DNA of 64,000 bases from assembly GCA_001767435.1 (NCBI GenBank), contig MEKT01000199.1, forward strand, positions 1 to 64,000, given 5' to 3'. Below are positions 1 to 64,000 of the stretch, one piece after another. The notes under the pieces were generated by a model that was given only the letters and a program-made list of their open reading frames with translations, was not told the DNA's origin and did no database searches. Source of the stretch: Acidobacteria bacterium RIFCSPLOWO2_02_FULL_65_29. Lineage in GTDB: Bacteria; Acidobacteriota; Vicinamibacteria; Vicinamibacterales; CAVVIG01. Made by a program: the position numbers and the translations under genes. Position 1 is the first letter of the stretch; every line of letters starts with the position of its first letter.

Positions 1-2
1 TG

Positions 3-179
3 TTTGGTCTCGCGGAGGGCAGCGCGCGGCTCGGCCGCCTCGACAAGGCGCGCATGTACTTCGAGCGGCTGGTCAGGGACGCGCCGACGTCGGGCCAGAC
101 TCCCAGGGCGCAGGCATGGCTGACGACCGGATCGGTGCCGAAGGTGGCCGGCATCGGCTGTGTCGGATGTCATAAGTAG
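3..179 (+). CDS. C-terminal fragment of a TPR-like protein ending in CVGCHK (5' end outside window)
   Basis: Open frame 3 from window start: FGLAEGSARLGRLDKARMYFERLVRDAP...GCVGCHK*, stop TAG 177-179. Confidence 0.65.
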   Translation, partial: FGLAEGSARLGRLDKARMYFERLVRDAPTSGQTPRAQAWLTTGSVPKVAGIGCVGCHK

Positions 180-200
180 CGACAGCCGAGGCCGACGTCT

Positions 201-1271
201 ATGACTCGCGAGACATTTCGCTACGCACTGAGGATTTTCGCGGCCAACGTGGCCGCGTCCACCCTCGTCGCCGTGGCGTTTGGCGGCGTCGCGCTGAGCA
301 CGCCGTGGCGCGACGGGCTGCGCGTGTTCGGGATCGCGTTTCTCTTCTCGAACTGCATCGGCATCCCCGTGGCGGCGGCCCTGCCCCGGCTCGGGCGGCG
401 GGTGTGGGATCGCGTCGCGTTCCCTGGCAATTGGATGGTGATGATCGCGGCCATGATGGTCCTGGCCGTGGCCGGGAGCGTGCTGGCCATCACGACGCTC
501 ATGGTGTTCGGGGCCGTTCCGGCGTCGGATTTCGTGGAGTGGTTCGCCGGGTCGCTCCGCATTTCACTCATCACGACGGTGACAATCGGCATCGTGGTCA
601 CCGGATACGAGCTGATGCGCGCGCGGCTCGACCAGGCGACGATTGCGCTCCGCACGAAAGAGCGCGACGAGGCGGAGGCGCGTCGCCTGGCCACCGAAGC
701 GCAGCTGGCGTCGCTCGAGTCGCGCGTGCAGCCCCATTTTCTCTTCAATACGTTGAATTCGATCGCCGCGCTGATTCCCGGCGATCCGGCTGGCGCTGAG
801 CGGATGACGGCCCAGCTCGCCACGCTCCTGCGATCGTCGCTCGACGCCGGCGGCGCGCCGCTCGTGCCGCTCGACGAGGAATTGACGATCGTCCGCGACT
901 ATCTGGCCATCGAGCGGGTGCGATTCGGCGATCGGCTCCGCTTCGAGATCGGCATCGACGAGCACGCCGGGCGGACGCCGGTTCCGCGCCTCTCGCTGCA
1001 GACGCTCGTGGAGAACAGCGTGAAGTTCGCCGTCTCGCCCAGACCCGGCGGCGCGTCCATTGTGATCCGAGCGACGATGACCGGCGGCCGCGTCCGCATT
1101 GACGTCGAGGACGATGGCCCCGGATTCGGCAGCATGGGCGTACCGGCCGGCCACGGCCTCGCACTGCTCGACGCGCGATTGAAGATGCTGTACGGCAACC
1201 GTGCGACGCTGAAGATTGACAGCCAGCCGGCTCGATCCATCGTGGCGATCGAGCTGCCAAGGGAACCATGA
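201..1271 (+). CDS. LytS-type sensor histidine kinase (His_kinase/HATPase_c)
   Basis: N-terminal TM segments, ESRVQPHFLFNTLNSIAALI motif, HATPase motif DDGPGFG; overlaps downstream LytTR regulator. Confidence 0.9.
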   Translation: MTRETFRYALRIFAANVAASTLVAVAFGGVALSTPWRDGLRVFGIAFLFSNCIGIPVAAALPRLGRRVWDRVAFPGNWMVMIAAMMVLAVAGSVLAITTLMVFGAVPASDFVEWFAGSLRISLITTVTIGIVVTGYELMRARLDQATIALRTKERDEAEARRLATEAQLASLESRVQPHFLFNTLNSIAALIPGDPAGAERMTAQLATLLRSSLDAGGAPLVPLDEELTIVRDYLAIERVRFGDRLRFEIGIDEHAGRTPVPRLSLQTLVENSVKFAVSPRPGGASIVIRATMTGGRVRIDVEDDGPGFGSMGVPAGHGLALLDARLKMLYGNRATLKIDSQPARSIVAIELPREP

Positions 1272-2047
1272 CATTACGCGCCTACCTCGTTGACGACGAG
1301 CGGCTGGCGATCGAACGCCTGACGCGCCTGCTCGAAGCGACCGGGCGGGTCGAGATCGGCGGCGCCACGACCGATCCTGAAGCCGCGCTGACGTATCTCC
1401 GTGCGCACGACATTGACGCGCTCTTCCTCGATATCCAGATGCCCGGGTTGACCGGGTTTCAACTGATCGAGAAGCTCGATCGCGACGTGCCGGTGATCTT
1501 CACGACCGCGTACGACCGGTATGCCATCGAGGCGTTCTCGGTGAACCCGGTCGACTATCTGCTCAAACCGATCGAGCCCGACAGGCTCGCGAAGGCCCTC
1601 GACAGGCTCGATCGGCGATCGGGAATGGGCCAACAGGGAGCGCCCGGCGATCTGCCGCCCGCCCGCGACGTGCGGGCGCTCGCTCGCGAGCTCGCTCGGC
1701 ATCTTTCACCACAGCGTCTCGAGCGGATCGCCTCGCGCGTCGGCGACAAGACGACGCTTGTCGATGTCGCGCGCGTCACGCACTTTTTCTCGAAAGACAA
1801 GCTGACGTTCGCCGTCTCCGCCGGCCGCGAGCACGTGATCGACGTCACTCTGGTCGACCTCGAGGAGCGGCTCGATTCCCGGCGGTTCGTGCGCATCCAC
1901 CGGGCCACGATCGTCAACGTCGCGTTCGTGCAGGAGATCTACCCGGGCATCGAAGGCGTGATGGTCCGGCTCAAGGACGATGGCAAGACCGAGCTCTCGG
2001 TCGCGCGCGACCGCGTGCGGGAGCTCAAGGAGAGACTTGGGATTTGA
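1268..2047 (+). CDS. LytTR-family response regulator
   Basis: Receiver domain (VDDERLAIERL, FLDIQMPGLTGFQL) plus LytTR C-terminus (RRFVRIHRATIVNV). Confidence 0.92.
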   Translation: MTLRAYLVDDERLAIERLTRLLEATGRVEIGGATTDPEAALTYLRAHDIDALFLDIQMPGLTGFQLIEKLDRDVPVIFTTAYDRYAIEAFSVNPVDYLLKPIEPDRLAKALDRLDRRSGMGQQGAPGDLPPARDVRALARELARHLSPQRLERIASRVGDKTTLVDVARVTHFFSKDKLTFAVSAGREHVIDVTLVDLEERLDSRRFVRIHRATIVNVAFVQEIYPGIEGVMVRLKDDGKTELSVARDRVRELKERLGI

Positions 2048-2079
2048 GGATTTGAGGATTTGAGGATTTGAGGATTTAG
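2038..2079. repeat. Octamer array GATTTGAG x ~5; contains the TGA stop of the upstream CDS
   Basis: gggatttgaggatttgaggatttgaggatttgaggatttag. Confidence 0.95.
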
Positions 2080-2167
2080 CGACAGGCCCGCGCTGTCTGT
2101 CCGTATATACCTTTTTCGTGATTTCGTGCTTTCGTGGCCGATCGCATATATGAGATGCGTTCTAGCC

Positions 2168-2197
2168 TAACAGGCTGATGAAGAACGCAGCCTGTTA
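2168..2197 (-). terminator. Perfect 10-bp inverted repeat overlapping the stop of the minus-strand CDS; hairpin without clear T tract
   Basis: TAACAGGCTG-N10-CAGCCTGTTA. Confidence 0.4.
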
Positions 2198-3256
2198 CCA
2201 GGCGAGCGCGGTGTTCTCTCCGGCAGCGACCGATGCCGGTTTGCTCTGCTGTCCGATCCGCACGGTGTAGTCGCCGGCAACCAGCGCGACCGGCGAGTTG
2301 ATCTTGCTCGCCGCGAGTTGCTGACCCGCGGAGTCGAGGACGTAGTAATAATCGTTTCCAGAGCCGTTGACCGTCAGCGTTCCCGTGTCGACGCGCGCGA
2401 TCTCGGCGGCGGCAACTTTGGCGCCGGCCTTCGTGTTGTTGACATTGATCTGCCACCCGCCTGGAAACAGGGACACCGGGCGGCCCAGTTTGGCGGCCAC
2501 CAACTGCGTCCCCTTGTCGTCGAAGACGTAGTAATACTCGTCGGTGGCGCCTTGTACCGTGAGTGTCCCGGTTTCCACGCGCGTGGTCTCGGCCGCGGTG
2601 ACCTTGACCCCCACCGCAGTGTTATTGACCTTGACGCTCCAGTCGCCTGCAAGCAGCGACTTGGGCGCGTTCAATCTGGCCGCGGTGAGCTGAGTGCCGG
2701 CTGAATCGAAGACGTAGTAGTACTCTTCCGTGGCGCCGCGGACCTCGAGCGTTCCAGCCTTGATGTCAATCGTCGCTTGGGGTCCGAGCTCGACGGCCGT
2801 GCGCGTCGTGTTCACGCGCACATCGTACTGGCCAGGAAATAGCGCGATTGTCGCGTTGAGGCGTGCCGCGGCCAGCTGTGAGCCGGCCGTGTCGAACACG
2901 TAGTAATACTCCTCGGTCGCACCTGTCACCTTGAGGGTCGACGCCACGCATCGCGTCAGCATGCCTGCCTGGACAGACACCTGGTGGGTGGACTTGTTGA
3001 CGAGGACGCGATACTCGCCAGGCTGAAGGCCCTCGGCTTGGTTGAGACGGGCCGCCGCAATCTGTTTGCCGGCCTGATCCTGGAAGTACGCATACTCTTC
3101 GGTGGGAGCGCCGACCAACGCGGCGCCCTGGCCCGCGGCCACACGAGTGGTCGCGGGAATCGGCTCGACGGCACACAAGGAATCGGGCGGCGGCGCCGTC
3201 GCACAGGCCGACGCCGCAAGGACGAGGATACACAGCGTGACTGGGCTTCGAGTCAT
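2195..3256 (-). CDS. Putative exported lipoprotein with five ~58-aa internal repeats (YYYVxDxxGxQLxAxxLN...)
   Basis: Signal/lipobox-like N-terminus (LCILVLAASACA); repeated ATEEYYYVFDSAGTQLxAARLN blocks. Confidence 0.75.
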   Translation of the reverse strand: MTRSPVTLCILVLAASACATAPPPDSLCAVEPIPATTRVAAGQGAALVGAPTEEYAYFQDQAGKQIAAARLNQAEGLQPGEYRVLVNKSTHQVSVQAGMLTRCVASTLKVTGATEEYYYVFDTAGSQLAAARLNATIALFPGQYDVRVNTTRTAVELGPQATIDIKAGTLEVRGATEEYYYVFDSAGTQLTAARLNAPKSLLAGDWSVKVNNTAVGVKVTAAETTRVETGTLTVQGATDEYYYVFDDKGTQLVAAKLGRPVSLFPGGWQINVNNTKAGAKVAAAEIARVDTGTLTVNGSGNDYYYVLDSAGQQLAASKINSPVALVAGDYTVRIGQQSKPASVAAGENTALAW

Positions 3257-3289
3257 GTCGGGCCTCGGTTTTGCCGAATGCTACCCTAC

Positions 3290-3556
3290 TTCTCTTTTTC
3301 GTGTCTTCGTGCCTTCGTGGCATGTCTTTTCGCAGCCGCGTTGTCACCTTAATCTGTTCTTTTTCGTGTTTTCGTGTCTTCGTGGCCCTTCCCCGTGGCC
3401 AACCACCCCCCGCCGCTGCCCGCTCACCGGCGGCTCCGGCCCGTTTGCTGAAAGCAGGATCCGACAAACCCCTTCTTCGTCTATTATTTAGCGCGAAACA
3501 GCCACGAAGCACGAAGGCACGAAGAAGAGCAGCGAAAACACGACAGCACGAAGACG
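3290..3556. repeat. Inverted pair of CACGAA-type arrays (TTTTTCGTGTTTTCGTGTCTTCGTGGCC ... GCCACGAAGCACGAAGGCACGAAG)
   Basis: Direct inspection of 3290-3400 and 3497-3556. Confidence 0.85.
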
Positions 3557-3658
3557 GGCTACGGGCAGACTGGAGCCAAATCCTGAGAGCCCAAAGCCTC
3601 TAAAGCCCAAGGCCCACAGCCTATTGGCCGTTCAGAAGAAGATCCAGGAGACGCCGCG

Positions 3659-5758
3659 ATGCACCGACCAATAAAGTACGTTGAAAAAGGACTCTCGGTC
3701 GCCGCCAACGGGGCCTGGGTGGTCTTCAACGGCTTGAACAAAATCGGCCAGAACCCGTCGTTCACGCCCAAGTGGTCCGACAAGCCGCTCTTGAAGTCGT
3801 ATCAGAAGACGAAGCCGCCGCTCGGCTGGCCTCGCGAGACCGATTCGCTCTGCCCGACCTGCACGCGCGAAGCGCGGCAGGCGATTCTCGACGGCAAGAA
3901 AGACGTGAACGACCTGCTGCACGAGAAGGTCGGCGAGATCAAGGCGACGATCCTCGAGCGCGACGGCAAGATCCTGATGGTGAAGGACTGCCCCATCCAC
4001 GGCCACTTCGAGGACGTGATGGCGATCGATACCGACTTCTTCAAGCATCTCGAAGAGGTGTTCCCGGGCCGCGATATCCGCGCGCACAGCGACGAGAAGC
4101 TCCACAACCACGGCAGCAGCACGATCAAGCACGGCCGCGGCTCGGTTCTCACGGTGGACCTGACGAACCGCTGCAACATGATGTGCGACCCGTGCTTCAT
4201 GGACGCCAACCAGGTGGGCTTCGTCCACGAGCTGTCGTGGGAGGACATCAAGCAAGTCCTGGACAACGCGATCAGCATCAAGCCGCGGCGCCAGATGTCG
4301 GTGCAGTTCTCGGGCGGAGAGCCGACAATCTCGCCCTACTTCCTCGACGCCGTGCGCTACGCGCGCAAGGTGGGCTACAACAGCGTGCAGGCCGCCACCA
4401 ACGGGATCGAGTTCGCGAAGGATCCGGAGTTCGCCAAGGCGGCGGCCGAGGCCGGCCTGCGCTACGCGTACCTCCAGTTCGACGGCATCGGCAACGCGGC
4501 GAACGCGCATCGGCGGGTCGGCAATCTCTTCGACGTCAAGCTGCGAGCGATCGAGAACCTGTACAGCAACGGCGTCGACATCGTGCCGGTCGTGACGATC
4601 GTCAACGGCGTGAACAACGAGCAGGTGGGCCGCATCATCGAGTTCGCGCTCGACAACCCGAAAAAGATCAACTTCCTGTCGTTTCAGCCGGTATCGTTCA
4701 CGGGGCGCGACGAGGAGATTACCGACGAGCGGCGCCACGCGCAGCGCTATACGTTGTCTCACTTGGCGCACGACGTGAAGAACCAGACGGGTCTGGGCGA
4801 ACCCACACGCGACTGGTTCCCCATCTCGTTCATGGGCAGCTTCACCGACTGGGCCGACGTCACGCACGGCGCGGAAAAGGAATTCGGCCAGCTCACCTGC
4901 GGATGCCACCCCAACTGCGGCGTCGGCATGGCCGTGATGATCGACAAGGAAACCAAGGAAGCCGTGCCGGTCACGGCGTTCCTCAAGGCGGAGCGGCTGG
5001 CGAAGGACGTCGCCGCCGTCAGCGACGCGGGCCGCGGCCGCTTCCTGTCGGTCGTCGGCATGGCGCTTTCGCTGATGCGCAACTACGACTCGTTCAAGTC
5101 GCCGAGGGAATTCAGGCTCAGCGATCTGCTCCGCAAATTCGACAAGACGTTTGGCGGGACCAAGTCGGCCGAAAAGGGCAAGTACGGCAGCGTCGAAGGC
5201 ACGCGGACGAGGTCCGACATCGACAAGCGTCGATCGGATCGCTGGAACTTCCTCTTCATCGCCGGCATGTGGTTCCAGGATCTGTTCAACTACGATTTCC
5301 GCCGCACCGAGATGTGCATCATCCCGTATGCCACGCAGCAAGGCGAGATTTCCTTCTGCGCCTACAACACCGGCATCGGCTGGCGCAACATCATCGAGAA
5401 GATGCACATGACGGCCACCCTCACCAAGTGGTACGAGGAGCACGGCCGCCACGAGATCTTCGCGGGCAACAAGAGCGTGCCGCTCAACTCGACGAAGCAC
5501 TCGCTGAAGTTGAACGACGAGGCGGTGCGCAAGGGCGCGCAGACCGATCTCGACGACCTCGGCATCGCGAAGAACGCGCGCGAAGAGAAACTGAAAAAGC
5601 AGCACGACGAGATGGCCAAGCTCTATCGGCAGCACGTGCTGAAAGAGCAGCCCACGTTGCAGATTCAGGGCCTCGGCGGGCGCCGGGGAGCCGGGACTTC
5701 AGGCGAGACGAATTCGAAGCAAGAGCCGCAGCTGGTGCTTCATCAGCCTACGGTGTAG
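3659..5758 (+). CDS. Radical SAM protein related to tetraether lipid synthase (Tes/MJ0619-like)
   Basis: TNRCNMMCDPCF (CX3CX2C), QFSGGEPTIS, NFLSFQPVSFTGR, CGCHPNCG, N-terminal LCPTCTRE. Confidence 0.85.
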   Translation: MHRPIKYVEKGLSVAANGAWVVFNGLNKIGQNPSFTPKWSDKPLLKSYQKTKPPLGWPRETDSLCPTCTREARQAILDGKKDVNDLLHEKVGEIKATILERDGKILMVKDCPIHGHFEDVMAIDTDFFKHLEEVFPGRDIRAHSDEKLHNHGSSTIKHGRGSVLTVDLTNRCNMMCDPCFMDANQVGFVHELSWEDIKQVLDNAISIKPRRQMSVQFSGGEPTISPYFLDAVRYARKVGYNSVQAATNGIEFAKDPEFAKAAAEAGLRYAYLQFDGIGNAANAHRRVGNLFDVKLRAIENLYSNGVDIVPVVTIVNGVNNEQVGRIIEFALDNPKKINFLSFQPVSFTGRDEEITDERRHAQRYTLSHLAHDVKNQTGLGEPTRDWFPISFMGSFTDWADVTHGAEKEFGQLTCGCHPNCGVGMAVMIDKETKEAVPVTAFLKAERLAKDVAAVSDAGRGRFLSVVGMALSLMRNYDSFKSPREFRLSDLLRKFDKTFGGTKSAEKGKYGSVEGTRTRSDIDKRRSDRWNFLFIAGMWFQDLFNYDFRRTEMCIIPYATQQGEISFCAYNTGIGWRNIIEKMHMTATLTKWYEEHGRHEIFAGNKSVPLNSTKHSLKLNDEAVRKGAQTDLDDLGIAKNAREEKLKKQHDEMAKLYRQHVLKEQPTLQIQGLGGRRGAGTSGETNSKQEPQLVLHQPTV

Positions 5759-5798
5759 TCAGATAGTCGATAGTCGTTAGTCGATAGTCGATAGTCGG
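5758..5798. repeat. Heptamer array TAGTCGA, beginning at/near the stop codon of the radical SAM gene
   Basis: gtcagatagtcgatagtcgttagtcgatagtcgatagtcg. Confidence 0.9.
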
Positions 5799-5826
5799 GG
5801 CCGGCGAGAAATCGCCGGCCTTTTTC
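5799..5826 (+). terminator. Rho-independent terminator
   Basis: GGCCGGCGA-gaaa-TCGCCGGCC followed by TTTTTC. Confidence 0.85.
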
Positions 5827-5828
5827 TT

Positions 5829-6536
5829 TCACTGGCCCGGCGCGCCGGCCCTGCCTGCCCGCCCAGTGGGCGGAGGCGTCGGAGGCACGTACTCGATCAT
5901 CACGTTGCTGATGACCGCAATCGGGCGACCGGGCGACGCGTAGGTCGCCGAACCCTCCGGGCGATCGACGATCAATTTCTCACCAAGCAGGCTGACTTCG
6001 TTTTCCTCTTCAGGGATCACGATTGTGACGTGCTCGGTCCCGGTGGGCGCCACGGCTTTGACGCCGCCCGGTCCCGCGCCGCCACCGATCCGCTCGACCA
6101 GATCCGACGCCTTTCGGAACTCGCTCTGCACCACCGCGCGGCTGAGGAGCGTGTTGTCCATGGCGAGGACGCCGATGACGGCCGTGTACCGCGCAAACGT
6201 GCGGTTCGCCTTCATTTGGTCTTCCGAGTAGGTGTGGCGGTTGTGCAGGTCGAAGGTCAGGCTGACGGGGCCCTGGTGCGGCGGCAACGTGATCAGGACG
6301 CCGCCGGCCGGATCGCGGCCGCTCATCACGTCACAGTAGGCGCGCCGCGTGCTGATGCCCGGGCCGAGCGGCGTCGGACACGCCATCTCGGGCATCGTCT
6401 TGATCGGTTGCGGGGGCGGCGCCGGCGCGGCCCTCCGTGGCGCTGGCTTTGGCGCTGGCTTTCGGGTCTGCCCCGTCACAGCAACCGCTGAGATCAGCAC
6501 AACCGCACAGACGAGCGACAGCAACCGCATCGCCAC
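5829..6536 (-). CDS. Hypothetical exported protein with Pro/Ala-rich N-terminal linker
   Basis: Signal peptide MRLLSLVCAVVLISAVAVTGQ; long continuous ORF. Confidence 0.7.
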   Translation of the reverse strand: MAMRLLSLVCAVVLISAVAVTGQTRKPAPKPAPRRAAPAPPPQPIKTMPEMACPTPLGPGISTRRAYCDVMSGRDPAGGVLITLPPHQGPVSLTFDLHNRHTYSEDQMKANRTFARYTAVIGVLAMDNTLLSRAVVQSEFRKASDLVERIGGGAGPGGVKAVAPTGTEHVTIVIPEEENEVSLLGEKLIVDRPEGSATYASPGRPIAVISNVMIEYVPPTPPPTGRAGRAGAPGQ

Positions 6537-6563
6537 CAGTATAGTACCGTTCTGAGTTCTCCG

Positions 6564-7169
6564 TTAGTCTTGGCCGATGCAGGCGAAGCCCGCCGGCATG
6601 CTGTCGAGTTGAGCCGGCGCGGCGCTCCGGAGCTTGATGAGCTCGAGAAACTCCATGCGCGTGCGCGCGTTGTTGCGGAAGGCGCCGTGCATCGCGCTCG
6701 TCACGGCAAACGAGTTCTGCTTCTCGACGCCGCGCATCGACATGCACAGGTGCGTCGCCTCGACGACGACGGCGACGCCGAGTGGCGCGATCTTCTCGCG
6801 GATGGTGTCGGCGATCTGGCTGGTGAGTCGTTCCTGGATTTGCAAGCGCCGGCTGAACACGTCCACCAGGCGCGGAATCTTGCTCAGGCCGATCACCTTG
6901 GTGGCGGGAATGTAGGCGATGTGACACTTGCCGAAAAACGGCAGCAGGTGATGCTCGCACAGGCTGTAGAAGTCGATGTCTTTCACGATCACCATCTCGT
7001 TATAATCGACGGTAAAGAGGGCATCGTTGAGCACCTCATCGATGTTGGCGTCGTATCCGCTGGTGAGAAACGTGAGCGCCTTCTCGACCCGCTTCGGCGT
7101 CTGGAGCAGCCCTTCCCGCTCCGGGTCCTCGCCGAGCTCCGCCAGCAGCTTCCGGATGAGATCCTGCAT
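6564..7169 (-). CDS. folE: GTP cyclohydrolase I
   Basis: [55 protein letters not shown]. Confidence 0.95.
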
Positions 7170-7866
7170 CCTCCTATTCTATATCTCGGGTTCAGCCGTG
7201 GCGTTTCACGCGCAGCCGCCCGACCAGCTCTACGCCGATCGCGCGAACCTGGCGAGCGCGCGGCGCGCCGCCGACGCGTGGGCAGCCGAGCTCACGGGGA
7301 ACCCCACGGCCTTCGACGCGGCCTGGAAGCTGGCGCGGGCCGATTACTGGCTGGGCGGGCACGCGCGGGAGAACGAACGGCGCACGTTCCTCGAAGCCGG
7401 CATCGAGGCCGGCCGGAAGGCCGCCGCCCTCCAGCCGTCCCGCCCCGAGGGCCATTTCTGGATCGCCGCCAACATGGGCGCGCTGGCCGAGTCGTTTGGT
7501 CTCCGCGCGGGGCTCAGGTATCGAAAGCCCATTCGCGAGGAGCTGGAAACCGTGTTGAAGATCGACCCGGCGTTCATGCACGGGTCAGCCGATCGCGCGC
7601 TGGGTCGCTGGTATTTCAAAGTGCCGGGGCTGTTTGGCGGGAGCGACAAGAAGGCCGAGGCGCATCTGCGCGCATCGTTGACATACAACGATCGCAGCAC
7701 GATCTCGCGCTTCTTCCTGGCCGAAGTACTGCTCGACACCGGGCGCAAGGAGGAAGCGCGCGCCGAGATCCAAAGGGTGATCGACGCGCCGCTCGATCCC
7801 GACTGGGCGCCGGAGGATCTGGAGTACAAGGCGAAGGCGCGCGCGCTCCTGGCGAGGCTGAAGTAG
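7156..7866 (+). CDS. TPR/TatT-like exported protein
   Basis: Internal ATG start; signal-like N-terminus, [52 protein letters not shown]. Confidence 0.65.
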
Positions 7867-7893
7867 GCCGGGCCCTTTCGGACCCGGCGGGAA

Positions 7894-7935
7894 GCGGGTC
7901 TGCAGATCCGCACAACATCCTGCCGCAGACTCCTA
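7894..7935 (-). repeat. Intergenic repeat copy (TAGGAGTCTGCGGCAG...GTGCGGATCTGCAGACCCGC); shares its first TAG with the MazF stop
   Basis: Matches 25561-25606. Confidence 0.75.
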
Positions 7936-8250
7936 TCGCGAGAAGCCGAGCGCAAAGAGCAGCGCCGACTGCACGTCGGCCATCCGGCCAGAGGGCAAGG
8001 TCGCGATCAGTCCGCCGACGCGGGCACGCGCGACGGTCTGGACGTGATCGAGGTTGACGGCGCATAGGGTGGGCAGACCGTCCGCCTGTGTCAGCAGCAC
8101 TTCCGAAGGAATGTCACGAACGGTCGACGTGATGGGGGCGACGGTCACTTCGCCGAGAAACTCGAGCGCCGAGTCGCGGGTCAAGACGAGCACCGGCCGC
8201 TTCTTGTCCGGCCTGGCGAATCGATACCACCGGACCTCGCCCCGGCGCAT
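7933..8250 (-). CDS. MazF/PemK-type toxin
   Basis: MRRGEVRWYRFARPDKKRPVLVLTRDSALEFLGEVTVAPITSTVR. Confidence 0.88.
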   Translation of the reverse strand: MRRGEVRWYRFARPDKKRPVLVLTRDSALEFLGEVTVAPITSTVRDIPSEVLLTQADGLPTLCAVNLDHVQTVARARVGGLIATLPSGRMADVQSALLFALGFSR

Positions 8251-8269
8251 GAGGGCTCCTCCGCTGCCC

Positions 8270-8500
8270 CTAATCGGGCCAGACCTGCTCGGCGGCCCAC
8301 GCGTCGAACTCGCCCCGGTGGGCGGGCTTCTGTCGATAGCCTTCCCGGTGCCGCCGTTCGAGCTCCTGGACGTGAAGCTGCTCGATCGCCGCCACAAGCG
8401 CGCGGCGTGTGAACGACGAGCGCGTGAGGCCGAGGCGCCGCGCGGCCTTGTCGACCCTGGCGACCAGCTCCGGCTCGATCGTCATCTGGACGGTTCGCAT
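8270..8500 (-). CDS. Ribbon-helix-helix antitoxin
   Basis: MRTVQMTIEPELVARVDKAARRLGLTRSSFTRRAL; directly upstream of mazF-like gene. Confidence 0.8.
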   Translation of the reverse strand: MRTVQMTIEPELVARVDKAARRLGLTRSSFTRRALVAAIEQLHVQELERRHREGYRQKPAHRGEFDAWAAEQVWPD

Positions 8501-8511
8501 GTGGATACTGA

Positions 8512-8529
8512 TAGCTATGCTAATAGCTA
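8512..8529. promoter_or_regulatory. Candidate operator for left TA module: TAGCTAT-GCTA-ATAGCTA
   Basis: Perfect 7-bp inverted repeat immediately upstream of the minus-strand antitoxin start. Confidence 0.55.
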
Positions 8530-8585
8530 GTACGGAAACCCGTCAAGAGCACACTAATGCCGTTCTTGGACACTTGAAAGGTCAG

Positions 8586-8599
8586 TACATGATCATGTA
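8586..8599. promoter_or_regulatory. Candidate operator for right TA module: palindrome TACATGATCATGTA
   Basis: Perfect 14-bp palindrome ~12 bp upstream of ATG at 8611. Confidence 0.55.
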
Positions 8600-8610
8600 T
8601 ATGTTTATGT

Positions 8611-8844
8611 ATGAAACATGTACAGATAAGCATCGATCACGAAACGCTCGCGATGGTGGACCGCGTCGGCAAGCCGCTCGGGCTCAGGCGATCCGCGATC
8701 GTCCGCCTGGCGCTTCGGGAGTGGCTTAGCCGGAAGGCCGTCGAACGCTTCGAACAGGAATGGATAGGGGCGCTCGGGAGGCATCCCGACCAGCCTGAAC
8801 GCGCCGACCAGTGGTTGGGGATTCAAGCCTGGAGCCGGAAATGA
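8611..8844 (+). CDS. Ribbon-helix-helix antitoxin
   Basis: MKHVQISIDHETLAMVDRVGKPLGLRRSAIVRLALREWL. Confidence 0.8.
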   Translation: MKHVQISIDHETLAMVDRVGKPLGLRRSAIVRLALREWLSRKAVERFEQEWIGALGRHPDQPERADQWLGIQAWSRK

Positions 8845-9164
8845 ACCGCGGCGATGTCTGGCTGCTCGACCTGGGCGGACGAGCCGGGACGCGGCCGGCG
8901 CTGATCGTCACGCGGCAGGCGGTTGTCCCTCACGTCAACAAGCTCACGGTCGCGGAAATCACGTCGTCGGGCAAGGGATACCCGACTGAAGTGTCTATCG
9001 GCCACAAGGCCAACCTCGCCAAAGAGTCCTACGTCACGCTCGACAACATTCAGACGGTTTCCAAGACTCGTTTCGTCAAGTACGTCGGCGCCCTCGATTC
9101 CGAGACGATGCGCACGGTCGGGCGCAAGCTCGTGCTGGCCCTCGGCCTCGAAGACCTCGTCTAG
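8841..9164 (+). CDS. MazF/PemK-type toxin
   Basis: MNRGDVWLLDLGGRAGTRPALIVTRQAVVPHVNKLTVAEITS; 4-bp overlap with antitoxin. Confidence 0.88.
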   Translation: MNRGDVWLLDLGGRAGTRPALIVTRQAVVPHVNKLTVAEITSSGKGYPTEVSIGHKANLAKESYVTLDNIQTVSKTRFVKYVGALDSETMRTVGRKLVLALGLEDLV

Positions 9165-9187
9165 GGGCGCGCGGGGTGCTGCCGTCG

Positions 9188-9270
9188 CTTGTACGAGAGT
9201 AGGCGCAAATCCGGCACGTGCTCGAAATGACGCGTGTTGCCGGTGAGCAGTGGGACCAACTCCACGGCTG
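9188..9270 (-). pseudogene. 3' remnant of a vapC-type PIN toxin gene
   Basis: VELVPLLTGNTRHFEHVPDLRLLSYK matches C-terminus of the intact PIN protein at 13079-13495. Confidence 0.8.
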
Positions 9271-9406
9271 CTGTAGCGAATCGATCGCGCGCACCCACAG
9301 CAAAATCTTTTCCGGCGGCATCCCTTGCTGCAAAGGCGAGTCTGCGGCCGTCCGGCGAAATACTGGCGATCGCGCCCAGACGTCCGAGCGAGGTGATGAA
9401 CGTCAC
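9270..9406 (-). pseudogene. Frameshifted fragment of a PD40/TolB-like propeller (inverted relative to the next fragment)
   Basis: Minus strand: LGAIASISPDGRRLAFAARDAAGK then, in another frame, ILLWVRAIDSLQQP. Confidence 0.7.
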
Positions 9407-9411
9407 TTTCT

Positions 9412-10190
9412 CTGACCGCGCAGCCGCTCGTCGGCACCGACAACGCCGCTTACCCGTTCTGGTCGCCCGACAACCGACAGATCGCCTATTCCACGCCGGG
9501 CAAACTCCTGAAGATCGATGCCAGCGGTGGACCTCCGCAGATCTTATGCGCGTTCAGCGGCCCGACCATCGTCGGTCGCGGAGGCGCATGGAACCGCGAA
9601 GGCGTGATCGTCTTTAGTAACGGGCCAGCGCCGCTTTTCCGCGTGTCGTCGGCCAGCGGCCAACCCTCCCCCGTCACGCAGTCGTGACCCTTCCGGTGAG
9701 CTGGTCTCCGGATGGACTTTCCATAGTTTACGAGGTGACCGATCCGAAAACGCAAAACGACCTGTGGGTGTTGCCACTGTCAGGAGATCGCAAAGCCATT
9801 CCGTTGCTGCAGACGCCGTTCAGGGAAACCCACGGCCAGATTTCTCCCGATGGGAAATGGCTCGCGTACTCCTCCAACGAAGCCGGCCGGAACGAGGTCT
9901 ACGTGCAGCCGTTCCCTGCCGGCGTCGGAAAGTGGCAGGTCTCGACGAACGGAGGCGTCTTCCCGAGATGGCGCCGCGACGGACGTGAACTTTTCGTAAT
10001 GTGTGAGACGGTCCGAACCAGTCCCGTCGTCGTCCCGGATGAAACGGGCTGGAAAGTCCGCGCCCTCTTGCACCGCGCAGCAACGACATCTCGATACAGC
10101 CGACGTGCTCACCACGCTGCTCCGCGCGCCCACACCGATCGTCTCACCGCACCTCTATCCGACACGCGCATCCGTCAACTGACGCGGTAA
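9412..10190 (+). pseudogene. PD40/TolB-like propeller fragment (probable Ser/Thr-kinase C-terminal region), interrupted by stop/frameshift near 9684
   Basis: AQPLVGTDNAAYPFWSPDNRQIAYSTPGKLLKIDASGGPPQILCAF ... VSWSPDGLSIVYEV...DLWVLPLSGDRKAIPLLQTPFRETHGQISPDGKWLAYSSNEAGRNEVYVQPFP. Confidence 0.75.
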
Positions 10191-10308
10191 CCGATTACGT
10201 ATATGTCTATAGATTCGGGTTGGGGTCACCTGAGTCAAGTGGATAACCAGAACTCGGCGTATGTAAGCGACGAGCAACGCCGGCCCCCGGGATGCTTCGA
10301 CAGCCAGA

Positions 10309-11343
10309 ATGGCCACGTTATTCCTTTACGGGCCCTTAGCCCCTCCCCTTAGCCCTATGACGAGAGCCATAATGAGCTCGGTGGACAACGCAAAGGAGGA
10401 GAAATGCGCCACGAATGTTGAATGGGCGATCATGTGCTCCCGGTCCCACGACCTCGACGAGCTCGGCGCCTACCTGAATCTCGACACGACCCGCAGCGGC
10501 CGGCTGGGTGAGCTGCAGACGAACGCGCGAGACGCGACCATCGCGGCGTTCGGACCGCCGCGATTCACACGGCTCTACTACGGCGTCGAGTTCTGCGAGC
10601 GGCTCGTACCGGCTGCGAGCCAGGTGCGCCGCGCCTATGAAGCCGCAACGTGCAGGCGTCTGTCTTTTTCTCTTCTCACCCCGTATGTGACCGACGCGGG
10701 CCTCGGTCGGTTGTGGCCGCTCTTTGAGTGGCTTGCCGCCTTAGACGACAGCTCCGCCGAAGTCGTGGTGAACGACTGGGGCGTTCTGCACCTGCTGCGG
10801 CGGGACTTCCCGCGACTCCGCCCGGTCCTCGGGCGCCTGATGAATCGCATGCTCCGCGACCCGCGGATCGCCGGGGAGTTCGCGAGTCCTCAGGCGCCGG
10901 CCGCGGCGTTGCAGGTCCTGCGGCAGTCAGGCGTCACCGCTGCGCTCTTTCGTCGGTTCCTGGGCCAGGTCGGGATCACCATGGTCGAGTTCGACAACCT
11001 GCTCCAAGGCCTGGACATGAACTTCCGGGAGTTCGGCCTGTCCGCCTCGCTCTACATCCCCTACGGCTACGTCGCGACGGGGCGGGTGTGCGCGATAGGC
11101 TCGCTTCAACTCCCCCGCAGACAGAAATTCGATGTCGAAGCAGTCTGTCGCCAGGAGTGCCGGCTCAACACCCTGTGTTTCGAGTACTCCGACTCGCCGT
11201 TCGGCAATCGCGATCAGGAGTTTATCGAGCAGGGCAACACCTATTTCTACTGTCAAGACCGCCGGACGATTGCGTCGGGTGCCGAGATGGTCGAGCGGCT
11301 GGGGATCAGCCGGATCGTCTATCAACCCCGGCTGCCTATGTAA
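10309..11343 (+). CDS. U32 peptidase-family-like protein (UbiV-like partner); start uncertain
   Basis: VVVNDWGVLHLLRRDFPRLRPVLGRLMNRMLRDPRI and C-terminal Cys cluster GRVCAIGS...CRQECRLNTLCFEY. Confidence 0.7.
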   Translation: MATLFLYGPLAPPLSPMTRAIMSSVDNAKEEKCATNVEWAIMCSRSHDLDELGAYLNLDTTRSGRLGELQTNARDATIAAFGPPRFTRLYYGVEFCERLVPAASQVRRAYEAATCRRLSFSLLTPYVTDAGLGRLWPLFEWLAALDDSSAEVVVNDWGVLHLLRRDFPRLRPVLGRLMNRMLRDPRIAGEFASPQAPAAALQVLRQSGVTAALFRRFLGQVGITMVEFDNLLQGLDMNFREFGLSASLYIPYGYVATGRVCAIGSLQLPRRQKFDVEAVCRQECRLNTLCFEYSDSPFGNRDQEFIEQGNTYFYCQDRRTIASGAEMVERLGISRIVYQPRLPM

Positions 11344-11355
11344 TGGAGCGCCGTC

Positions 11356-12375
11356 TTGGTGAAGATCAACACGCCTATTAGCAGCGCAGACGAAGTCGAG
11401 ATGCTTGCGGCCAACGGCGCCGACGAACTCTACTGCGGCGTCGTTCCCCGCGAATGGATCGAAGCGTACACCGGTGCGATCTGGCTGAACCGCCGCAGCC
11501 CCGCCGGCGCCAACCTGGCGACCTACGACTCGCTGGCCGAGCTCGTCCTTAGCGCCCACCGCTACGGCATCCCGGTCTCCCTGACGCTCAACGCTCCCTG
11601 CTACAACGAGCGGCAACTTCAAAGCATCAGCGACCTCGCACGGAGAGTCACCGAAGAGATCGGTGTGGACGCCTTGATCGTCAGCGACATCGGACTGCTC
11701 TTGGCGCTGGCCGAGCTCAGACTCAAGACCAGGATTCACATCAGCTCGATCGCCAGCGTCCTCAATAGCGAAACGATCGAGTTCTACAAGGAGCTGGGCG
11801 CCTCGCGCATCATTCTGCCACGCAGTCTGAGCCTGCGCGAGATCCGGGACCTGGCGATGAAGGTCGGCGATCGAATCGAGCTCGAGGCCTTTATCCTCAA
11901 CGACGGCTGCGCGTTCGAGGAAGGGTTGTGCCACACGACGCACCACCACCGCGTCGGGGCATTCTGCTTCAACATCAGGGAATGGAACTACGAGGTCTAC
12001 CGCGACGACGGCGGGCCGCTCGGGCCGGAGGAGAAGGATATCATCGCCGGACAGATGGACAGCTATCGGGAATGGCTCTGGTACGTCAACGGCTGCGGCG
12101 GCGCCCTCTCGCAGGAAGGGCTGCCTCTCGGACCCTGCGGCCTGTGTGCCATCCACGAGCTCTCTCGCATGGGCATCGGCTCGCTGAAGATCGCTGGCCG
12201 CCAGGCCTCGTCGTTCCGCAAGCTCGCGAGCCTGCGGCTGGTCAAAGCGGTCGTCGACCTCGTTCGCAGCGGCGCAGCGCCGGAGGAAATTGCGGCCCGG
12301 GCACGGCGGGTACGGAACGCCCCCGAGATGTGCGACTCGGGTTACATGTGCTACTACCGGGGCTTCGGAGGCTAG
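11356..12375 (+). CDS. U32 peptidase-family protein (UbiU-like partner)
   Basis: NGADELYCGVVPREW, SDIGLLLALAELRLKTRIHISSIASVLNSETIEFYKELGASRIILPRSLSLREI, DGCAFEEGLCHTTHHHRVGAFCFN. Confidence 0.85.
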   Translation: MVKINTPISSADEVEMLAANGADELYCGVVPREWIEAYTGAIWLNRRSPAGANLATYDSLAELVLSAHRYGIPVSLTLNAPCYNERQLQSISDLARRVTEEIGVDALIVSDIGLLLALAELRLKTRIHISSIASVLNSETIEFYKELGASRIILPRSLSLREIRDLAMKVGDRIELEAFILNDGCAFEEGLCHTTHHHRVGAFCFNIREWNYEVYRDDGGPLGPEEKDIIAGQMDSYREWLWYVNGCGGALSQEGLPLGPCGLCAIHELSRMGIGSLKIAGRQASSFRKLASLRLVKAVVDLVRSGAAPEEIAARARRVRNAPEMCDSGYMCYYRGFGG

Positions 12376-12953
12376 TCTCGTAGCCATCCCACCCGTCGGT
12401 ATGGACGGTGCTGCCGCGTTCGATCGCCCTCCTCGATAAACGCTTGCAGGGTCGGGGCAGAGCCATTGGGGATCCGGCGCATCCGAATCCGTCCGGTCCC
12501 GCGGCCCACCGCTTCGGCTGCCACGACGATCAGCGCTTTCGTCGCGGTCGACCACCCCTGCGCCCCGCCGAGGCCTCCCAACAAGGTTTCGTCGACCTCC
12601 ACCTCGCCCGAGAGTCGGTCGCGTCCCGGCCTGACCACGGCGCGGCGCAGCTTGTGCAGCCACGCCCAGGCCGTTCGATAACTGCCCAGGCCCAGCAAAT
12701 GCTGCAGGGTCAGCGCGCTCGTGCCGGCCTTCGAGTTGGTGACCCACCACATCGCGCGAAACCACGCGGTCAGCGGCGTCCGGGTGTCCTGGAACACCGT
12801 CCCCGCCGTAACCGAGGTCTGTCGACCACAGCCGACGCACTGCCACAGTACGGCGCGCACCGGCCACGCCGTCGTGCCACCGCACTTCGGACACCGAAAC
12901 CCGTCCGGCCAGCGCAGCTGGGCGAGATACGCCCGGCAGGCGGCCTCTGTGGA
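12372..12953 (-). mobile_element. Remnant of an IS1595/ISXO2-type transposase, truncated at both ends and frameshifted
   Basis: STEAACRAYLAQLRWPDGFRCPKCGGTTAW...WQCVGCGRQTSVTAGTVFQDTRTPL...EVEVDETLLGG; continues out of frame as STVHTDGWDGYETS. Confidence 0.85.
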
Positions 12954-13034
12954 GTCGGCGCCCTCGATTCCGAGACGATGCGCACGGTCGGGCGCAAGCT
13001 CGTGCTGGCCCTCGGCCTCGAGGACATCCTCTAG
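12954..13034 (+). pseudogene. 3' remnant of mazF, direct repeat of 9084-9164
   Basis: GALDSETMRTVGRKLVLALGLEDIL*; first 68 nt identical to 9084-9151. Confidence 0.9.
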
Positions 13035-13078
13035 GCGTCCCTCCACGAGGTCGCGCGCCGCGGCGCCGAGGTAATACC

Positions 13079-13495
13079 TCAGGTGCGCGTCTTGTACGAG
13101 AGCAGACGCAAGTCCGGCACGTGCTCGAAATGACGCGTGTTGCCGGTCAGCAGTGGGACTGACTCCACGCCTGCTGTCGTCGCGATCAACAGATCCATCG
13201 CACCTATCGAGCGGCCGCGGAGCTGCATCCGAGCCAGCAGGTCGCCGTACATCGCCGCGTAACGGTCGTCCGGGTACACGACCGTCGTGGTCTCCAGCAG
13301 CTCACGGACACGCTGCCGCTCCCGCTGCGGATGAGCCGTGCGCGCCGCCCCCGCCTCGAGCTCACACGCGACGAACACCGAGAGGCCGAGCGGCTCGTCC
13401 GCGTGCGCCTCGAGCCAATCAGTGGCGGGACCGGGCGCATGACGTTGCTGCTCCCGCAGCAGATCGACGAGGAACGACGTGTCCAGATGCGTCAC
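13079..13495 (-). CDS. PIN-domain toxin (VapC-like)
   Basis: MTHLDTSFLVDLL..., GAMDLLIATTA, PLLTGNTRHFEHVPDLRLLSY. Confidence 0.9.
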   Translation of the reverse strand: MTHLDTSFLVDLLREQQRHAPGPATDWLEAHADEPLGLSVFVACELEAGAARTAHPQRERQRVRELLETTTVVYPDDRYAAMYGDLLARMQLRGRSIGAMDLLIATTAGVESVPLLTGNTRHFEHVPDLRLLSYKTRT

Positions 13496-13725
13496 AGGCG
13501 CGGGGCCCGTGCCCGGTCGCGGCTGCGGGCCTTGATCCGTCGTTCGACCTCGGCAAGCGTCTCATCGCTCACGTGCGCCCGCCGAGCGGCCTGCAGCAGA
13601 TCGCGGGCCGTTCCGCTCCCTGTGAAGTGCTCTTTGATCACTTCGGAGAACGACTGCCCGCCGCGTTTTCGGCGTGCCAACGCCTCGTAGGCGTCGAGAT
13701 CGATGGTGATGGTCTTCACGGCCAT
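13492..13725 (-). CDS. VapB-like antitoxin
   Basis: MAVKTITIDLDAYEALARRKRGGQSFSEVIKEHF; 4-bp overlap with PIN toxin. Confidence 0.82.
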   Translation of the reverse strand: MAVKTITIDLDAYEALARRKRGGQSFSEVIKEHFTGSGTARDLLQAARRAHVSDETLAEVERRIKARSRDRARAPRL

Positions 13726-13739
13726 GCACTTATCGTGCA
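13725..13739. promoter_or_regulatory. Candidate VapB operator TGCAC-TTATC-GTGCA overlapping the start codon
   Basis: Perfect 5-bp inverted repeat at antitoxin start. Confidence 0.4.
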
Positions 13740-13773
13740 CTGACCAGCCGGATCTGTCAATCAACGGGTGGCC

Positions 13774-14661
13774 CTACCGTTTCGACGCCAGCTCGTCGTA
13801 CAGCGGCTCGATTCGCTCTTTCGGGAACGGCCAGTTCAAGTCGTCCGTCCTGAGCTTCGCCATGAAGTCGTTCCGGCCGACGCCCGACGTGATTAGATCC
13901 GCGCCGCGCTGCCGAAGCGTCACGAGCTTCTGTCTGAAAGACCGCACCTCGTCTTTCGAGAGGACCGGCCCGTGCCCGGGAATGGCGGAGTCGAAATCGA
14001 GCTGCAGCACCTTGTCGAGCGTGCCGATCCACTCCGACAGGCTGCCCCCGTTGCCGTAGTCCATGAACGGCGTGAGCAGGCTGCCGTCCGTTCGTCTGCC
14101 CCAGACGACGAGATCGCCGGTGTGAACGGCCCGCAGGTCGCGGAAGTAGATGACGCTGTCGCCGTTGGTATGACCGCGTCCCAAGTGACGCGCCTCCACT
14201 TCGACGCCGCCCAGAAACACGGACGCCTGATCGCTGAACACGATGCGAGGCGGCGCGGCCTGCTTGCCCCTGACCATGTTCTCCCGTGCGTTGCGATGCG
14301 CGATGATCTCGGCCGTCTTGATGAACTCGGGGTGCCCGCCGGTGTGGTCGCCGTGATTGTGCGTGCTGAGCACGTACTTGATCGGCTGGGGCGTGACGGA
14401 CTTCACCTTGCCGGCGATTTCGGCCGAGCTCGGCGGAAACCGGTCGTCCACGATGATGACGCCCTCGCTCGTGACGCGGACGGCCACGTTGCCGCCGGTA
14501 ACGGCGCCGTCATACCCCGGGATGACATACAACCCGTCCTTGAGCTTCGTGATCGCGGTCGAAAACGGTTCGCCTTGGCGCTGTTGACGCGCGGCGATGG
14601 GCCCGGCCGCCAGCGCCGCAGCCGTGAGCCCGAAAGCGACGAGAACTCTTACATGACGCAT
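13774..14661 (-). CDS. Exported metallo-beta-lactamase-fold hydrolase
   Basis: YVLSTHNHGDHTGGHPEF, GRGHTNGDSVIYF, AIPGHGPV; signal peptide. Confidence 0.85.
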   Translation of the reverse strand: MRHVRVLVAFGLTAAALAAGPIAARQQRQGEPFSTAITKLKDGLYVIPGYDGAVTGGNVAVRVTSEGVIIVDDRFPPSSAEIAGKVKSVTPQPIKYVLSTHNHGDHTGGHPEFIKTAEIIAHRNARENMVRGKQAAPPRIVFSDQASVFLGGVEVEARHLGRGHTNGDSVIYFRDLRAVHTGDLVVWGRRTDGSLLTPFMDYGNGGSLSEWIGTLDKVLQLDFDSAIPGHGPVLSKDEVRSFRQKLVTLRQRGADLITSGVGRNDFMAKLRTDDLNWPFPKERIEPLYDELASKR

Positions 14662-14723
14662 TGATTCACTCCATAGCTGTGGGGCAGGTATTGTGACTCG
14701 GCTCGCCCTCCCTTGGATCGGCT

Positions 14724-14840
14724 TCTTGTGTTTTCGTGTCTGAGTAGCTTGGACGTTCTATGTGCGTAGCTTGGAGGTCCTCTTCGTGTTTCGTGTTTTC
14801 GTGTTTTCGTGTTTTCGTGGCCGCATTTCGTGATTTTTCA
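14724..14840. repeat. CACGAA-family array, left side of hbd-like gene (reads TTTCGTGTTTTCGTG on +)
   Basis: cttcgtgtttcgtgttttcgtgttttcgtgttttcgtggcc. Confidence 0.85.
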
Positions 14841-14847
14841 CTACTCC

Positions 14848-15696
14848 TCAGTACTGGTAGAACCCGCGGCCCGACTTCCGTCCGAGCCGACCCGCCAGCA
14901 CCATGCGTTTCAAGAGCGGCGGCGGCGCGTACGCCGGCTCGCGGAACTCCTCGAACATGATGTTCGCAATGTAGTACGTCGTATCGAGCCCGACGAAGTC
15001 CAAGAGCGCGAACGGCCCTATTGGGTGACCGCATCCGAGCGTCATCCCCTTGTCGATGTCCTCGAGCGTCCCGAGCCCGTTCTCGTACGCGCGAACCGCG
15101 TCGAGCAGGTACGGCACGAGCAGCCGATTGACGATGAAGCCCGGGCGGTCGGGGGCGTTGATAGGCTCCTTCCCCAGCGACCGCGCGAAGGCGAACGCCT
15201 GCGCGTAGGTGTCGTCGCTCGTCGTCAAACCGCGGATCACTTCGGCCAGTTTCATCAGCGGCACCGGATTGAAGAAATGCAGTCCGGCAAACCGATCAGG
15301 CCGCTTCGTCGACGCCGCGAGCTCCGTGACGCAGAGCGAGGACGTGTTCGACAGAAAGATCGTGTGCGCCCCGAGGACGCGCTCGAGGCTGGCGTAGGCC
15401 GCGCGCTTCGCTTCCAGGTTCTCGACAATCGCTTCGACGACGAGATCGCAGGCCGCCATGGCGTCAAACGTCGTCGTACCGGTCAGTCGATCGAGGGTCG
15501 AGTCGCGGGCATGCGCCGTCACCTTGCCTTTGGTAACACCGTCTTCGAGAAACTTCCTGATACGGCCGAGCCCCTTCTGCAGCAGGGCGTCGTCGATCTC
15601 TTTGACGATCGTCTTGTAGCCCGCGGCCGCGCACACCTGCGCGATGCCAGAGCCCATCAGGCCGCAACCCAGAACGCCGACGGTTTTGATCTGCAT
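14848..15696 (-). CDS. 3-hydroxybutyryl-CoA dehydrogenase family protein
   Basis: VGVLGCGLMGSGIAQVCAAAGY, FLSNTSSL, GLHFFNPVPLMKLAEVIRG, GRLGRKSGRGFYQY. Confidence 0.92.
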   Translation of the reverse strand: MQIKTVGVLGCGLMGSGIAQVCAAAGYKTIVKEIDDALLQKGLGRIRKFLEDGVTKGKVTAHARDSTLDRLTGTTTFDAMAACDLVVEAIVENLEAKRAAYASLERVLGAHTIFLSNTSSLCVTELAASTKRPDRFAGLHFFNPVPLMKLAEVIRGLTTSDDTYAQAFAFARSLGKEPINAPDRPGFIVNRLLVPYLLDAVRAYENGLGTLEDIDKGMTLGCGHPIGPFALLDFVGLDTTYYIANIMFEEFREPAYAPPPLLKRMVLAGRLGRKSGRGFYQY

Positions 15697-15703
15697 ACGA
15701 ACC

Positions 15704-15800
15704 TTGGCCACGAAAACACGAAAGCACGAAAAAGACTAGCTCCAAGTGACGAACACACGAACGTTCAAGCCACGAAGGCACGAAGACACGAAGAAGAACG
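15704..15800. repeat. CACGAA-family array, right side of hbd-like gene, inverted relative to 14724-14840
   Basis: ggccacgaaaacacgaaagcacgaaaaag ... gccacgaaggcacgaagacacgaag. Confidence 0.85.
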
Positions 15801-15847
15801 GCCTTACCAAGTATTCTCTGCGCGCTCTGCGAGCTCTGCCCTCCGAC

Positions 15848-15925
15848 CCTTCGACTGGCTCAGGGTCGTCCCGAGCACGGTCGAGGGGCGACATACTCAG
15901 GGCGTCCCGAGCCTTCTCGAGGGAT
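15848..15925. repeat. Palindromic CCCTTCGACTGGCTCAGGG / CCCGAGC...GTCGAGGG repeat cluster
   Basis: cccttcgactggctcagggtcgtcccgagcacggtcgaggggcgacatactcagggcgtcccgagccttctcgaggg. Confidence 0.85.
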
Positions 15926-16101
15926 GCGGTGATTGTCGTGGCCACGGTCCCCATAATTGTTAGTTGGTGCTCCGTCCGGATTCCATGACAGAACACCCCT
16001 ACGGCGGTCATCAGTAACTGCCCTGAACCCTTGGGTTTGCGGCCGGGCCGGCGTGGCACGATTCCTGAAGTCGAGCCTGCGTCCACAGGAGACGGACCGC
16101 C

Positions 16102-16455
16102 ATGCCGACCAACGCCCTGCAGAAAGTGGTCATTGTCAACGGCTCGACCGACACATTGGGGCTCGTCGAAACGGCGTTGGACGCCGGCCATTACGACGTG
16201 GTGTCTGTCGAATCCAGCGCACACGCCTATTCGCAGATCAAGCGCGTGCAGCCGAACCTGGTCATCCTGTGCGTGTGCATCGAAGACGCCGCAGGCTTCG
16301 ATGTGCTGTCGATGCTCAAACTCGACGAGGAGACGCGCGACATTCCCGTCTTGACCTACACGACCCAGCCCGAGGGGCACCCGACCGAGCGCGATGCGCC
16401 GGAGCCGGCCGACGCCGTGCTGAGGTCGATGCCGCCGGCGCTCCGGATGAATTGA
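16102..16455 (+). CDS. Stand-alone response-regulator-like receiver domain
   Basis: Receiver-like fold: VVIVNGSTDTLGLVETALDAGHYDVVSV, PNLVILCVCIEDAAGFDVLSMLKLDEETRDIPVLTYTT; phosphoacceptor position looks degenerate. Confidence 0.7.
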   Translation: MPTNALQKVVIVNGSTDTLGLVETALDAGHYDVVSVESSAHAYSQIKRVQPNLVILCVCIEDAAGFDVLSMLKLDEETRDIPVLTYTTQPEGHPTERDAPEPADAVLRSMPPALRMN

Positions 16456-16475
16456 ATCTGGTATAGTCCAGCCGC

Positions 16476-16844
16476 ATGGCAGCGTCTGGCGAACCCCTGA
16501 AGCCGAGACACGACCTGCGCGAGGAGCGGATTCAGATTCTGGGCGAGCTCCACGGCGAGGTGATGATCTTTCAGCCCATGGCCATCAAGGAAATCAGCCG
16601 GGGCGGCGCCCAGGTCGAAACCGCGTTTCCGCTTCAGCGCGAGTCGCTCCACGAAGTGCGGCTCACGCTCGGCGAACGTTCGGTCGTCGTCAAGGCGCGC
16701 GTCGCGCATTGTAGCATCAGCGATGTGGATCAGGAGCTCGTGACGTATCGGTCCGGGGTCGAATTCGTCGAGCCCTCGGATCGGGTCTATGCGGTGATCT
16801 CGGACTTCATCGACTCGATCAAGGACAGCCGGCGGGCGCTTTAA
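16476..16844 (+). CDS. PilZ-domain protein
   Basis: Short protein with MAIKEISRGGAQVETAFPLQ and GVEFVEPSDRVYAVISDFI. Confidence 0.7.
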   Translation: MAASGEPLKPRHDLREERIQILGELHGEVMIFQPMAIKEISRGGAQVETAFPLQRESLHEVRLTLGERSVVVKARVAHCSISDVDQELVTYRSGVEFVEPSDRVYAVISDFIDSIKDSRRAL

Positions 16845-16848
16845 TCAG

Positions 16849-17256
16849 CTATCGAAGGTTGCCCGTGAGGTGCTCGAGGTAATCGCCCGACTCGATGCGT
16901 TCGGCGCGACCGAGCGGAGCGTTGTAGAAGTAGACCCACGCCTCGACGAGCCGGCCGTCCGACAGCGTGACGGGCGTTTGCAGACGGGTATACAAGCTCA
17001 AGTCGGGTTCGTCAGCGCGGTACCCTTCGATGTCGTCCAGCGCCTGCAGCACCGACTCGCTATCGAGCATTTGGTACACTTCACCCGAGATGCGTGCGTC
17101 GGTGGCCGGAATCGCGGCCGGATACAGGCCCAGGTCGAACAACGCCGCGCTGATCCATCCGCGTCCGACCGGATTGAGGACGCGATCCAGGCGGGCCCGG
17201 CCGGGCCGCTGGAAACCCGACATCAGAGTGCCGTAGAAAAACACGAGATCGGTCAT
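16849..17256 (-). CDS. Gamma-glutamylcyclotransferase (AIG2-like) family
   Basis: VFFYGTLMSGFQRPG, ISGEVYQMLDSESVLQALDDIEGY. Confidence 0.85.
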   Translation of the reverse strand: MTDLVFFYGTLMSGFQRPGRARLDRVLNPVGRGWISAALFDLGLYPAAIPATDARISGEVYQMLDSESVLQALDDIEGYRADEPDLSLYTRLQTPVTLSDGRLVEAWVYFYNAPLGRAERIESGDYLEHLTGNLR

Positions 17257-17333
17257 GTGGGCAGACGAAACAGACGGACCCGGCAGGGGCCTCGTCCCTA
17301 TTAAGCTTCATACGGCTGCCCGGACGGTTTTGT

Positions 17334-18350
17334 TTACTGAGGAGGGGGGCTGGCGGCGCCACTGCCGAGCTGGTCGAAAACGGCCGGAGGCACCTCGAAG
17401 GACAGCGCCACGGTTTTCCCGGTGCCGCCGAGCTGGAGCGACTGGACCATGGCCAGGATGTCGGGTCTGTCGCCGGCCTGCATCTTGGCCAAGGCCAGGA
17501 AGCCCCTGAGCACATCGCGAAGGTCGGCGGCAGAAGCATCATCGCGCGTCTCAGCGCGCAGGACGCCGCTCAGACCGCCGTTGACGTGCCCACTCGCCGA
17601 AAACCAGGTGATGGCCGGCAGTCGCGCGGCCAGCTCGCCTGGTAACCGGGCCTGGCTGGCCAGCGCATCAAACCTTCCGACGGCCCACAAGTTGCCGCTT
17701 TCGAGCGACTCGACGAGGGCCATCAGCTCATCGTTGGCCGTCACGTTGTCGCCGCCGACCTTCAGGTCGACGGCGTGACGCACGAGCGGCGTGCTGCCCA
17801 CGGCGACAAGACCCGACTCGATGAAGGCCAGCGACAAGCCGTCGATCCGCCGCACGGCTCCCTGATCGTCGGTGGTGGTGCGGGGCTCGGCGACAATCAG
17901 CCGAACGTCTTTGTAGACTTCGACGACCGCGCCATGTTCCCGCATCAACGCTTCGATTCTGACCTCGTTGAAACGTCCGCGAGCGAGCACGAGCCCGGTG
18001 CCCGGCAGTGAGGAGGAACCGTCCAGCTGCGGCGCGATGCACGCGACAATCCGGTCGATATCGGTCTCGATGTTGATGCCGGTCTGGTCCTGAAATTCTT
18101 GCTGGCCGCGGGGCGTGTCGGGCATGGCCTGACGGAGCCGTTCCCTCAGGGTCGAGCCCATCACGTCGGTGACGTTGGCGTAGGCCACGAGCGTCGCGTT
18201 CCGTGGGACAAACCGCAGTTCGTCGGGGCCGCCCGCACGCTGGAGCGCGGTGGTGGGAAGCCCAACGAAGTAGGCAACCAGGCCGGTGCCGACTCCGAGA
18301 GCCAGCACCAGGAGCGAAAGAATCACGAAATACCGGGTTCTGGCCGTCAT
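17334..18350 (-). CDS. Hypothetical membrane-anchored exported protein
   Basis: N-terminal TM (YFVILSLLVLALGVGTGLVAYFV); long ORF. Confidence 0.7.
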   Translation of the reverse strand: MTARTRYFVILSLLVLALGVGTGLVAYFVGLPTTALQRAGGPDELRFVPRNATLVAYANVTDVMGSTLRERLRQAMPDTPRGQQEFQDQTGINIETDIDRIVACIAPQLDGSSSLPGTGLVLARGRFNEVRIEALMREHGAVVEVYKDVRLIVAEPRTTTDDQGAVRRIDGLSLAFIESGLVAVGSTPLVRHAVDLKVGGDNVTANDELMALVESLESGNLWAVGRFDALASQARLPGELAARLPAITWFSASGHVNGGLSGVLRAETRDDASAADLRDVLRGFLALAKMQAGDRPDILAMVQSLQLGGTGKTVALSFEVPPAVFDQLGSGAASPPPQ

Positions 18351-18449
18351 GAAAGGTCCCCTCAAGGCCGTAGACGAAACCGACACGGTCGATGTTCCAC
18401 GATGCACCCGCGCACCCACAGTCTAACCCTCGTCAATTCCTCTCTAGAT

Positions 18450-18531
18450 CCCTCAAATCCTCAAGTCCTCAAGTCCTCAAATCCTCAAGTCCTCAAATCC
18501 TCAAGTCCTCAAATCCTCAAATCCTCAAATT
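18450..18531. repeat. Octamer array CTCAAATC/CTCAAGTC, ~10 units
   Basis: ccctcaaatcctcaagtcctcaagtcctcaaatcctcaagtc... Confidence 0.95.
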
Positions 18532-18557
18532 CCACCTCAGACCTCCCTGACCCCACG

Positions 18558-19400
18558 TCACTGCTCCAGGACGTACTCGCGCGTTTCGACAGCCCTTCCA
18601 GCCAGCCACAGCGTCGCCAGCGTGATACCCGCCAGGCTCACGAGGCTCGTGGCCACCGACGGCAACTCCTGAAACATCTGCATCAGCATGCTGATGGCGG
18701 AATCCTGGGGCATGGCTTGCGGCACGAGCGCCTGCAGGTAGTAGGCGACGGTCGCGCGCTTCAGGTATCCCGGAAAGAGCAGCACGCCTGGCTCCCAGCC
18801 AAAGGCGAACACCAGTCCGACGACGAGCGGACGCTTGACACGGGCGCCGACCAGGGCGAACACCGCTCCGTAGGCGGCGAGTCCCACGGTGAGCATGCCG
18901 AGATCCGCGGCAAGGGACGGAAACTCGCGACCGACGCTCCCGCCGCCGATCGGCACCACGAGGAAGTAGACCACCACGACCGACGGAAGCACGAGGAGGA
19001 CCGTACAGGCGAGAAAGGACAAGTACTTCCCCACGAGGACGGCGGCGCGCGGAATGGGCCGGACAAACAGGTAGGTGATCGTCTTGTCGTCGATTTCATC
19101 GGCAATCAAGGACGTCCCGTAGAACACGCCCAGGACCGGCACGATGAACCGGATGTAGAGCAGCCAGATCATCATGCCGAACAGCGCCGCGCCGCCGACG
19201 TTGGCGCCGTTGATCCGGGGCATCGCCGCGGGCTCGAACGCGATGGCAACGCGCACGACGCCCGCGAGCAGCACCGGCCCCCCGACGAGCACGGCCAGGA
19301 ACACCGATCGCCTCGACCAGAGCATCTGCCCGAGCGAGAGGTCGAAAATCTTCACGGCCGAGGACAGCAGGCCGGGACGCTTCACTGCCGTCTTCGTCAT
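18558..19400 (-). CDS. ABC transporter permease (ABC-2 type)
   Basis: Polytopic; FYGTSLIADEIDDKTITYLFVRPIPRAAVLVGKYL. Confidence 0.85.
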   Translation of the reverse strand: MTKTAVKRPGLLSSAVKIFDLSLGQMLWSRRSVFLAVLVGGPVLLAGVVRVAIAFEPAAMPRINGANVGGAALFGMMIWLLYIRFIVPVLGVFYGTSLIADEIDDKTITYLFVRPIPRAAVLVGKYLSFLACTVLLVLPSVVVVYFLVVPIGGGSVGREFPSLAADLGMLTVGLAAYGAVFALVGARVKRPLVVGLVFAFGWEPGVLLFPGYLKRATVAYYLQALVPQAMPQDSAISMLMQMFQELPSVATSLVSLAGITLATLWLAGRAVETREYVLEQ

Positions 19401-20326
19401 GACTTCACCAGGTATTGGAAGACGGCTTGCAGGTTGTCGTCGGGCGACGTCACTTCGTGAATCGCGCCGTGTGCACCCGACGCCGCCAGCGCCGTGAGCC
19501 GTGCGTAGAACAGGTCTGGATGCGCGGTCTGCACGACGAGGGCCCCGTCCTCGAACTTCAGGCTGAGCAGATCGTCGGCGGCGAGGAACTCGCGCGCGAG
19601 CGCGCGCGTCTCGTCTGCCTTGATGTAGACCGTATGCGGATGCTCGTCGATCAGGTCGCGAATCTGGTGGACGTTGCCTTCGGCGAGAATCCGGCCCTGA
19701 TTGATCAGGAGGATGTTCGACGTCATCGACTCGATCTCGTGGAGGATGTGGCTCGAGACGATGATGCTCTTGCCGGCGCGCGCCCATTCTTTCACCAGCC
19801 TGATCGTCTTACGGCGCGCCAGCGGATCCATGCCCGCCAGCGGCTCGTCGAGAATCAGGAGCTCGGGGTCGTGGACGAGCGCCTGCGCCAGCTTCACGCG
19901 CTGGCGCATGCCCTTGCTGTAGGCGCCGATCTTCTTGCCGGCGGCATCGGCCAGATCGACGAGGTCGAGCGCACGACGCGCCATCGCCGAGGCGGCCGCG
20001 TCGGCGACGCCGTTCAACCGCACGAGCGCCGTCAACCACTCCACGCCGGTCATCCGCTCGTAGAACGCATCCTGTTCCGGACAGAAGCCGATGCGGACGT
20101 ACAGGATCGGATTGCGCCAGATGGGCGCGCCCAGCACGGTCAGCGAGCCTTTGCTCGGCGCGAGCTGGCCGGTGATGAGCTTCATGAAGGTCGACTTGCC
20201 CGCGCCGTTCGGGCCGAGGAGGCCAGTGATGCCGCGCGGAACGGTCAGCGACACGTCATTCAAGCCGATGACCTGGCCATACCACTTCGACAGATGATCG
20301 GCCGACACGATCGCGTCCGACGTCAC
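19397..20326 (-). CDS. ABC transporter ATP-binding protein
   Basis: GLLGPNGAGKSTFMKL, YSKGMRQRVKLAQALVHDPELLILDEPLAG. Confidence 0.93.
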   Translation of the reverse strand: MTSDAIVSADHLSKWYGQVIGLNDVSLTVPRGITGLLGPNGAGKSTFMKLITGQLAPSKGSLTVLGAPIWRNPILYVRIGFCPEQDAFYERMTGVEWLTALVRLNGVADAAASAMARRALDLVDLADAAGKKIGAYSKGMRQRVKLAQALVHDPELLILDEPLAGMDPLARRKTIRLVKEWARAGKSIIVSSHILHEIESMTSNILLINQGRILAEGNVHQIRDLIDEHPHTVYIKADETRALAREFLAADDLLSLKFEDGALVVQTAHPDLFYARLTALAASGAHGAIHEVTSPDDNLQAVFQYLVKS

Positions 20327-21162
20327 GCCACGATCTCCACGCCGCGCACGCGACGCTCGAGCACGAAACCGGACACCGCGATCAGGCCGACGATCATGAG
20401 CATGGACACGAACCAGGGCGTTTCGTACAGCAGCGGCTGGCGGAAGATGGCGCGGCCGACCTGCTGGAGGTTGGCTTCAACCGACACCCACGCGATCGTC
20501 GAGCCGCCGGTGACGAACCTGAGGACGTTGAACAGCGCCTGCGAGAAGAAGATGAGCGCGGCGTACAGGATGCCGACGTACCGGCTGCTGTTCGACAGTG
20601 ACGAGAGGGCCAGCATCGACGCGGCGGCCGTCGCCGTCACGATGAAGGACACCAGCGTGATGGCCGGGAAGAGATAGATGTTGTCCACGACGAACGCGAA
20701 GCTGCCGGCGAAGACCGCCTGGACGATGAGCAGCAACAGCCCCGGTATCCACGTGACGAGCAGCAGGAACGACATCAGGACCGCGAGCTTGCCGAGGACG
20801 TATTCGGCGCGGCCCAGGGGCTTCGACAGGTAGATCTGCAACGCGTTGGCGCGCCGGTCGTTGGCGATGAGGCCCGAGCCCACGTACACCGTGACGAAAA
20901 AGACGAAGATGCTCTGCTGCTCCAGGAACTGGCGGAACGTCTCTGGCGTCAGCGCCAGGAAGGCCGCCTGCGGCAGGTTGGCGGATGCGTAGATCTGCAC
21001 CGCGCGCACGAAAAACGGCATCCACGAAAGCAGCAGCAGGCCGAGAAAGGCGCGCTTCGTCACGAACGTACGGATGCCTGAGGAGGCGATGACGATCCAG
21101 GCACGGCCGTGCGGGACTTTGTCGCCGCCGTAGCGGCGATAGCCTTGATCATGAATGGGCAT
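20323..21162 (-). CDS. ABC transporter permease
   Basis: Polytopic; VGSGLIANDRRANALQIYLSKPLGRAEYVLGKL. Confidence 0.85.
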   Translation of the reverse strand: MPIHDQGYRRYGGDKVPHGRAWIVIASSGIRTFVTKRAFLGLLLLSWMPFFVRAVQIYASANLPQAAFLALTPETFRQFLEQQSIFVFFVTVYVGSGLIANDRRANALQIYLSKPLGRAEYVLGKLAVLMSFLLLVTWIPGLLLLIVQAVFAGSFAFVVDNIYLFPAITLVSFIVTATAAASMLALSSLSNSSRYVGILYAALIFFSQALFNVLRFVTGGSTIAWVSVEANLQQVGRAIFRQPLLYETPWFVSMLMIVGLIAVSGFVLERRVRGVEIVA

Positions 21163-21192
21163 GGAGCTGGCTACTGTGCATCCCCTTGCACC

Positions 21193-22125
21193 TCATCGCT
21201 CCCCGACCGCGTGCGCGAATACGTCCTCGAGCGTCGGGACGCTCGGGCGCAGGTGGCGCACCTGCACGCCCGCCTCCACCGCTAGGCCGAACACCCGGCG
21301 GGCGCCGCCGTCGCCTGGCACGAAGACGCGCATCACATCGTCTTCGGTCGCGTGGCACTCGAGCCCAGCCGACTGCAAGTGAGCGACAAACGCCTCCAGC
21401 GAGTCCGCCGTCTTCACGCGGAGCTCGTACACCTGGCCGCGCGGCTGCTTGAGCGCCGCAATCGGCCCCGCCACCGCCACCGTGCCCTTGTCCATGACGA
21501 CGACGTGGTCGCACGTGTACTCGACGTCTGGCAGCAGATGTGACGAGAGAATCAGGTTGACGCCCTTGCGATGCGCGAGGTCGCGCACCAGCTCGAGCAT
21601 CTCGTCGCGGCCCTTTGGATCCATGCCGTTGGTCGGCTCGTCGAGAAACAGCAGGTCCGGATCGTGCACGAGCGCCTGCGCGAGCTTGATGCGCTGCTTC
21701 ATGCCGGTCGAGTAGGTTTCGATATTCCGGTAGCGCGCTTCGCCGAGGCCGACGTAGTAGAGCACCTCATGGGCGCGCTGCATGGCGTCGGCGCGCGGCA
21801 AACCGCACAGCTCGCCACAGTACGCCACGAAAGAGACCGCGTTCATGCCGGGAATGTGCGCGTCGCTCTCGGGCATGTAGCCGATGCGCGCGCGAATCTC
21901 GAGCGGCGACGTGGCGACGTCCTTGTCGAGCACGTGCATCCGCCCCTGGTCCGGCACGATGAAGCCAAGAAGCGCCTTCAGCATGGTGCTCTTGCCGGCG
22001 CCGTTCGGACCGAGCAGGCCCACGGCGCCCGGGGCAAAGGCGACCGAGACGTCGCGCAACGCGGCGTTCGACGCGTACGTCACGGTCACATGGTCGAGCG
22101 TCACGACGGGCGCCATATCGGCCAT
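21193..22125 (-). CDS. ABC transporter ATP-binding protein
   Basis: GLLGPNGAGKSTMLKALLGF, YSTGMKQRIKLAQALVHDPDLLFLDEPTNGMDP. Confidence 0.93.
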   Translation of the reverse strand: MADMAPVVTLDHVTVTYASNAALRDVSVAFAPGAVGLLGPNGAGKSTMLKALLGFIVPDQGRMHVLDKDVATSPLEIRARIGYMPESDAHIPGMNAVSFVAYCGELCGLPRADAMQRAHEVLYYVGLGEARYRNIETYSTGMKQRIKLAQALVHDPDLLFLDEPTNGMDPKGRDEMLELVRDLAHRKGVNLILSSHLLPDVEYTCDHVVVMDKGTVAVAGPIAALKQPRGQVYELRVKTADSLEAFVAHLQSAGLECHATEDDVMRVFVPGDGGARRVFGLAVEAGVQVRHLRPSVPTLEDVFAHAVGER

Positions 22126-22166
22126 CTAGTTCCTTATACGAAAGCGTACCGTGGTGCGTTCGGCCG

Positions 22167-22736
22167 CTAGAGTGAGCCCCTGAGCCCGAGCGCCTCGGCC
22201 TCGCCGCGCATGAATCCGATCACGTTCGCGATGTGCTCCTCGAGCGGCAGTCCAATCAGCTCGGCCCCCGCGCGCAGATCCTCTCGCTTCACGCCACGCG
22301 CAAACGCCTTGTCTTTCATCCGCTTCATCACAGACGAGGGCTCCAGGTCCAGCACGCTCTTGCTCGGGCGGACGAGCGAGGCCGCGGTCACGAACCCGGC
22401 CATCTCGTCGCACGCAAAGAGTGTCTTCTCGAGCCGGCTTTCGCGCGCGACGCCGCTGTAATCGGCGTGCGACAAAATGGCGCGAATCACCCACTCGGGA
22501 TAGCCCCGCTCGCGGAGGATCTCGCTGCCGCGGAACGGGTGCTCGTCGAGGCTCGGCCAGCGCTCGTAGTCGAAATCGTGGAGGAGCGCGACGATGCCCC
22601 AGCCAACCTCGTCCTCGCCCGAGGCCCGCGCGTAGCCGCGCACCGCGGCCTCGACCGCCAACGAGTGCTTCAAGAGGCTCTCGCTCTTCGTGTACTCGGT
22701 CAGAAGCGCCCAGGCGCTCTCGCGTGTCAGCTCCAT
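22167..22736 (-). CDS. HD-domain hydrolase
   Basis: LLKHSLAVEAAVRGYA...GIVALLHDFDYERWP...HPFRGSEILRERGYPEWVIRAILSHADY. Confidence 0.85.
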   Translation of the reverse strand: MELTRESAWALLTEYTKSESLLKHSLAVEAAVRGYARASGEDEVGWGIVALLHDFDYERWPSLDEHPFRGSEILRERGYPEWVIRAILSHADYSGVARESRLEKTLFACDEMAGFVTAASLVRPSKSVLDLEPSSVMKRMKDKAFARGVKREDLRAGAELIGLPLEEHIANVIGFMRGEAEALGLRGSL

Positions 22737-23959
22737 ATGTTCAGGCACACCGTAATCAACAGCGCGTTGGTGAAGTCGATGAAGAACGCCCCCACCATGG
22801 GGACGACGAGGTAGGCCCGGGGGGCGGGGCCGTAGCGATCCACGATCGTTTCCATCGACGCCATCGCGTTGGCCGTCGTCCCAAGCATGAAGCCGCACAA
22901 TCCCCCGCTCATGACAGCCGCGTCGTAGTCGGCGCCCATCAGCCGGAACATCGGCCAGCACGCAACGGCGACGAGCACGACCTGGGCGGCCAGGATGACG
23001 AGCATCGGCAGCGCCACGGCGGCGAGCTGCCACAACTGCAGCGTCATCAGCGCGAGCACGAGAAATAGCGACAGCGACACGCTGCCGATATCGTCGATCA
23101 CGCGCTGCGACAGCCCGATCACTCCGGCCACGTCGTCGACGTTGCGAATCGCGGCGGCGACCAGCATCGCGCCGATGTAGGCCGGCAGCGTAATGCCCAT
23201 GGCCGTGAAGCGAGCGCCGACCCACGACCCGATCCACATGGCGACGAGAATGACGACGAGCCCCTTGAGCAGCGCGTACGATTCCTTGTCCTCCCCCGCC
23301 GGTGCGGACGGCTCCGCGGCGTCGTTCAGCTGATGCTCGACGATGTGCGTCGCAAGCGGCGGCGCGCCCAACCTGGGGCCGCGAAGCGGCTGGCGCAGCC
23401 GATGCCGTTCGATCAAAAGAGTCCCGATCGGCCCGCCAATGAGGCCGCCGCTGACGATGCCCACCATCGCCGCCGCGACCGCGATCGTGGCGGCGCCGGA
23501 GACGCCGGCCTGCTCGAATTGGGGCGCGAAGGCGAGACCTGTCGCCGGTCCGCCGGTGAGCGTCACCGAGCCGTTCAGCACGCCGAACAGCGGGTGCATC
23601 CCGAGTGGTTGCGCAAGCGCGACACCTACGACGTTCTGCAGGACGGCCAGGACCGTGGACAACGCGAAGAAGAACACGACCTGAGGTCCGCCCACCTTCA
23701 GGAGCGAGACGCTCGCACCGAAACCGACGGTCGTGAAGAACGCAATCATCAACGGCACCTGGAGGCGCGTGTCGAACGTGGCGAGCTCGACGCCCCGGGA
23801 TCGTGCGATGAGCACGACCACGGCCACCACCAGACCGCCGACGACCGGCGCCGGCACGTTGTACCGCGCGAGCCACGGGAGCGCGCGCCGGACGCCGTGT
23901 CCGGCAAAGAGAACCACGCCGCCGAAGGCGACCGTGTTGATGAAGTCGAGCGCAAACAT
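22727..23959 (-). CDS. gltS: Sodium/glutamate symporter
   Basis: FTTVGFGASVSLLKVGG, GVLNGSVTLTGGPATGLAFAPQFEQAG, CGFMLGTTANAMASM. Confidence 0.88.
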   Translation of the reverse strand: MFALDFINTVAFGGVVLFAGHGVRRALPWLARYNVPAPVVGGLVVAVVVLIARSRGVELATFDTRLQVPLMIAFFTTVGFGASVSLLKVGGPQVVFFFALSTVLAVLQNVVGVALAQPLGMHPLFGVLNGSVTLTGGPATGLAFAPQFEQAGVSGAATIAVAAAMVGIVSGGLIGGPIGTLLIERHRLRQPLRGPRLGAPPLATHIVEHQLNDAAEPSAPAGEDKESYALLKGLVVILVAMWIGSWVGARFTAMGITLPAYIGAMLVAAAIRNVDDVAGVIGLSQRVIDDIGSVSLSLFLVLALMTLQLWQLAAVALPMLVILAAQVVLVAVACWPMFRLMGADYDAAVMSGGLCGFMLGTTANAMASMETIVDRYGPAPRAYLVVPMVGAFFIDFTNALLITVCLNIWS

Positions 23960-24081
23960 GCTACTGTCTCGTCCTCGCGGCGTGCCAGCCTGGCGCCTCG
24001 CCGCTCTCGGCGCGGCAACGACCTTCGCAAACGAGACGTTCACGTCTCGCGGCAGGCCATCTTAATCGTTAGGAGCGCCCG

Positions 24082-25563
24082 ATGACCAATGCGACCGCGG
24101 GCAGCGCGGCGACCGCGCTCGACACCGAGTTCACGCGCGGTCTGGGCCTGTACGACTCGACGATGGTGGTCGTCGGCTCGATGATCGGCTCCGGCATCTT
24201 CATCGTGTCGGCCGATATGTCCAGGAGCGTGGGCAGCGCCGGATGGCTGCTCGTGGCGTGGCTCGTCACCGGCGCGTTGACGCTGATGGGTGCGTTGTCG
24301 TACGGCGAGCTCGCGGCCATGATGCCGCGGGCCGGCGGACAGTACGTCTACCTGCGCGAAGCGTTCTCCCCGCTCTGGGGCTTCCTCTACGGCTGGACGC
24401 TCTTTCTCGTCATCCAGACGGGCACGATCGCCGCCGTCTCGGTCGGCTTCGCGCGCTACCTCGGTGTGCTCGTGCGCGGCATTGCCGAGGATCGGTACCT
24501 CGTCGCACCGATCCACCTGAGCACGGGCTACGCACTGTCGTTATCGACGACGCAGCTCGTAGCGATCCTGCTGATCGTGCTCCTGACCTGGACCAACACA
24601 CGCGGCCTCGAATACGGTCGCATCATCCAGAACGTATTCACGACGGCGAAAACCGGCGCGCTCGCGGGACTGATCCTCGTCGGCGTGCTGCTCGGCTGGA
24701 ACCAGACCGCGGTTGCCGACAACTTCGGCAACCTGTGGAATCCGCGCGACGTGGTAGAGATCGTCCCCGGCCTGTCGGCCATGTCGGCCTTCGGGTTGTT
24801 CGTCGCGCTCTGCGTGTCGCAGACCGGCTCGCTCTTTTCAGCCGACGCGTGGAACAACATCACGTTCACGGCGGGCGAGGTGAAGGATCCTCGGAGACAC
24901 ATCCCGCTCTCGCTGGCGCTCGGCACCTTCGTGGTGATTGGTCTCTACCTGCTCGCGAACGTCGCCTACCTGACGACGTTGCCCTTCGACCAGGTGCAGC
25001 ACGCGCCCGCCGACCGCGTGGCCACGGCCACGCTCGACGCGATCTTTCCCGGCGCGGGCGCGACCATCATGGCGATCGCGATCGTCATCTCGACCTTCGG
25101 TTGCAACAACGGACTGATTCTGGCGGGCGCGCGCGCGTATTACGCGATGGCGCGCGACAGCCTGTTCTTCCGATCGGTCGGCCGGCTGAACGAGGCGAAG
25201 GTGCCGGCCTGGGGCCTCGTGTGGCAGGGCGTGTGGGCCGCGTTCTTGGTGCTGCCGCGCACCTACAACACGGGAAGCGGCACGTACGGAAACCTGTACA
25301 GCAATCTGCTCGACTACGTGATCTCCGCGGCGTTGATTTTCTACATCCTCACCATCGCGGGCGTGTTTCGACTGCGCCGCACACGTCCGAATGTCGAACG
25401 GCCGTATCGCGCGTTCGGGTATCCCCTCGTTCCGGCGCTCTACATTGCCGGCGCGAGCGTCATCTTGCTCGTGTTGTTCGTCTATCGGACCGCCACGACG
25501 TGGCCCGGACTGATCATCGTGCTGCTCGGCGTGCCGGTGTATCTCGCCTGGAAACCGCGCTAG
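24082..25563 (+). CDS. APC-family amino acid permease
   Basis: DSTMVVVGSMIGSGIFIVSADMSRSVGSAGWLL; ~12 TM. Confidence 0.92.
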   Translation: MTNATAGSAATALDTEFTRGLGLYDSTMVVVGSMIGSGIFIVSADMSRSVGSAGWLLVAWLVTGALTLMGALSYGELAAMMPRAGGQYVYLREAFSPLWGFLYGWTLFLVIQTGTIAAVSVGFARYLGVLVRGIAEDRYLVAPIHLSTGYALSLSTTQLVAILLIVLLTWTNTRGLEYGRIIQNVFTTAKTGALAGLILVGVLLGWNQTAVADNFGNLWNPRDVVEIVPGLSAMSAFGLFVALCVSQTGSLFSADAWNNITFTAGEVKDPRRHIPLSLALGTFVVIGLYLLANVAYLTTLPFDQVQHAPADRVATATLDAIFPGAGATIMAIAIVISTFGCNNGLILAGARAYYAMARDSLFFRSVGRLNEAKVPAWGLVWQGVWAAFLVLPRTYNTGSGTYGNLYSNLLDYVISAALIFYILTIAGVFRLRRTRPNVERPYRAFGYPLVPALYIAGASVILLVLFVYRTATTWPGLIIVLLGVPVYLAWKPR

Positions 25564-25606
25564 GAGTCTGTGCGGCAGAAATGCAGTGCGGGTCTTCAGA
25601 CCCGCC
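25561..25606 (+). repeat. Intergenic repeat copy TAGGAGTCTGTGCGGCAG...GTGCGGGTCTTCAGACCCGC; starts on the permease TAG stop
   Basis: Matches reverse complement of 7894-7935. Confidence 0.75.
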
Positions 25607-25622
25607 TAGTTGCCACACCCGC

Positions 25623-26537
25623 CTAGTTGCCGCGCTGCCGGCGCGCCAGCACGCGCAAACCCTTGCGCGCCACTTTGACCTCCATCGAATGCAGTTCTTT
25701 CCGGGACGTCACGGGCCAGTAGCCGAGCAGATAGTGATGGCTCGCATCCTGCCAGATGCGTTCAATCGCCGGCCTCAGGTCCCTTGCGCTGGTAAAGACT
25801 TCCCCGCCTGTTGCTTCGACGATGCCGCCGCTCGACAGGCCGACGCGGTTGGCCAAGAGGGCGTACATGCTCACGTTGGCTCGGGCGGCGGCGCCGACGG
25901 CCTCAATCCAGTCGCGTCGAAGCGACCCGACAGCGTACGGCCGCGGCTCCCTGATGTTGCAGATCGCCTGCGACCCGATGCACACGATGGCCTTACGCCG
26001 CCGGGCAGTCAGTTCGAGGCTCCGCGACACGCTGGTGACGAGTCTCAGCACGTCCTCGGAGGTGCGCACGCGATCGAACGGCCCGACACCGGCCTGATAT
26101 TCCACAATGCGCGCCAGCGCGAGCGATCGATCGCCGTAGGGCTCGTCGTTCCGATTGGCCAGCCTGATGACGGTCAGATCGTCACCGGGCCCCGCATGGG
26201 CCGCCACGTGTCCGGCGATCGACCTGATTGACGAGGTCGCTGCCGGGCGCATGCCGACATCATCGAGCAGGACGACGACCGAGCGGCCGTCATCGAGATT
26301 GGCGGAGCCCCGAGCGGAGACAGCCACAAACGCTTTCAGCTCGACAGCCTTGCCGTCTTCCCTGACCTCGAAATCCTGCCGCGTCAATCCTGATACGGCG
26401 CGGCCATCGCGGTCGGTGACGACGACGTCGAGGTCGACCAGATCGAGGCTCTGAAACGACGGGGGCTTCTGCGCCGCAACAGACGTGACGGCCACGGCCG
26501 CAAGGGCCGCGGCGGTCGTAAGCGGAATGAGCTTCAT
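25623..26537 (-). CDS. VWFA-related exported protein
   Basis: LDLVDLDVVVTDRDGRAVSGLTRQDFEVREDGKAVEL, SVVVLLDDVGM, HHYLLGYWP. Confidence 0.85.
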   Translation of the reverse strand: MKLIPLTTAAALAAVAVTSVAAQKPPSFQSLDLVDLDVVVTDRDGRAVSGLTRQDFEVREDGKAVELKAFVAVSARGSANLDDGRSVVVLLDDVGMRPAATSSIRSIAGHVAAHAGPGDDLTVIRLANRNDEPYGDRSLALARIVEYQAGVGPFDRVRTSEDVLRLVTSVSRSLELTARRRKAIVCIGSQAICNIREPRPYAVGSLRRDWIEAVGAAARANVSMYALLANRVGLSSGGIVEATGGEVFTSARDLRPAIERIWQDASHHYLLGYWPVTSRKELHSMEVKVARKGLRVLARRQRGN

Positions 26538-26551
26538 CGGCCAGAGCTACC

Positions 26552-26986
26552 TTAGACGCTCCGGCGGGTCAACTCAAAGGCTTTCTGGATCACTGCGGTC
26601 GCCTTCTCAGTGACCTGGTAGGCGCCGAGCTCGCCGACCGAGACCCACCGCGCGTCTTCGGCGTCCGACGCGTGGGCCAGCAAGCCGCCGGCGGGCGCGC
26701 AGGCGAAGTCGACGATCACGAAGTGATACGCGATGCGGCCGTCCGAGGTGCGGTCGATCCGGTCGAACACCTCCAAGACGGCCCCAATCGTGACCTCGAG
26801 GCCGGTCTCCTCGCGCACCTCGCGCGCCAGCGCGTCTTCGAGCGTCTCGCCGAGCTCGACCGCCCCGCCGGGCAGGCTCCATTCGCCTTTGAGCGGCGCG
26901 TGTCCGCGCTTCACGAGCAGCACCCGATCGCCGTCGAGAATCACAGCGCCCACGCCGATAACGGGCCGAGTCGGAAATTCTTTCAA
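26552..26986 (-). CDS. NUDIX hydrolase
   Basis: Nudix box GGAVELGETLEDALAREVREETGLEV. Confidence 0.95.
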   Translation of the reverse strand: MKEFPTRPVIGVGAVILDGDRVLLVKRGHAPLKGEWSLPGGAVELGETLEDALAREVREETGLEVTIGAVLEVFDRIDRTSDGRIAYHFVIVDFACAPAGGLLAHASDAEDARWVSVGELGAYQVTEKATAVIQKAFELTRRSV

Positions 26987-27018
26987 GTGCTCAAGTCCTC
27001 ACATTCCCGTGGCCAGAT

Positions 27019-28062
27019 TCAAAGAGCCAGCGAGGCGTCCGCGTTCAGATCGAGAGCGGCGATGAGACCCGCGCGAAACTTGCGCAGGCCAGCCGCCGCG
27101 ATCATCGCCGCGTTATCGGTCGAGAGCTGCACGCTCGGCAGAAACGTCGGCATCTCGCGGGCGTCGCCGTGCTGCTTCAGATCATCCCGCAACCGGCTGT
27201 TGGCCGACACGCCGCCGGCGACGCCAATGCTCTTCGCGTGGTGGCGACGCGCGGCGTCGAATGCGCGATCGACGAGCGTCGACACGACGATGCGTTGAAA
27301 GGTCGCGCACACATCGGCCACTTCGCGCTCGGAGAGCGCCGGACGGCCGCGCACGTGCCGAAGCACGGCGGTCTTGAGTCCGCTGAAACTGAAGTCGAGA
27401 TCCCCCTTCAGCTCGGGCGCGTTGCGATCGGCATGCGTCAAGCGGGTCGTCGGCAGCGCGATGGCGCGATCGTTTCCGGTCCGCGCCAGGCGATCCACGA
27501 TCGGCCCGCCAGGATAGCCGAGCCCGAGCAGCTTCGCCACCTTGTCGTACGCCTCCCCCGCCGCATCGTCGCGCGTCCGGCTCAGAATCTGGTACGAGCC
27601 GGGGCGTTCGACGAGGTAGAGGCTGGTATGTCCACCGGACACAACCAGCACGACCGCCGGCAGTGGGAGCTCGCCGTTGTGGAGCGTGAGCGATTCGATG
27701 TGGCCCGCCAGATGGTGCACGGCGACGAGCGGCAAGGCGTGGACGGCCGCAACCGCTTTCGCGAACGAGACCCCAACCAGCAGAGATCCGACGAGCCCTG
27801 GCCCTTGCGTCACCGCTATCGCCCCGAGATCGCCCCAGGCGGCGCGCCCTTCCTCGAGCGCGCGCGCGACGACGCCGCAGATATCGCGGATGTGCTGTCG
27901 CGAGGCGAGCTCGGGAACGACGCCGCCCCACTCACGATGAATCTGCGCCTGCGACGCAATCACGTTGGAGCGAATGGCCCACGGGCGCGCGGGATCGCCG
28001 GTTTCCTCGACGATGGCCGCCGAGGTTTCGTCGCAGGAGGTTTCAATACCTAATATGAGCAT
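27019..28062 (-). CDS. tsaD: tRNA N6-threonylcarbamoyladenosine transferase
   Basis: MLILGIETSCDETSAAIVE, AVHHLAGHIES, VSGGHTSLYLV, GVAGGVSANSRLR. Confidence 0.96.
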   Translation of the reverse strand: MLILGIETSCDETSAAIVEETGDPARPWAIRSNVIASQAQIHREWGGVVPELASRQHIRDICGVVARALEEGRAAWGDLGAIAVTQGPGLVGSLLVGVSFAKAVAAVHALPLVAVHHLAGHIESLTLHNGELPLPAVVLVVSGGHTSLYLVERPGSYQILSRTRDDAAGEAYDKVAKLLGLGYPGGPIVDRLARTGNDRAIALPTTRLTHADRNAPELKGDLDFSFSGLKTAVLRHVRGRPALSEREVADVCATFQRIVVSTLVDRAFDAARRHHAKSIGVAGGVSANSRLRDDLKQHGDAREMPTFLPSVQLSTDNAAMIAAAGLRKFRAGLIAALDLNADASLAL

Positions 28063-28078
28063 GCGGGGCAACGATACT

Positions 28079-28187
28079 TCGCCACGAAACCACGAGGCCA
28101 CGAAAACACGAAAGCACGAAAAAGAGCCACGAAGGCACGAAGACGCGAAGAAGAGCCACGAGAACACGAAATCACGAAAAGAACGGT
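28079..28187. repeat. CACGAA-family array upstream of tsaD
   Basis: gccacgaaaccacgaggccacgaaaacacgaaagcacgaaaaagagccacgaaggcacgaag... Confidence 0.9.
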
Positions 28188-29254
28188 CATGGCGTGCGAT
28201 TCGCGACTTCGATCGTCTCGAATGCCAGCTTCAAGGACTCGGTATAGGGCGCCCGGAGGATGCCGCGCTCGGTGATGATGCCGGCGATCAGATGATGCGG
28301 CGTGACGTCGAAGGCGGGATTCCAGACGAGCGCGCCCTCGGGCGCCAGCCGCGACCCGCCGACGTGCGTCACCTCGCGGGGATTTCGCTCCTCGATCGGG
28401 ATGTGTTGGCCGTCGGGCGTCCTCAGATCGATCGTCGAGAGGGGCGCGGCCACGTAGAACGGAATGTTGTGCTCGCGCGCCAGCACGGCCACACCGTAGG
28501 TGCCGATCTTGTTCGCCGTATCGCCATTGGCGGCAATGCGGTCGGCGCCAACGACCACGAAATTGACCTTGTCCTGCCGCATCAAGGCGCCGGCCATGTT
28601 GTCGGTAATGACCGTGGTCTGGATGCCGTCGCGGACGAGCTCCCAGGCGGTGAGCCGCGCGCCCTGAAGGAAGGGCCGCGTTTCGTCGGCGAAGACAGCG
28701 ACGCGTTTGCCGGCCTCGACCGCTCCGCGAATCACGCCGAGCGCCGTGCCGTAGCCCGCCGTGGCGAGGGCGCCAGCGTTGCAATGCGTCAGAATCCGCG
28801 CGTCAGCCGGGACGACTTCGGCGCCAAACGCACCCATCGCGCGGCAACTCGCGACATCCTCGTCGTGAATGGCTCCGGCTTCACGATCCAGGCGGTCCTG
28901 TAACTGTGCCACGGACTCTCCAGCTTCCGCGCCAGCGGCAAACGACCGCTTCATGCGCTCGATTGCCCAGAACAGGTTCACGGCAGTCGGCCGCGTCGAC
29001 GCCATCAGCTCGCAGATCTTGTAGAACTCGGCCGCGAGCTTTTGCGTGCCGGTGGATTTACTGGTGCGCACGCCAAGCGCGATGCCCATCGCGGCTGCCA
29101 CGCCAATCGCCGGCGCACCGCGGATCACCATCGTCTTGATCGCGCGGGCGACTTCTGGCGCCGTTTTGCAGCGAACGTAGATCTCCTGCGCCGGCAGCTT
29201 GCGCTGGTCGATCATCACGACCGCGTCGTTCTCGCGGGCAATCGTCGGGAGCAT
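28187..29254 (-). CDS. mtnA: S-methyl-5-thioribose-1-phosphate isomerase
   Basis: [75 protein letters not shown]. Confidence 0.95.
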
Positions 29255-29266
29255 CGACCTACTAAT

Positions 29267-29701
29267 CTAGCCCTTCACCAGCGGGTTGGTCACCTTGAGA
29301 CGGGGAAAACGGGCGAAATCCCGGTCGGTCGTGTAGAGCGTAGCCCCGTGCTCGAGCGCAATTGCGGCCAACGCCGCATCCATCACCAGCGGGCCCGTGG
29401 CCTGGCCATCCTGAAGCAGGCCGGCGAGGATCTCCCAGTGCCGATCGGACGGCTCAACGATCGCCGCGTTGGGCTGGGCGAGCCACGAGGCCACAATCCT
29501 TGCGGCCTCGTCGATCGACAGCGGATGTTCGAACACGTGGGAATTGGTCGAGATCCTGAGGAACGCCCAGAGCGTGAGCCACGCAAAGCGCACGAGCTCG
29601 GGACCCGACAGCGCCGCTTCCAGCCAACGCCGGCTCGCGTCGTGCTGGGACGCCCGAGGGTCATACGCGTAGAGCAGCAGGTTCGCGTCGATCAGGATCA
29701 T
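29267..29701 (-). CDS. PIN-domain toxin (VapC-like)
   Basis: MILIDANLLLYAYDPRASQHDASRRWLE, MDAALAAIALEHGATLYTTDRDFARFP. Confidence 0.92.
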   Translation of the reverse strand: MILIDANLLLYAYDPRASQHDASRRWLEAALSGPELVRFAWLTLWAFLRISTNSHVFEHPLSIDEAARIVASWLAQPNAAIVEPSDRHWEILAGLLQDGQATGPLVMDAALAAIALEHGATLYTTDRDFARFPRLKVTNPLVKG

Positions 29702-29946
29702 CGATGGCGCGGGCCCTCGACCTGCTCCAGCAACTCGGCGACGTTGTCCAGGCTCAGGCCCGGTCGAAGCTTCCCGAGGTCCCGAGCCACCACTTTGAAG
29801 GGCACACGGCTGGCAGAGGTCCGTCGGGCGGCGAGCCCGCGCCTGAGCGCGTCGTTGACGACCTCGCGAAAGGGCCGTCCGGAGCGCCGCGCTTCCGACT
29901 GGAGCTTGGCCGCGACGTCGTCGTCCAGCGTCAGCGTGGTACGCAC
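29698..29946 (-). CDS. VapB-like antitoxin (GTG start)
   Basis: MRTTLTLDDDVAAKLQSEARRSGRPFREVVNDALRRGL. Confidence 0.9.
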   Translation of the reverse strand: MRTTLTLDDDVAAKLQSEARRSGRPFREVVNDALRRGLAARRTSASRVPFKVVARDLGKLRPGLSLDNVAELLEQVEGPRHR

Positions 29947-29965
29947 ATCTTGATGCTATCTCAGA

Positions 29966-29979
29966 GACATCATGATGTC
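29966..29979. promoter_or_regulatory. Candidate vapBC operator GACATCATGATGTC
   Basis: Perfect 14-bp palindrome ~20 bp upstream of antitoxin start. Confidence 0.5.
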
Positions 29980-30022
29980 AAATGATCAGCAGAGCTGAGA
30001 GCTGACCGCTGATAGTGCAAAA

Positions 30023-30550
30023 CTAGAGAAGCCGCGCGTCGAAGGGGAGCGGGAGGAGGTCCGCGAGCCGGTGCGTACCCTTGTCCTCTGCAAGATTGGC
30101 CAGCAGGATCTCGAGATTGCCGCCGAACTCCCAGAGGATCTGTCGGCAGGCGCCGCACGGTGGCGTAGGCGCATCGGTGTCGGCCACGATGGCGATTCGC
30201 GTGAAGGCGCGGTGTCCCTCGGACAGCGCCTTGAACATGGCCACGCGCTCGGCGCAGATCGTGAGGCCGTAGGTGGCGTTCTCGATGTTGCAGCCCGTCA
30301 CAATCACGCCGGCGGCGGTCTCGAGCGCGGCGCCGACCTTGAAGTGAGAAAAGGCCGCGGCGGCGTGTTCGCGCGCACGCCGCGCCGCCGCGACGAGATC
30401 GACGCCGCCGGCCCGTTCGGCGCGACGCCTCGACCCGAGACGGCGATCGCCACTCGTGCGGCGCTCGCCCTCGAACCGCCCTCCGTGAGCGACGCGCTCG
30501 CGATTAGAGTCTGCCAACGATTTCCTCCAGCAGCGCCACGAACCGGTCAC
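30023..30550 (-). CDS. cdd: Cytidine deaminase (true start likely internal)
   Basis: VTGCNIENATYGLTICAERVAMFKA, PPCGACRQILWEF. Confidence 0.88.
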   Translation of the reverse strand: MTGSWRCWRKSLADSNRERVAHGGRFEGERRTSGDRRLGSRRRAERAGGVDLVAAARRAREHAAAAFSHFKVGAALETAAGVIVTGCNIENATYGLTICAERVAMFKALSEGHRAFTRIAIVADTDAPTPPCGACRQILWEFGGNLEILLANLAEDKGTHRLADLLPLPFDARLL

Positions 30551-31322
30551 GTACGCGCCGTGCGGTCTCCATCACCTCGCGGTGATCGAGCGGGTACGGC
30601 AGGACGCCGGCCGCCATGTTCGTGATGCACGAGATGCCAAGCACCTCGACGCCCATGTGGCGCGCCGCGATGGCTTCGGCTGCCGTCGACATTCCCACGG
30701 CGTCCGCGCCAATCGTGCGCAGGTATCGAATCTCGGCGGGCGTTTCGTAACTGGGGCCCATCAGGGCGGCGTAGACGCCGTGCGCGAGCGGAAGCTTCAG
30801 GGCCGCGCCCGCCTGGTCCGCAATCGTGCGCAGCCTCACGGAGTACACGTCCGTCATATCAGGAAAGCGCGGGCCAAATCGATCGTCGTTGGGACCGACG
30901 AGCGGATTGGCGCCGCTCAGGTTGATGTGGTCGTCGATGACCATCAGGGCGCCCGACGCGAACCCGGTGTTGATGCCTCCGGCGGCGTTGGTCAGCACGA
31001 CGGTCTTGACGCCCAATACACCCATCACCCGCACGGCAAACGTCACCGTGCGCAGCTCGTGGCCCTCGTACGCGTGGCAGCGGCCGGCCAGGGCCGCGAT
31101 CGTGTGGCCCTTCACCCGCCCGACCACGAGACGGCCCTCGTGCCCGACGACGCGCGAAGCCGGCCAGTGCGGCAGCTGCTCGTACGGTATCGACACAGCG
31201 TCGGCCGGTGTGCCGGCAAAGTCTCCCAACCCCGAGCCGAGCACGATCGCGACGCTCGGGACGTCTTTGATCTGCGAGCGGACGGCCTCGGCGGCTTCTT
31301 TCACCTGGTCGTAGTAACCCAT
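30504..31322 (-). CDS. Purine nucleoside phosphorylase
   Basis: VAIVLGSGLGDFA, GRCHAYEGHELRTVTFAVRVM, LTNAAGGIN, GVYAALMGPSYETPAEIRYLR. Confidence 0.95.
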   Translation of the reverse strand: MGYYDQVKEAAEAVRSQIKDVPSVAIVLGSGLGDFAGTPADAVSIPYEQLPHWPASRVVGHEGRLVVGRVKGHTIAALAGRCHAYEGHELRTVTFAVRVMGVLGVKTVVLTNAAGGINTGFASGALMVIDDHINLSGANPLVGPNDDRFGPRFPDMTDVYSVRLRTIADQAGAALKLPLAHGVYAALMGPSYETPAEIRYLRTIGADAVGMSTAAEAIAARHMGVEVLGISCITNMAAGVLPYPLDHREVMETARRVRDRFVALLEEIVGRL

Positions 31323-31427
31323 GAGATTTCAGAATTACAGAATGGCAGAATTGCAGAAAGGATTGCAGAGAGTCGAGAACGCCCGGTCGGTTCTGCAATT
31401 CTGCAACCCTGCAATCCTGCAATTCAT
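31323..31427. repeat. Hairpin array of AGAATTGC-type units (CAGAATTGCAGAAAGGATTGCAG ... CTGCAATTCTGCAACCCTGCAATCCTGCAATTC)
   Basis: Inverted arms seen directly. Confidence 0.85.
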
Positions 31428-32695
31428 AGGAGGAAGCCCGCAATCGTCGCGGTCATGAAGTTCGCTAGGGTCCCCGCGAACATGGCGCGCAGGCCGAGAC
31501 GGGCCAGATCGTGCCGCCTGTTCGGCGCGAGCGCCCCAATCCCGCCAATCTGGATCCCGATCGAGCTGAAGTTCGCGAAGCCGCAGAGCGCAAAGGTGGC
31601 GATGGTGAACGAGCGCGGATCGAGCGTCGCCTTCATCGGGCCGAGCTGCGAGTACGCGACGAACTCGTTGAGCGCCATCCGCGTACCGAGCAGATTGCCG
31701 ATGACGGGCGCGTCCTGCCACGGCACGCCCATGCTCCAGGCCACGGGCGCGAAGACCCAGCCGAAGATGCGCGCCAGGCTGAGCGTGCCGCCACCCCAGA
31801 CCTCGGGCCACGGCACGTTGCCAAGCAGGAAGTTCACGAGCGCGACCAGCGCCAGAAACGAAATCAGCATGGCCCCGACGTTCATCGCCAGATGCAGGCC
31901 CTCTCCGGTCCCCCGTCCGGCGGCGTCGATCACGTTGACATCGGTCTGCTCCACCTTCAGCTTCACCGTTCCCATCGTCTTCGGGATTTCTGTTTCGGGA
32001 ACAAACATCTTGGCCATCACGAGCGTGCCGGGCGCGGTCATGATCACGGCCGTCAGCAGGTGCTCCGCCTCGATGCCGAACAGGATATAGGCGGCCATGA
32101 TGCCGCCCGAAATGTGCGCCATGCCCGAGGTCATCACGGTCATCAACTCGGACCGCGTCATGTCGGGCAGGTACGGGCGGATGGTGAGCGGCGCCTCGGT
32201 CTGGCCCATGAAGATGCTCGCGGCGACGTTGAGCGATTCGGCGCCGCTCACGCGCATCACGCGATGCATCGCCACGGCAAAGATCCCCACGACGATCTGC
32301 ATGATGCCGAAGTAGTACAAGATCGCGAAGAGCGCGGCGATGAAGATGATCGTCGGCAGCACCTGGAACGCGAAGATCACGGTGTACTGGGCGCCATCGG
32401 GTCCAAGCGCGCCGTTCATCACGCGGCCCCACACGGTTGAATCGCCGAGCGGACCGAAGACGAAGCCGGCGCCGACGCCGGCAAACCCCAGCAGCTTGTT
32501 GATGGCGTCACCAAGCGTCGAGAACACCTGCTGGCCTACGCGTGTCTTCAGCACGATCAACGCAAAGACGATCTGCAGTCCGAGCCCCCAGGCGACCGTG
32601 CTCCAATTGATGGCACGCCGGTCCGTGGATAACGCGTAGGCAATGCCCAGGATGACGGCCGCGCCGAACAGGGGCTGGAGAATGCCCCCCATCAC
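31424..32695 (-). CDS. nupC: NupC-family nucleoside transporter
   Basis: AAVILGIAYALSTDRRAINW, GFVFGPLGDS, FMGQTEAPLTIRPYL, GFANFSSIGIQIGGIGALAP. Confidence 0.92.
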   Translation of the reverse strand: MMGGILQPLFGAAVILGIAYALSTDRRAINWSTVAWGLGLQIVFALIVLKTRVGQQVFSTLGDAINKLLGFAGVGAGFVFGPLGDSTVWGRVMNGALGPDGAQYTVIFAFQVLPTIIFIAALFAILYYFGIMQIVVGIFAVAMHRVMRVSGAESLNVAASIFMGQTEAPLTIRPYLPDMTRSELMTVMTSGMAHISGGIMAAYILFGIEAEHLLTAVIMTAPGTLVMAKMFVPETEIPKTMGTVKLKVEQTDVNVIDAAGRGTGEGLHLAMNVGAMLISFLALVALVNFLLGNVPWPEVWGGGTLSLARIFGWVFAPVAWSMGVPWQDAPVIGNLLGTRMALNEFVAYSQLGPMKATLDPRSFTIATFALCGFANFSSIGIQIGGIGALAPNRRHDLARLGLRAMFAGTLANFMTATIAGFLL

Positions 32696-33996
32696 AGCAC
32701 CTCGCCGACGATGAGCCGCGCCGCGGGCGGAGGCGCGTCGCCAACCACGATCGCGCGCGCCGCGAGAGTCTCGGCCGCCGTGAGGCGGCCGCGGTCACGA
32801 TAGTGGAGCTCGAGCACCCCGTCGCCGGCGCGCACCTGATCGCCGGGCTTCGCGAGCACCCTGATGCCGACGGCCGGATCCACCGGATCCTGCACGCGGT
32901 CGCGGCCCGCGCCGAGCGCCACGGACGCGCGGCCGACCAGCGCGGCGTCGAGCGCGGCCACGTACCCGGCCCGGGGCGCCTTCACGACGTGACGGTTGGG
33001 CGCCGAGGGCAGCCGCTCGTCGTCGTCGACCACACGAGGGTCGCCGCCCTGGTTCTCGATGATCTGGCGGAAGCGCTCGAGACCGGCGCCCGAGGCGATC
33101 GATCCGCGCGCGCGGCGTGCGCCATCGGCGCGATCGGTGGCCTGGCCGCCCAGGACGAGCATCCGCGCCGTCAACTCGACCGACAGGTCGACCAGATCGG
33201 TGGGACCCCGCCCCTTGAGCACCTCGAGACACTCGATGACCTCGAGCGCATTGCCCACGGCGCGTCCAAGCGGCGCGCTCATGGCGGTGATGATCGCCTC
33301 GGTCCTGACACCAGACGCCTTGCCGATGGAGACGAGCGACTCAGCCAGTAAGCGCGATTCGGCTTCCGTCTTCATGAACGCGCCGGTGCCGGTCTTCACG
33401 TCCAGCACGAGCGCGTCGATGCCTTCGGCGATTTTCTTGCTCATGATCGACGCGCTGATGAGGGGGATGCTCTCGATCGTGCCGGTCACGTCGCGCAACG
33501 CGTACAGCGTCTTGTCGGCGGGCGCGATTTCGGCGGTCTGGCCGATCATCGCGCACCCGGTCTTCCGGAGCGCGGTCTTCATCTCATCGAGCGACAGGCC
33601 GACGCGAAAGCCGGGAATCGCTTCGAGCTTGTCGAGCGTGCCGCCGGTGTGGCCGAGGCCCCGGCCCGACATCATCGGCACGATCACGCCGCACGAGGCG
33701 GCGAGCGGCGCCAGCACGAGCGACACCTTGTCGCCGACGCCGCCCGTGCTGTGCTTGTCCACCTTCATGCCGGGAATGTCACTGAGGTCGACGCGCACCC
33801 CCGAATGGACCATCGCGTCGGTCAGCCAGGCGGTCTCCTCGGAAGACATGCCGCGCAGGAGGATGGCCATGAGGAGCGCCGACGCCTGGTAGTCGGGAAT
33901 GGCGCCCGCGGTGACTCCCGCGACGGCGAAGGTGATTTCGTCACGCGACAGCGCGCCGCCGTCGCGTTTCTTGATGATGATGTCGACCGCGCGCAC
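32692..33996 (-). CDS. deoA: Thymidine/pyrimidine-nucleoside phosphorylase (GTG start)
   Basis: VDKHSTGGVGDKVSLVLAPL, PMMSGRGLGHTGGTLDKLEAIPGF, DVKTGTGAFMK. Confidence 0.93.
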   Translation of the reverse strand: MRAVDIIIKKRDGGALSRDEITFAVAGVTAGAIPDYQASALLMAILLRGMSSEETAWLTDAMVHSGVRVDLSDIPGMKVDKHSTGGVGDKVSLVLAPLAASCGVIVPMMSGRGLGHTGGTLDKLEAIPGFRVGLSLDEMKTALRKTGCAMIGQTAEIAPADKTLYALRDVTGTIESIPLISASIMSKKIAEGIDALVLDVKTGTGAFMKTEAESRLLAESLVSIGKASGVRTEAIITAMSAPLGRAVGNALEVIECLEVLKGRGPTDLVDLSVELTARMLVLGGQATDRADGARRARGSIASGAGLERFRQIIENQGGDPRVVDDDERLPSAPNRHVVKAPRAGYVAALDAALVGRASVALGAGRDRVQDPVDPAVGIRVLAKPGDQVRAGDGVLELHYRDRGRLTAAETLAARAIVVGDAPPPAARLIVGEVL

Positions 33997-34045
33997 GTGG
34001 CGGGCAGTATACTGCGGGAGCCGCCGAAGCAGCCGTAGCAGCCCA

Positions 34046-36313
34046 ATGAATCCCGTGAACCCAGGTGCCACCGGGCTCCCCGACCCGTCCGAACCGCTCG
34101 GTCCCCAAGACTCCGCGCGCCTCACTGAGTTCGCGCGGGCGTGCAAGGCCGCGGCGCGGGCGGTGGTGCTGTACCCAGCCGCACACCCTGCGATCGCCGT
34201 CACGCTCGGCCGGATCGTGCAGCTCACCTCGCCGCAACAGCTGCCCGTGCCCATGAAGGTCACGGTGATGGCCAAGGAGCTGCGCATGGACGGGCGAGCG
34301 CCTGCGCGGCCCGACGCCGCCATCGCGGAGCTGGCAGCGCTCCTGCACAACCACCTGATCGGTGAGATCACGATCCAGGCCGGCGGGGATCTGGGGGCCT
34401 GGCGCAACTTCCTGCTGCTCCTTGGCCGCTCGACCGACGAGCTTCGGGCGGAGGGTGGGATCGGGCGGCTCTGGTCGGCAACAGCCAGCACTCATCTGCA
34501 GATCCGGGAGATCGACTACGCCGAGGTGCTGCGCGAACGGCGGGGCGGCGGCCCGGCCGCCTGGGCCGACATCATCAGCAGCTGTCTGCGAGGCGACCAG
34601 ACGATCGACTTCGACGACGAAGCCACCAAGATGCTGCTCGAAATCGCGGCAGACGAAAAGCAGCTCGGCGATCTGCTCGAAGAGCTCGAGGCGCGTGGCG
34701 CCGAGGATCAGACCTCTGGCGCGAAGGCCGGCGCCGTTGTTCGCCTGCTGAAGGGCATCGTCAAGGCGGTGACGAAAAAGAGCCCCGAAATCGTGGACGG
34801 GGTGCTGCGCAACATGGCGAGCGCGGTTGGACGGCTGTCGCCAGAAATGCTCGTGTCCCTGCTCACGCACACCGACGCCGCCAAGAGCGACGCGGCCAGC
34901 GTCGTGGATGCGGTGGTCACGCGCATGACCGAAAAGACGATCGCCGGCTTCATCGCGCGCAACATCGACGGACCGGGTTCCTCCATCGACCGCGTGGCCG
35001 AGGCGTTCCACACGCTGGTTCGCGACGATGGGCAGCGGCAGCGCATGCTCACGCTCGCGCACAACGAGGCGGCCGCCAGCCCGTTCGGGGCGACCGACGG
35101 GTTCGAGGACAACTGGAACCAGGTCGCCGGGCGGCTGATGACCTCCTATTCCGACAAGCCGTTCGTGTCGGACAGCTATGCGCGCGAGCTGTCGACGACC
35201 CGAACGCGGGCGGTCACGATCGACGAGATCACCGACGATCCGCCCGACCGCATGGCCGCGTGGCTCGCCTCGGTCGCGACGAGCGAGCTGCGGAAGCTGG
35301 ATCTGACGCTCGTCCTGGACCTGCTGACCATCGAGCCCGACGACCAGAAGTGGAGCACGCTCATGCCGGCGGTCGTCTCGCTCATCGAGGATCTGCTGCT
35401 CGTCGGCGACTTCGAGGCGGCGACGACGCTGGCCGGGGTCGTCACCACGACGGCAGCGCCCGGGTCGTCCAACGAACGGCGGCAGCACGCGATGATTGCG
35501 ATCGACCAGTTGGTGTCTGGCTCGATGATGCGGAACCTCGCGACGCATCTCGCCACGATCGACGACACGGCGTTCGAGCGCGTCAAGGCGATGTGCACCG
35601 CCATGGGTGAAGTGATCGTGCGGCCGTTGGCTGAAACGATTTCCACCGACCTCGGCGATCGGGCGCGCGATCGCTTGACGGCCATCCTGATCGGATTTGG
35701 CGCCGCGGGCCGCCGGCAAGTCGAGCGGCTGAAAGGCTCGGAGAACCCCGCCATGCGGCGCACGGCGCTGCTGCTGCTGCTGCAGTTCGGGGGCCAGGAC
35801 TCGCTGCCCGACCTGACCGAGCTGATGAACGACCGCTCGCCGCAGATTCAACGCGAAGCGGTGCGCGCCATCCTGAACATCGGGTCGGACCGCGCCTTCG
35901 AGGTGCTGCAGCAGGCGCTCACGACTGGATCGGCGCAGTCGCGCGAGGCCATCATGAAGTCGCTGGCCGCCGTCCGGGACGAACGGGCGGTTCCCATGTT
36001 CGGGTACATTCTCGGGCACGTCGATCACAAGGGCGCGCTCGCGCCGATCTACCTGGGCGCGATCGAGGCCCTCGGCTCGCTCAGGGGTGCGAAGGGCATC
36101 GCGCCGCTGCGCGAGGCGCTCTACCGCGGCGAGTGGTGGGCCCCGCGGCGGACCTCGGCCCTACGCGGCGCGGCGGCGGCCGCGCTCGCGCGGATCGGCA
36201 CGGCCGAAGCCATCGACGTGCTCGAGGAGGCGGTCTCGTCCGGCCCGCGCCGCGTGCGCTCGGCCGTCCGCCCGCACCTGGCCAGCGCGCGGCGCCAGAA
36301 GGCCCTGAGGTGA
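34046..36313 (+). CDS. HEAT-repeat protein
   Basis: C-terminal RRTALLLLLQFGGQDSLPDLTELMNDRSPQIQREAVRAILNIG repeats. Confidence 0.8.
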   Translation: MNPVNPGATGLPDPSEPLGPQDSARLTEFARACKAAARAVVLYPAAHPAIAVTLGRIVQLTSPQQLPVPMKVTVMAKELRMDGRAPARPDAAIAELAALLHNHLIGEITIQAGGDLGAWRNFLLLLGRSTDELRAEGGIGRLWSATASTHLQIREIDYAEVLRERRGGGPAAWADIISSCLRGDQTIDFDDEATKMLLEIAADEKQLGDLLEELEARGAEDQTSGAKAGAVVRLLKGIVKAVTKKSPEIVDGVLRNMASAVGRLSPEMLVSLLTHTDAAKSDAASVVDAVVTRMTEKTIAGFIARNIDGPGSSIDRVAEAFHTLVRDDGQRQRMLTLAHNEAAASPFGATDGFEDNWNQVAGRLMTSYSDKPFVSDSYARELSTTRTRAVTIDEITDDPPDRMAAWLASVATSELRKLDLTLVLDLLTIEPDDQKWSTLMPAVVSLIEDLLLVGDFEAATTLAGVVTTTAAPGSSNERRQHAMIAIDQLVSGSMMRNLATHLATIDDTAFERVKAMCTAMGEVIVRPLAETISTDLGDRARDRLTAILIGFGAAGRRQVERLKGSENPAMRRTALLLLLQFGGQDSLPDLTELMNDRSPQIQREAVRAILNIGSDRAFEVLQQALTTGSAQSREAIMKSLAAVRDERAVPMFGYILGHVDHKGALAPIYLGAIEALGSLRGAKGIAPLREALYRGEWWAPRRTSALRGAAAAALARIGTAEAIDVLEEAVSSGPRRVRSAVRPHLASARRQKALR

Positions 36314-36317
36314 CGGT

Positions 36318-37676
36318 ATGACAGCCGCTCCACGCGGACAGGTGGCCGACGAGCTGCTCCGGCGATTTGCGGCAGCGCTTCGCGCGACCCAGCTCTACTC
36401 CAAGGGCCATCCGCTCATCACGCGAAACATCGAGGCGCTGATGGCCGCCGTGCAGCAGCTGCACACACTCCAGCCGTCCACCATCCTCGGCATCGTCGGC
36501 GACAAGGTCATCGTCGACGAGGCGCCGTCGAAGGCCGACGGACTCGAGAGCCTCGTGCGCCGGCTGAAGCAGATTGGCGTCGAGCGGATCACGATCGATC
36601 GCGGCGTCGCCGGTGACGAGATTCAGGCCCTGGTCGACGCGATCTCGACGATCGAGCCGCTGCCAAGCGGCGAGCCCCCGCCGTTTCCGTCGCTCCCCCA
36701 CGTCCGCGTCGGCCGCATCAGCGTCGGCCAGAAGATCGAAGGCGCGACCGACATGGCCGCCTTCAAGCGCGCGTACACCGAGGCGGTCTCGGTGGCCGAA
36801 AGCGTCTGGGACAGCGCGCGCACCGAGTCGCGGCCCGACGCGAAGGTCGCGCAAACGATGATCGACGGCCTGGCGCAGGCCGTCTCGCAGAACCGGACGG
36901 CGCTCCTGGCCCTCACGACGCTCAAAAACTACGACAACTACACGTTCACCCATATGGTGAACGTCTCCATCCTGACGATGGGTCAGGCGCGTTCGCTCGG
37001 CATCGACGGTCCGCTCCTGCGCGAGCTCGGGCTCGCCGCGCTCATGCACGACATCGGCAAGGTGCGGACGCCGCTCGAGGTGCTCAACAAGCCCGACAAG
37101 CTCACCGACGCGGAGTACACGATCGTCAAACGCCACGTCGTGGATGGCGCCGAGATTCTGCGGGCGACGCCCGATATCCCGGCGCTCGCGCCGGTCATCG
37201 CGTTCGAGCACCACCTGCGGCTCGACGGCACCGGCTATCCACACCTGGTGACGCGCTCGTCGCTCAACCTCGGCACGATGCTCTGCAGCATCGCCGACGT
37301 CTACGATGCCATGCGATCGCACCGCGCCTACCAGGGCGCGTTCCCGAGCGATCGCATTCTGGCGGTGCTGCAACGCAGCGATGGTCACCAGTTCGAACAG
37401 CACCTGGTGCGGCGCTTCGTGCAGCTCATCGGCATCTACCCGGTCGGCAACCTGGTCCGGCTCGACACCGGTGAAATCGCCGTCGTGGTCACCGTGTACG
37501 CGCCCGACCCGCACCGTCCGCAGGTCAAGGTGATCATCGACCGGGCCGGTGTCCGCCTCCAGCAGCCGTATCAGACCAACCTCTGGGAGGGCGACAAGGA
37601 GCTGGGCCAGCCCTCGAACGTGGTGAAGCCGATCGATCCCGCCGAGCTCGGGATCGATCCGCTGATGTTGTTATAG
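36318..37676 (+). CDS. HD-GYP-domain protein (c-di-GMP phosphodiesterase-like)
   Basis: ALMHDIGKVRTPLEVLNKPDKL, FEHHLRLDGTGYPH. Confidence 0.92.
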   Translation: MTAAPRGQVADELLRRFAAALRATQLYSKGHPLITRNIEALMAAVQQLHTLQPSTILGIVGDKVIVDEAPSKADGLESLVRRLKQIGVERITIDRGVAGDEIQALVDAISTIEPLPSGEPPPFPSLPHVRVGRISVGQKIEGATDMAAFKRAYTEAVSVAESVWDSARTESRPDAKVAQTMIDGLAQAVSQNRTALLALTTLKNYDNYTFTHMVNVSILTMGQARSLGIDGPLLRELGLAALMHDIGKVRTPLEVLNKPDKLTDAEYTIVKRHVVDGAEILRATPDIPALAPVIAFEHHLRLDGTGYPHLVTRSSLNLGTMLCSIADVYDAMRSHRAYQGAFPSDRILAVLQRSDGHQFEQHLVRRFVQLIGIYPVGNLVRLDTGEIAVVVTVYAPDPHRPQVKVIIDRAGVRLQQPYQTNLWEGDKELGQPSNVVKPIDPAELGIDPLMLL

Positions 37677-37733
37677 ACTGCGGCACCATGAGGCGTCGCA
37701 AATGCGCCACCGCGGAGGGCACAGAGGTGACAC

Positions 37734-38135
37734 GTGCCCACTGTGGTAGCGTTTTCCGTCGAGATGGCGAGTGATTTCACGGCGCGGGTGCTGTCGATCG
37801 TCCGGCGCATTCCACCTGGCCGCGTGGCCACGTACGGGGACGTGGCGGCTCTCGCCGGCAAGCCCCGCGCGGCGCGTGCGGTGGGCAACATCATGCGCGA
37901 CTGCGGGCGCCTCGACGTGCCGTGCCACCGCGTGATTGCGGCCGGCGGCCGGCTCGGCGGGTACGGGGGCCACGAGGCCCTGAAACGGGCGCTGCTCGTG
38001 GCCGAGGGCGTGCCGATACGGGGATCGAGGGTGGCACTGAAGAATTGTCGAATTGCAGGATTGCAGAAGAGATCCGAGCCGCGAGCGTTCGCGGACCTCT
38101 CGAAAACGGCGGCGAACACAAAGGCTCGCGTATAA
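37734..38135 (+). CDS. MGMT/ATL-like DNA-binding methyltransferase-domain protein
   Basis: VLSIVRRIPPGRVATYGDVAALAGKPRAARAVGNIMRDC...DVPCHRVIAAGGRLGGYGG; C-terminus reads through an intergenic-type repeat. Confidence 0.85.
   Translation: MPTVVAFSVEMASDFTARVLSIVRRIPPGRVATYGDVAALAGKPRAARAVGNIMRDCGRLDVPCHRVIAAGGRLGGYGGHEALKRALLVAEGVPIRGSRVALKNCRIAGLQKRSEPRAFADLSKTAANTKARV
38040..38072. repeat. AATTGCAG-type array inside the 3' end of the MGMT-like ORF
   Basis: gaagaattgtcgaattgcaggattgcagaagag. Confidence 0.75.
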
Positions 38136-38150
38136 TCTACGGAGGTCCTA

Positions 38151-38375
38151 GGCGCGCACGGCGCGCCTGCGTCCCTCGACGATGCTCGGGACGCCCTGAG
38201 CATTGTCGTCCCTCGACGGAGCTCGGGACAACCCTGAGCCAGTCGAAGGGTCGAAGGGCGAGGGAGCGGCGCGGGGCATCGGGGTCCCCCGCCCCTCGAC
38301 GATGCTCGGGCGCCCTGAGCCAGTCGAAGGGCGCAAGCGACCGAGCCGGGGTGTGGGGCAGAGCCCCACGTGAGT
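38151..38375 (+). repeat. Composite repeat, copy A: GGGGTGTGGGGCAGAGCCCCACGTGAGT element interrupted by two CCCTCGAC...GTCGAAGGG palindromic insertions
   Basis: Compared with uninterrupted copy at 53633-53724. Confidence 0.85.
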
Positions 38376-38385
38376 AGGAGGCGCG

Positions 38386-38808
38386 ATGAAGAAGGTTTTT
38401 CTCGTGGGAACGCTGGTGGCCGCGCTCGGACTTCCCCTCGTGGTCTCGGCGCAGACCGCTGGCACGGCGCTCGGCAGCATCACGCTCGGCCGGAGGGTCA
38501 TGGCCGACGGCCAGCCGCTTGCGGCGGGGACTTATCAGGTGCGGCTCACGGCGGATTCGCCGAAACCCGGCGCGGGGCAGACCGCCGAATCGGAACGCTA
38601 CGTGGAATTCGTTCGCGGCGGCAAAGTGTTGGGCCGCGAAATTGCCACCATCGTCTCGGCCGCCGACATCGAGCAGGTGGCCGACAGCAAACGGCGTCCG
38701 GCCGCTGGCGCGAACCGCGTCGAGTTGCTGAAAGGCGACGATTACGTTCGCGTCTGGATCAACCGCGGCGGCAACAACTACATCATTCACATGCCGACGG
38801 GGGCATAG
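38386..38808 (+). CDS. Hypothetical exported protein
   Basis: MKKVFLVGTLVAALGLPLVVSAQTA signal peptide; RBS aggagg. Confidence 0.8.
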   Translation: MKKVFLVGTLVAALGLPLVVSAQTAGTALGSITLGRRVMADGQPLAAGTYQVRLTADSPKPGAGQTAESERYVEFVRGGKVLGREIATIVSAADIEQVADSKRRPAAGANRVELLKGDDYVRVWINRGGNNYIIHMPTGA

Positions 38809-38811
38809 GAA

Positions 38812-38992
38812 GAACGTTAGAAGTTTAGAAGTGAGAAGTTAGAAGGACTGCGACGGGAGCCGGGCCGAGAAAGCCCGCGCTCCCGATTTTCTTTCCCGCG
38901 TGCCCTGCCCGCCCCGCCTGCCCGGCGAGGCCCGCACTCCCGTTTTCCCTGCGCAGTCCTTCTAATTTCTAACTTCTAACTTTCTGTCACAC
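38812..38992. repeat. MITE-like element with ~35-bp terminal inverted repeats of TTAGAAG-type units ending GGACTGCG/CGCAGTCC
   Basis: gttagaagtttagaagtgagaagttagaaggactgcg ... cgcagtccttctaatttctaacttctaactttct. Confidence 0.8.
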
Positions 38993-40516
38993 TGCCATGA
39001 CATCGAACTGCTCGTGGTGGAGCTGGAGGTCGGCCTTGACCGTGACGTCCCGGCCGAGCGACTGGCGCAGGTCCTTCAGGACGGCGTGCTCCTCTTCATT
39101 GAGCGCACGGGCGATGTCGGGGTTCACACGCAGGAGCAGCCGGTGCCCGTTCAGATCGGGCGCGATCTTCCGTACCTCGCTCAGAATCTCGTAGCAGATC
39201 GTTGAGCTCGACTTCACGACGCCGCTGCCCGAGCAATACGGACACGGATCGGTCAGCGTGCGCTCCAGGCTCTGCTTCACGCGCTTGCGCGTGATGATCA
39301 CGAGCCCGAAATCGGAGACCTGCAGCGCCTTCGATGGGGACCGATCCTTCTTCAGCTCCAGCTCCACGGCCTGGAGCACCTTTTGGCGGTTTTTGCGATC
39401 CTCCATGTCGATCAGGTCGAGCACGATGATGCCGCCCAGGTCGCGTAGCCGGATCTGCCGGACGATTTCCGTCACGGCTTCGAGGTTGGTCTTGACGATC
39501 GTGTCCTCGAGCCGGCCGGTAGATTTCTTGCCGACGTAGCGTCCGGTGTTGACGTCGATCGCCACCAGGGCCTCGGTCTGGTTGATGACGATCGATCCGC
39601 CCGATTTCAGCCAGACCTTGCTCTTGAGCGCCTTGTCGATCTCGGCCTGCACGCCGTACTCCTCGAAGATCGGAAACGGCTTGTCGTACAGCTTGACCTT
39701 CGAGGCCAGGTTCGGCAGCATCACCTTCACCAGATCGACGACACGCGCGTACTCCACGGGGTTGTCGATCCGGATCGCCTGAAAGTCGTCGGTGAGCAGG
39801 TCGCGCAGAAGCTTCGCCACCAGGCTCTGCTCGCGAAACACCGCGGCCGGCGCCCGCGACGACTCCATCTTCTGCCTGATGTCGGTCCAGATCGCGTAGA
39901 ACGCCTCGAGATCGCTGACGATGTCTTCCCTGGGACGCCCGGCGGCGGCGGTGCGAATGATCATGCCGCCGGTGAAGCCGTGCGTCTCGCGAAACTCGCG
40001 CACGATGCCGCGCAGGCGCGACCGCTCGTCGCGCGCCTCGATCTTCCGCGACACACCGATGTGATCGACGGTCGGCATGAAGACGAGAAAGCGTCCAGGC
40101 ATCGTGACGTGTGAAGTGAGCCGCGCGCCCTTGGTGCCGAGCGGCTCCTTCACGACCTGCACGAGAATCTCCTGGCCCTGCTTCAAGAGATCCTCGATCT
40201 TCATCTTCTGCCGATCCCGCTCGCGCTCCCGGCTCCCGTTGCCCTTGCCATCGTCGTCGTCGCCGGCGAGCTTCTCGAACTCTTCGAGCGTGTCCACCAC
40301 TTCGGCGACATAGAGGAAGCCGTCGCGCTCGAGGCCGATGTCGATGAACGAGGACTGCATGCCGGGAAGCACCTTGCTGACCCGGCCTTTGTAGACGTTG
40401 CCGACCACTCCGCGCTGGCGTTCCCGTTCGATGAAGAGCTCCGCGGCGAGGTCGTCTTCGAGAATAGCCACCATCGTTTCGTGGCTATTGGTGGAGATGA
40501 TCATCTCCTTGGTCAT
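38987..40516 (-). CDS. rng: Ribonuclease E/G family protein
   Basis: MTKEMIISTNSHETMVAILEDDLAAELFIERERQRGVVGNVYKGRVSKVLPGMQSSFIDIGLERDGFLYV; DPCPYCSGSG. Confidence 0.94.
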   Translation of the reverse strand: MTKEMIISTNSHETMVAILEDDLAAELFIERERQRGVVGNVYKGRVSKVLPGMQSSFIDIGLERDGFLYVAEVVDTLEEFEKLAGDDDDGKGNGSRERERDRQKMKIEDLLKQGQEILVQVVKEPLGTKGARLTSHVTMPGRFLVFMPTVDHIGVSRKIEARDERSRLRGIVREFRETHGFTGGMIIRTAAAGRPREDIVSDLEAFYAIWTDIRQKMESSRAPAAVFREQSLVAKLLRDLLTDDFQAIRIDNPVEYARVVDLVKVMLPNLASKVKLYDKPFPIFEEYGVQAEIDKALKSKVWLKSGGSIVINQTEALVAIDVNTGRYVGKKSTGRLEDTIVKTNLEAVTEIVRQIRLRDLGGIIVLDLIDMEDRKNRQKVLQAVELELKKDRSPSKALQVSDFGLVIITRKRVKQSLERTLTDPCPYCSGSGVVKSSSTICYEILSEVRKIAPDLNGHRLLLRVNPDIARALNEEEHAVLKDLRQSLGRDVTVKADLQLHHEQFDVMAV

Positions 40517-40545
40517 TGCGCAAACTCCCAAACGCCTCAGGGGAA

Positions 40546-40616
40546 AGTCAACAGTTGACAGTCGACAGTTGACAGTAGGTTGAACTGTCAACTGTGAACT
40601 GTTGACTGTCGACTAG
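40546..40616. repeat. Hairpin of iterated CAGTTGA units (copy 1)
   Basis: agtcaacagttgacagtcgacagttgacagtaggttgaactgtcaactgtgaactgttgactgtcgact. Confidence 0.9.
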
Positions 40617-40627
40617 CGGTCGGCGCT

Positions 40628-41722
40628 TCAATTGGTGAATCTGCGCATGCGGACGTTGAGCACCAGCCCGAACCCGGCGAGCGTGGCGATCATCGAGGAG
40701 CCGCCGTAACTCATGAGCGGAAGCGTGAGCCCTTTGACGGGCGCCAGTCCGGCCGACATGGTGATGTTGTAGACCACCTGGAAGGTGAAGCTGGCCATCA
40801 CGCCGATCACGAGGTACGAGCCGAGGCGATCCTTGGCCAGGCGGGCCGCCTCGAGCGTGCGCAGAATCACGAACACGTACAGGCCGAGCGCCACCAGGAC
40901 GCCGGCAAACCCCTGCTCCTCGGCCAGCACCGAGAAAATGAAATCGTTGTGGGCGACGGGGAGGAACCGCAACTGGCCTTGCGTGCCCTGTCTGAACCCC
41001 TTACCCGTGAGTCCGCCCGACCCGACCGTGATGCGCGCCTGGATCTGCTGGTATCCGGCGTCCCTCGCATCCTGCGACGGATCGAGAAAAGAAGTGAGCC
41101 TGGTCTTCTGATAATCCTCGAGCCCGAACTGCCACGCAAGGGGCGCCGTGAGCAGAAGACAGAGCGCGAGCGCGCCGAACGCGCGCATGGGCATGCCGGC
41201 AAGATACGCCACGGCGAGCAGCACCGGCAGGAGGATGACGGCCGTGCCGAGATCGGGCTCTTTCGCCACGAGCGCGAGCGGGAGACAGGTCAGTCCGGCG
41301 GCAATCGCCAGATCGGTCCATCCGGGAGCGCCGCGGTTTTCGCCGAAGAACTTGGCGAGCAGCAGCGCCAGCCCGATCTTCGCGAATTCCGACGGCTGAA
41401 CGTTGAAGGCGCCGAGCGCGATCCAGCGCTGAGCCCCCATCCGCACGTCGCCGTTGTAGAGCACATACACCAGCACCGCCAACAGGGCGACGTAGATGAA
41501 GTGCGACTTGTCGGTGAACGTGCGGTAGTCGAGCGAGAGCATGAAGGCCATCGCGCAGAGGCCGAGCACGATGGCGTAGATCTGGGTGAGGAACAGCGGC
41601 GAGCTTCCCCGCGCCTGGCCGGCGGTGGTGCTGAAGATCATCACGACGCCGATCGCGCAGAGCGCGAGGACGGCGCCGACGAGCGCCCAGTCGATGTGGT
41701 GGTAGAGACGTCTTTCAAACAC
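40628..41722 (-). CDS. rodA: Rod-shape-determining protein RodA
   Basis: SEDS family polytopic; LVAKEPDLGTAVILLPVLLAV, FLPVAHNDFIFSVLAEEQGF, PLMSYGGSSMIATLAGFGLVLNVRMRRF. Confidence 0.95.
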   Translation of the reverse strand: MFERRLYHHIDWALVGAVLALCAIGVVMIFSTTAGQARGSSPLFLTQIYAIVLGLCAMAFMLSLDYRTFTDKSHFIYVALLAVLVYVLYNGDVRMGAQRWIALGAFNVQPSEFAKIGLALLLAKFFGENRGAPGWTDLAIAAGLTCLPLALVAKEPDLGTAVILLPVLLAVAYLAGMPMRAFGALALCLLLTAPLAWQFGLEDYQKTRLTSFLDPSQDARDAGYQQIQARITVGSGGLTGKGFRQGTQGQLRFLPVAHNDFIFSVLAEEQGFAGVLVALGLYVFVILRTLEAARLAKDRLGSYLVIGVMASFTFQVVYNITMSAGLAPVKGLTLPLMSYGGSSMIATLAGFGLVLNVRMRRFTN

Positions 41723-41755
41723 TCTCTCTGCCCTTTGCCCTTCGCCCTTTGCCCT

Positions 41756-43684
41756 TCACTGACCGCCGGTGGCCACGGCTCCCGCCAAGCGCGGCGATTC
41801 CCGGTCCGGCGGCGGGTCGTCCCCTTCCACCGGCGGCGGCGGGCTCGTCGGCGCGGGCGGCGCCGGCAGCGGCCGTCCCTCGCGCTTGGCAAAAAACGTC
41901 TCGATCGCGTGCCTGGCGATGATCGCGGCGTTCGAGCCGTGCTCGGCGTGCTCCGCGAGAATGGCCCCGGCGATCTGCGGGTGATCGCGCGGCGCAAAGA
42001 ACACGAACCAGCCGTTGTCGCGCAGGTCCCGTGCCGTCTTGCCCTTCGCCATGCGCACGCCGTCGTTCGAGATCATCTGCGCCGTGCCGGTCTTCCCCGA
42101 TACGTCGAAGCCATCGAGGCGCGCGTTGCGGCCCGTGCCGCGGGCGCCGTTGACGACGAGAAACAGACCGTCCCGAATCGCCTGCACGGTCTCCGGTTTG
42201 AGCGTGACCCGCGATTGCGGTTCGGGCGCCGCCACCGCTTTCCAGCCGGTCCCATCGTCGACCGCCTTCAGCAGGTGCGGCGTCACGCGCGTGCCGCCGT
42301 TGGCAATCGTCGAGATGTAGACCGCCATCGACACCGGCGTGAGCGACACCGCGCCCTGGCCGATCGACACCGAGATCGTCTCGCCGGCGTACCATTTCTC
42401 GCCGTTCCTGGCTCTTTTCCACTCGGGCGACGGCACCAAGCCCTGCACTTCGCCCGGCAGGTCGATGCCGCTCTTCTCGCCGAGCCCGAGAGCGGTCGCC
42501 CATTTGTGGATCTTCTCGATCCCCGTCATGTTGCCAATCGTGTAGAAGTACACGTTGCACGACTGCGCGATGGCCTGGCGGAGATCGACCGTGCCGTGGC
42601 CGCCCGGCTTCCAACACTTGAACGGACGCCCGAAAAACGTCGCGTGGCCGGGGCAATAGACCTTGTAGTCCGGCGTGATCACGCCTTCCTCGAGCGCGGC
42701 CGTGGCGACGGCCATCTTGAAGGTCGAGCCGACCGAGTAGCGGCCCTGGATGGCCCGATCGTTCAGCGGCCGGAGGTCGTCGGTGTTGAGCGCCGTCCAG
42801 GTTGCGCGGTCGATGCCGGCCGCAAAGGTGTTCGGATCGTAGGACGGCACGCTCGTGAAGGCGAACACCTCGCCGTTTGCCGGATCGAGCAGCACCGCGG
42901 CCCCGTTGTACCCCAGCGCGCGGAAGCCGTCCTCGAGCGCCTTCTGCACGTGGTAGTCGGCGGTCAGCCGAAGGCGTTTGCCTTCGGTTGGCGGGTCTTC
43001 GGCGATCGTGCGAATCTCGCGGCCGACGCTGTTGACGACGACCCGCTTCGCGCCGTCTTCTCCCATCAGCAGGCCGTTGTAGACGGCCTCGATGCCCGCC
43101 TGGCCGACGATGTCGCCGCTCCGGAGCGAGCGGTCTTTCGAGACCTGCGTGTCGCTCACCTCGCCGACGTAGCCGAACAGATGCGCCGCCAGCGTCGATG
43201 GATACTGCCGCGTGGGCACCTGCTCCACCACGACGTCGGGCAGCTCGAAGTCGAGGCGCCTCGCGGTCACGGCCGCGACTTGCGCGAGCGTCGCGTCCTG
43301 AATGATCGTGATGGGCTGGTAGACCGGCTCGCTGCGATGCCGGTTCACGATCGCGCGCACGCCGGACTCGTCGAGGCCGAGCGTCGCGGTCAGCAGACCG
43401 ATGGTCCGGTCCAGATCCAAGGTGTGTTCCCGCACGATCGAGATGCTGTAGGAGCGGCGGCTCTGCACGAGCACTTCTCCGTCGCGGTCGAACACGATGC
43501 CGCGCGGCGCACGCAACGCGAGCGTCCGCTGGTGGTTGTTCTCCGCCAGCTCGTTGAACTTCGCGTGCTGCACGACCTGCAGCGCCCAGAAGCTCGTCGC
43601 GAGCACCGTGAACACGGCGGCGACCAGATACTGCAGGACCGCCATCCGGATGCCCGCGCGGCGCCGGTCTTCGTACTGTTCCAC
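41756..43684 (-). CDS. mrdA: Penicillin-binding protein 2
   Basis: YSVGSTFKMAVATAALEEG, QSCNVYFYTIGN, VSGKTGTAQM. Confidence 0.95.
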   Translation of the reverse strand: MEQYEDRRRAGIRMAVLQYLVAAVFTVLATSFWALQVVQHAKFNELAENNHQRTLALRAPRGIVFDRDGEVLVQSRRSYSISIVREHTLDLDRTIGLLTATLGLDESGVRAIVNRHRSEPVYQPITIIQDATLAQVAAVTARRLDFELPDVVVEQVPTRQYPSTLAAHLFGYVGEVSDTQVSKDRSLRSGDIVGQAGIEAVYNGLLMGEDGAKRVVVNSVGREIRTIAEDPPTEGKRLRLTADYHVQKALEDGFRALGYNGAAVLLDPANGEVFAFTSVPSYDPNTFAAGIDRATWTALNTDDLRPLNDRAIQGRYSVGSTFKMAVATAALEEGVITPDYKVYCPGHATFFGRPFKCWKPGGHGTVDLRQAIAQSCNVYFYTIGNMTGIEKIHKWATALGLGEKSGIDLPGEVQGLVPSPEWKRARNGEKWYAGETISVSIGQGAVSLTPVSMAVYISTIANGGTRVTPHLLKAVDDGTGWKAVAAPEPQSRVTLKPETVQAIRDGLFLVVNGARGTGRNARLDGFDVSGKTGTAQMISNDGVRMAKGKTARDLRDNGWFVFFAPRDHPQIAGAILAEHAEHGSNAAIIARHAIETFFAKREGRPLPAPPAPTSPPPPVEGDDPPPDRESPRLAGAVATGGQ

Positions 43685-43705
43685 GTCGCTAGATCCTCGA
43701 TTCCT

Positions 43706-43842
43706 TCCTCAACTCCTCAACTCCTCAACTCCTCAACTCCTCAACTCCTCAACTCCTCAACTCCTCAACTCCTCAACTCCTCAATTCCTCAACTCCTCAA
43801 ATCCTCAACTCCTCAAATCCTCAAATCCTCAAATCCTCAAAT
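43706..43842. repeat. Octamer array CTCAACTC/CTCAAATC, ~17 units, between mreD and mrdA
   Basis: tcctcaactcctcaactcctcaactcc... Confidence 0.97.
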
Positions 43843-43862
43843 TCAAGGAGGATCCGCTCATC

Positions 43863-44357
43863 TTACCTGCGTAATCGGTGTTTTGCCGCTCGCCGCCGCT
43901 CGACCACGCCAGGCAGCAGTTCGACCACCTGGAACGTTACCACCCCTACCAGCGCGTTGCCCAAGGCCTGGCCGGCAATGGCGGCATAGGCCGAGCCGAA
44001 CTGGCGGAGGTTCAGCACGAGATACAGGCCATGGAACACCACCGCATGGAGCAGGGTCGCGGCGAAGAACACGACCAGGCGGGGCAACGGCTGCGCGACG
44101 ATGAACTGGGTGCCGATGATGCCCGCCAAAAACCCGACAATCGTCTTGGCCAGCCCTCCAATGCCAATCACGCCGCTCGCCAGCGCGTCCTGCACGAGCC
44201 CGGCCAGGGTGCCCGTGAGCAGGCCCGTGACCGGCCCAGACGTCAGCGCGACGTAGACGACGACGACGAGCACGAAATCCACGGCGCCGGTGCCGGTCAG
44301 CGTGGTTTGCAGCGCCAGGGCCAGCGCCGTGGCGAGCACCACCCCGGCCACTTTCAC
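43863..44357 (-). CDS. mreD: Rod shape-determining protein MreD
   Basis: Position between mreC and mrdA; small polytopic membrane protein with GPVTGLLTGTLAGLVQDALA. Confidence 0.88.
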   Translation of the reverse strand: MKVAGVVLATALALALQTTLTGTGAVDFVLVVVVYVALTSGPVTGLLTGTLAGLVQDALASGVIGIGGLAKTIVGFLAGIIGTQFIVAQPLPRLVVFFAATLLHAVVFHGLYLVLNLRQFGSAYAAIAGQALGNALVGVVTFQVVELLPGVVERRRAAKHRLRR

Positions 44358-45208
44358 GGCGTGGGCTCCCTGGCCGCCTCGCGCCCTTCGGGCGGCGTCA
44401 AGACGACGAGCACTTCCTCGAGGCTCGAAAAGTCGACCGCCGGCCTCACCAGAATCTGCTTGTACGCCGGGCCGATCTTCTCGACGACCTCGACGCGGCC
44501 GATCACGAATCCCTTGGGGTAGATCCCGTCGATGCCGGAGGTCACCACGACATCACCGACCACGATGTCGGCGATCTCCGACACATATTCCATCCGCAGA
44601 CGACCGTTGCCGGTGCCCACGACCACGCCTTGCGCGCGCGACTCGCGACGCTCGATGACGGCGCCGGCGGCGGCGTTGCGGTCGATGAGCAGCTGCACTT
44701 TCGCGGCGTTGCCGCTCGGCACGATCACCCGGCCGACGACTCCGGCTGGGGCCATCACCGCCATGTCGGTCATCAGGCCCTGGCGAGCGCCTTTGTCGAT
44801 CGTCACGGTGCGGAAGTCGGGCGTGGCGCCGGCGGCGATGATCTCCGCGCCGGTCGTGCGCAGGCTGGTCCGGTGGCGCAGCTCCAGCAGCCGCTCGAGG
44901 CCATGGCTCCGATCGGCGAGCGCGCGCTGCTCCTGCAATGCGAGTTGGGTCTCGGCCAGGCGCTGACGCAACCGCTCGTTGTCGGCGTGCACCTGACGCA
45001 GGCCCACGTAGCCGCTCCACGCGCGGCTGATACCCGACACGACCGCCGACGTGCCCCGCTGCACCTCGGCGAACACCCCGAAGACCGCGGCCTCGAGCAC
45101 CGGCACGCCGCTCTTCGAGTTGACCTGCGCGGAAATCAGGATGACGAGCCCGAGCAGGACCGCGAGGAAGAGGTAGCCGGCGCGCTGGCGAAGGTCGAGG
45201 ATGGCCAT
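44354..45208 (-). CDS. mreC: Rod shape-determining protein MreC
   Basis: N-terminal TM and coiled coil; VVVTSGIDGIYPKGFVIGRVEVV. Confidence 0.93.
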   Translation of the reverse strand: MAILDLRQRAGYLFLAVLLGLVILISAQVNSKSGVPVLEAAVFGVFAEVQRGTSAVVSGISRAWSGYVGLRQVHADNERLRQRLAETQLALQEQRALADRSHGLERLLELRHRTSLRTTGAEIIAAGATPDFRTVTIDKGARQGLMTDMAVMAPAGVVGRVIVPSGNAAKVQLLIDRNAAAGAVIERRESRAQGVVVGTGNGRLRMEYVSEIADIVVGDVVVTSGIDGIYPKGFVIGRVEVVEKIGPAYKQILVRPAVDFSSLEEVLVVLTPPEGREAAREPTP

Positions 45209-45315
45209 TCCCAATGCCAACTCACCACGAAGGACACAAGGGACACAAAAGGAAAACCAGACTGGCTCCTGTGTGTCCCTGGTGTGCGTTGTGGCGGACG
45301 GACCTCGTGACCATG

Positions 45316-46341
45316 CTAGTCGATCGAAATCTTTCTGAGCAGATTGAAATCCGACAGCATCTTGCCCGCGCCGAGCACGACCGACGACAGCGGGTCTTCG
45401 GCCATGGCGATCGGCAGGCCGGTCTCCTCGCGCAGCCGCTTGTCGAGGTTCTTCAGGAGCGACCCGCCGCCGGTCAGGACGATGCCGCGGTCGACGATGT
45501 CGGCCGACAGCTCGGGCGGCGTGCGCTCGAGCGCCACGCGCACGGCGTCCACGATCACGTTCACGGTTTCGGCGAGCGCCTCGCGGATCTCCACGTCGCT
45601 GACCGTAATCGTCTTGGGCACGCCTTCGATCAGGTGCCGCCCCTTGATCTCCATCGTAATCCGCTCCTCGAGCGGGAACGCGGAGCCGATCTCCATCTTG
45701 ATCTGCTCGGACGTGCGTTCGCCGATGAGCAGGTTGTAGGTCTTCTTGATGTACTGAATGATGGCTTCATCCATCTCGTTGCCGGCGACGCGCACGGCCT
45801 TGCTGTACACGATGCCCGCGAGCGAGATGACGGCGATGTCGGTCGTGCCGCCGCCGATGTCCACGATCATGTTGCCCGACGGCTCGGTGATGGGCATGCC
45901 CGCGCCGATGGCCGCCGCCATCGCTTCCTCCACCAGGTGCACCTCGCTGGCTTTCGCGCGATACGCGCTGTCCTTCACCGCGCGCTTCTCGACCTGCGTG
46001 ATCTCGGAAGGCACGCCGATGACGATGCGCGGACGAACCCAGACGTTTCTGTTGTGCGCCTTCTTGATGAAGTACGTCAGCATCTTCTCGGTCACTTCGA
46101 AGTCGGCGATGACGCCGTCCTTCATCGGCTTGATGGCGACGATGTTGCCGGGGGTCCTGCCGAGCATGTCCTTGGCGTCCTTGCCCACCGCCTCGACGCG
46201 GCCGTTTACTTTGTTGATCGCGACAATGGACGGCTCGTTCACCACGATGCCCTTGCCCCGCGCGTAGACACACGTGTTGGCCGTGCCGAGATCGATGGCC
46301 AGATCACTCGAGAACAACGAGAGCATCGAACGAAGGTTCAA
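45316..46341 (-). CDS. mreB: Rod shape-determining protein MreB
   Basis: [49 protein letters not shown]. Confidence 0.98.
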
Positions 46342-46352
46342 TCGCGCACCTT

Positions 46353-46391
46353 TCTAGTCGATAGTCGATAGTCGCTAGTCGATAGTCGGCG
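46353..46391. repeat. TAGTCGA heptamer array upstream of mreB
   Basis: tagtcgatagtcgatagtcgctagtcgatagtcggc. Confidence 0.9.
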
Positions 46392-46512
46392 GCCCGGACC
46401 ACCCCGGGCGACAAAGGCCCCTGGCGGGCTGTGCAGCAGCGGGCGATGATGTGCAGCCAGTGAAAACTGATGAGCGACCCTGACTAACGACTAATGACGA
46501 ACGACCAACGAC

Positions 46513-47712
46513 TCACGTATCGGCGGGAGCGCCAGCGGCCAGGATACCGTTCTTCCCTCGATCCTTCACCGCATACATGGCTGAATCGGCGGCGTGAACC
46601 AGCTCGTCGGCCGAGGCCGCGACGTCGGGCAGTGTGGCCACCCCGACCGACGCGGTGAGGTGGATGGACAAGCCCTCGCGGGACAGGAACTTGTGGGCCG
46701 CGATCCGCTCGAGAATGCGCTCGCCCACCGCGTAGGCGCCCTCGCCGCCCGTATCGGGCAGCACGAGCGCGAACTCGTCCCCGCCGAAGCGGGAGACCAC
46801 GTCGGTCTCACGGGCGCTGCCCCGGATGACGCCGGCCGCCTCGACGAGCGCCCGGCTCCCGCAGAGGTGTCCATGCGTGTCGTTGACCGACTTGAACCCA
46901 TCGAGATCGATGAACAACAGCGACAGCGGCCGGCCGCTGCGCGACGCCCGCTTGGTTTCCTTCCGAAGCACCAGATTCAAATACCGCGAGTTGTACAGCT
47001 GGGTCAGGTCGTCGGTCACCGACAACGCTTCAGTGCGTTTGAGCAGGAGCGCGTTGTCGAGCGCCGCCGCGGCCGGTTCGAGCAGCGCCCTCACGGCGCG
47101 GAGAATCGGGGGGGCGAGCCGCGGTTCTCTCGCCGACGGCAGCCGATCGAGGCCGATGAGTGCCCCGACGTGCCGCCCGCGGCAACTGAGTGGAAGCGCC
47201 AGCACGCTGACCGCCGATTGATCGGTGACGCGGCTGTCGCGCGCGAGGTCCGCCGTCGCGAACGCCTCGCCCCGCTCCATCACCCAGGCGGCGATGCCAG
47301 ACACCGCGGCGCCGTGTGCCGGCTCGAGCCCGCGGTCGGCCAGCACCGCCAGCTGGGCCGACTGATCGACCGACACCAGCGCCCAGCACGTCGCGGGGAT
47401 CCACGAGGCCGCACGATCGATGACGAGCTCGGCAATTTCTTCCGGTTCGAGCGTGGCGTTGACGGAGCGAACCATGTCGAGCAGGACGTCGCGCCGCTCC
47501 ACTCGGTTGCGGAGCGTGCGCTGAAACACGCGCAAGCGGGTGGCGAGGTCGAGTCCGGTCCCGGCCGACGACACGTCCGATCGGCGGCGCGGCTTGGCAA
47601 TGGTCTTCCCCGCCGCCAATGCGCTGGCGCGGACCGCCGCCACGCGGCCGCGGCCCGCGGGGCTCGACCGTCGGCGACCTGTGGACACACTAGCTCGACT
47701 GGCTGGAGGCAT
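46513..47712 (-). CDS. GAF-GGDEF protein (diguanylate cyclase)
   Basis: GGDEF motif RFGGDEFALVLPDT; SLLFIDLDGFKSVNDTHGHLCG. Confidence 0.92.
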   Translation of the reverse strand: MPPASRASVSTGRRRSSPAGRGRVAAVRASALAAGKTIAKPRRRSDVSSAGTGLDLATRLRVFQRTLRNRVERRDVLLDMVRSVNATLEPEEIAELVIDRAASWIPATCWALVSVDQSAQLAVLADRGLEPAHGAAVSGIAAWVMERGEAFATADLARDSRVTDQSAVSVLALPLSCRGRHVGALIGLDRLPSAREPRLAPPILRAVRALLEPAAAALDNALLLKRTEALSVTDDLTQLYNSRYLNLVLRKETKRASRSGRPLSLLFIDLDGFKSVNDTHGHLCGSRALVEAAGVIRGSARETDVVSRFGGDEFALVLPDTGGEGAYAVGERILERIAAHKFLSREGLSIHLTASVGVATLPDVAASADELVHAADSAMYAVKDRGKNGILAAGAPADT

Positions 47713-47828
47713 TCGGTCGCCACGGTCCGGCGGGGGCCGGTCGTGATGCGAATATACCACACGGCAGCCGGTAACTGCTTGCCACGCCGCAAGTTCATGG
47801 CATACGATCAGGTTTTCTGGCGGCTATC

Positions 47829-47902
47829 GGCCAGTCGACAGTTGACAGTCAACAGTCGACAGTTGGGGTGACCTGTCAACTGTTAACTGTGAACTGTCGA
47901 CT
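47829..47902. repeat. Hairpin of iterated CAGTTGA units (copy 2)
   Basis: cagtcgacagttgacagtcaacagtcgacagttggggtgacctgtcaactgttaactgtgaactgtcgact. Confidence 0.9.
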
Positions 47903-47925
47903 CAGGGCTTCTTGAGGATATTGCA

Positions 47926-49845
47926 ATGACGATGCTCGACCGGATGCGGCGGCACAAAGGCTGGCTCAAATGGAGCCTGGGGCTCGTGTGCCTCGCATTC
48001 GTCATCTTCTACATCCCCGACTTCCTGCGCGACACGTCGGCCGACCTCGCCGCCACCGATACGGTGGCGGTCGTCGAGGGCCTCGAGATTCGGGGCGACG
48101 AGTTCCGGCGGTTGTATCAATCGCAGATCCAGGCTTACCAGTCGGCGTACGGCGGCAGCATGAACGAGCAGCTGCTCCGGCAGCTGGGGGTCGACCAGCA
48201 GATCCTGCAGCAGATGGTCGACGAACGCGCCGCGCTGGTCGAAGCCGAGCGCGTGAGCATCCGCGTGAGCGACGAAGAAGTTCGCGCGCGCATCATGGCG
48301 ATTCCGTCGTTCCAGGAAAACGGCGCGTTCATCGGCGAGCAGCGCTATCGCCAGCTGCTCGGCATGCAGAGCCCGCCGCTCGCGACGACTGATTTCGAGG
48401 AAAGCGTCCGCCGGTCGCTGGTCGTCGAGAAGCTCCGCGCATCGGTCACCGGATGGATGGACATTCCCGAGAAGGACGTCGAACAGGAATACCGGCGCCG
48501 CAACGACAAGGTGAAGCTGGCGCTCGTCACGTTCCCGACAGACAGCTTCAAGCCCGACGTGACGGCGACCGACGCCGAGCTCGCGAGCCACTTCGAGGCG
48601 AACAAAGAGACCTTTCGGATTCCGGAGAAGCGGAAGATCAAGTACCTCCTGGCCGATGTGGAGGGTCTGCGCGCGAAGGTCGTCGTCTCGCAGGCCGATC
48701 TCGAGCGCGCGTACAACGACAGCCTCTCGCAGTACCAAACGCCCGAGCAGATCCGCGCCAGCCACATCCTGCTCAAGACGGAGGGCAAGGACGACGCGGT
48801 CGTGAGGGCGCGCGCCGAGGAGTTGCTGAAGCAGGCCAGGGCGGGTGCGGACTTTGCGGAGCTGGCGAAGAAGAGCTCCGAAGACGAAGGCACGGCGCCG
48901 CAGGGCGGCGACCTGGATTTCTTCGGCCGCGGGCGCATGGTGCCCGAGTTCGACACGGCCGCGTTTGCGCTGCAGCCCGGCGCAATCAGCGAGCTCGTGA
49001 AAACGCAATACGGCTACCACATCATCAAGCTGGTCGACAAGAAAGAAGGCACGACCCGCGGCCTGAACGACGTGCGCCAGCAGCTCACCGATCAGATCGG
49101 TTTCGAGCGCGCGCAGACACAGGCCGCCGATCTCGCGCAGAGCCTGCAGGCGCAGATCACGAAGCCTGCCGACCTCGACACGGCGGCCGCCGCGCGCGGA
49201 CTGAAAGTCGAGGAGTCGGGATACTTCGCGCGCGGGGAGCCGATTCTCTCGCTCGGCGCCTCGCCCGAGGTCGCTGCCAGCGCGTTCGACGTCGCGCAGG
49301 GCGGCGTCGCCGGTCCGATTGCGACGAGCCGCGGGTTCGTGTTCCTGACCCTCGTCGACAGGAAGGATTCGTACGTGCCGGCGCTGGACGAGGCGAAGGA
49401 CCTGGTCCGCGAGGCCGTGGTCACCGAGAAGGCGCGCGATCTGGGGAAGAAGAAAGCGGCCGACGTCCTGGCCAAGGTGAAGAACGCGCCGGACTTCGAG
49501 AGGGCCGTCAAGGCCAGCGGCTTCACGCCGGAGACCACCGAGCCCATCACGCGCGACGCGCCGATTCCGGGACTCGGTCAGGCGCCGGAGGTAATCGAGG
49601 CCGCGTTCTCGCTCCCGCAGGGAGCAATCAGCGAGCCGATTACGACGACCACCGGTACGGCGCTCATCAAGGTCGTCGAAAAGCTGGAAGTGACGCCGAC
49701 CGAGATCGCCGCCAATAAGGATCGCTTTCGCGAGGAGCTGTTGAACGACAAGCGGAACCGCTTCTTCAGCGCGTTCATGGTGAAGGCGAAGCAGAAGATG
49801 AGGATCGACGTGAACCGGCAGGCGGTGCAGCGGCTCATCGGATAG
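47926..49845 (+). CDS. PpiD/SurA-type peptidyl-prolyl isomerase
   Basis: N-terminal TM anchor; QIRASHILLKTEGKDDAVVRARAEELLKQARAGADFAELAKKSSEDEGTAPQGGDLDFFGRGRMVPEF. Confidence 0.93.
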   Translation: MTMLDRMRRHKGWLKWSLGLVCLAFVIFYIPDFLRDTSADLAATDTVAVVEGLEIRGDEFRRLYQSQIQAYQSAYGGSMNEQLLRQLGVDQQILQQMVDERAALVEAERVSIRVSDEEVRARIMAIPSFQENGAFIGEQRYRQLLGMQSPPLATTDFEESVRRSLVVEKLRASVTGWMDIPEKDVEQEYRRRNDKVKLALVTFPTDSFKPDVTATDAELASHFEANKETFRIPEKRKIKYLLADVEGLRAKVVVSQADLERAYNDSLSQYQTPEQIRASHILLKTEGKDDAVVRARAEELLKQARAGADFAELAKKSSEDEGTAPQGGDLDFFGRGRMVPEFDTAAFALQPGAISELVKTQYGYHIIKLVDKKEGTTRGLNDVRQQLTDQIGFERAQTQAADLAQSLQAQITKPADLDTAAAARGLKVEESGYFARGEPILSLGASPEVAASAFDVAQGGVAGPIATSRGFVFLTLVDRKDSYVPALDEAKDLVREAVVTEKARDLGKKKAADVLAKVKNAPDFERAVKASGFTPETTEPITRDAPIPGLGQAPEVIEAAFSLPQGAISEPITTTTGTALIKVVEKLEVTPTEIAANKDRFREELLNDKRNRFFSAFMVKAKQKMRIDVNRQAVQRLIG

Positions 49846-49847
49846 CG

Positions 49848-49909
49848 CTCGAGATTCGGGACTCGAGATTCGGGACTCGGGATTCGGGGGTCCGGACTTA
49901 GGGCTCGGG
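49848..49909. repeat. GAGATTCGGGACTC-type intergenic array
   Basis: ctcgagattcgggactcgagattcgggactcgggattcgggggtccgg. Confidence 0.85.
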
Positions 49910-50069
49910 AAGGCGCGTTCGGCCCGAGATCATTTCCGCAAACCCTCAGCTCGGAACGTGCTGCAGAATCTGCCACATCGGTGTCCTGCCTGATTCACGA
50001 TCGCGCGAATCACGCCTGTTTTCTTGACAGACGTCTTGGCATCTTCGTCGCATGGACCGACGATGCTAT

Positions 50070-50382
50070 GATGCGCACACCTCGCAAGCCGATGACTGTC
50101 AGCCAGCTCAATCGTTCGACGGACCGGCGCTTCGATCGGCTGGGCCGGGAGATGCGGCAACTCCGCCAGGAGATGCGGCAACTCCGCCAGGAGATGCGGC
50201 AGATGCGCCGGGAGATGTGCCAGGAGATGCGGCAACTCTCGGAAGACACGCGGCGCCACTTCGACGTCGTCGCCGAGAGTCTGCGGGACGATCTCCGGAT
50301 CTTCGCGGACGCGATCGGCCTTCACTCCCAACGTCTCGACGGCCACCAGATCCGGCTCTCGAAACTGGAACGCCGGTTTTAG
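50070..50382 (+). CDS. Small coiled-coil protein with heptad repeats (EMRQLRQ)
   Basis: MRTPRKPMTVSQLNRSTDRRFDRLGREMRQLRQEMRQLRQEMRQMRREMCQEMRQL; repeated 21-bp units. Confidence 0.65.
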
Positions 50383-50428
50383 CTGCGATATACTGACTGT
50401 TCCGGCCCGACGAAATCTCGACCACTCG

Positions 50429-50513
50429 CGGAAGTGGCGGAACGGCAGACGCGCTAGCCTCAGGAGCTAGTTGGAGCAATCCAGTCGGGGTTCAAATCCC
50501 CGCTTCCGCACCA
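50429..50513 (+). tRNA. tRNA-Leu (anticodon CAG)
   Basis: Acceptor GCGGAAG...CTTCCGC-A-CCA, anticodon arm CTAGC-CTCAGGA-GCTAG, long variable arm, T-arm GGGGTTCAAATCCCC. Confidence 0.95.
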
Positions 50514-50616
50514 TTCGACTCGGCCTCGGCTCTCGCCGCGGCCTCGCTCATGGCAGGCCGAGTCACCACTTGGGCGCCAAGTCGAATCATGGCAATCGGC
50601 GTCACCTGACGACGAG

Positions 50617-50910
50617 TCACGCGGCCGCGCGGAGGCGCTTCAACGCTCGCGCGCAGAGCGCCAGCGTCATCACATTGAGAAGCAGGAAGCCCGCGCGGAA
50701 GAACAGACTGCCGCTGACCATCGCCCACTCGCCTGGAGTGGCCGTCCAGGCTGGCAGGACCGGCGGCGCCGCGTCCAGAGATCGCAGCACCGCGGCGCTC
50801 ACGTAGTCGTGGTTGATGTCGTGCAGCGCAAGATAGTCGCCGATCGTCAGCAAGAAGGCGACGAGGCTGAAGACCAGGGTCACGTGGGCCAAAAGGCGGA
50901 CTCGGTGCAT
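50617..50910 (-). CDS. Hypothetical small membrane protein
   Basis: MHRVRLLAHVTLVFSLVAFLLTIGDYLALHDINHDYVS; three hydrophobic segments. Confidence 0.6.
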   Translation of the reverse strand: MHRVRLLAHVTLVFSLVAFLLTIGDYLALHDINHDYVSAAVLRSLDAAPPVLPAWTATPGEWAMVSGSLFFRAGFLLLNVMTLALCARALKRLRAAA

Positions 50911-50947
50911 AAGGGGCCTCTCTGAACCCATGGAGCGGCGGCGGATA

Positions 50948-51685
50948 TCAGCGTCCGTTGGGGAGCCGCGGCGCGTGTTCCAGGGCCACCGCCTTCGGGA
51001 ACAACACGTTGTTTTCGAGGTGCACGTGCTGATGCAGGTCGTGCTCGAATTCCTCGAGCTCGGACATGCAGGCCGCGTAGGTCGCGCAGCCATCGGCAGG
51101 AACGGCGTAGCCGTCGGTCAGCTCGCGGATGACGCGCATCTCGTCGGCGGCCTCGCGATGCTCGCGTTCCAGCATCGCCAGAGGAGTCTCCACCGTGCCG
51201 AACGGGCTCAGGAAGACGCCAAAGCCCCGCTCGGCGTGTTCGGCGAGATCGCGAATGTAGGGAAAGATGACGTGCTCCTCCTTCGCCAGGTGCTGCTCGA
51301 GGTCGGCGCCGAGCTCGTCGAACACCGTCGCGATACAGGCCAGCTCGGGATGGCGCGCGCCGTGCACGTCCCGCAATGTCGCAAGATGGCAGGAGATCGT
51401 CGGGATGACGGAGCGAACGTAGCTGTGATGTGTCGCGATGATGTGGTCGATGATGCGATCCAGTCGCCAGTCGCCTACGTCGGTGTGACCCTGCGCCCGC
51501 GGCGGCAGGGTGCCGAGCGCATTGACGACAGCCGACGGATCCGCCGCGGCCGAACGGCACGCGTCGGTCAACGATCGGCGGCCGCCACAGCAGAAATCGA
51601 TGCCGAACCGGTCGAATACCCCCGCGGCACGGGAATCTGCCGCCACAATCTCGCCGACGGTCGCATCCTCCAGCCGATCGACCAT
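50948..51685 (-). CDS. Iron-sulfur cluster repair di-iron protein (RIC, ScdA/YtfE family)
   Basis: N-terminal ATVGEIVAADSRAAGVFDRFGIDFCCGGRRSL plus hemerythrin-like HIIATHHSYVR, HLAKEEHVIFPYI, EHREAADEM. Confidence 0.92.
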   Translation of the reverse strand: MVDRLEDATVGEIVAADSRAAGVFDRFGIDFCCGGRRSLTDACRSAAADPSAVVNALGTLPPRAQGHTDVGDWRLDRIIDHIIATHHSYVRSVIPTISCHLATLRDVHGARHPELACIATVFDELGADLEQHLAKEEHVIFPYIRDLAEHAERGFGVFLSPFGTVETPLAMLEREHREAADEMRVIRELTDGYAVPADGCATYAACMSELEEFEHDLHQHVHLENNVLFPKAVALEHAPRLPNGR

Positions 51686-51741
51686 GACCCGCCCTCCTCC
51701 ATCGCCACGACAGCAGTTTTCAAGACGGTGTAGCGCCGCGG

Positions 51742-51775
51742 TAGGCAGGACTGAAGTCCTGCGCTACACACCGGC
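51742..51775. repeat. Palindromic intergenic repeat GCAGGACTgaAGTCCTGCGCTACA
   Basis: ggcaggactgaagtcctgcgctacac. Confidence 0.7.
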
Positions 51776-51822
51776 GCTCCCACATCGCCGCCAATCGTAG
51801 CCAGGACCCGGGACCGGGCGGT

Positions 51823-51836
51823 ATGACACAGGTCAT
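51823..51836. promoter_or_regulatory. Putative Crp/Fnr-type site ATGAC-ACAG-GTCAT between RIC and the regulator gene
   Basis: Perfect 5-bp inverted repeat; minus-strand TACGAT at 51794-51799 lies ~30 bp from its centre. Confidence 0.65.
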
Positions 51837-52544
51837 GTGCGATACGATGGCGGCGTGCAACCGCCCATCGACGAGATGCTGCGCCGGAGTCCGATCTTCC
51901 ATCGGCTCACGCCGGAAGACCGCCAACGGCTGACTGCGGTCGCCCTGGTGCGAGAGTTCGACAAGGGGGCGATGCTCTTTTCCGAAGGCGATCCGTCGGA
52001 TTTCCTCTATACCGTGATCGTCGGCCGCGTGAAGGTATTCAAGGTCACGGCGCGCGGCACCGACGTCATCCTCGAGATTTTCGGCCCGGGCGACTCGGTC
52101 GGCGCCGTCGCGGTCTACGAAACCCGGCCCTACCCGGCGAGCGCGGTGGCCGTGGCGCAGACGACGTGCCTGCTCCTGCCGCGGCCGGCGTTCTTTGCGC
52201 TGCTCGAGACCCACCCGACCCTGGTACGGGGCCTGCTGGTGGGGCTCACGCGGCGCTTGGTCGACCTGACCAACCGGCTCACCGAGCTCTCGGGCGGCCA
52301 CATCGAACCGCGCCTCGCGCGGCTGTTTCTGAAGCTCGCCGACGACATGGGACAGCGGCGCAAAGACGGCGTGTTCATCCCGATGGCGCTGTCACGCCAG
52401 GAGCTGGCCGACATGATCGGCACCACGATCGAGACGGCCATTCGCATCATGAGCCGCTGGGGAAAGGAAGACATCGTCCGAACCGAGAAAGACGGCTTCC
52501 TGCTGATCGATCGGAGCGCGCTCGAGGCGCTCGCCCTTACCTGA
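51837..52544 (+). CDS. Crp/Fnr-family transcriptional regulator (start may be internal, e.g. GTG 51855)
   Basis: cNMP-binding fold; HTH SRQELADMIGTTIETAIRIMSRWGKEDIVR; no N-terminal Fnr Cys cluster. Confidence 0.92.
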   Translation: MRYDGGVQPPIDEMLRRSPIFHRLTPEDRQRLTAVALVREFDKGAMLFSEGDPSDFLYTVIVGRVKVFKVTARGTDVILEIFGPGDSVGAVAVYETRPYPASAVAVAQTTCLLLPRPAFFALLETHPTLVRGLLVGLTRRLVDLTNRLTELSGGHIEPRLARLFLKLADDMGQRRKDGVFIPMALSRQELADMIGTTIETAIRIMSRWGKEDIVRTEKDGFLLIDRSALEALALT

Positions 52545-53598
52545 CGTGCTTCTTCAGCGCCAACGCGCCGCCGCGGATTGCCGCGGTGAACACCGCGCCG
52601 TGGACATCCGCCGCAACGCCTTCGATGAGAGCTGTGCCTTCCGCGTCCGGGGCGGGAATGAAATAGCGGACCCTGCCGTCGGCGGCGCTCCCGATCCGAA
52701 CCCCACGCGCCCAGCCGGGATTCGATCGGTCATCTGACTCCGAGTCCGCGGCGTAGAGCGCGTCGTTTCCGTCGATGAAGATGCCGCTCACGCGGCCAAA
52801 CTGTCTCCACGCGCCAAGAAATGTCCCTTCCTGGCTGAAGATCTGAATCCGATCGTTGCCGCGGTCGGCGACCAGGAGCCGGCCTCGAGAGTCGAACGCG
52901 AGACCGTGCGGCGTCCTGAACTCCCCCGGATCCCCTCCCAGCCGGCCCCACGACATCAGGAATCGCCCCTCCTTCGTGAACTTCGCAATGCGCGCCACGG
53001 TATGCGCCGGAGCATTCGGGTCCTGGCCGCTGTGGCCATCGGCGACGAAGATGTCGCCATTCGGGGCGGTCGCGACATCGCACGGTTCGTTGAGGCGCTC
53101 GCCGGTCCCGTCGCCGGCAACTCCCGGCGTTCCAAGCGTCAGCAGGACCTTGCCGTCGGGGCTGAACTTGTACACGGCGTGACCCTTGCCGAGTCGACTC
53201 GCGTTCGCTTCGTTTGGTCCCTCCGCTGGTCCCTCCGCGTCGGTCACCCAGACGTTCCCGTCGCGATCCACGTGAATGCCATGGGGAAGGTTGAACATCC
53301 GTTCGCCGAACCTGCGGACGAGATTCCCGCCTGCATCGAACTTCAGCACGGGGTTCAACCTGGAGCCGGCGCAGTTGTCGGCGGCGCAGCGATCGGCCAC
53401 CCAGACAGAGGTACCGTCAGCGTCGATATCGACGGCGCTGGCAGACTCCCACCATCTCCCCTCGGCGAGCTTGAAGTGATTCTCGATCGTGCGATACGGA
53501 TTCGGCAAGTCGCCGGGTTGGAGTCGGTGCCGCGAGGCCTGCGCCGCTCCGGACGCCGCCACGAGGACCGCAAGGAGGAAAACCAGAGTGGTTCTCAT
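52537..53598 (-). CDS. Exported NHL-repeat protein
   Basis: NLPHGIHVDRDGNVWVTDAEG, EPCDVATAPNGDIFVADGHS, FRTPHGLAFDSRGRLLVADRGNDRIQIF. Confidence 0.87.
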   Translation of the reverse strand: MRTTLVFLLAVLVAASGAAQASRHRLQPGDLPNPYRTIENHFKLAEGRWWESASAVDIDADGTSVWVADRCAADNCAGSRLNPVLKFDAGGNLVRRFGERMFNLPHGIHVDRDGNVWVTDAEGPAEGPNEANASRLGKGHAVYKFSPDGKVLLTLGTPGVAGDGTGERLNEPCDVATAPNGDIFVADGHSGQDPNAPAHTVARIAKFTKEGRFLMSWGRLGGDPGEFRTPHGLAFDSRGRLLVADRGNDRIQIFSQEGTFLGAWRQFGRVSGIFIDGNDALYAADSESDDRSNPGWARGVRIGSAADGRVRYFIPAPDAEGTALIEGVAADVHGAVFTAAIRGGALALKKHVR

Positions 53599-53632
53599 AC
53601 GTCCTACGCGCGCCGGCGCGCGTCAGAATTAA

Positions 53633-53724
53633 ACTCACGTGGGGCTCCGCCCCACACCCCGGCTCGGTCGCTTGCGGGGACCCCTACGCCCCGCGCCGCT
53701 CCCCTCGCAGGCGCGCCGTGCGCC
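53633..53724 (-). repeat. Composite repeat, copy B (uninterrupted): ...GGTCCCCGCAAGCGACCGAGCCGGGGTGTGGGGCGGAGCCCCACGTGAGT on minus
   Basis: Reverse complement aligns with 38151-38375 except for two extra segments in the latter. Confidence 0.88.
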
Positions 53725-53838
53725 AAACCCGTCTTGATTCTTAATTTCGCAATCCGCACTGAGGACGCGCGCCGGACCGGCGAGCGAGTCGCCGGTCCGG
53801 CCACAGCCGCGGGCGCGAAATCCGTCGAGGGTTGCTCC

Positions 53839-54291
53839 TCAGTGGGACTCGCCGCCGGCGGCCTGACGCTTGTAGTAGATCAATTCCTGGCCGACCCTCG
53901 CGCCTGGCGCGAACCACGCCACCACCCGCTGCGGCGCGCCCACCACGGACGGTTCGGCAAAGCGTACCTCGAAGTCATCGGTCGCGGTGGCCCGCGTCAG
54001 TTGAATGGTGAAGGTCTGTGTGTACACCTGCTCGCGATCGGCGCTGAGCACCTGGAGCACGCCAGCGGACGGTCGGCTGAACACATAGGTGCCCTGGGCC
54101 AGGGACACGCCCGGGACCGAGAACGGACCGCTGAAGGTGAGGATGGCGTCGGTGGTGCTGCCGGCCATGGCCGCCCCGCGCACCTTCACCTCCTGATGAA
54201 ACTGGGGAGCCTGGGCCCCAGCCCAACCTCCCGAGAGCCCGACCGCCGCGCCCAGCGCGGCCAGAAACAGGAACGTCTTGAAGAATCTCAT
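53839..54291 (-). CDS. Hypothetical exported protein
   Basis: Signal peptide MRFFKTFLFLAALGAAVGLSGGWAGAQA; RBS aggagctccatATG. Confidence 0.78.
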   Translation of the reverse strand: MRFFKTFLFLAALGAAVGLSGGWAGAQAPQFHQEVKVRGAAMAGSTTDAILTFSGPFSVPGVSLAQGTYVFSRPSAGVLQVLSADREQVYTQTFTIQLTRATATDDFEVRFAEPSVVGAPQRVVAWFAPGARVGQELIYYKRQAAGGESH

Positions 54292-54347
54292 ATGGAGCTC
54301 CTTTCTCATCCTCTGACCCAGCATAGGTCCCTCGCAGCGGCTGTGGC

Positions 54348-54363
54348 TATGACGGGCGTCATA
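54348..54363. promoter_or_regulatory. Putative Crp/Fnr-type site TATGAC-GGGC-GTCATA
   Basis: 6-bp inverted repeat; minus-strand TATGCT -10-like box at 54320-54325 ~30 bp from its centre. Confidence 0.65.
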
Positions 54364-54418
54364 CGAGGTCCGGACAGTGCTTCGCTCACCCGCTCATCAG
54401 GAACGCGGGAAGCCGTGC

Positions 54419-54787
54419 TTACGGCTTCCGAGGCCCCCGCACGGTGATCATCACCGTGTTGGACGCCGTCACGCTGCCGTTGTCGGCGACCGCCGTGACC
54501 TCAACCTTCCCGTCCCGAGCCGGAGCGGTCCACTCGGTCTCGCGCTCCGAGGCGTTGGCGAAGCTCCCGGCCTTCGCCGACCAGCGGATCGTCAGCGGCT
54601 TACGGTTCGGGTCTTCGGCGTACGCGTGAACAACGGTGCTCTTCCCCGCTTCGACGGTGCAGGGATCGCAGTACACAAATACTCTCGGCGGCGCGTTTGG
54701 CGCCGCACCTCGCTGCTGCGCGGCCGCCGAAGTCGCGCCGAACACACACACGGCTGCGACGCCGATTACACGAAGCCCACTCATCAT
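54419..54787 (-). CDS. Hypothetical exported protein with Ig/PKD-like segment
   Basis: Signal peptide MMSGLRVIGVAAVCVFGATSAAAQ; VFVYCDPCTVEAGKSTVVHAYAEDPNRKPLTIRWSAKAGSF. Confidence 0.72.
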   Translation of the reverse strand: MMSGLRVIGVAAVCVFGATSAAAQQRGAAPNAPPRVFVYCDPCTVEAGKSTVVHAYAEDPNRKPLTIRWSAKAGSFANASERETEWTAPARDGKVEVTAVADNGSVTASNTVMITVRGPRKP

Positions 54788-54840
54788 CGGAGGCCTCCTT
54801 TGTGTCTCATACACTCTGACGTTTGCACGGAGCCGAACGG

Positions 54841-54856
54841 TATGACGGCCGTCATA
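54841..54856. promoter_or_regulatory. Putative Crp/Fnr-type site TATGACGGCCGTCATA (perfect 16-bp palindrome)
   Basis: Between divergent genes 54419-54787(-) and 54930-55358(+). Confidence 0.65.
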
Positions 54857-54929
54857 CATGGGAAGCGCGCCATCGATTAGCCTGCGGCTTGCGAAGCCGA
54901 TCCCGATTGGCACAAGGAGCTGTCAAGGA

Positions 54930-55358
54930 ATGGCGCAGCAAACGCTCCCCATCGACCTCGTGCGAAGCATTCGACGCGCATTTGTCGATGCGCCGGACTT
55001 GCGACTCCGGCTCGGCCAGGCGCGATGCCTCGGTGATGCGAGCGGCCCGGTGTGCCGAGCCGCGCTGCGCGTGCTCGTCGACACCGGATTCTTGTCGCGA
55101 GCAGGCGATGGCACCTACGTGCGGTGTGCCAGCCAGCGCTCTTCCTCGCCTGATGGGCGCACGCTGGCGGACGATTCGCGGTGGGACTGCTGCTGGGCCG
55201 TCCCCATGCTGGCCGACGCCCCGCTGTGGCTGGACGGCTGGCTGACGCAATGGACGTGTCTTCGGGACGGCGGGCCAAGGATTCTGGGCGCCCACGACTG
55301 TGAACGCTGCCCGAGGTGGGAGCCGCGGCTCGTCACGCATCGCCCCGCCAGTCCCTAG
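54930..55358 (+). CDS. Small protein with winged-helix-like segment
   Basis: LRLRLGQARCLGDASGPVCRAALRVLVDTGFLSRAGDGTYVR. Confidence 0.55.
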   Translation: MAQQTLPIDLVRSIRRAFVDAPDLRLRLGQARCLGDASGPVCRAALRVLVDTGFLSRAGDGTYVRCASQRSSSPDGRTLADDSRWDCCWAVPMLADAPLWLDGWLTQWTCLRDGGPRILGAHDCERCPRWEPRLVTHRPASP

Positions 55359-55361
55359 CTC

Positions 55362-55396
55362 ACGTGGGGCGCCGCCCCACACCCCGGCACGAGCGC
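55362..55396 (-). repeat. Partial third copy of the GTGGGGC...GCCCCACGTGAG repeat
   Basis: ctcacgtggggcgccgccccacaccccggcacg. Confidence 0.7.
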
Positions 55397-55552
55397 CAGC
55401 GACTCGAGCGCGTCGCGATCGAGCACGACGAAGCGCACGCACGCCACCGCCGCGATCGGTTGGCGGTCCTCCAAAAACTCAGGCCGCGGAAAATCGCGAT
55501 CCGCCGCACGAGCTCATCCGTCACCACGCCCATCGCCTCAGTGCTCTCGCGG

Positions 55553-55568
55553 TATGACGATCATCATA
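55553..55568. promoter_or_regulatory. Putative Crp/Fnr-type site TATGAC-GATC-ATCATA (one mismatch)
   Basis: ~48 bp upstream of hemerythrin-domain CDS. Confidence 0.5.
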
Positions 55569-55615
55569 GGACATCGCTCCTCCGCTCGGTACCGTGAGTG
55601 TGGAAGAGTCCAATG

Positions 55616-56185
55616 GCCATGCGCGAGCTCGACGCGCTGCGTTCGACGACAGGCGAAGGCGAGGCGGCCGACTGGCAGATCGAGCCGCTCATCGACCACA
55701 TCGTGTCGCACCATCACACGTACGTCCGCAACGCGCTGCCCTCCATCGGCAGCGCGCTGGCGACACTGGAGACCGTGCACGGGCGGCGACATCCGGAGCT
55801 GGCGCAGGTCCGCTGGCATGTCGAGCAGCTTCGCCTGGATCTGTTCCATCATCTGCTCAAGGAGGAACATCTATTGTTCCCCTACCTGCGCGACCTCGCC
55901 CGGTACTCAGCCGATCCGGGCGTCGTCTCGAACAGTCCGTTCGGCACGGTCGAGAATCCGATTCGCATGCTGGAGCGGGAGCACCGCCACGCGGCCGAAG
56001 CGTTGCGTGCGATTCGCCAGCTGACGCGGGACTATCGGACGCCTCCCGACGGCTGCGCCAGCTACCGAGCGTGCATGGCCGAGCTCGCCGAGTTCGAGTG
56101 CGACCTGCACCGTCACCTGCACCTGGAAGACCGCGTGCTGTTCCCGAAAGCCCTGGAGCTGGAACGCATCGCCTGGCAGGAATAG
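55616..56185 (+). CDS. Hemerythrin-like domain protein (RIC paralog without ScdA N-terminal domain)
   Basis: HIVSHHHTYVRNALPSI, HLLKEEHLLFPYL, EREHRHAAEALRAIRQL, DLHRHLHLEDRVLFPKAL. Confidence 0.85.
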   Translation, partial: AMRELDALRSTTGEGEAADWQIEPLIDHIVSHHHTYVRNALPSIGSALATLETVHGRRHPELAQVRWHVEQLRLDLFHHLLKEEHLLFPYLRDLARYSADPGVVSNSPFGTVENPIRMLEREHRHAAEALRAIRQLTRDYRTPPDGCASYRACMAELAEFECDLHRHLHLEDRVLFPKALELERIAWQE

Positions 56186-56395
56186 GAGGCGGTTGGCCCG
56201 CCTCTCACGACGAGAAACAGCCGGCCGTTGCGGGTCAGCAGAAGACGTGTTCAATCCAGACCCCGGTCCGGCGCACGGCGAGCGAGTGACGCCCGAGCAC
56301 GTGACGAGGCGCGTGCTCCCTGGGCAGGGATCAGCCGCATGAGGTCGGCGAGATCCCACGCCACCTTCGGCTGAACGAAGTTGTCGCACCACCCC

Positions 56396-58030
56396 TCATC
56401 CGGTGGTGAGGGAACCAATGTCCCAGCCGCCACGCGGCTCGGCCTGCTTCGCCGCGTTGTCTCCGGACACGTAGCCATACGCGGCGCCGATGCACAGATT
56501 CCCGTGATAGACGTAGTTGTTGAAATTGCCGATGTCGACGCCGGCTGCGTAGAGCCCTCTGATCGGCCGGCCGGTCCTCGAGAGGACCTGGCCTTGTGCG
56601 TTCACGCGAAGCCCACCGTGGGTCGCGGTGATGGCGGCCTGCCCCAGTGCCGCATAGAAGGGCGGCTGCTTGATCGGAGCGGCCTGTGCCGCAATCGCCT
56701 TGGGAATGGGCAAGGCCCAGGCCTTGCCGTTCTCTGCCGCCTGGTTGTACTCGGTGAGCTGTCGCATGACTTCTGCCGCCGGAATCCCGCGCCCCCAGCG
56801 CTCCATCTGATCGGCGAGCTCCGCCAGAGTATTGGCCGTGGCGACGGGCGCCCCGATATCGCGAAAGGCCGGGAACTTGTCCTTATCACCCAACGCACAG
56901 TCGGCGCACGCGCGCTCCACGTTCACCGACTCGTCCCAGATGTAGGCCGCCGTCGCTTCGGGCTGCCGGGCGACTTCCTGGTTGATCAGCTGCTCGCCGC
57001 CGCCTCGCGGTTTGCCTGTCTGTTTGCCCTGCGTTTCGTCCGCGAAGCGCCGGCCGTGCAGATTCACCACGACCGAGTAGGGTCCGTGGTACATCGAGTA
57101 GGTGCTGAGCGGGTTGTGCATCGGCTTGGTGGGTCTGGCCGGCATCATGTGGCCATAGAAACCATCGAACCCGCCTTCTGATGTCGCGGCACCCAGTTGC
57201 ATCGCGGCCAGGAGTCCGTCACCGGTCAGGAGCGGTTTCCGCCCGCCGAAACTCGCGTTCCGCTGGTGGAGGTTTCCGAAGTACCGCGTGATGTTCTGGG
57301 TCACCATCTGCGCGTTGCCCATCCAACCGCCGGTGGCGAGGACGACCGATTTGGCAAGGATGCGAATCGGGCCGTCCGGTCCTTCCGCGAGCACGCCGAT
57401 CACCTCGGAGAGCCGGTTCGTGAGCAACCGGAGCATCGGCGTTTCGAGCAGCACCTTTCCGCCGGCGCTTTCGACTTCCTCGACCATGAAGTTGACCCAC
57501 GCGACTGGTGCGATGGATCGGCTTCCGCCGCCTCCGCCTGGCGCCGCGCCTCGCCCCGCCCCGGCGGGCGGCGCGCCGCCCCCAGCCTGGGGCGGGCCAC
57601 CGCGGCCGCCGCCCCCTCCGCCTCCGGCGATCGGCGCGCCGAGACGGTCCATGAATTCGTAGAACCGGGGCACGTTGTCGCACACGGTGCGCTGGACTTC
57701 CGGGTCGGCAAGCGGCGTGTCCTCACGGATGGTCTCGAAGCGGTTGTTCGCGACGCTTCCTTCCGAGTGTGCGGTCGTGCCGCCAGGCTCGTAGGCCTTC
57801 TCCAGCACGATCACGCGCGCACCGGCCTTCTGTGCCCTCACCGCGGCGGTCAGGCCGCCGATGCCGCTGCCGACGATGACCACGTCGGTCCGGACGTCTT
57901 GCGCGATGGCCGGAGCCTGAGCGGCCGCACGCGAGAAACCTCCCAACGTGCCCGCGGCCGCGCCCGCGGCGGCGCCGCCAAGGAAAATCCTGCGTGAAAC
58001 CTTCGAGCCGGCCTCTCGATCTCTTACCAT
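56396..58030 (-). CDS. Tat-exported FAD-dependent oxidoreductase (fumarate reductase/3-ketosteroid dehydrogenase-like)
   Basis: Tat motif SRRIFLGGAAAG; VVIVGSGIGGLTAAVRAQKAGARVIVLEKAYEPGGTTAHSEG; Gly/Pro-rich insert. Confidence 0.88.
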   Translation of the reverse strand: MVRDREAGSKVSRRIFLGGAAAGAAAGTLGGFSRAAAQAPAIAQDVRTDVVIVGSGIGGLTAAVRAQKAGARVIVLEKAYEPGGTTAHSEGSVANNRFETIREDTPLADPEVQRTVCDNVPRFYEFMDRLGAPIAGGGGGGGRGGPPQAGGGAPPAGAGRGAAPGGGGGSRSIAPVAWVNFMVEEVESAGGKVLLETPMLRLLTNRLSEVIGVLAEGPDGPIRILAKSVVLATGGWMGNAQMVTQNITRYFGNLHQRNASFGGRKPLLTGDGLLAAMQLGAATSEGGFDGFYGHMMPARPTKPMHNPLSTYSMYHGPYSVVVNLHGRRFADETQGKQTGKPRGGGEQLINQEVARQPEATAAYIWDESVNVERACADCALGDKDKFPAFRDIGAPVATANTLAELADQMERWGRGIPAAEVMRQLTEYNQAAENGKAWALPIPKAIAAQAAPIKQPPFYAALGQAAITATHGGLRVNAQGQVLSRTGRPIRGLYAAGVDIGNFNNYVYHGNLCIGAAYGYVSGDNAAKQAEPRGGWDIGSLTTG

Positions 58031-58109
58031 GGCACACCTCACACACATCGTCCGGCCACGCGTTGTCGGCTCAGAGGCTCGACAACGCGTGCTCGAGCTG
58101 TTCCTTCCT

Positions 58110-59195
58110 TCAGAACGTCGCGAGACCCATGAACGGCGTGGCGGTCCCATGCGGGATCGGCATCATCGTCCACGAGACCATGAACTCCCACCGCTTCAAG
58201 CGGGCCGCGAGAGGCGCGAGATCCTCGAAATAGCCGTTGTCCACGAGCGGCGTGCCCATGATCGGCAAGGCAATGTCGTGAATCGGCCGCGGCCAGGCCT
58301 CGACGCCCGACGGCTGGGCGTCGGCCACGCCTTCCCCGCCGATGATCGCGACGTCGCGCGCCTTCAACCACGGCAGCACCGACGCGTGCAGTCCCGCGAT
58401 TTCACGCGCCGCGTTCCACGGACCGGTCTTCGCGCGCCGCGCCCAGCGGCCCGTGCGGATGAAGAGCGCGTCACCGCTGCCGACCTTGATGCCCGCGAAC
58501 TTCTCCCAGGCTTCGAGATCCGCCACGTAGATCGGCGTGCGCGCCTCGAGCCACTCCACCCCCTTCAAGAGCGGCATGTCGACCAGGATGCCGCGCGTGA
58601 TGTAGCCGGGCCCCATCCGATCGATCGCGTCGGCCTTGCAGCCGTGTTCATCCAGATCCTGCGGGTGCCCGTTATAGACGACAGGATGGTCTCGATCGCT
58701 CTGCACCGCGTAGTGGCAGAGCGCGTCCATGTGGGTGTTGCCGCCGTCGTGGACCGCGAAGCTGATCGCGTCGAGCGCGCCGCGGACTCTCCCGGTCTGA
58801 GGGTCGATCGACGTCATCCAGTGCTTCGTCTCGGCGTTCATGTTGCCGGTGTCGACGGCCTTTTGAAGATCCGGAAAGCGATAGAGCGACACCGAGATGC
58901 CTTCTTTCACCAGGCGCAGGGCCGCCTGCGTCTTCTGTGGTGTGATCAGATTCAGCGTCCCGCGCTCGTCCTTCGGGCCCCAGCGGCCCCAGTTCGACAG
59001 CTCCTTCTCCCACTTCTCCATCTGGCGGGGCGTCACCAGATTGGCGTGCAGCTGCGTCGAGGGGTGCGGCGGTATCGGCGCCGGCGCCTGAGCCTGCACG
59101 GCGGGGAGAGCGAGCAGCCAGCCGAGGGCACCAACGCCAAGCGCGACCGACATCCCGGCGGTGAGCCGACTGACGAGCTTCATCGTGATCCTCAC
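58110..59195 (-). CDS. Exported cyclase-family (kynurenine formamidase-like) protein
   Basis: Signal peptide; metal motif HDGGNTHMDALCH. Confidence 0.88.
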   Translation of the reverse strand: MRITMKLVSRLTAGMSVALGVGALGWLLALPAVQAQAPAPIPPHPSTQLHANLVTPRQMEKWEKELSNWGRWGPKDERGTLNLITPQKTQAALRLVKEGISVSLYRFPDLQKAVDTGNMNAETKHWMTSIDPQTGRVRGALDAISFAVHDGGNTHMDALCHYAVQSDRDHPVVYNGHPQDLDEHGCKADAIDRMGPGYITRGILVDMPLLKGVEWLEARTPIYVADLEAWEKFAGIKVGSGDALFIRTGRWARRAKTGPWNAAREIAGLHASVLPWLKARDVAIIGGEGVADAQPSGVEAWPRPIHDIALPIMGTPLVDNGYFEDLAPLAARLKRWEFMVSWTMMPIPHGTATPFMGLATF

Positions 59196-59204
59196 TTTTC
59201 CTGC

Positions 59205-60002
59205 TTACTCGACGTTCAGAATGGCGGTTCCAATGCCGACCACAACGGGGCCGGCCGCGGCCTCATCGAGGGCCTCGAGCAGAAGCGCGTATCGACCGGG
59301 CGCCAGGGCGACGCGCAACCGGGCTGCTGCCTGCTTCTCCTCCTGCTGCGGCGCGTCGAGCAAGACGAAGCCTTGATCGGGACCGAGCAGCGCTTCCCCG
59401 TGCTCGTCGGTCGTGAACGCCGACCAGCCGGCTCGGCCGGCCAGTTGACATTCGACCTTTCGATTGGCGACCGGAGCGTTCGCCTGTGCGAGCGTGAGTC
59501 GATAGCGCAACGACGCCGCGTTGCGAATACCGGAGGCGGTATCGGCCGCTCGCGCCGTCAGCGCGACTTCCGTTTCCGCTGTCTTCTGGCCGTCCGCGGC
59601 GACTTCTGCGGAAGCCTTGAGAGTGAACGCGACCGGAAGCGGAGTCTCAACGGCCTCGACGCCGTCCAGCCAGCGATACACGATCGCCAGGTCGGCGTCG
59701 GACGCCAGGCCTTGGGAAAAACGCGGCATTGTGTCGGTCGGAAGCCGCACGGACTGGACGAATTTCCGCAGCGGCAGCTGCGACTTGAGAATGGACGGAC
59801 CGGCACCCCCCGTGCCGGTTTGCCCATGGCAATTCCAGCATCCGAAGCGATCGATGTACAGTTCCTCGCCCGAACGCGCGGCCTGGTTGGCGTGACCGAT
59901 CGTGAGCCCGAGCACGAATAGACCCACGACGGCGAAAGCCGGGCCGACAGACAGCCGAGCCAGCTGTCTGCTCGTTCCAGGCGAGGAACTGGGAGGCTTC
60001 AT
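59205..60002 (-). CDS. Membrane-anchored cytochrome c-domain protein
   Basis: CWNCHG haem motif, LPTDTMPRFSQ distal Met region, N-terminal TM. Confidence 0.82.
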   Translation of the reverse strand: MKPPSSSPGTSRQLARLSVGPAFAVVGLFVLGLTIGHANQAARSGEELYIDRFGCWNCHGQTGTGGAGPSILKSQLPLRKFVQSVRLPTDTMPRFSQGLASDADLAIVYRWLDGVEAVETPLPVAFTLKASAEVAADGQKTAETEVALTARAADTASGIRNAASLRYRLTLAQANAPVANRKVECQLAGRAGWSAFTTDEHGEALLGPDQGFVLLDAPQQEEKQAAARLRVALAPGRYALLLEALDEAAAGPVVVGIGTAILNVE

Positions 60003-60059
60003 GGGCTCACCTCATCCCGCAAGGAATTCGGAGTCGTCACCGCGATTCGATCCCCTGAC

Positions 60060-61613
60060 TCAGCCCTCAGTTATCGAAGTGACTTCCCACCCGCCCCTGG
60101 GTGCGGGCTGCTTTGCCGCGCTGCCCCCGGATACGTAGCCGTAAGCGGCTCCAAGGGTCAGATTCCCCAGGTACGTGCAGTTGTTGAAATTGCCGATATC
60201 CACGCCGGCGGCGAAGAGACCGGCGATCGGCTTGCCGCTTCGGTGGAGGACCTGGCCTAGCGTGTTGACCCGTATTCCGCCGTGTGTCGACGTGATGCCT
60301 GCCTGTCCCAGAATCGCGTAGTAGGGAGGATTCTTGAGAACGAAGGCCTGGCTGGCGTTCTGCTTTGGAATGGGCAGCGCCCACGTCTTTCCGTTCTCGG
60401 CCGCCAGGTTGTACTCGGTGACGTCGTGAAGGAGGGCCTCGGCCGAGACCCCGATCCCCCAGGCTTCCATCTGTTTGGCGAGCTCCGACAGCGTGTCGGC
60501 CATGGCGGTTGGCGCACCCGACATCTTGTACGCGATGTACTTGTCGATGCCTCCCAGACCACAGTTTTCGCACGCGAACTGTTTGTAGATCACGTCATCG
60601 TACACGTAAGCGGCCATCGCGTCGGGTTGCCGGGCGACCTCCTGGACACAGTTCTGCTCGCCACCACGAGGAAACTTTCTGCCAGACAGCTTGCCCGCGC
60701 CCTCGTCGGTGAAGCGCCGGCCCCACCGGTTCACCGCGACGCTCTGCGGCGAAAAGTAGGCGGACCAGTTGGCCATCGGGTTCGTGATTTTCCCGGGCCG
60801 GGCCGGCAGCAGATGCCCGTAGAACGAATCCCAGCCGCCCGTCGAAGGCTGCCCGCCGAGCTGCAGGGCGGCGAACAAGCCATCACCGAGGAACGGCGGC
60901 TTGCGGTCGTAGAACCCCGCGTTGCGCTGACGCAGACTCGAGAAATGCCGTGTGATGTGCTGCTGCACCAGTTGCGCATTGCCCATCCATCCGCCGGTGG
61001 CGAGCACGACCGATTTGGCCCGGATACGAATCAGTCCCTTGGGACTGTCCGCGAGGACGCCGACCACCTCTTCCTGGCGGTTGGTCAACACGCGAAGCAT
61101 CGGGGTCTCGACCAGGACTTTGCCGCCACCGCTTTCGACCGTCCTGACCATGAAGTTGACCCACATGACCGGCGCGATCGATCGGCCTGAGTTTGTCCCC
61201 GGCGCTCCGCTTCCCCCGACGGGCGCGCCAAGGTCGTCCATGAATGCGGCCCACCTGTCGACGTTTTCGGACACGGTACGCTGCACGTCGGGGTCGCCGT
61301 CGGGCGCGCTCTCGCGCATGGCGGCGTAGGCGCTGTTCGCGACGCCTCCTTCGGAATGGGCCGTCGTGCCGCCCGATTCGTACGCCTTCTCGAGCACAAT
61401 CACGCGCGCGCCGGCTTTCTGCGCTCGAACCGCTGCCGTCAGGCCAGCGATGCCGGATCCGACGACGACGACGTCAGTCACCAGCTCTTGCGTGGATTGA
61501 GCTTGAGCGGCGACCTGCACGCCGCGCAACGTGCTTCCAGCGATCCCTGCGGCCGCTCCAGCAAGAAAAGTCCGGCGTGTAGCCTTTGAGCCTGTTTCAG
61601 TCTTTCTTACCAT
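60060..61613 (-). CDS. Tat-exported FAD-dependent oxidoreductase, paralog of 56396-58030
   Basis: TRRTFLAGAAAG Tat motif; VVVVGSGIAGLTAAVRAQKAGARVIVLEKAYESGGTTAHSEGG. Confidence 0.88.
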   Translation of the reverse strand: MVRKTETGSKATRRTFLAGAAAGIAGSTLRGVQVAAQAQSTQELVTDVVVVGSGIAGLTAAVRAQKAGARVIVLEKAYESGGTTAHSEGGVANSAYAAMRESAPDGDPDVQRTVSENVDRWAAFMDDLGAPVGGSGAPGTNSGRSIAPVMWVNFMVRTVESGGGKVLVETPMLRVLTNRQEEVVGVLADSPKGLIRIRAKSVVLATGGWMGNAQLVQQHITRHFSSLRQRNAGFYDRKPPFLGDGLFAALQLGGQPSTGGWDSFYGHLLPARPGKITNPMANWSAYFSPQSVAVNRWGRRFTDEGAGKLSGRKFPRGGEQNCVQEVARQPDAMAAYVYDDVIYKQFACENCGLGGIDKYIAYKMSGAPTAMADTLSELAKQMEAWGIGVSAEALLHDVTEYNLAAENGKTWALPIPKQNASQAFVLKNPPYYAILGQAGITSTHGGIRVNTLGQVLHRSGKPIAGLFAAGVDIGNFNNCTYLGNLTLGAAYGYVSGGSAAKQPAPRGGWEVTSITEG

Positions 61614-61770
61614 GACGACACCTCGTTGCCAAGCCGTGCTTGCACGGCCCGAATGTGTACGAATGTGTCAGATCTGCCGTGCAACCACGGCTTAGCCGCG
61701 GCCGCACGAGCGGCCGCGGATCTAGTAACGAAGCGACACTCGTCGGTTTGAGGTGGAGCTTCGTTACCAC

Positions 61771-62217
61771 TTACTGGATCGCGATGATGTGCGCGACGTA
61801 CACGTCGTAACCCGGACCGCACTTGCCTCCAGCGCGGTAGCTGCCCAAATGCCAGCCGGATTTGAGCTCCGTGAATCCGGCAACGCCGGGAAAACTCACC
61901 GCCACCTGCGCCGCCACGCTGGGGAACTTCTCGCCCGGCCCACCGCGCCCCTCCCGTCCAGGGGGGAGTGCACGGTCAACGAGATCCGCATCCTGCCAGT
62001 GGACCTCACCGGATCCGCAGTTCCCCACCTTGGTCGTGGTGGGTTTGGGCGCGCCCTTCACGACGAGCACCTGCCTCGTGTTCTTGATCGTGCCGGCGGG
62101 CACGATGATCGTCGCGTTGTCGCCAAGCTGTTGGGCGGCAACGTCAGCGGGCGGCAGCGTCAACGCGAGGGCCAGGGCCCCCAGACCCATCCCGAGCAGC
62201 ATCGAAGTTCTTCTCAT
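61771..62217 (-). CDS. Hypothetical exported protein
   Basis: MRRTSMLLGMGLGALALALTLPPADVAAQ signal peptide. Confidence 0.75.
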   Translation of the reverse strand: MRRTSMLLGMGLGALALALTLPPADVAAQQLGDNATIIVPAGTIKNTRQVLVVKGAPKPTTTKVGNCGSGEVHWQDADLVDRALPPGREGRGGPGEKFPSVAAQVAVSFPGVAGFTELKSGWHLGSYRAGGKCGPGYDVYVAHIIAIQ

Positions 62218-62249
62218 GGCCTTACTCCCTCTCCTGCCCGATATCGCCT

Positions 62250-62292
62250 TTCCAACTGCTTCTCACTTCTGACTTCTCACTTCTCACTTCAG
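62250..62292. repeat. ACTTCTC-type array
   Basis: ccaactgcttctcacttctgacttctcacttctcacttcagg. Confidence 0.8.
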
Positions 62293-62322
62293 GTGGCTCG
62301 CTTTCCCAGCAACCTGCTTAGA

Positions 62323-64000
62323 TTAGAAGTTCACCTGCGCTCCGACCGCGAACAACCGGCCCTGCAGGATTCGCGTCGGACGGTCGAGCGAAGGCCCGAA
62401 CGTCTGGGTCACCGCCAGGATGCTGCTCGAATTCAGGAGATTGAAAATGTCGAACTGCCCCTGGACGTTCACGTTGCGAAACTGGAACTTCCTCCCCAGC
62501 CGGACATCGATCTGGTTCCATCGCTTCAGAAACTTCGTGCCCGGCTCGACGAGCTGCACCGTCACGCTCGACTGCGTGAGCGTCGGCACGATCGTTCGGT
62601 CGACGATGTAGTTCACGTTCAACGACGGCTCCGCCACGTCGCCCGAGCCGCTGAACTGTGCGCCTGGATAACCCTGCCAGCTGCCGCTCAACTGGACGCC
62701 GTACGGCAGCGGGTACATCCCGGCCAGCTTGAACTGCGTCAAATACGGGACGTCGAGGTCGTGCTGGTCGCAGAACCGCAGGTTGTTTGGATCGTCGACC
62801 TCGCAGATGGTCGCGATCTGGCGGCCGGCGTTGACCCCTCCGAACAGGTTGCCGCCGCCCACGCGCGACGTGAACCCGATGTCGACGCCGTTGTACGAGC
62901 GCCGGTTCCGGTCCGAGTTCTTGTCGATCTGCCGCACCTGCCCGCGCTTGGCCACGTTGAGGTTGTAGACAGGGATCGACGTCCCGTCGAGCGGGCTCAG
63001 AATCTGAACGGCTGTGTAGTCGTCGAACGTCGTCAGCACGTTGTCGGTCCAGAACAAGCGGCGGAATTCACGCCGCACCCAACCGGCCGAGATGGAGAGG
63101 CCGTTGGTGAGCTCGCGCTGAACGCCGACGTTGTACTCCCACTGATACGGCCGCTCGATGTCCGGATCCGGCGTTCGGACGGTGACGCCGCTGATGTTGA
63201 ACGGCGTCTGCACCGGCCCGATCTCGTTGTCTTGCGCGATGTCGTCGCGGTTCGGATCCGACCACGTGCGGCGATCGGTCTGAACGACCATCGGGTCGTA
63301 GACCTCCGCGAACCCCGTCGTCGAGAAGGCGGTCACGTACTTGCCGACGTGCGCCTTCACGGCGGTCTTACCGTCGCCGAGCACGTCGTACACGAGCCCG
63401 AACCTCGGCGCCGTATCCTTCCAGTTGGGCATGTCTTCGATGGCGTCGAAGTGTCGGGCCGGCACGAACCGGCCGGCGGGGGCGCCGTTCTCGCGGATGT
63501 AGCTGTTGAACAGCTCGATGCGCAGACCCGGGTTGAGCGTCAGCCGCTTGTACTTCCAGGAGTCCTGCGCGTACAGCCCCAGGTCGTACTTGATCGTCTC
63601 GGCCGCATCCTGGGGCGTGTTGTAGACGACCACCGATGCGGGTACGCCATTGCGATACTCCTGGTAGAGATCCAGGCCGTTGGGGAACGAGCGCTGCAGA
63701 TTGTTCCCGCCCTTGCCGAGCTGGAACCCGGTCTTGAACGCATGCGAGCCGGTCACGTAGGACAGCGATCCGACGAACGTGTGACGGATCGGCGCGCGGA
63801 AATAGTACGGACCAATCACCGAGCTCCACTTCTCGCTCGTGATGCGGTCCGATCGTCCGATGTCGGTCGGCTTCACGCTTGCCTGTGTGGCTTGCGTGTT
63901 GTAGCTCTCGTTGTTTTCAGACCAGCCGGCCTCGACGAGCACCCGGTTGCTCAGCGTGCCGGTGTACTTCGCCTGGGCCGTGAAGTACAGCTTCGGCCAC
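62323..64000 (-). CDS. TonB-dependent receptor (Oar-like), C-terminal part; 5' end beyond window
   Basis: LYAQDSWKYKRLTLNPGLRIELFN, TAPRFGLVYDVLGDGKTAVKAHVGKYV, C-terminal FNLLNSSSILAV...LQGRLFAVGAQVNF; frame open to window end. Confidence 0.92.
   Translation of the reverse strand, partial: WPKLYFTAQAKYTGTLSNRVLVEAGWSENNESYNTQATQASVKPTDIGRSDRITSEKWSSVIGPYYFRAPIRHTFVGSLSYVTGSHAFKTGFQLGKGGNNLQRSFPNGLDLYQEYRNGVPASVVVYNTPQDAAETIKYDLGLYAQDSWKYKRLTLNPGLRIELFNSYIRENGAPAGRFVPARHFDAIEDMPNWKDTAPRFGLVYDVLGDGKTAVKAHVGKYVTAFSTTGFAEVYDPMVVQTDRRTWSDPNRDDIAQDNEIGPVQTPFNISGVTVRTPDPDIERPYQWEYNVGVQRELTNGLSISAGWVRREFRRLFWTDNVLTTFDDYTAVQILSPLDGTSIPVYNLNVAKRGQVRQIDKNSDRNRRSYNGVDIGFTSRVGGGNLFGGVNAGRQIATICEVDDPNNLRFCDQHDLDVPYLTQFKLAGMYPLPYGVQLSGSWQGYPGAQFSGSGDVAEPSLNVNYIVDRTIVPTLTQSSVTVQLVEPGTKFLKRWNQIDVRLGRKFQFRNVNVQGQFDIFNLLNSSSILAVTQTFGPSLDRPTRILQGRLFAVGAQVNF

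What the first reader, a model, noticed from the sequence alone, without database searches (positions are those of the whole stretch)
51823..55568. Compact putative Crp/Fnr regulon with TATGAC-N4-GTCATA operators
Seen: ATGACACAGGTCAT (51823-51836), TATGACGGGCGTCATA (54348-54363), TATGACGGCCGTCATA (54841-54856), TATGACGATCATCATA (55553-55568), all in promoter positions within 4 kb. They neighbour a RIC gene, a Crp/Fnr regulator, two small exported proteins and a hemerythrin protein. For the RIC and 53839-54291 promoters, a -10-like box (TACGAT, TATGCT) begins ~30 bp from the palindrome centre, as for class II activation (-41.5). The same site would sit over the regulator's own promoter, suggesting autorepression. 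The recognition helix (IETAIR) keeps the E and R that contact the TGA/G part of Fnr-type sites. Inference: a nitrosative or oxygen-stress regulon controlled by the encoded protein.
Basis: partly seen in the sequence, partly recalled or inferred. Interest (0 to 1): 0.75.

Follow-up and report, generated by a model that had tools for sequence, protein, structure and literature searches.

The report
New acidobacterial nitrogen-oxide gene switch
The four DNA palindromes are very probably docking sites for the neighbouring Crp/Fnr-type regulator, and across about 190 genomes of an almost uncultured class of Acidobacteria the same protein-and-site pair sits in front of genes for nitrate, nitric oxide and nitrous oxide metabolism, so a whole undescribed regulatory circuit can be read from sequence.

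Summary
Confirmed and enlarged. The window is from a Vicinamibacterales (Acidobacteriota) genome. TATGAC-N4-GTCATA occurs 8 times exactly in its 5.5 Mb (reversed-pattern control: 0). In 193 genomes of the class, 57 of 65 with an ortholog of the window's Crp/Fnr regulator carry exact sites, against 6 of 128 without (Fisher 5e-33); 12 genera that contain both kinds of genome agree. Most exact sites lie in front of a gene. A -10 box starts 30-31 bases from the palindrome centre in dozens of promoters: class II (-41.5) activation. The regulator's own side almost never has it (2 of 24), which fits autorepression. Orthologs keep the recognition helix IETxIR; paralogs in site-less genomes have (Y/F)TVSR. 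Targets across genera: RIC, the regulator, nitrite-oxidoreductase-type operons, TIGR04053 radical SAM, Sec-type NosZ, quinol NO reductase, NapA, NarK, NnrS, hemerythrins. The signal (NO most likely) is inferred. The regulator fails the FNR and CRP membership tests. I also found an undescribed four-cysteine domain in a target gene (54930-55358) and fused to a paralogous regulator with a similar recognition helix.

The parts
51822..51837 (.). Operator TATGACACAGGTCATG (one mismatch) between RIC and the regulator gene
   Evidence: equivalent site in 24 of 41 regulator orthologs at <=3 mismatches within 200 bp
51794..51799 (-). -10 box TACGAT of RIC, begins 31 bases from the palindrome centre
50948..51685 (-). 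RIC / YtfE-type iron-sulfur cluster repair protein (ScdA_N + hemerythrin)
   Evidence: PF04405 + PF01814; TIGR03652 222.6 bits, cut-off 204.7
51843..51848 (+). Possible -10 box (TACGAT) of the regulator gene, directly beside the operator, so that the operator would lie over the promoter
   Evidence: a comparable box follows the palindrome in close orthologs (by eye); inference
51855..52544 (+). Crp/Fnr-family regulator, recognition helix GTTIETAIRIMSRW (ORF opens at 51837; start 51855 preferred)
   Evidence: PF00027 + PF13545; 41 orthologs aligned; model mean pLDDT 86.5
54348..54363 (.). Operator TATGACGGGCGTCATA (exact)
54320..54325 (-). -10 box TATGCT, begins 31 bases from the centre
53839..54291 (-). 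Target: small exported protein of unknown family
   Evidence: no Pfam family above cut-off
54841..54856 (.). Operator TATGACGGCCGTCATA (exact, fully palindromic), between divergent genes
54878..54883 (+). -10 box TAGCCT, begins 30 bases from the centre, for the gene at 54930
54930..55358 (+).
55182..55328 (+). Four-cysteine domain W-x-C-x-W...W-x-C...C-x2-C
   Evidence: E 4e-19, but this sequence was in the query alignment
54419..54787 (-). Possible target: exported Ig-like protein; only a weak -10 (CAGAGT at base 31, 54813-54818)
   Evidence: Weak Big_2 match
55553..55568 (.). Operator TATGACGATCATCATA (one mismatch)
55590..55595 (+). -10 box TACCGT, begins 30 bases from the centre
55613..56185 (+). 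Target: RIC-like hemerythrin protein without the ScdA_N domain (ORF opens at 55598)
   Evidence: PF01814; TIGR03652 158.8 bits, below cut-off; a comparable truncated paralog in G018 (C9:33665) lies about 80 bp downstream of an exact site

Best explanation
The protein at 51855-52544 is a Crp/Fnr-family activator of a distinct clade found in the class Vicinamibacteria. As a dimer it binds TATGAC-N4-GTCATA (weaker forms TATGAT/ATCATA). At its targets the palindrome is centred at about -41.5/-42.5, replacing the -35 element, and the protein recruits RNA polymerase from there (class II activation). At the divergent RIC-regulator promoter the same site activates RIC and covers the regulator's own promoter, limiting its synthesis. 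The regulon serves nitrogen-oxide respiration and protection from the NO this makes; in the window's genome it includes RIC, a RIC-like protein and the other genes of the 4-kb cluster, and an operon for a nitrite-oxidoreductase-type molybdoenzyme with a cytochrome c/ethylbenzene-dehydrogenase-like subunit. Shown by sequence statistics: the regulator-site link, position of sites before genes, -10 spacing, and target identities. Inferred: physical binding, direction of regulation, autorepression, and the signal, for which NO sensed without an Fe-S cluster (DNR/HcpR-like, possibly haem) is most likely (about 0.55; low oxygen 0.2; nitrite, nitrate or other 0.25).
For: Own genome: 8 exact and 7 one-mismatch sites; exact-pattern control 0. 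Class: 57/65 ortholog-positive versus 6/128 ortholog-negative genomes carry exact sites, 165 sites against 2 control hits, Fisher 5e-33, with 12 genera showing within-genus agreement. Of 68 exact sites in the own genome and relatives, 56 face a gene start. TANNNT boxes at base 30/31: 36 in 136 arms, against 0-2 at any other offset; 73 of 174 arms have a -10-like box at 29-32 versus about 7.5 expected. Arms facing the regulator: 2 of 24; arms facing away: 16 of 24. Recognition helix IETxIR conserved but (Y/F)TVSR in paralogs of site-less genomes. The outer A is specific: with C, G or T there the motif shows no excess in ortholog-positive genomes. Targets: RIC, NosZ, NapA, qNOR, NnrS, NarK, YwiC, Kuenenia-like NxrA at 1770 bits. 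Orthologs co-occur with RIC, Fisher 3e-18.
Against: No binding or expression data. 8 ortholog-positive genomes have no exact site (they may use degenerate sites) and 6 ortholog-negative genomes have some. The own genome lacks a qNOR hit at E<=1e-80, and qNOR follows the regulator only weakly (p 0.002); most qNOR genes in the class have no site. Some sites have no recognisable target or -10 box. Gene calls in relatives come from my own codon-bias picker, so intergenic counts are approximate.
Confidence: 0.86

Rival explanations
1. The sites are read mainly by another Crp/Fnr protein of the same genome, in particular the paralog at C8 (locus L171) that carries a four-cysteine N-terminal domain and nearly the same recognition helix (VETSIR).
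For: L171 has the ETSIR helix. Genome G175 has 5 exact sites, no close ortholog, but a protein of this second type (L181, ETCIR) with a one-mismatch site beside it.
Against: The four-cysteine type could be detected in only a few genomes, whereas exact sites follow the window's ortholog in 57 genomes. The more common paralogs have a different helix and occur in genomes without sites.
Confidence: 0.12
2. The regulator works like FNR: the signal is loss of oxygen, and nitrogen-oxide genes are induced as a consequence of anoxia.
For: Targets include anaerobic respiratory genes (NosZ, NapA, YwiC-like, cytochromes).
Against: Only one conserved cysteine (C105) and no N-terminal cysteine cluster in the window protein; NCBIfam FNR model 50.7 bits against a cut-off of 228. 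The commonest targets are RIC and hemerythrins, classic NO-damage genes.
Confidence: 0.2
3. The palindromes are a repeated element or another protein's site and have no link to this regulator.
For: Identical sites recur in the genome (TATGACGGCCGTCATA several times).
Against: Flanks differ, the regulator and sites co-vary across independent genera, and the -10 spacing is fixed at 30/31, which a repeat would not explain.
Confidence: 0.02

Closest known systems
DNR of Pseudomonas (NO-responsive Crp/Fnr activator of nir, nor, nos)
   Same: Family, no Fe-S cysteine cluster, overlapping target set (nos, nor, nnrS; PMC1274295), -41.5-type promoters; best TM-score among the listed PDB matches (0.75 to 3dkw)
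   Different: Operator TATGAC-N4-GTCATA instead of TTGAT-N4-ATCAA; about 27% identity; core targets are RIC and an NXR-type operon; haem binding not shown
HcpR (Fnr-like regulator of hcp; cyanobacterial sites TTGACnnnnGTCAA, PMC1274295)
   Same: TGAC-N4-GTCA core; NO-stress genes including dnrN (RIC) in some genomes
   Different: Outer bases T-A instead of T; no hcp target seen in the loci examined; relation to the HcpR clade not tested by a tree
FNR / ANR
   Same: Class II promoters, E and R of the recognition helix, anaerobic genes
   Different: No N-terminal cysteine cluster; TATGAC not TTGAT; far below the FNR model cut-off
CRP / GlxR
   Same: Overall fold; best sequence matches in the PDB are mycobacterial CRP and GlxR
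   Different: cAMP-contacting positions are not kept; TGTGA operator not used

Membership tests
Crp/Fnr superfamily | cNMP-type sensor barrel plus C-terminal Crp helix-turn-helix | tested here: met
   PF00027 80 bits, PF13545 58.6 bits, both above cut-off; fold search
FNR | N-terminal cysteines that bind a [4Fe-4S] cluster | tested here: not met
   Only Cys105 in the window protein; no conserved N-terminal cysteine in 42 aligned sequences
FNR | NCBIfam PRK11161 above cut-off | tested here: not met
   50.7 bits, cut-off 228
FNR / ANR / DNR | Operator TTGAT-N4-ATCAA (or TTGAC-N4-GTCAA) | tested here: not met
   For the TGAC core the excess is specific to A before TGAC; C/G/T at that position show no excess with the regulator. 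TTGAT-N4-ATCAA itself was not scanned
CRP (cAMP) | Glu and Arg of the cAMP phosphate pocket | tested here: not met
   Alignment to cAMP-bound mycobacterial CRP: GEL is GAV, PRTSSA is PYPASA; conserved so in orthologs. Identity of the pocket residues from general knowledge
CRP (cAMP) | NCBIfam PRK11753 above cut-off | tested here: not met
   58.7 bits, cut-off 266
DNR | Controls denitrification and NO genes | tested here: met
   NosZ, qNOR, NapA, NnrS, NarK, RIC behind sites in relatives
DNR | Haem-dependent NO sensing | not testable with these tools
   No histidine is invariant in the orthologs; haem ligands in HcpR/DNR are themselves not settled (PMC12750200)
HcpR | hcp in the core regulon | tested here: inconclusive
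   No hybrid cluster protein identified among the target proteins clustered, but not searched genome-wide
Class II activated promoters | Activator site centred near -41.5 with a -10 box at the matching distance | tested here: met
   -10 box at base 30/31 after the centre; transcription starts not mapped

The most novel reading that the evidence does not exclude
Two Crp/Fnr regulators with different sensors read the same operator: the window protein (no metal-binding cysteines) and a fusion of an undescribed four-cysteine domain to a Crp core (own contig C8; G175). The same four-cysteine domain is itself encoded by a regulon target (54930-55358) and occurs near nar genes, RIC and regulators in other genomes, so it may be a new Fe-S or zinc redox/NO sensor module that feeds back on the circuit.
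Probability: 0.25. Interest if true: 0.72.

Novelty: new variant of a known kind. Interest (0 to 1): 0.62.

Why it matters
Vicinamibacteria are abundant in soil and almost uncultured. I found no description of nitrogen-oxide gene regulation in them in the open-access library searched. A motif whose presence predicts its regulator in about 90% of genomes lets one read from metagenomes which genes (NosZ, NO reductase, nitrite-oxidoreductase-type enzymes) are run as one programme, which bears on soil N2O budgets and on whether NXR-type enzymes there work as nitrate reductases. It also gives a clean natural test of how Crp/Fnr recognition-helix residues set operator choice (IETxIR with TATGAC).

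Tried and rejected
First regulator alignment mixed strands and was discarded; redone. One-mismatch site at 10356: inside an ORF, no -10 box, taken as chance. qNOR as a general core target: rejected, only G007 and G021 show it near a site. Repeat-element origin: rejected because of the fixed -10 spacing and co-loss with the regulator. Motif with C/G/T in place of A: hits exist but two genomes carry clear repeat families and the rest show no link to the regulator. Fold search: most matches have large rmsd from domain rotation, so the DNR match (rmsd 4.0) is weak evidence on its own. Literature searches gave no report of this motif; subscription papers were not searchable.
Full report
Observation. 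Two match TATGAC-N4-GTCATA exactly (54348, 54841) and two with one mismatch (51822, 55553). In the window, matches at up to two mismatches number 6 against 0.34 expected, and four of the six lie in this 4 kb. In the held loci of the own genome the exact half-sites face each other only at a 4-base gap (8 times, gaps 0-12 tested).

Genome-wide. The window lies in a 5.5 Mb Vicinamibacterales genome (the order is inferred from the named relatives). It has 8 exact and 7 one-mismatch sites; the reversed pattern gives no exact hit. Beyond the window cluster they lie in front of: the first gene of an operon for a nitrite-oxidoreductase-type molybdoenzyme (C36:7824; first gene a cytochrome c protein starting at 7768, whose relative in G016 carries cytochrome c and EB_dh domains; alpha subunit matches Kuenenia NxrA 7b04 with 1770 bits; beta and chaperone subunits); a TIGR04053 radical SAM gene and a divergent exported protein (C36:10310 and 10355); a cytochrome c beside a multicopper oxidase (C35:7712); divergent SMP30-like and exported redox-type genes (C172:6856); a TPP-enzyme-like gene (C228:10138); and three sites just beyond the window end on the same contig (65923, 68467, 68563).

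Link to the regulator. In 60 relatives, 27 of 28 genomes with a close ortholog of the window regulator carry exact sites and 2 of 32 without do; the reversed pattern has none in all 60. In all 193 held genomes of the class the table is 57/8 versus 6/122, Fisher 5e-33. Twelve genera that contain both ortholog-positive and ortholog-negative species agree with the rule, so shared ancestry does not explain it. Of the six exceptions with sites but no ortholog, G175 has a divergent relative with the same kind of recognition helix; four of the other five are incomplete genomes (74-89%).

Specificity. Orthologs keep GTTIETxIRxMSRW. The common Crp/Fnr paralogs, present also in genomes without sites, have GTTL(Y/F)TVSR. 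The base before TGAC must be A: the same motif with C, G or T there shows no excess in ortholog-positive genomes although it covers nine letter combinations. That the residue next to the conserved Arg (Ile here, Ser in FNR, Gly in CRP) contacts this base is inference from known FNR and CRP work.

Mechanism. A -10-like box begins at base 30 or 31 after the palindrome centre: 36 TANNNT boxes at these two offsets in 136 arms, against 0-2 at any other offset. 73 of 174 arms have a scoring box at 29-32, against about 7.5 in control windows. This is the spacing of FNR/CRP class II promoters. In the window it holds for RIC (TACGAT), the 54291 gene (TATGCT), the 54930 gene (TAGCCT) and the 55613 gene (TACCGT). 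On the side facing the regulator gene it is nearly absent (2 of 24 orthologs, against 16 of 24 on the other side), and a -10-like box sits directly beside the palindrome. The simplest reading is activation of the neighbour and repression of the regulator's own promoter.

Target functions. Clustering of proteins behind sites gives RIC-type proteins (12 cases), cytochrome c proteins (12), the regulator (10), TIGR04053 radical SAM (7), a pyridine-nucleotide-disulfide/Fe-S oxidoreductase (7), and others (paired sites in one promoter count twice). Identified by models: Sec-dependent NosZ (781.8 bits, cut-off 625), NapA (1208 bits, cut-off 904), NarK-like and NapH-like below cut-off, NnrS, YwiC, hemerythrin, EB_dh-type cytochromes, quinol NO reductase (848.7 bits to a solved structure). 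Orthologs co-occur with RIC (49 of 65 versus 16 of 128, p 3e-18) and only weakly with qNOR. The core is therefore repair of nitrosative damage plus nitrogen-oxide respiration, with a lineage-specific outer layer. Rodionov and colleagues (PMC1274295) found the same functional core (dnrN/RIC, nnrS, nor, nir, nos) under DNR, NnrR, HcpR, NsrR and NorR in other phyla; that is the basis for inferring NO as signal.

What the regulator is not. It lacks FNR's cysteines, scores far below the FNR, CRP and FixK models, and lacks CRP's cAMP-contacting residues. Haem could not be tested. The AlphaFold model resembles DNR 3dkw best by TM-score among listed matches (0.75), which is suggestive only.

A second observation. 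The target at 54930-55358 ends in a domain W-x-C-x-W ... W-x-C ... C-x2-C without a Pfam family. A profile finds it in 29 of 193 genomes (weak hits uncertain), as about 70-aa proteins, fused to the N-terminus of a Crp-type regulator with the ETxIR helix (own contig C8 and G175), next to RIC (G177) and next to narJ/narI-like genes (G143, by eye). A metal-binding redox or NO sensor is a plausible guess, untested.

Verdict. A real, lineage-wide regulon with a previously unreported operator, as far as the open-access library shows. New variant of a known kind.

Noticed in passing
window 55182-55328; L171 (G000:C8); L181 (G175); L244-L252; L262: Undescribed four-cysteine domain (W-x-C-x-W...W-x-C...C-x2-C) in small proteins, in a regulon target and fused to Crp-type regulators; recurrent near nitrogen-oxide genes.
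   Followed up: partly
L018:120-7768 (G000:C36): Operon for a nitrite-oxidoreductase-type (Kuenenia NxrA-like) molybdoenzyme with a cytochrome c first gene, behind a one-mismatch operator with a -10 box at base 30; direction of the enzyme (nitrate reduction or nitrite oxidation) unknown.
   Followed up: partly
G000:C199:68467 and 68563 (beyond the window end): Two identical exact palindromes 96 bp apart upstream of a glutamine-amidotransferase-like gene (identified by eye).
   Followed up: no
G017 (TCTGACACGTGTCAGA) and G059 (TCTGACCCGGGTCAGA): Multi-copy palindromic repeat families with a TCTGAC half-site in two site-less relatives, probably repeat elements or another regulator's sites.
   Followed up: no
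L018:10403-12813: TIGR04053 radical SAM gene followed by a COX1-like membrane protein of about 430 aa that recurs near sites in several genera (also L113, L145) and has no family above cut-off.
   Followed up: no
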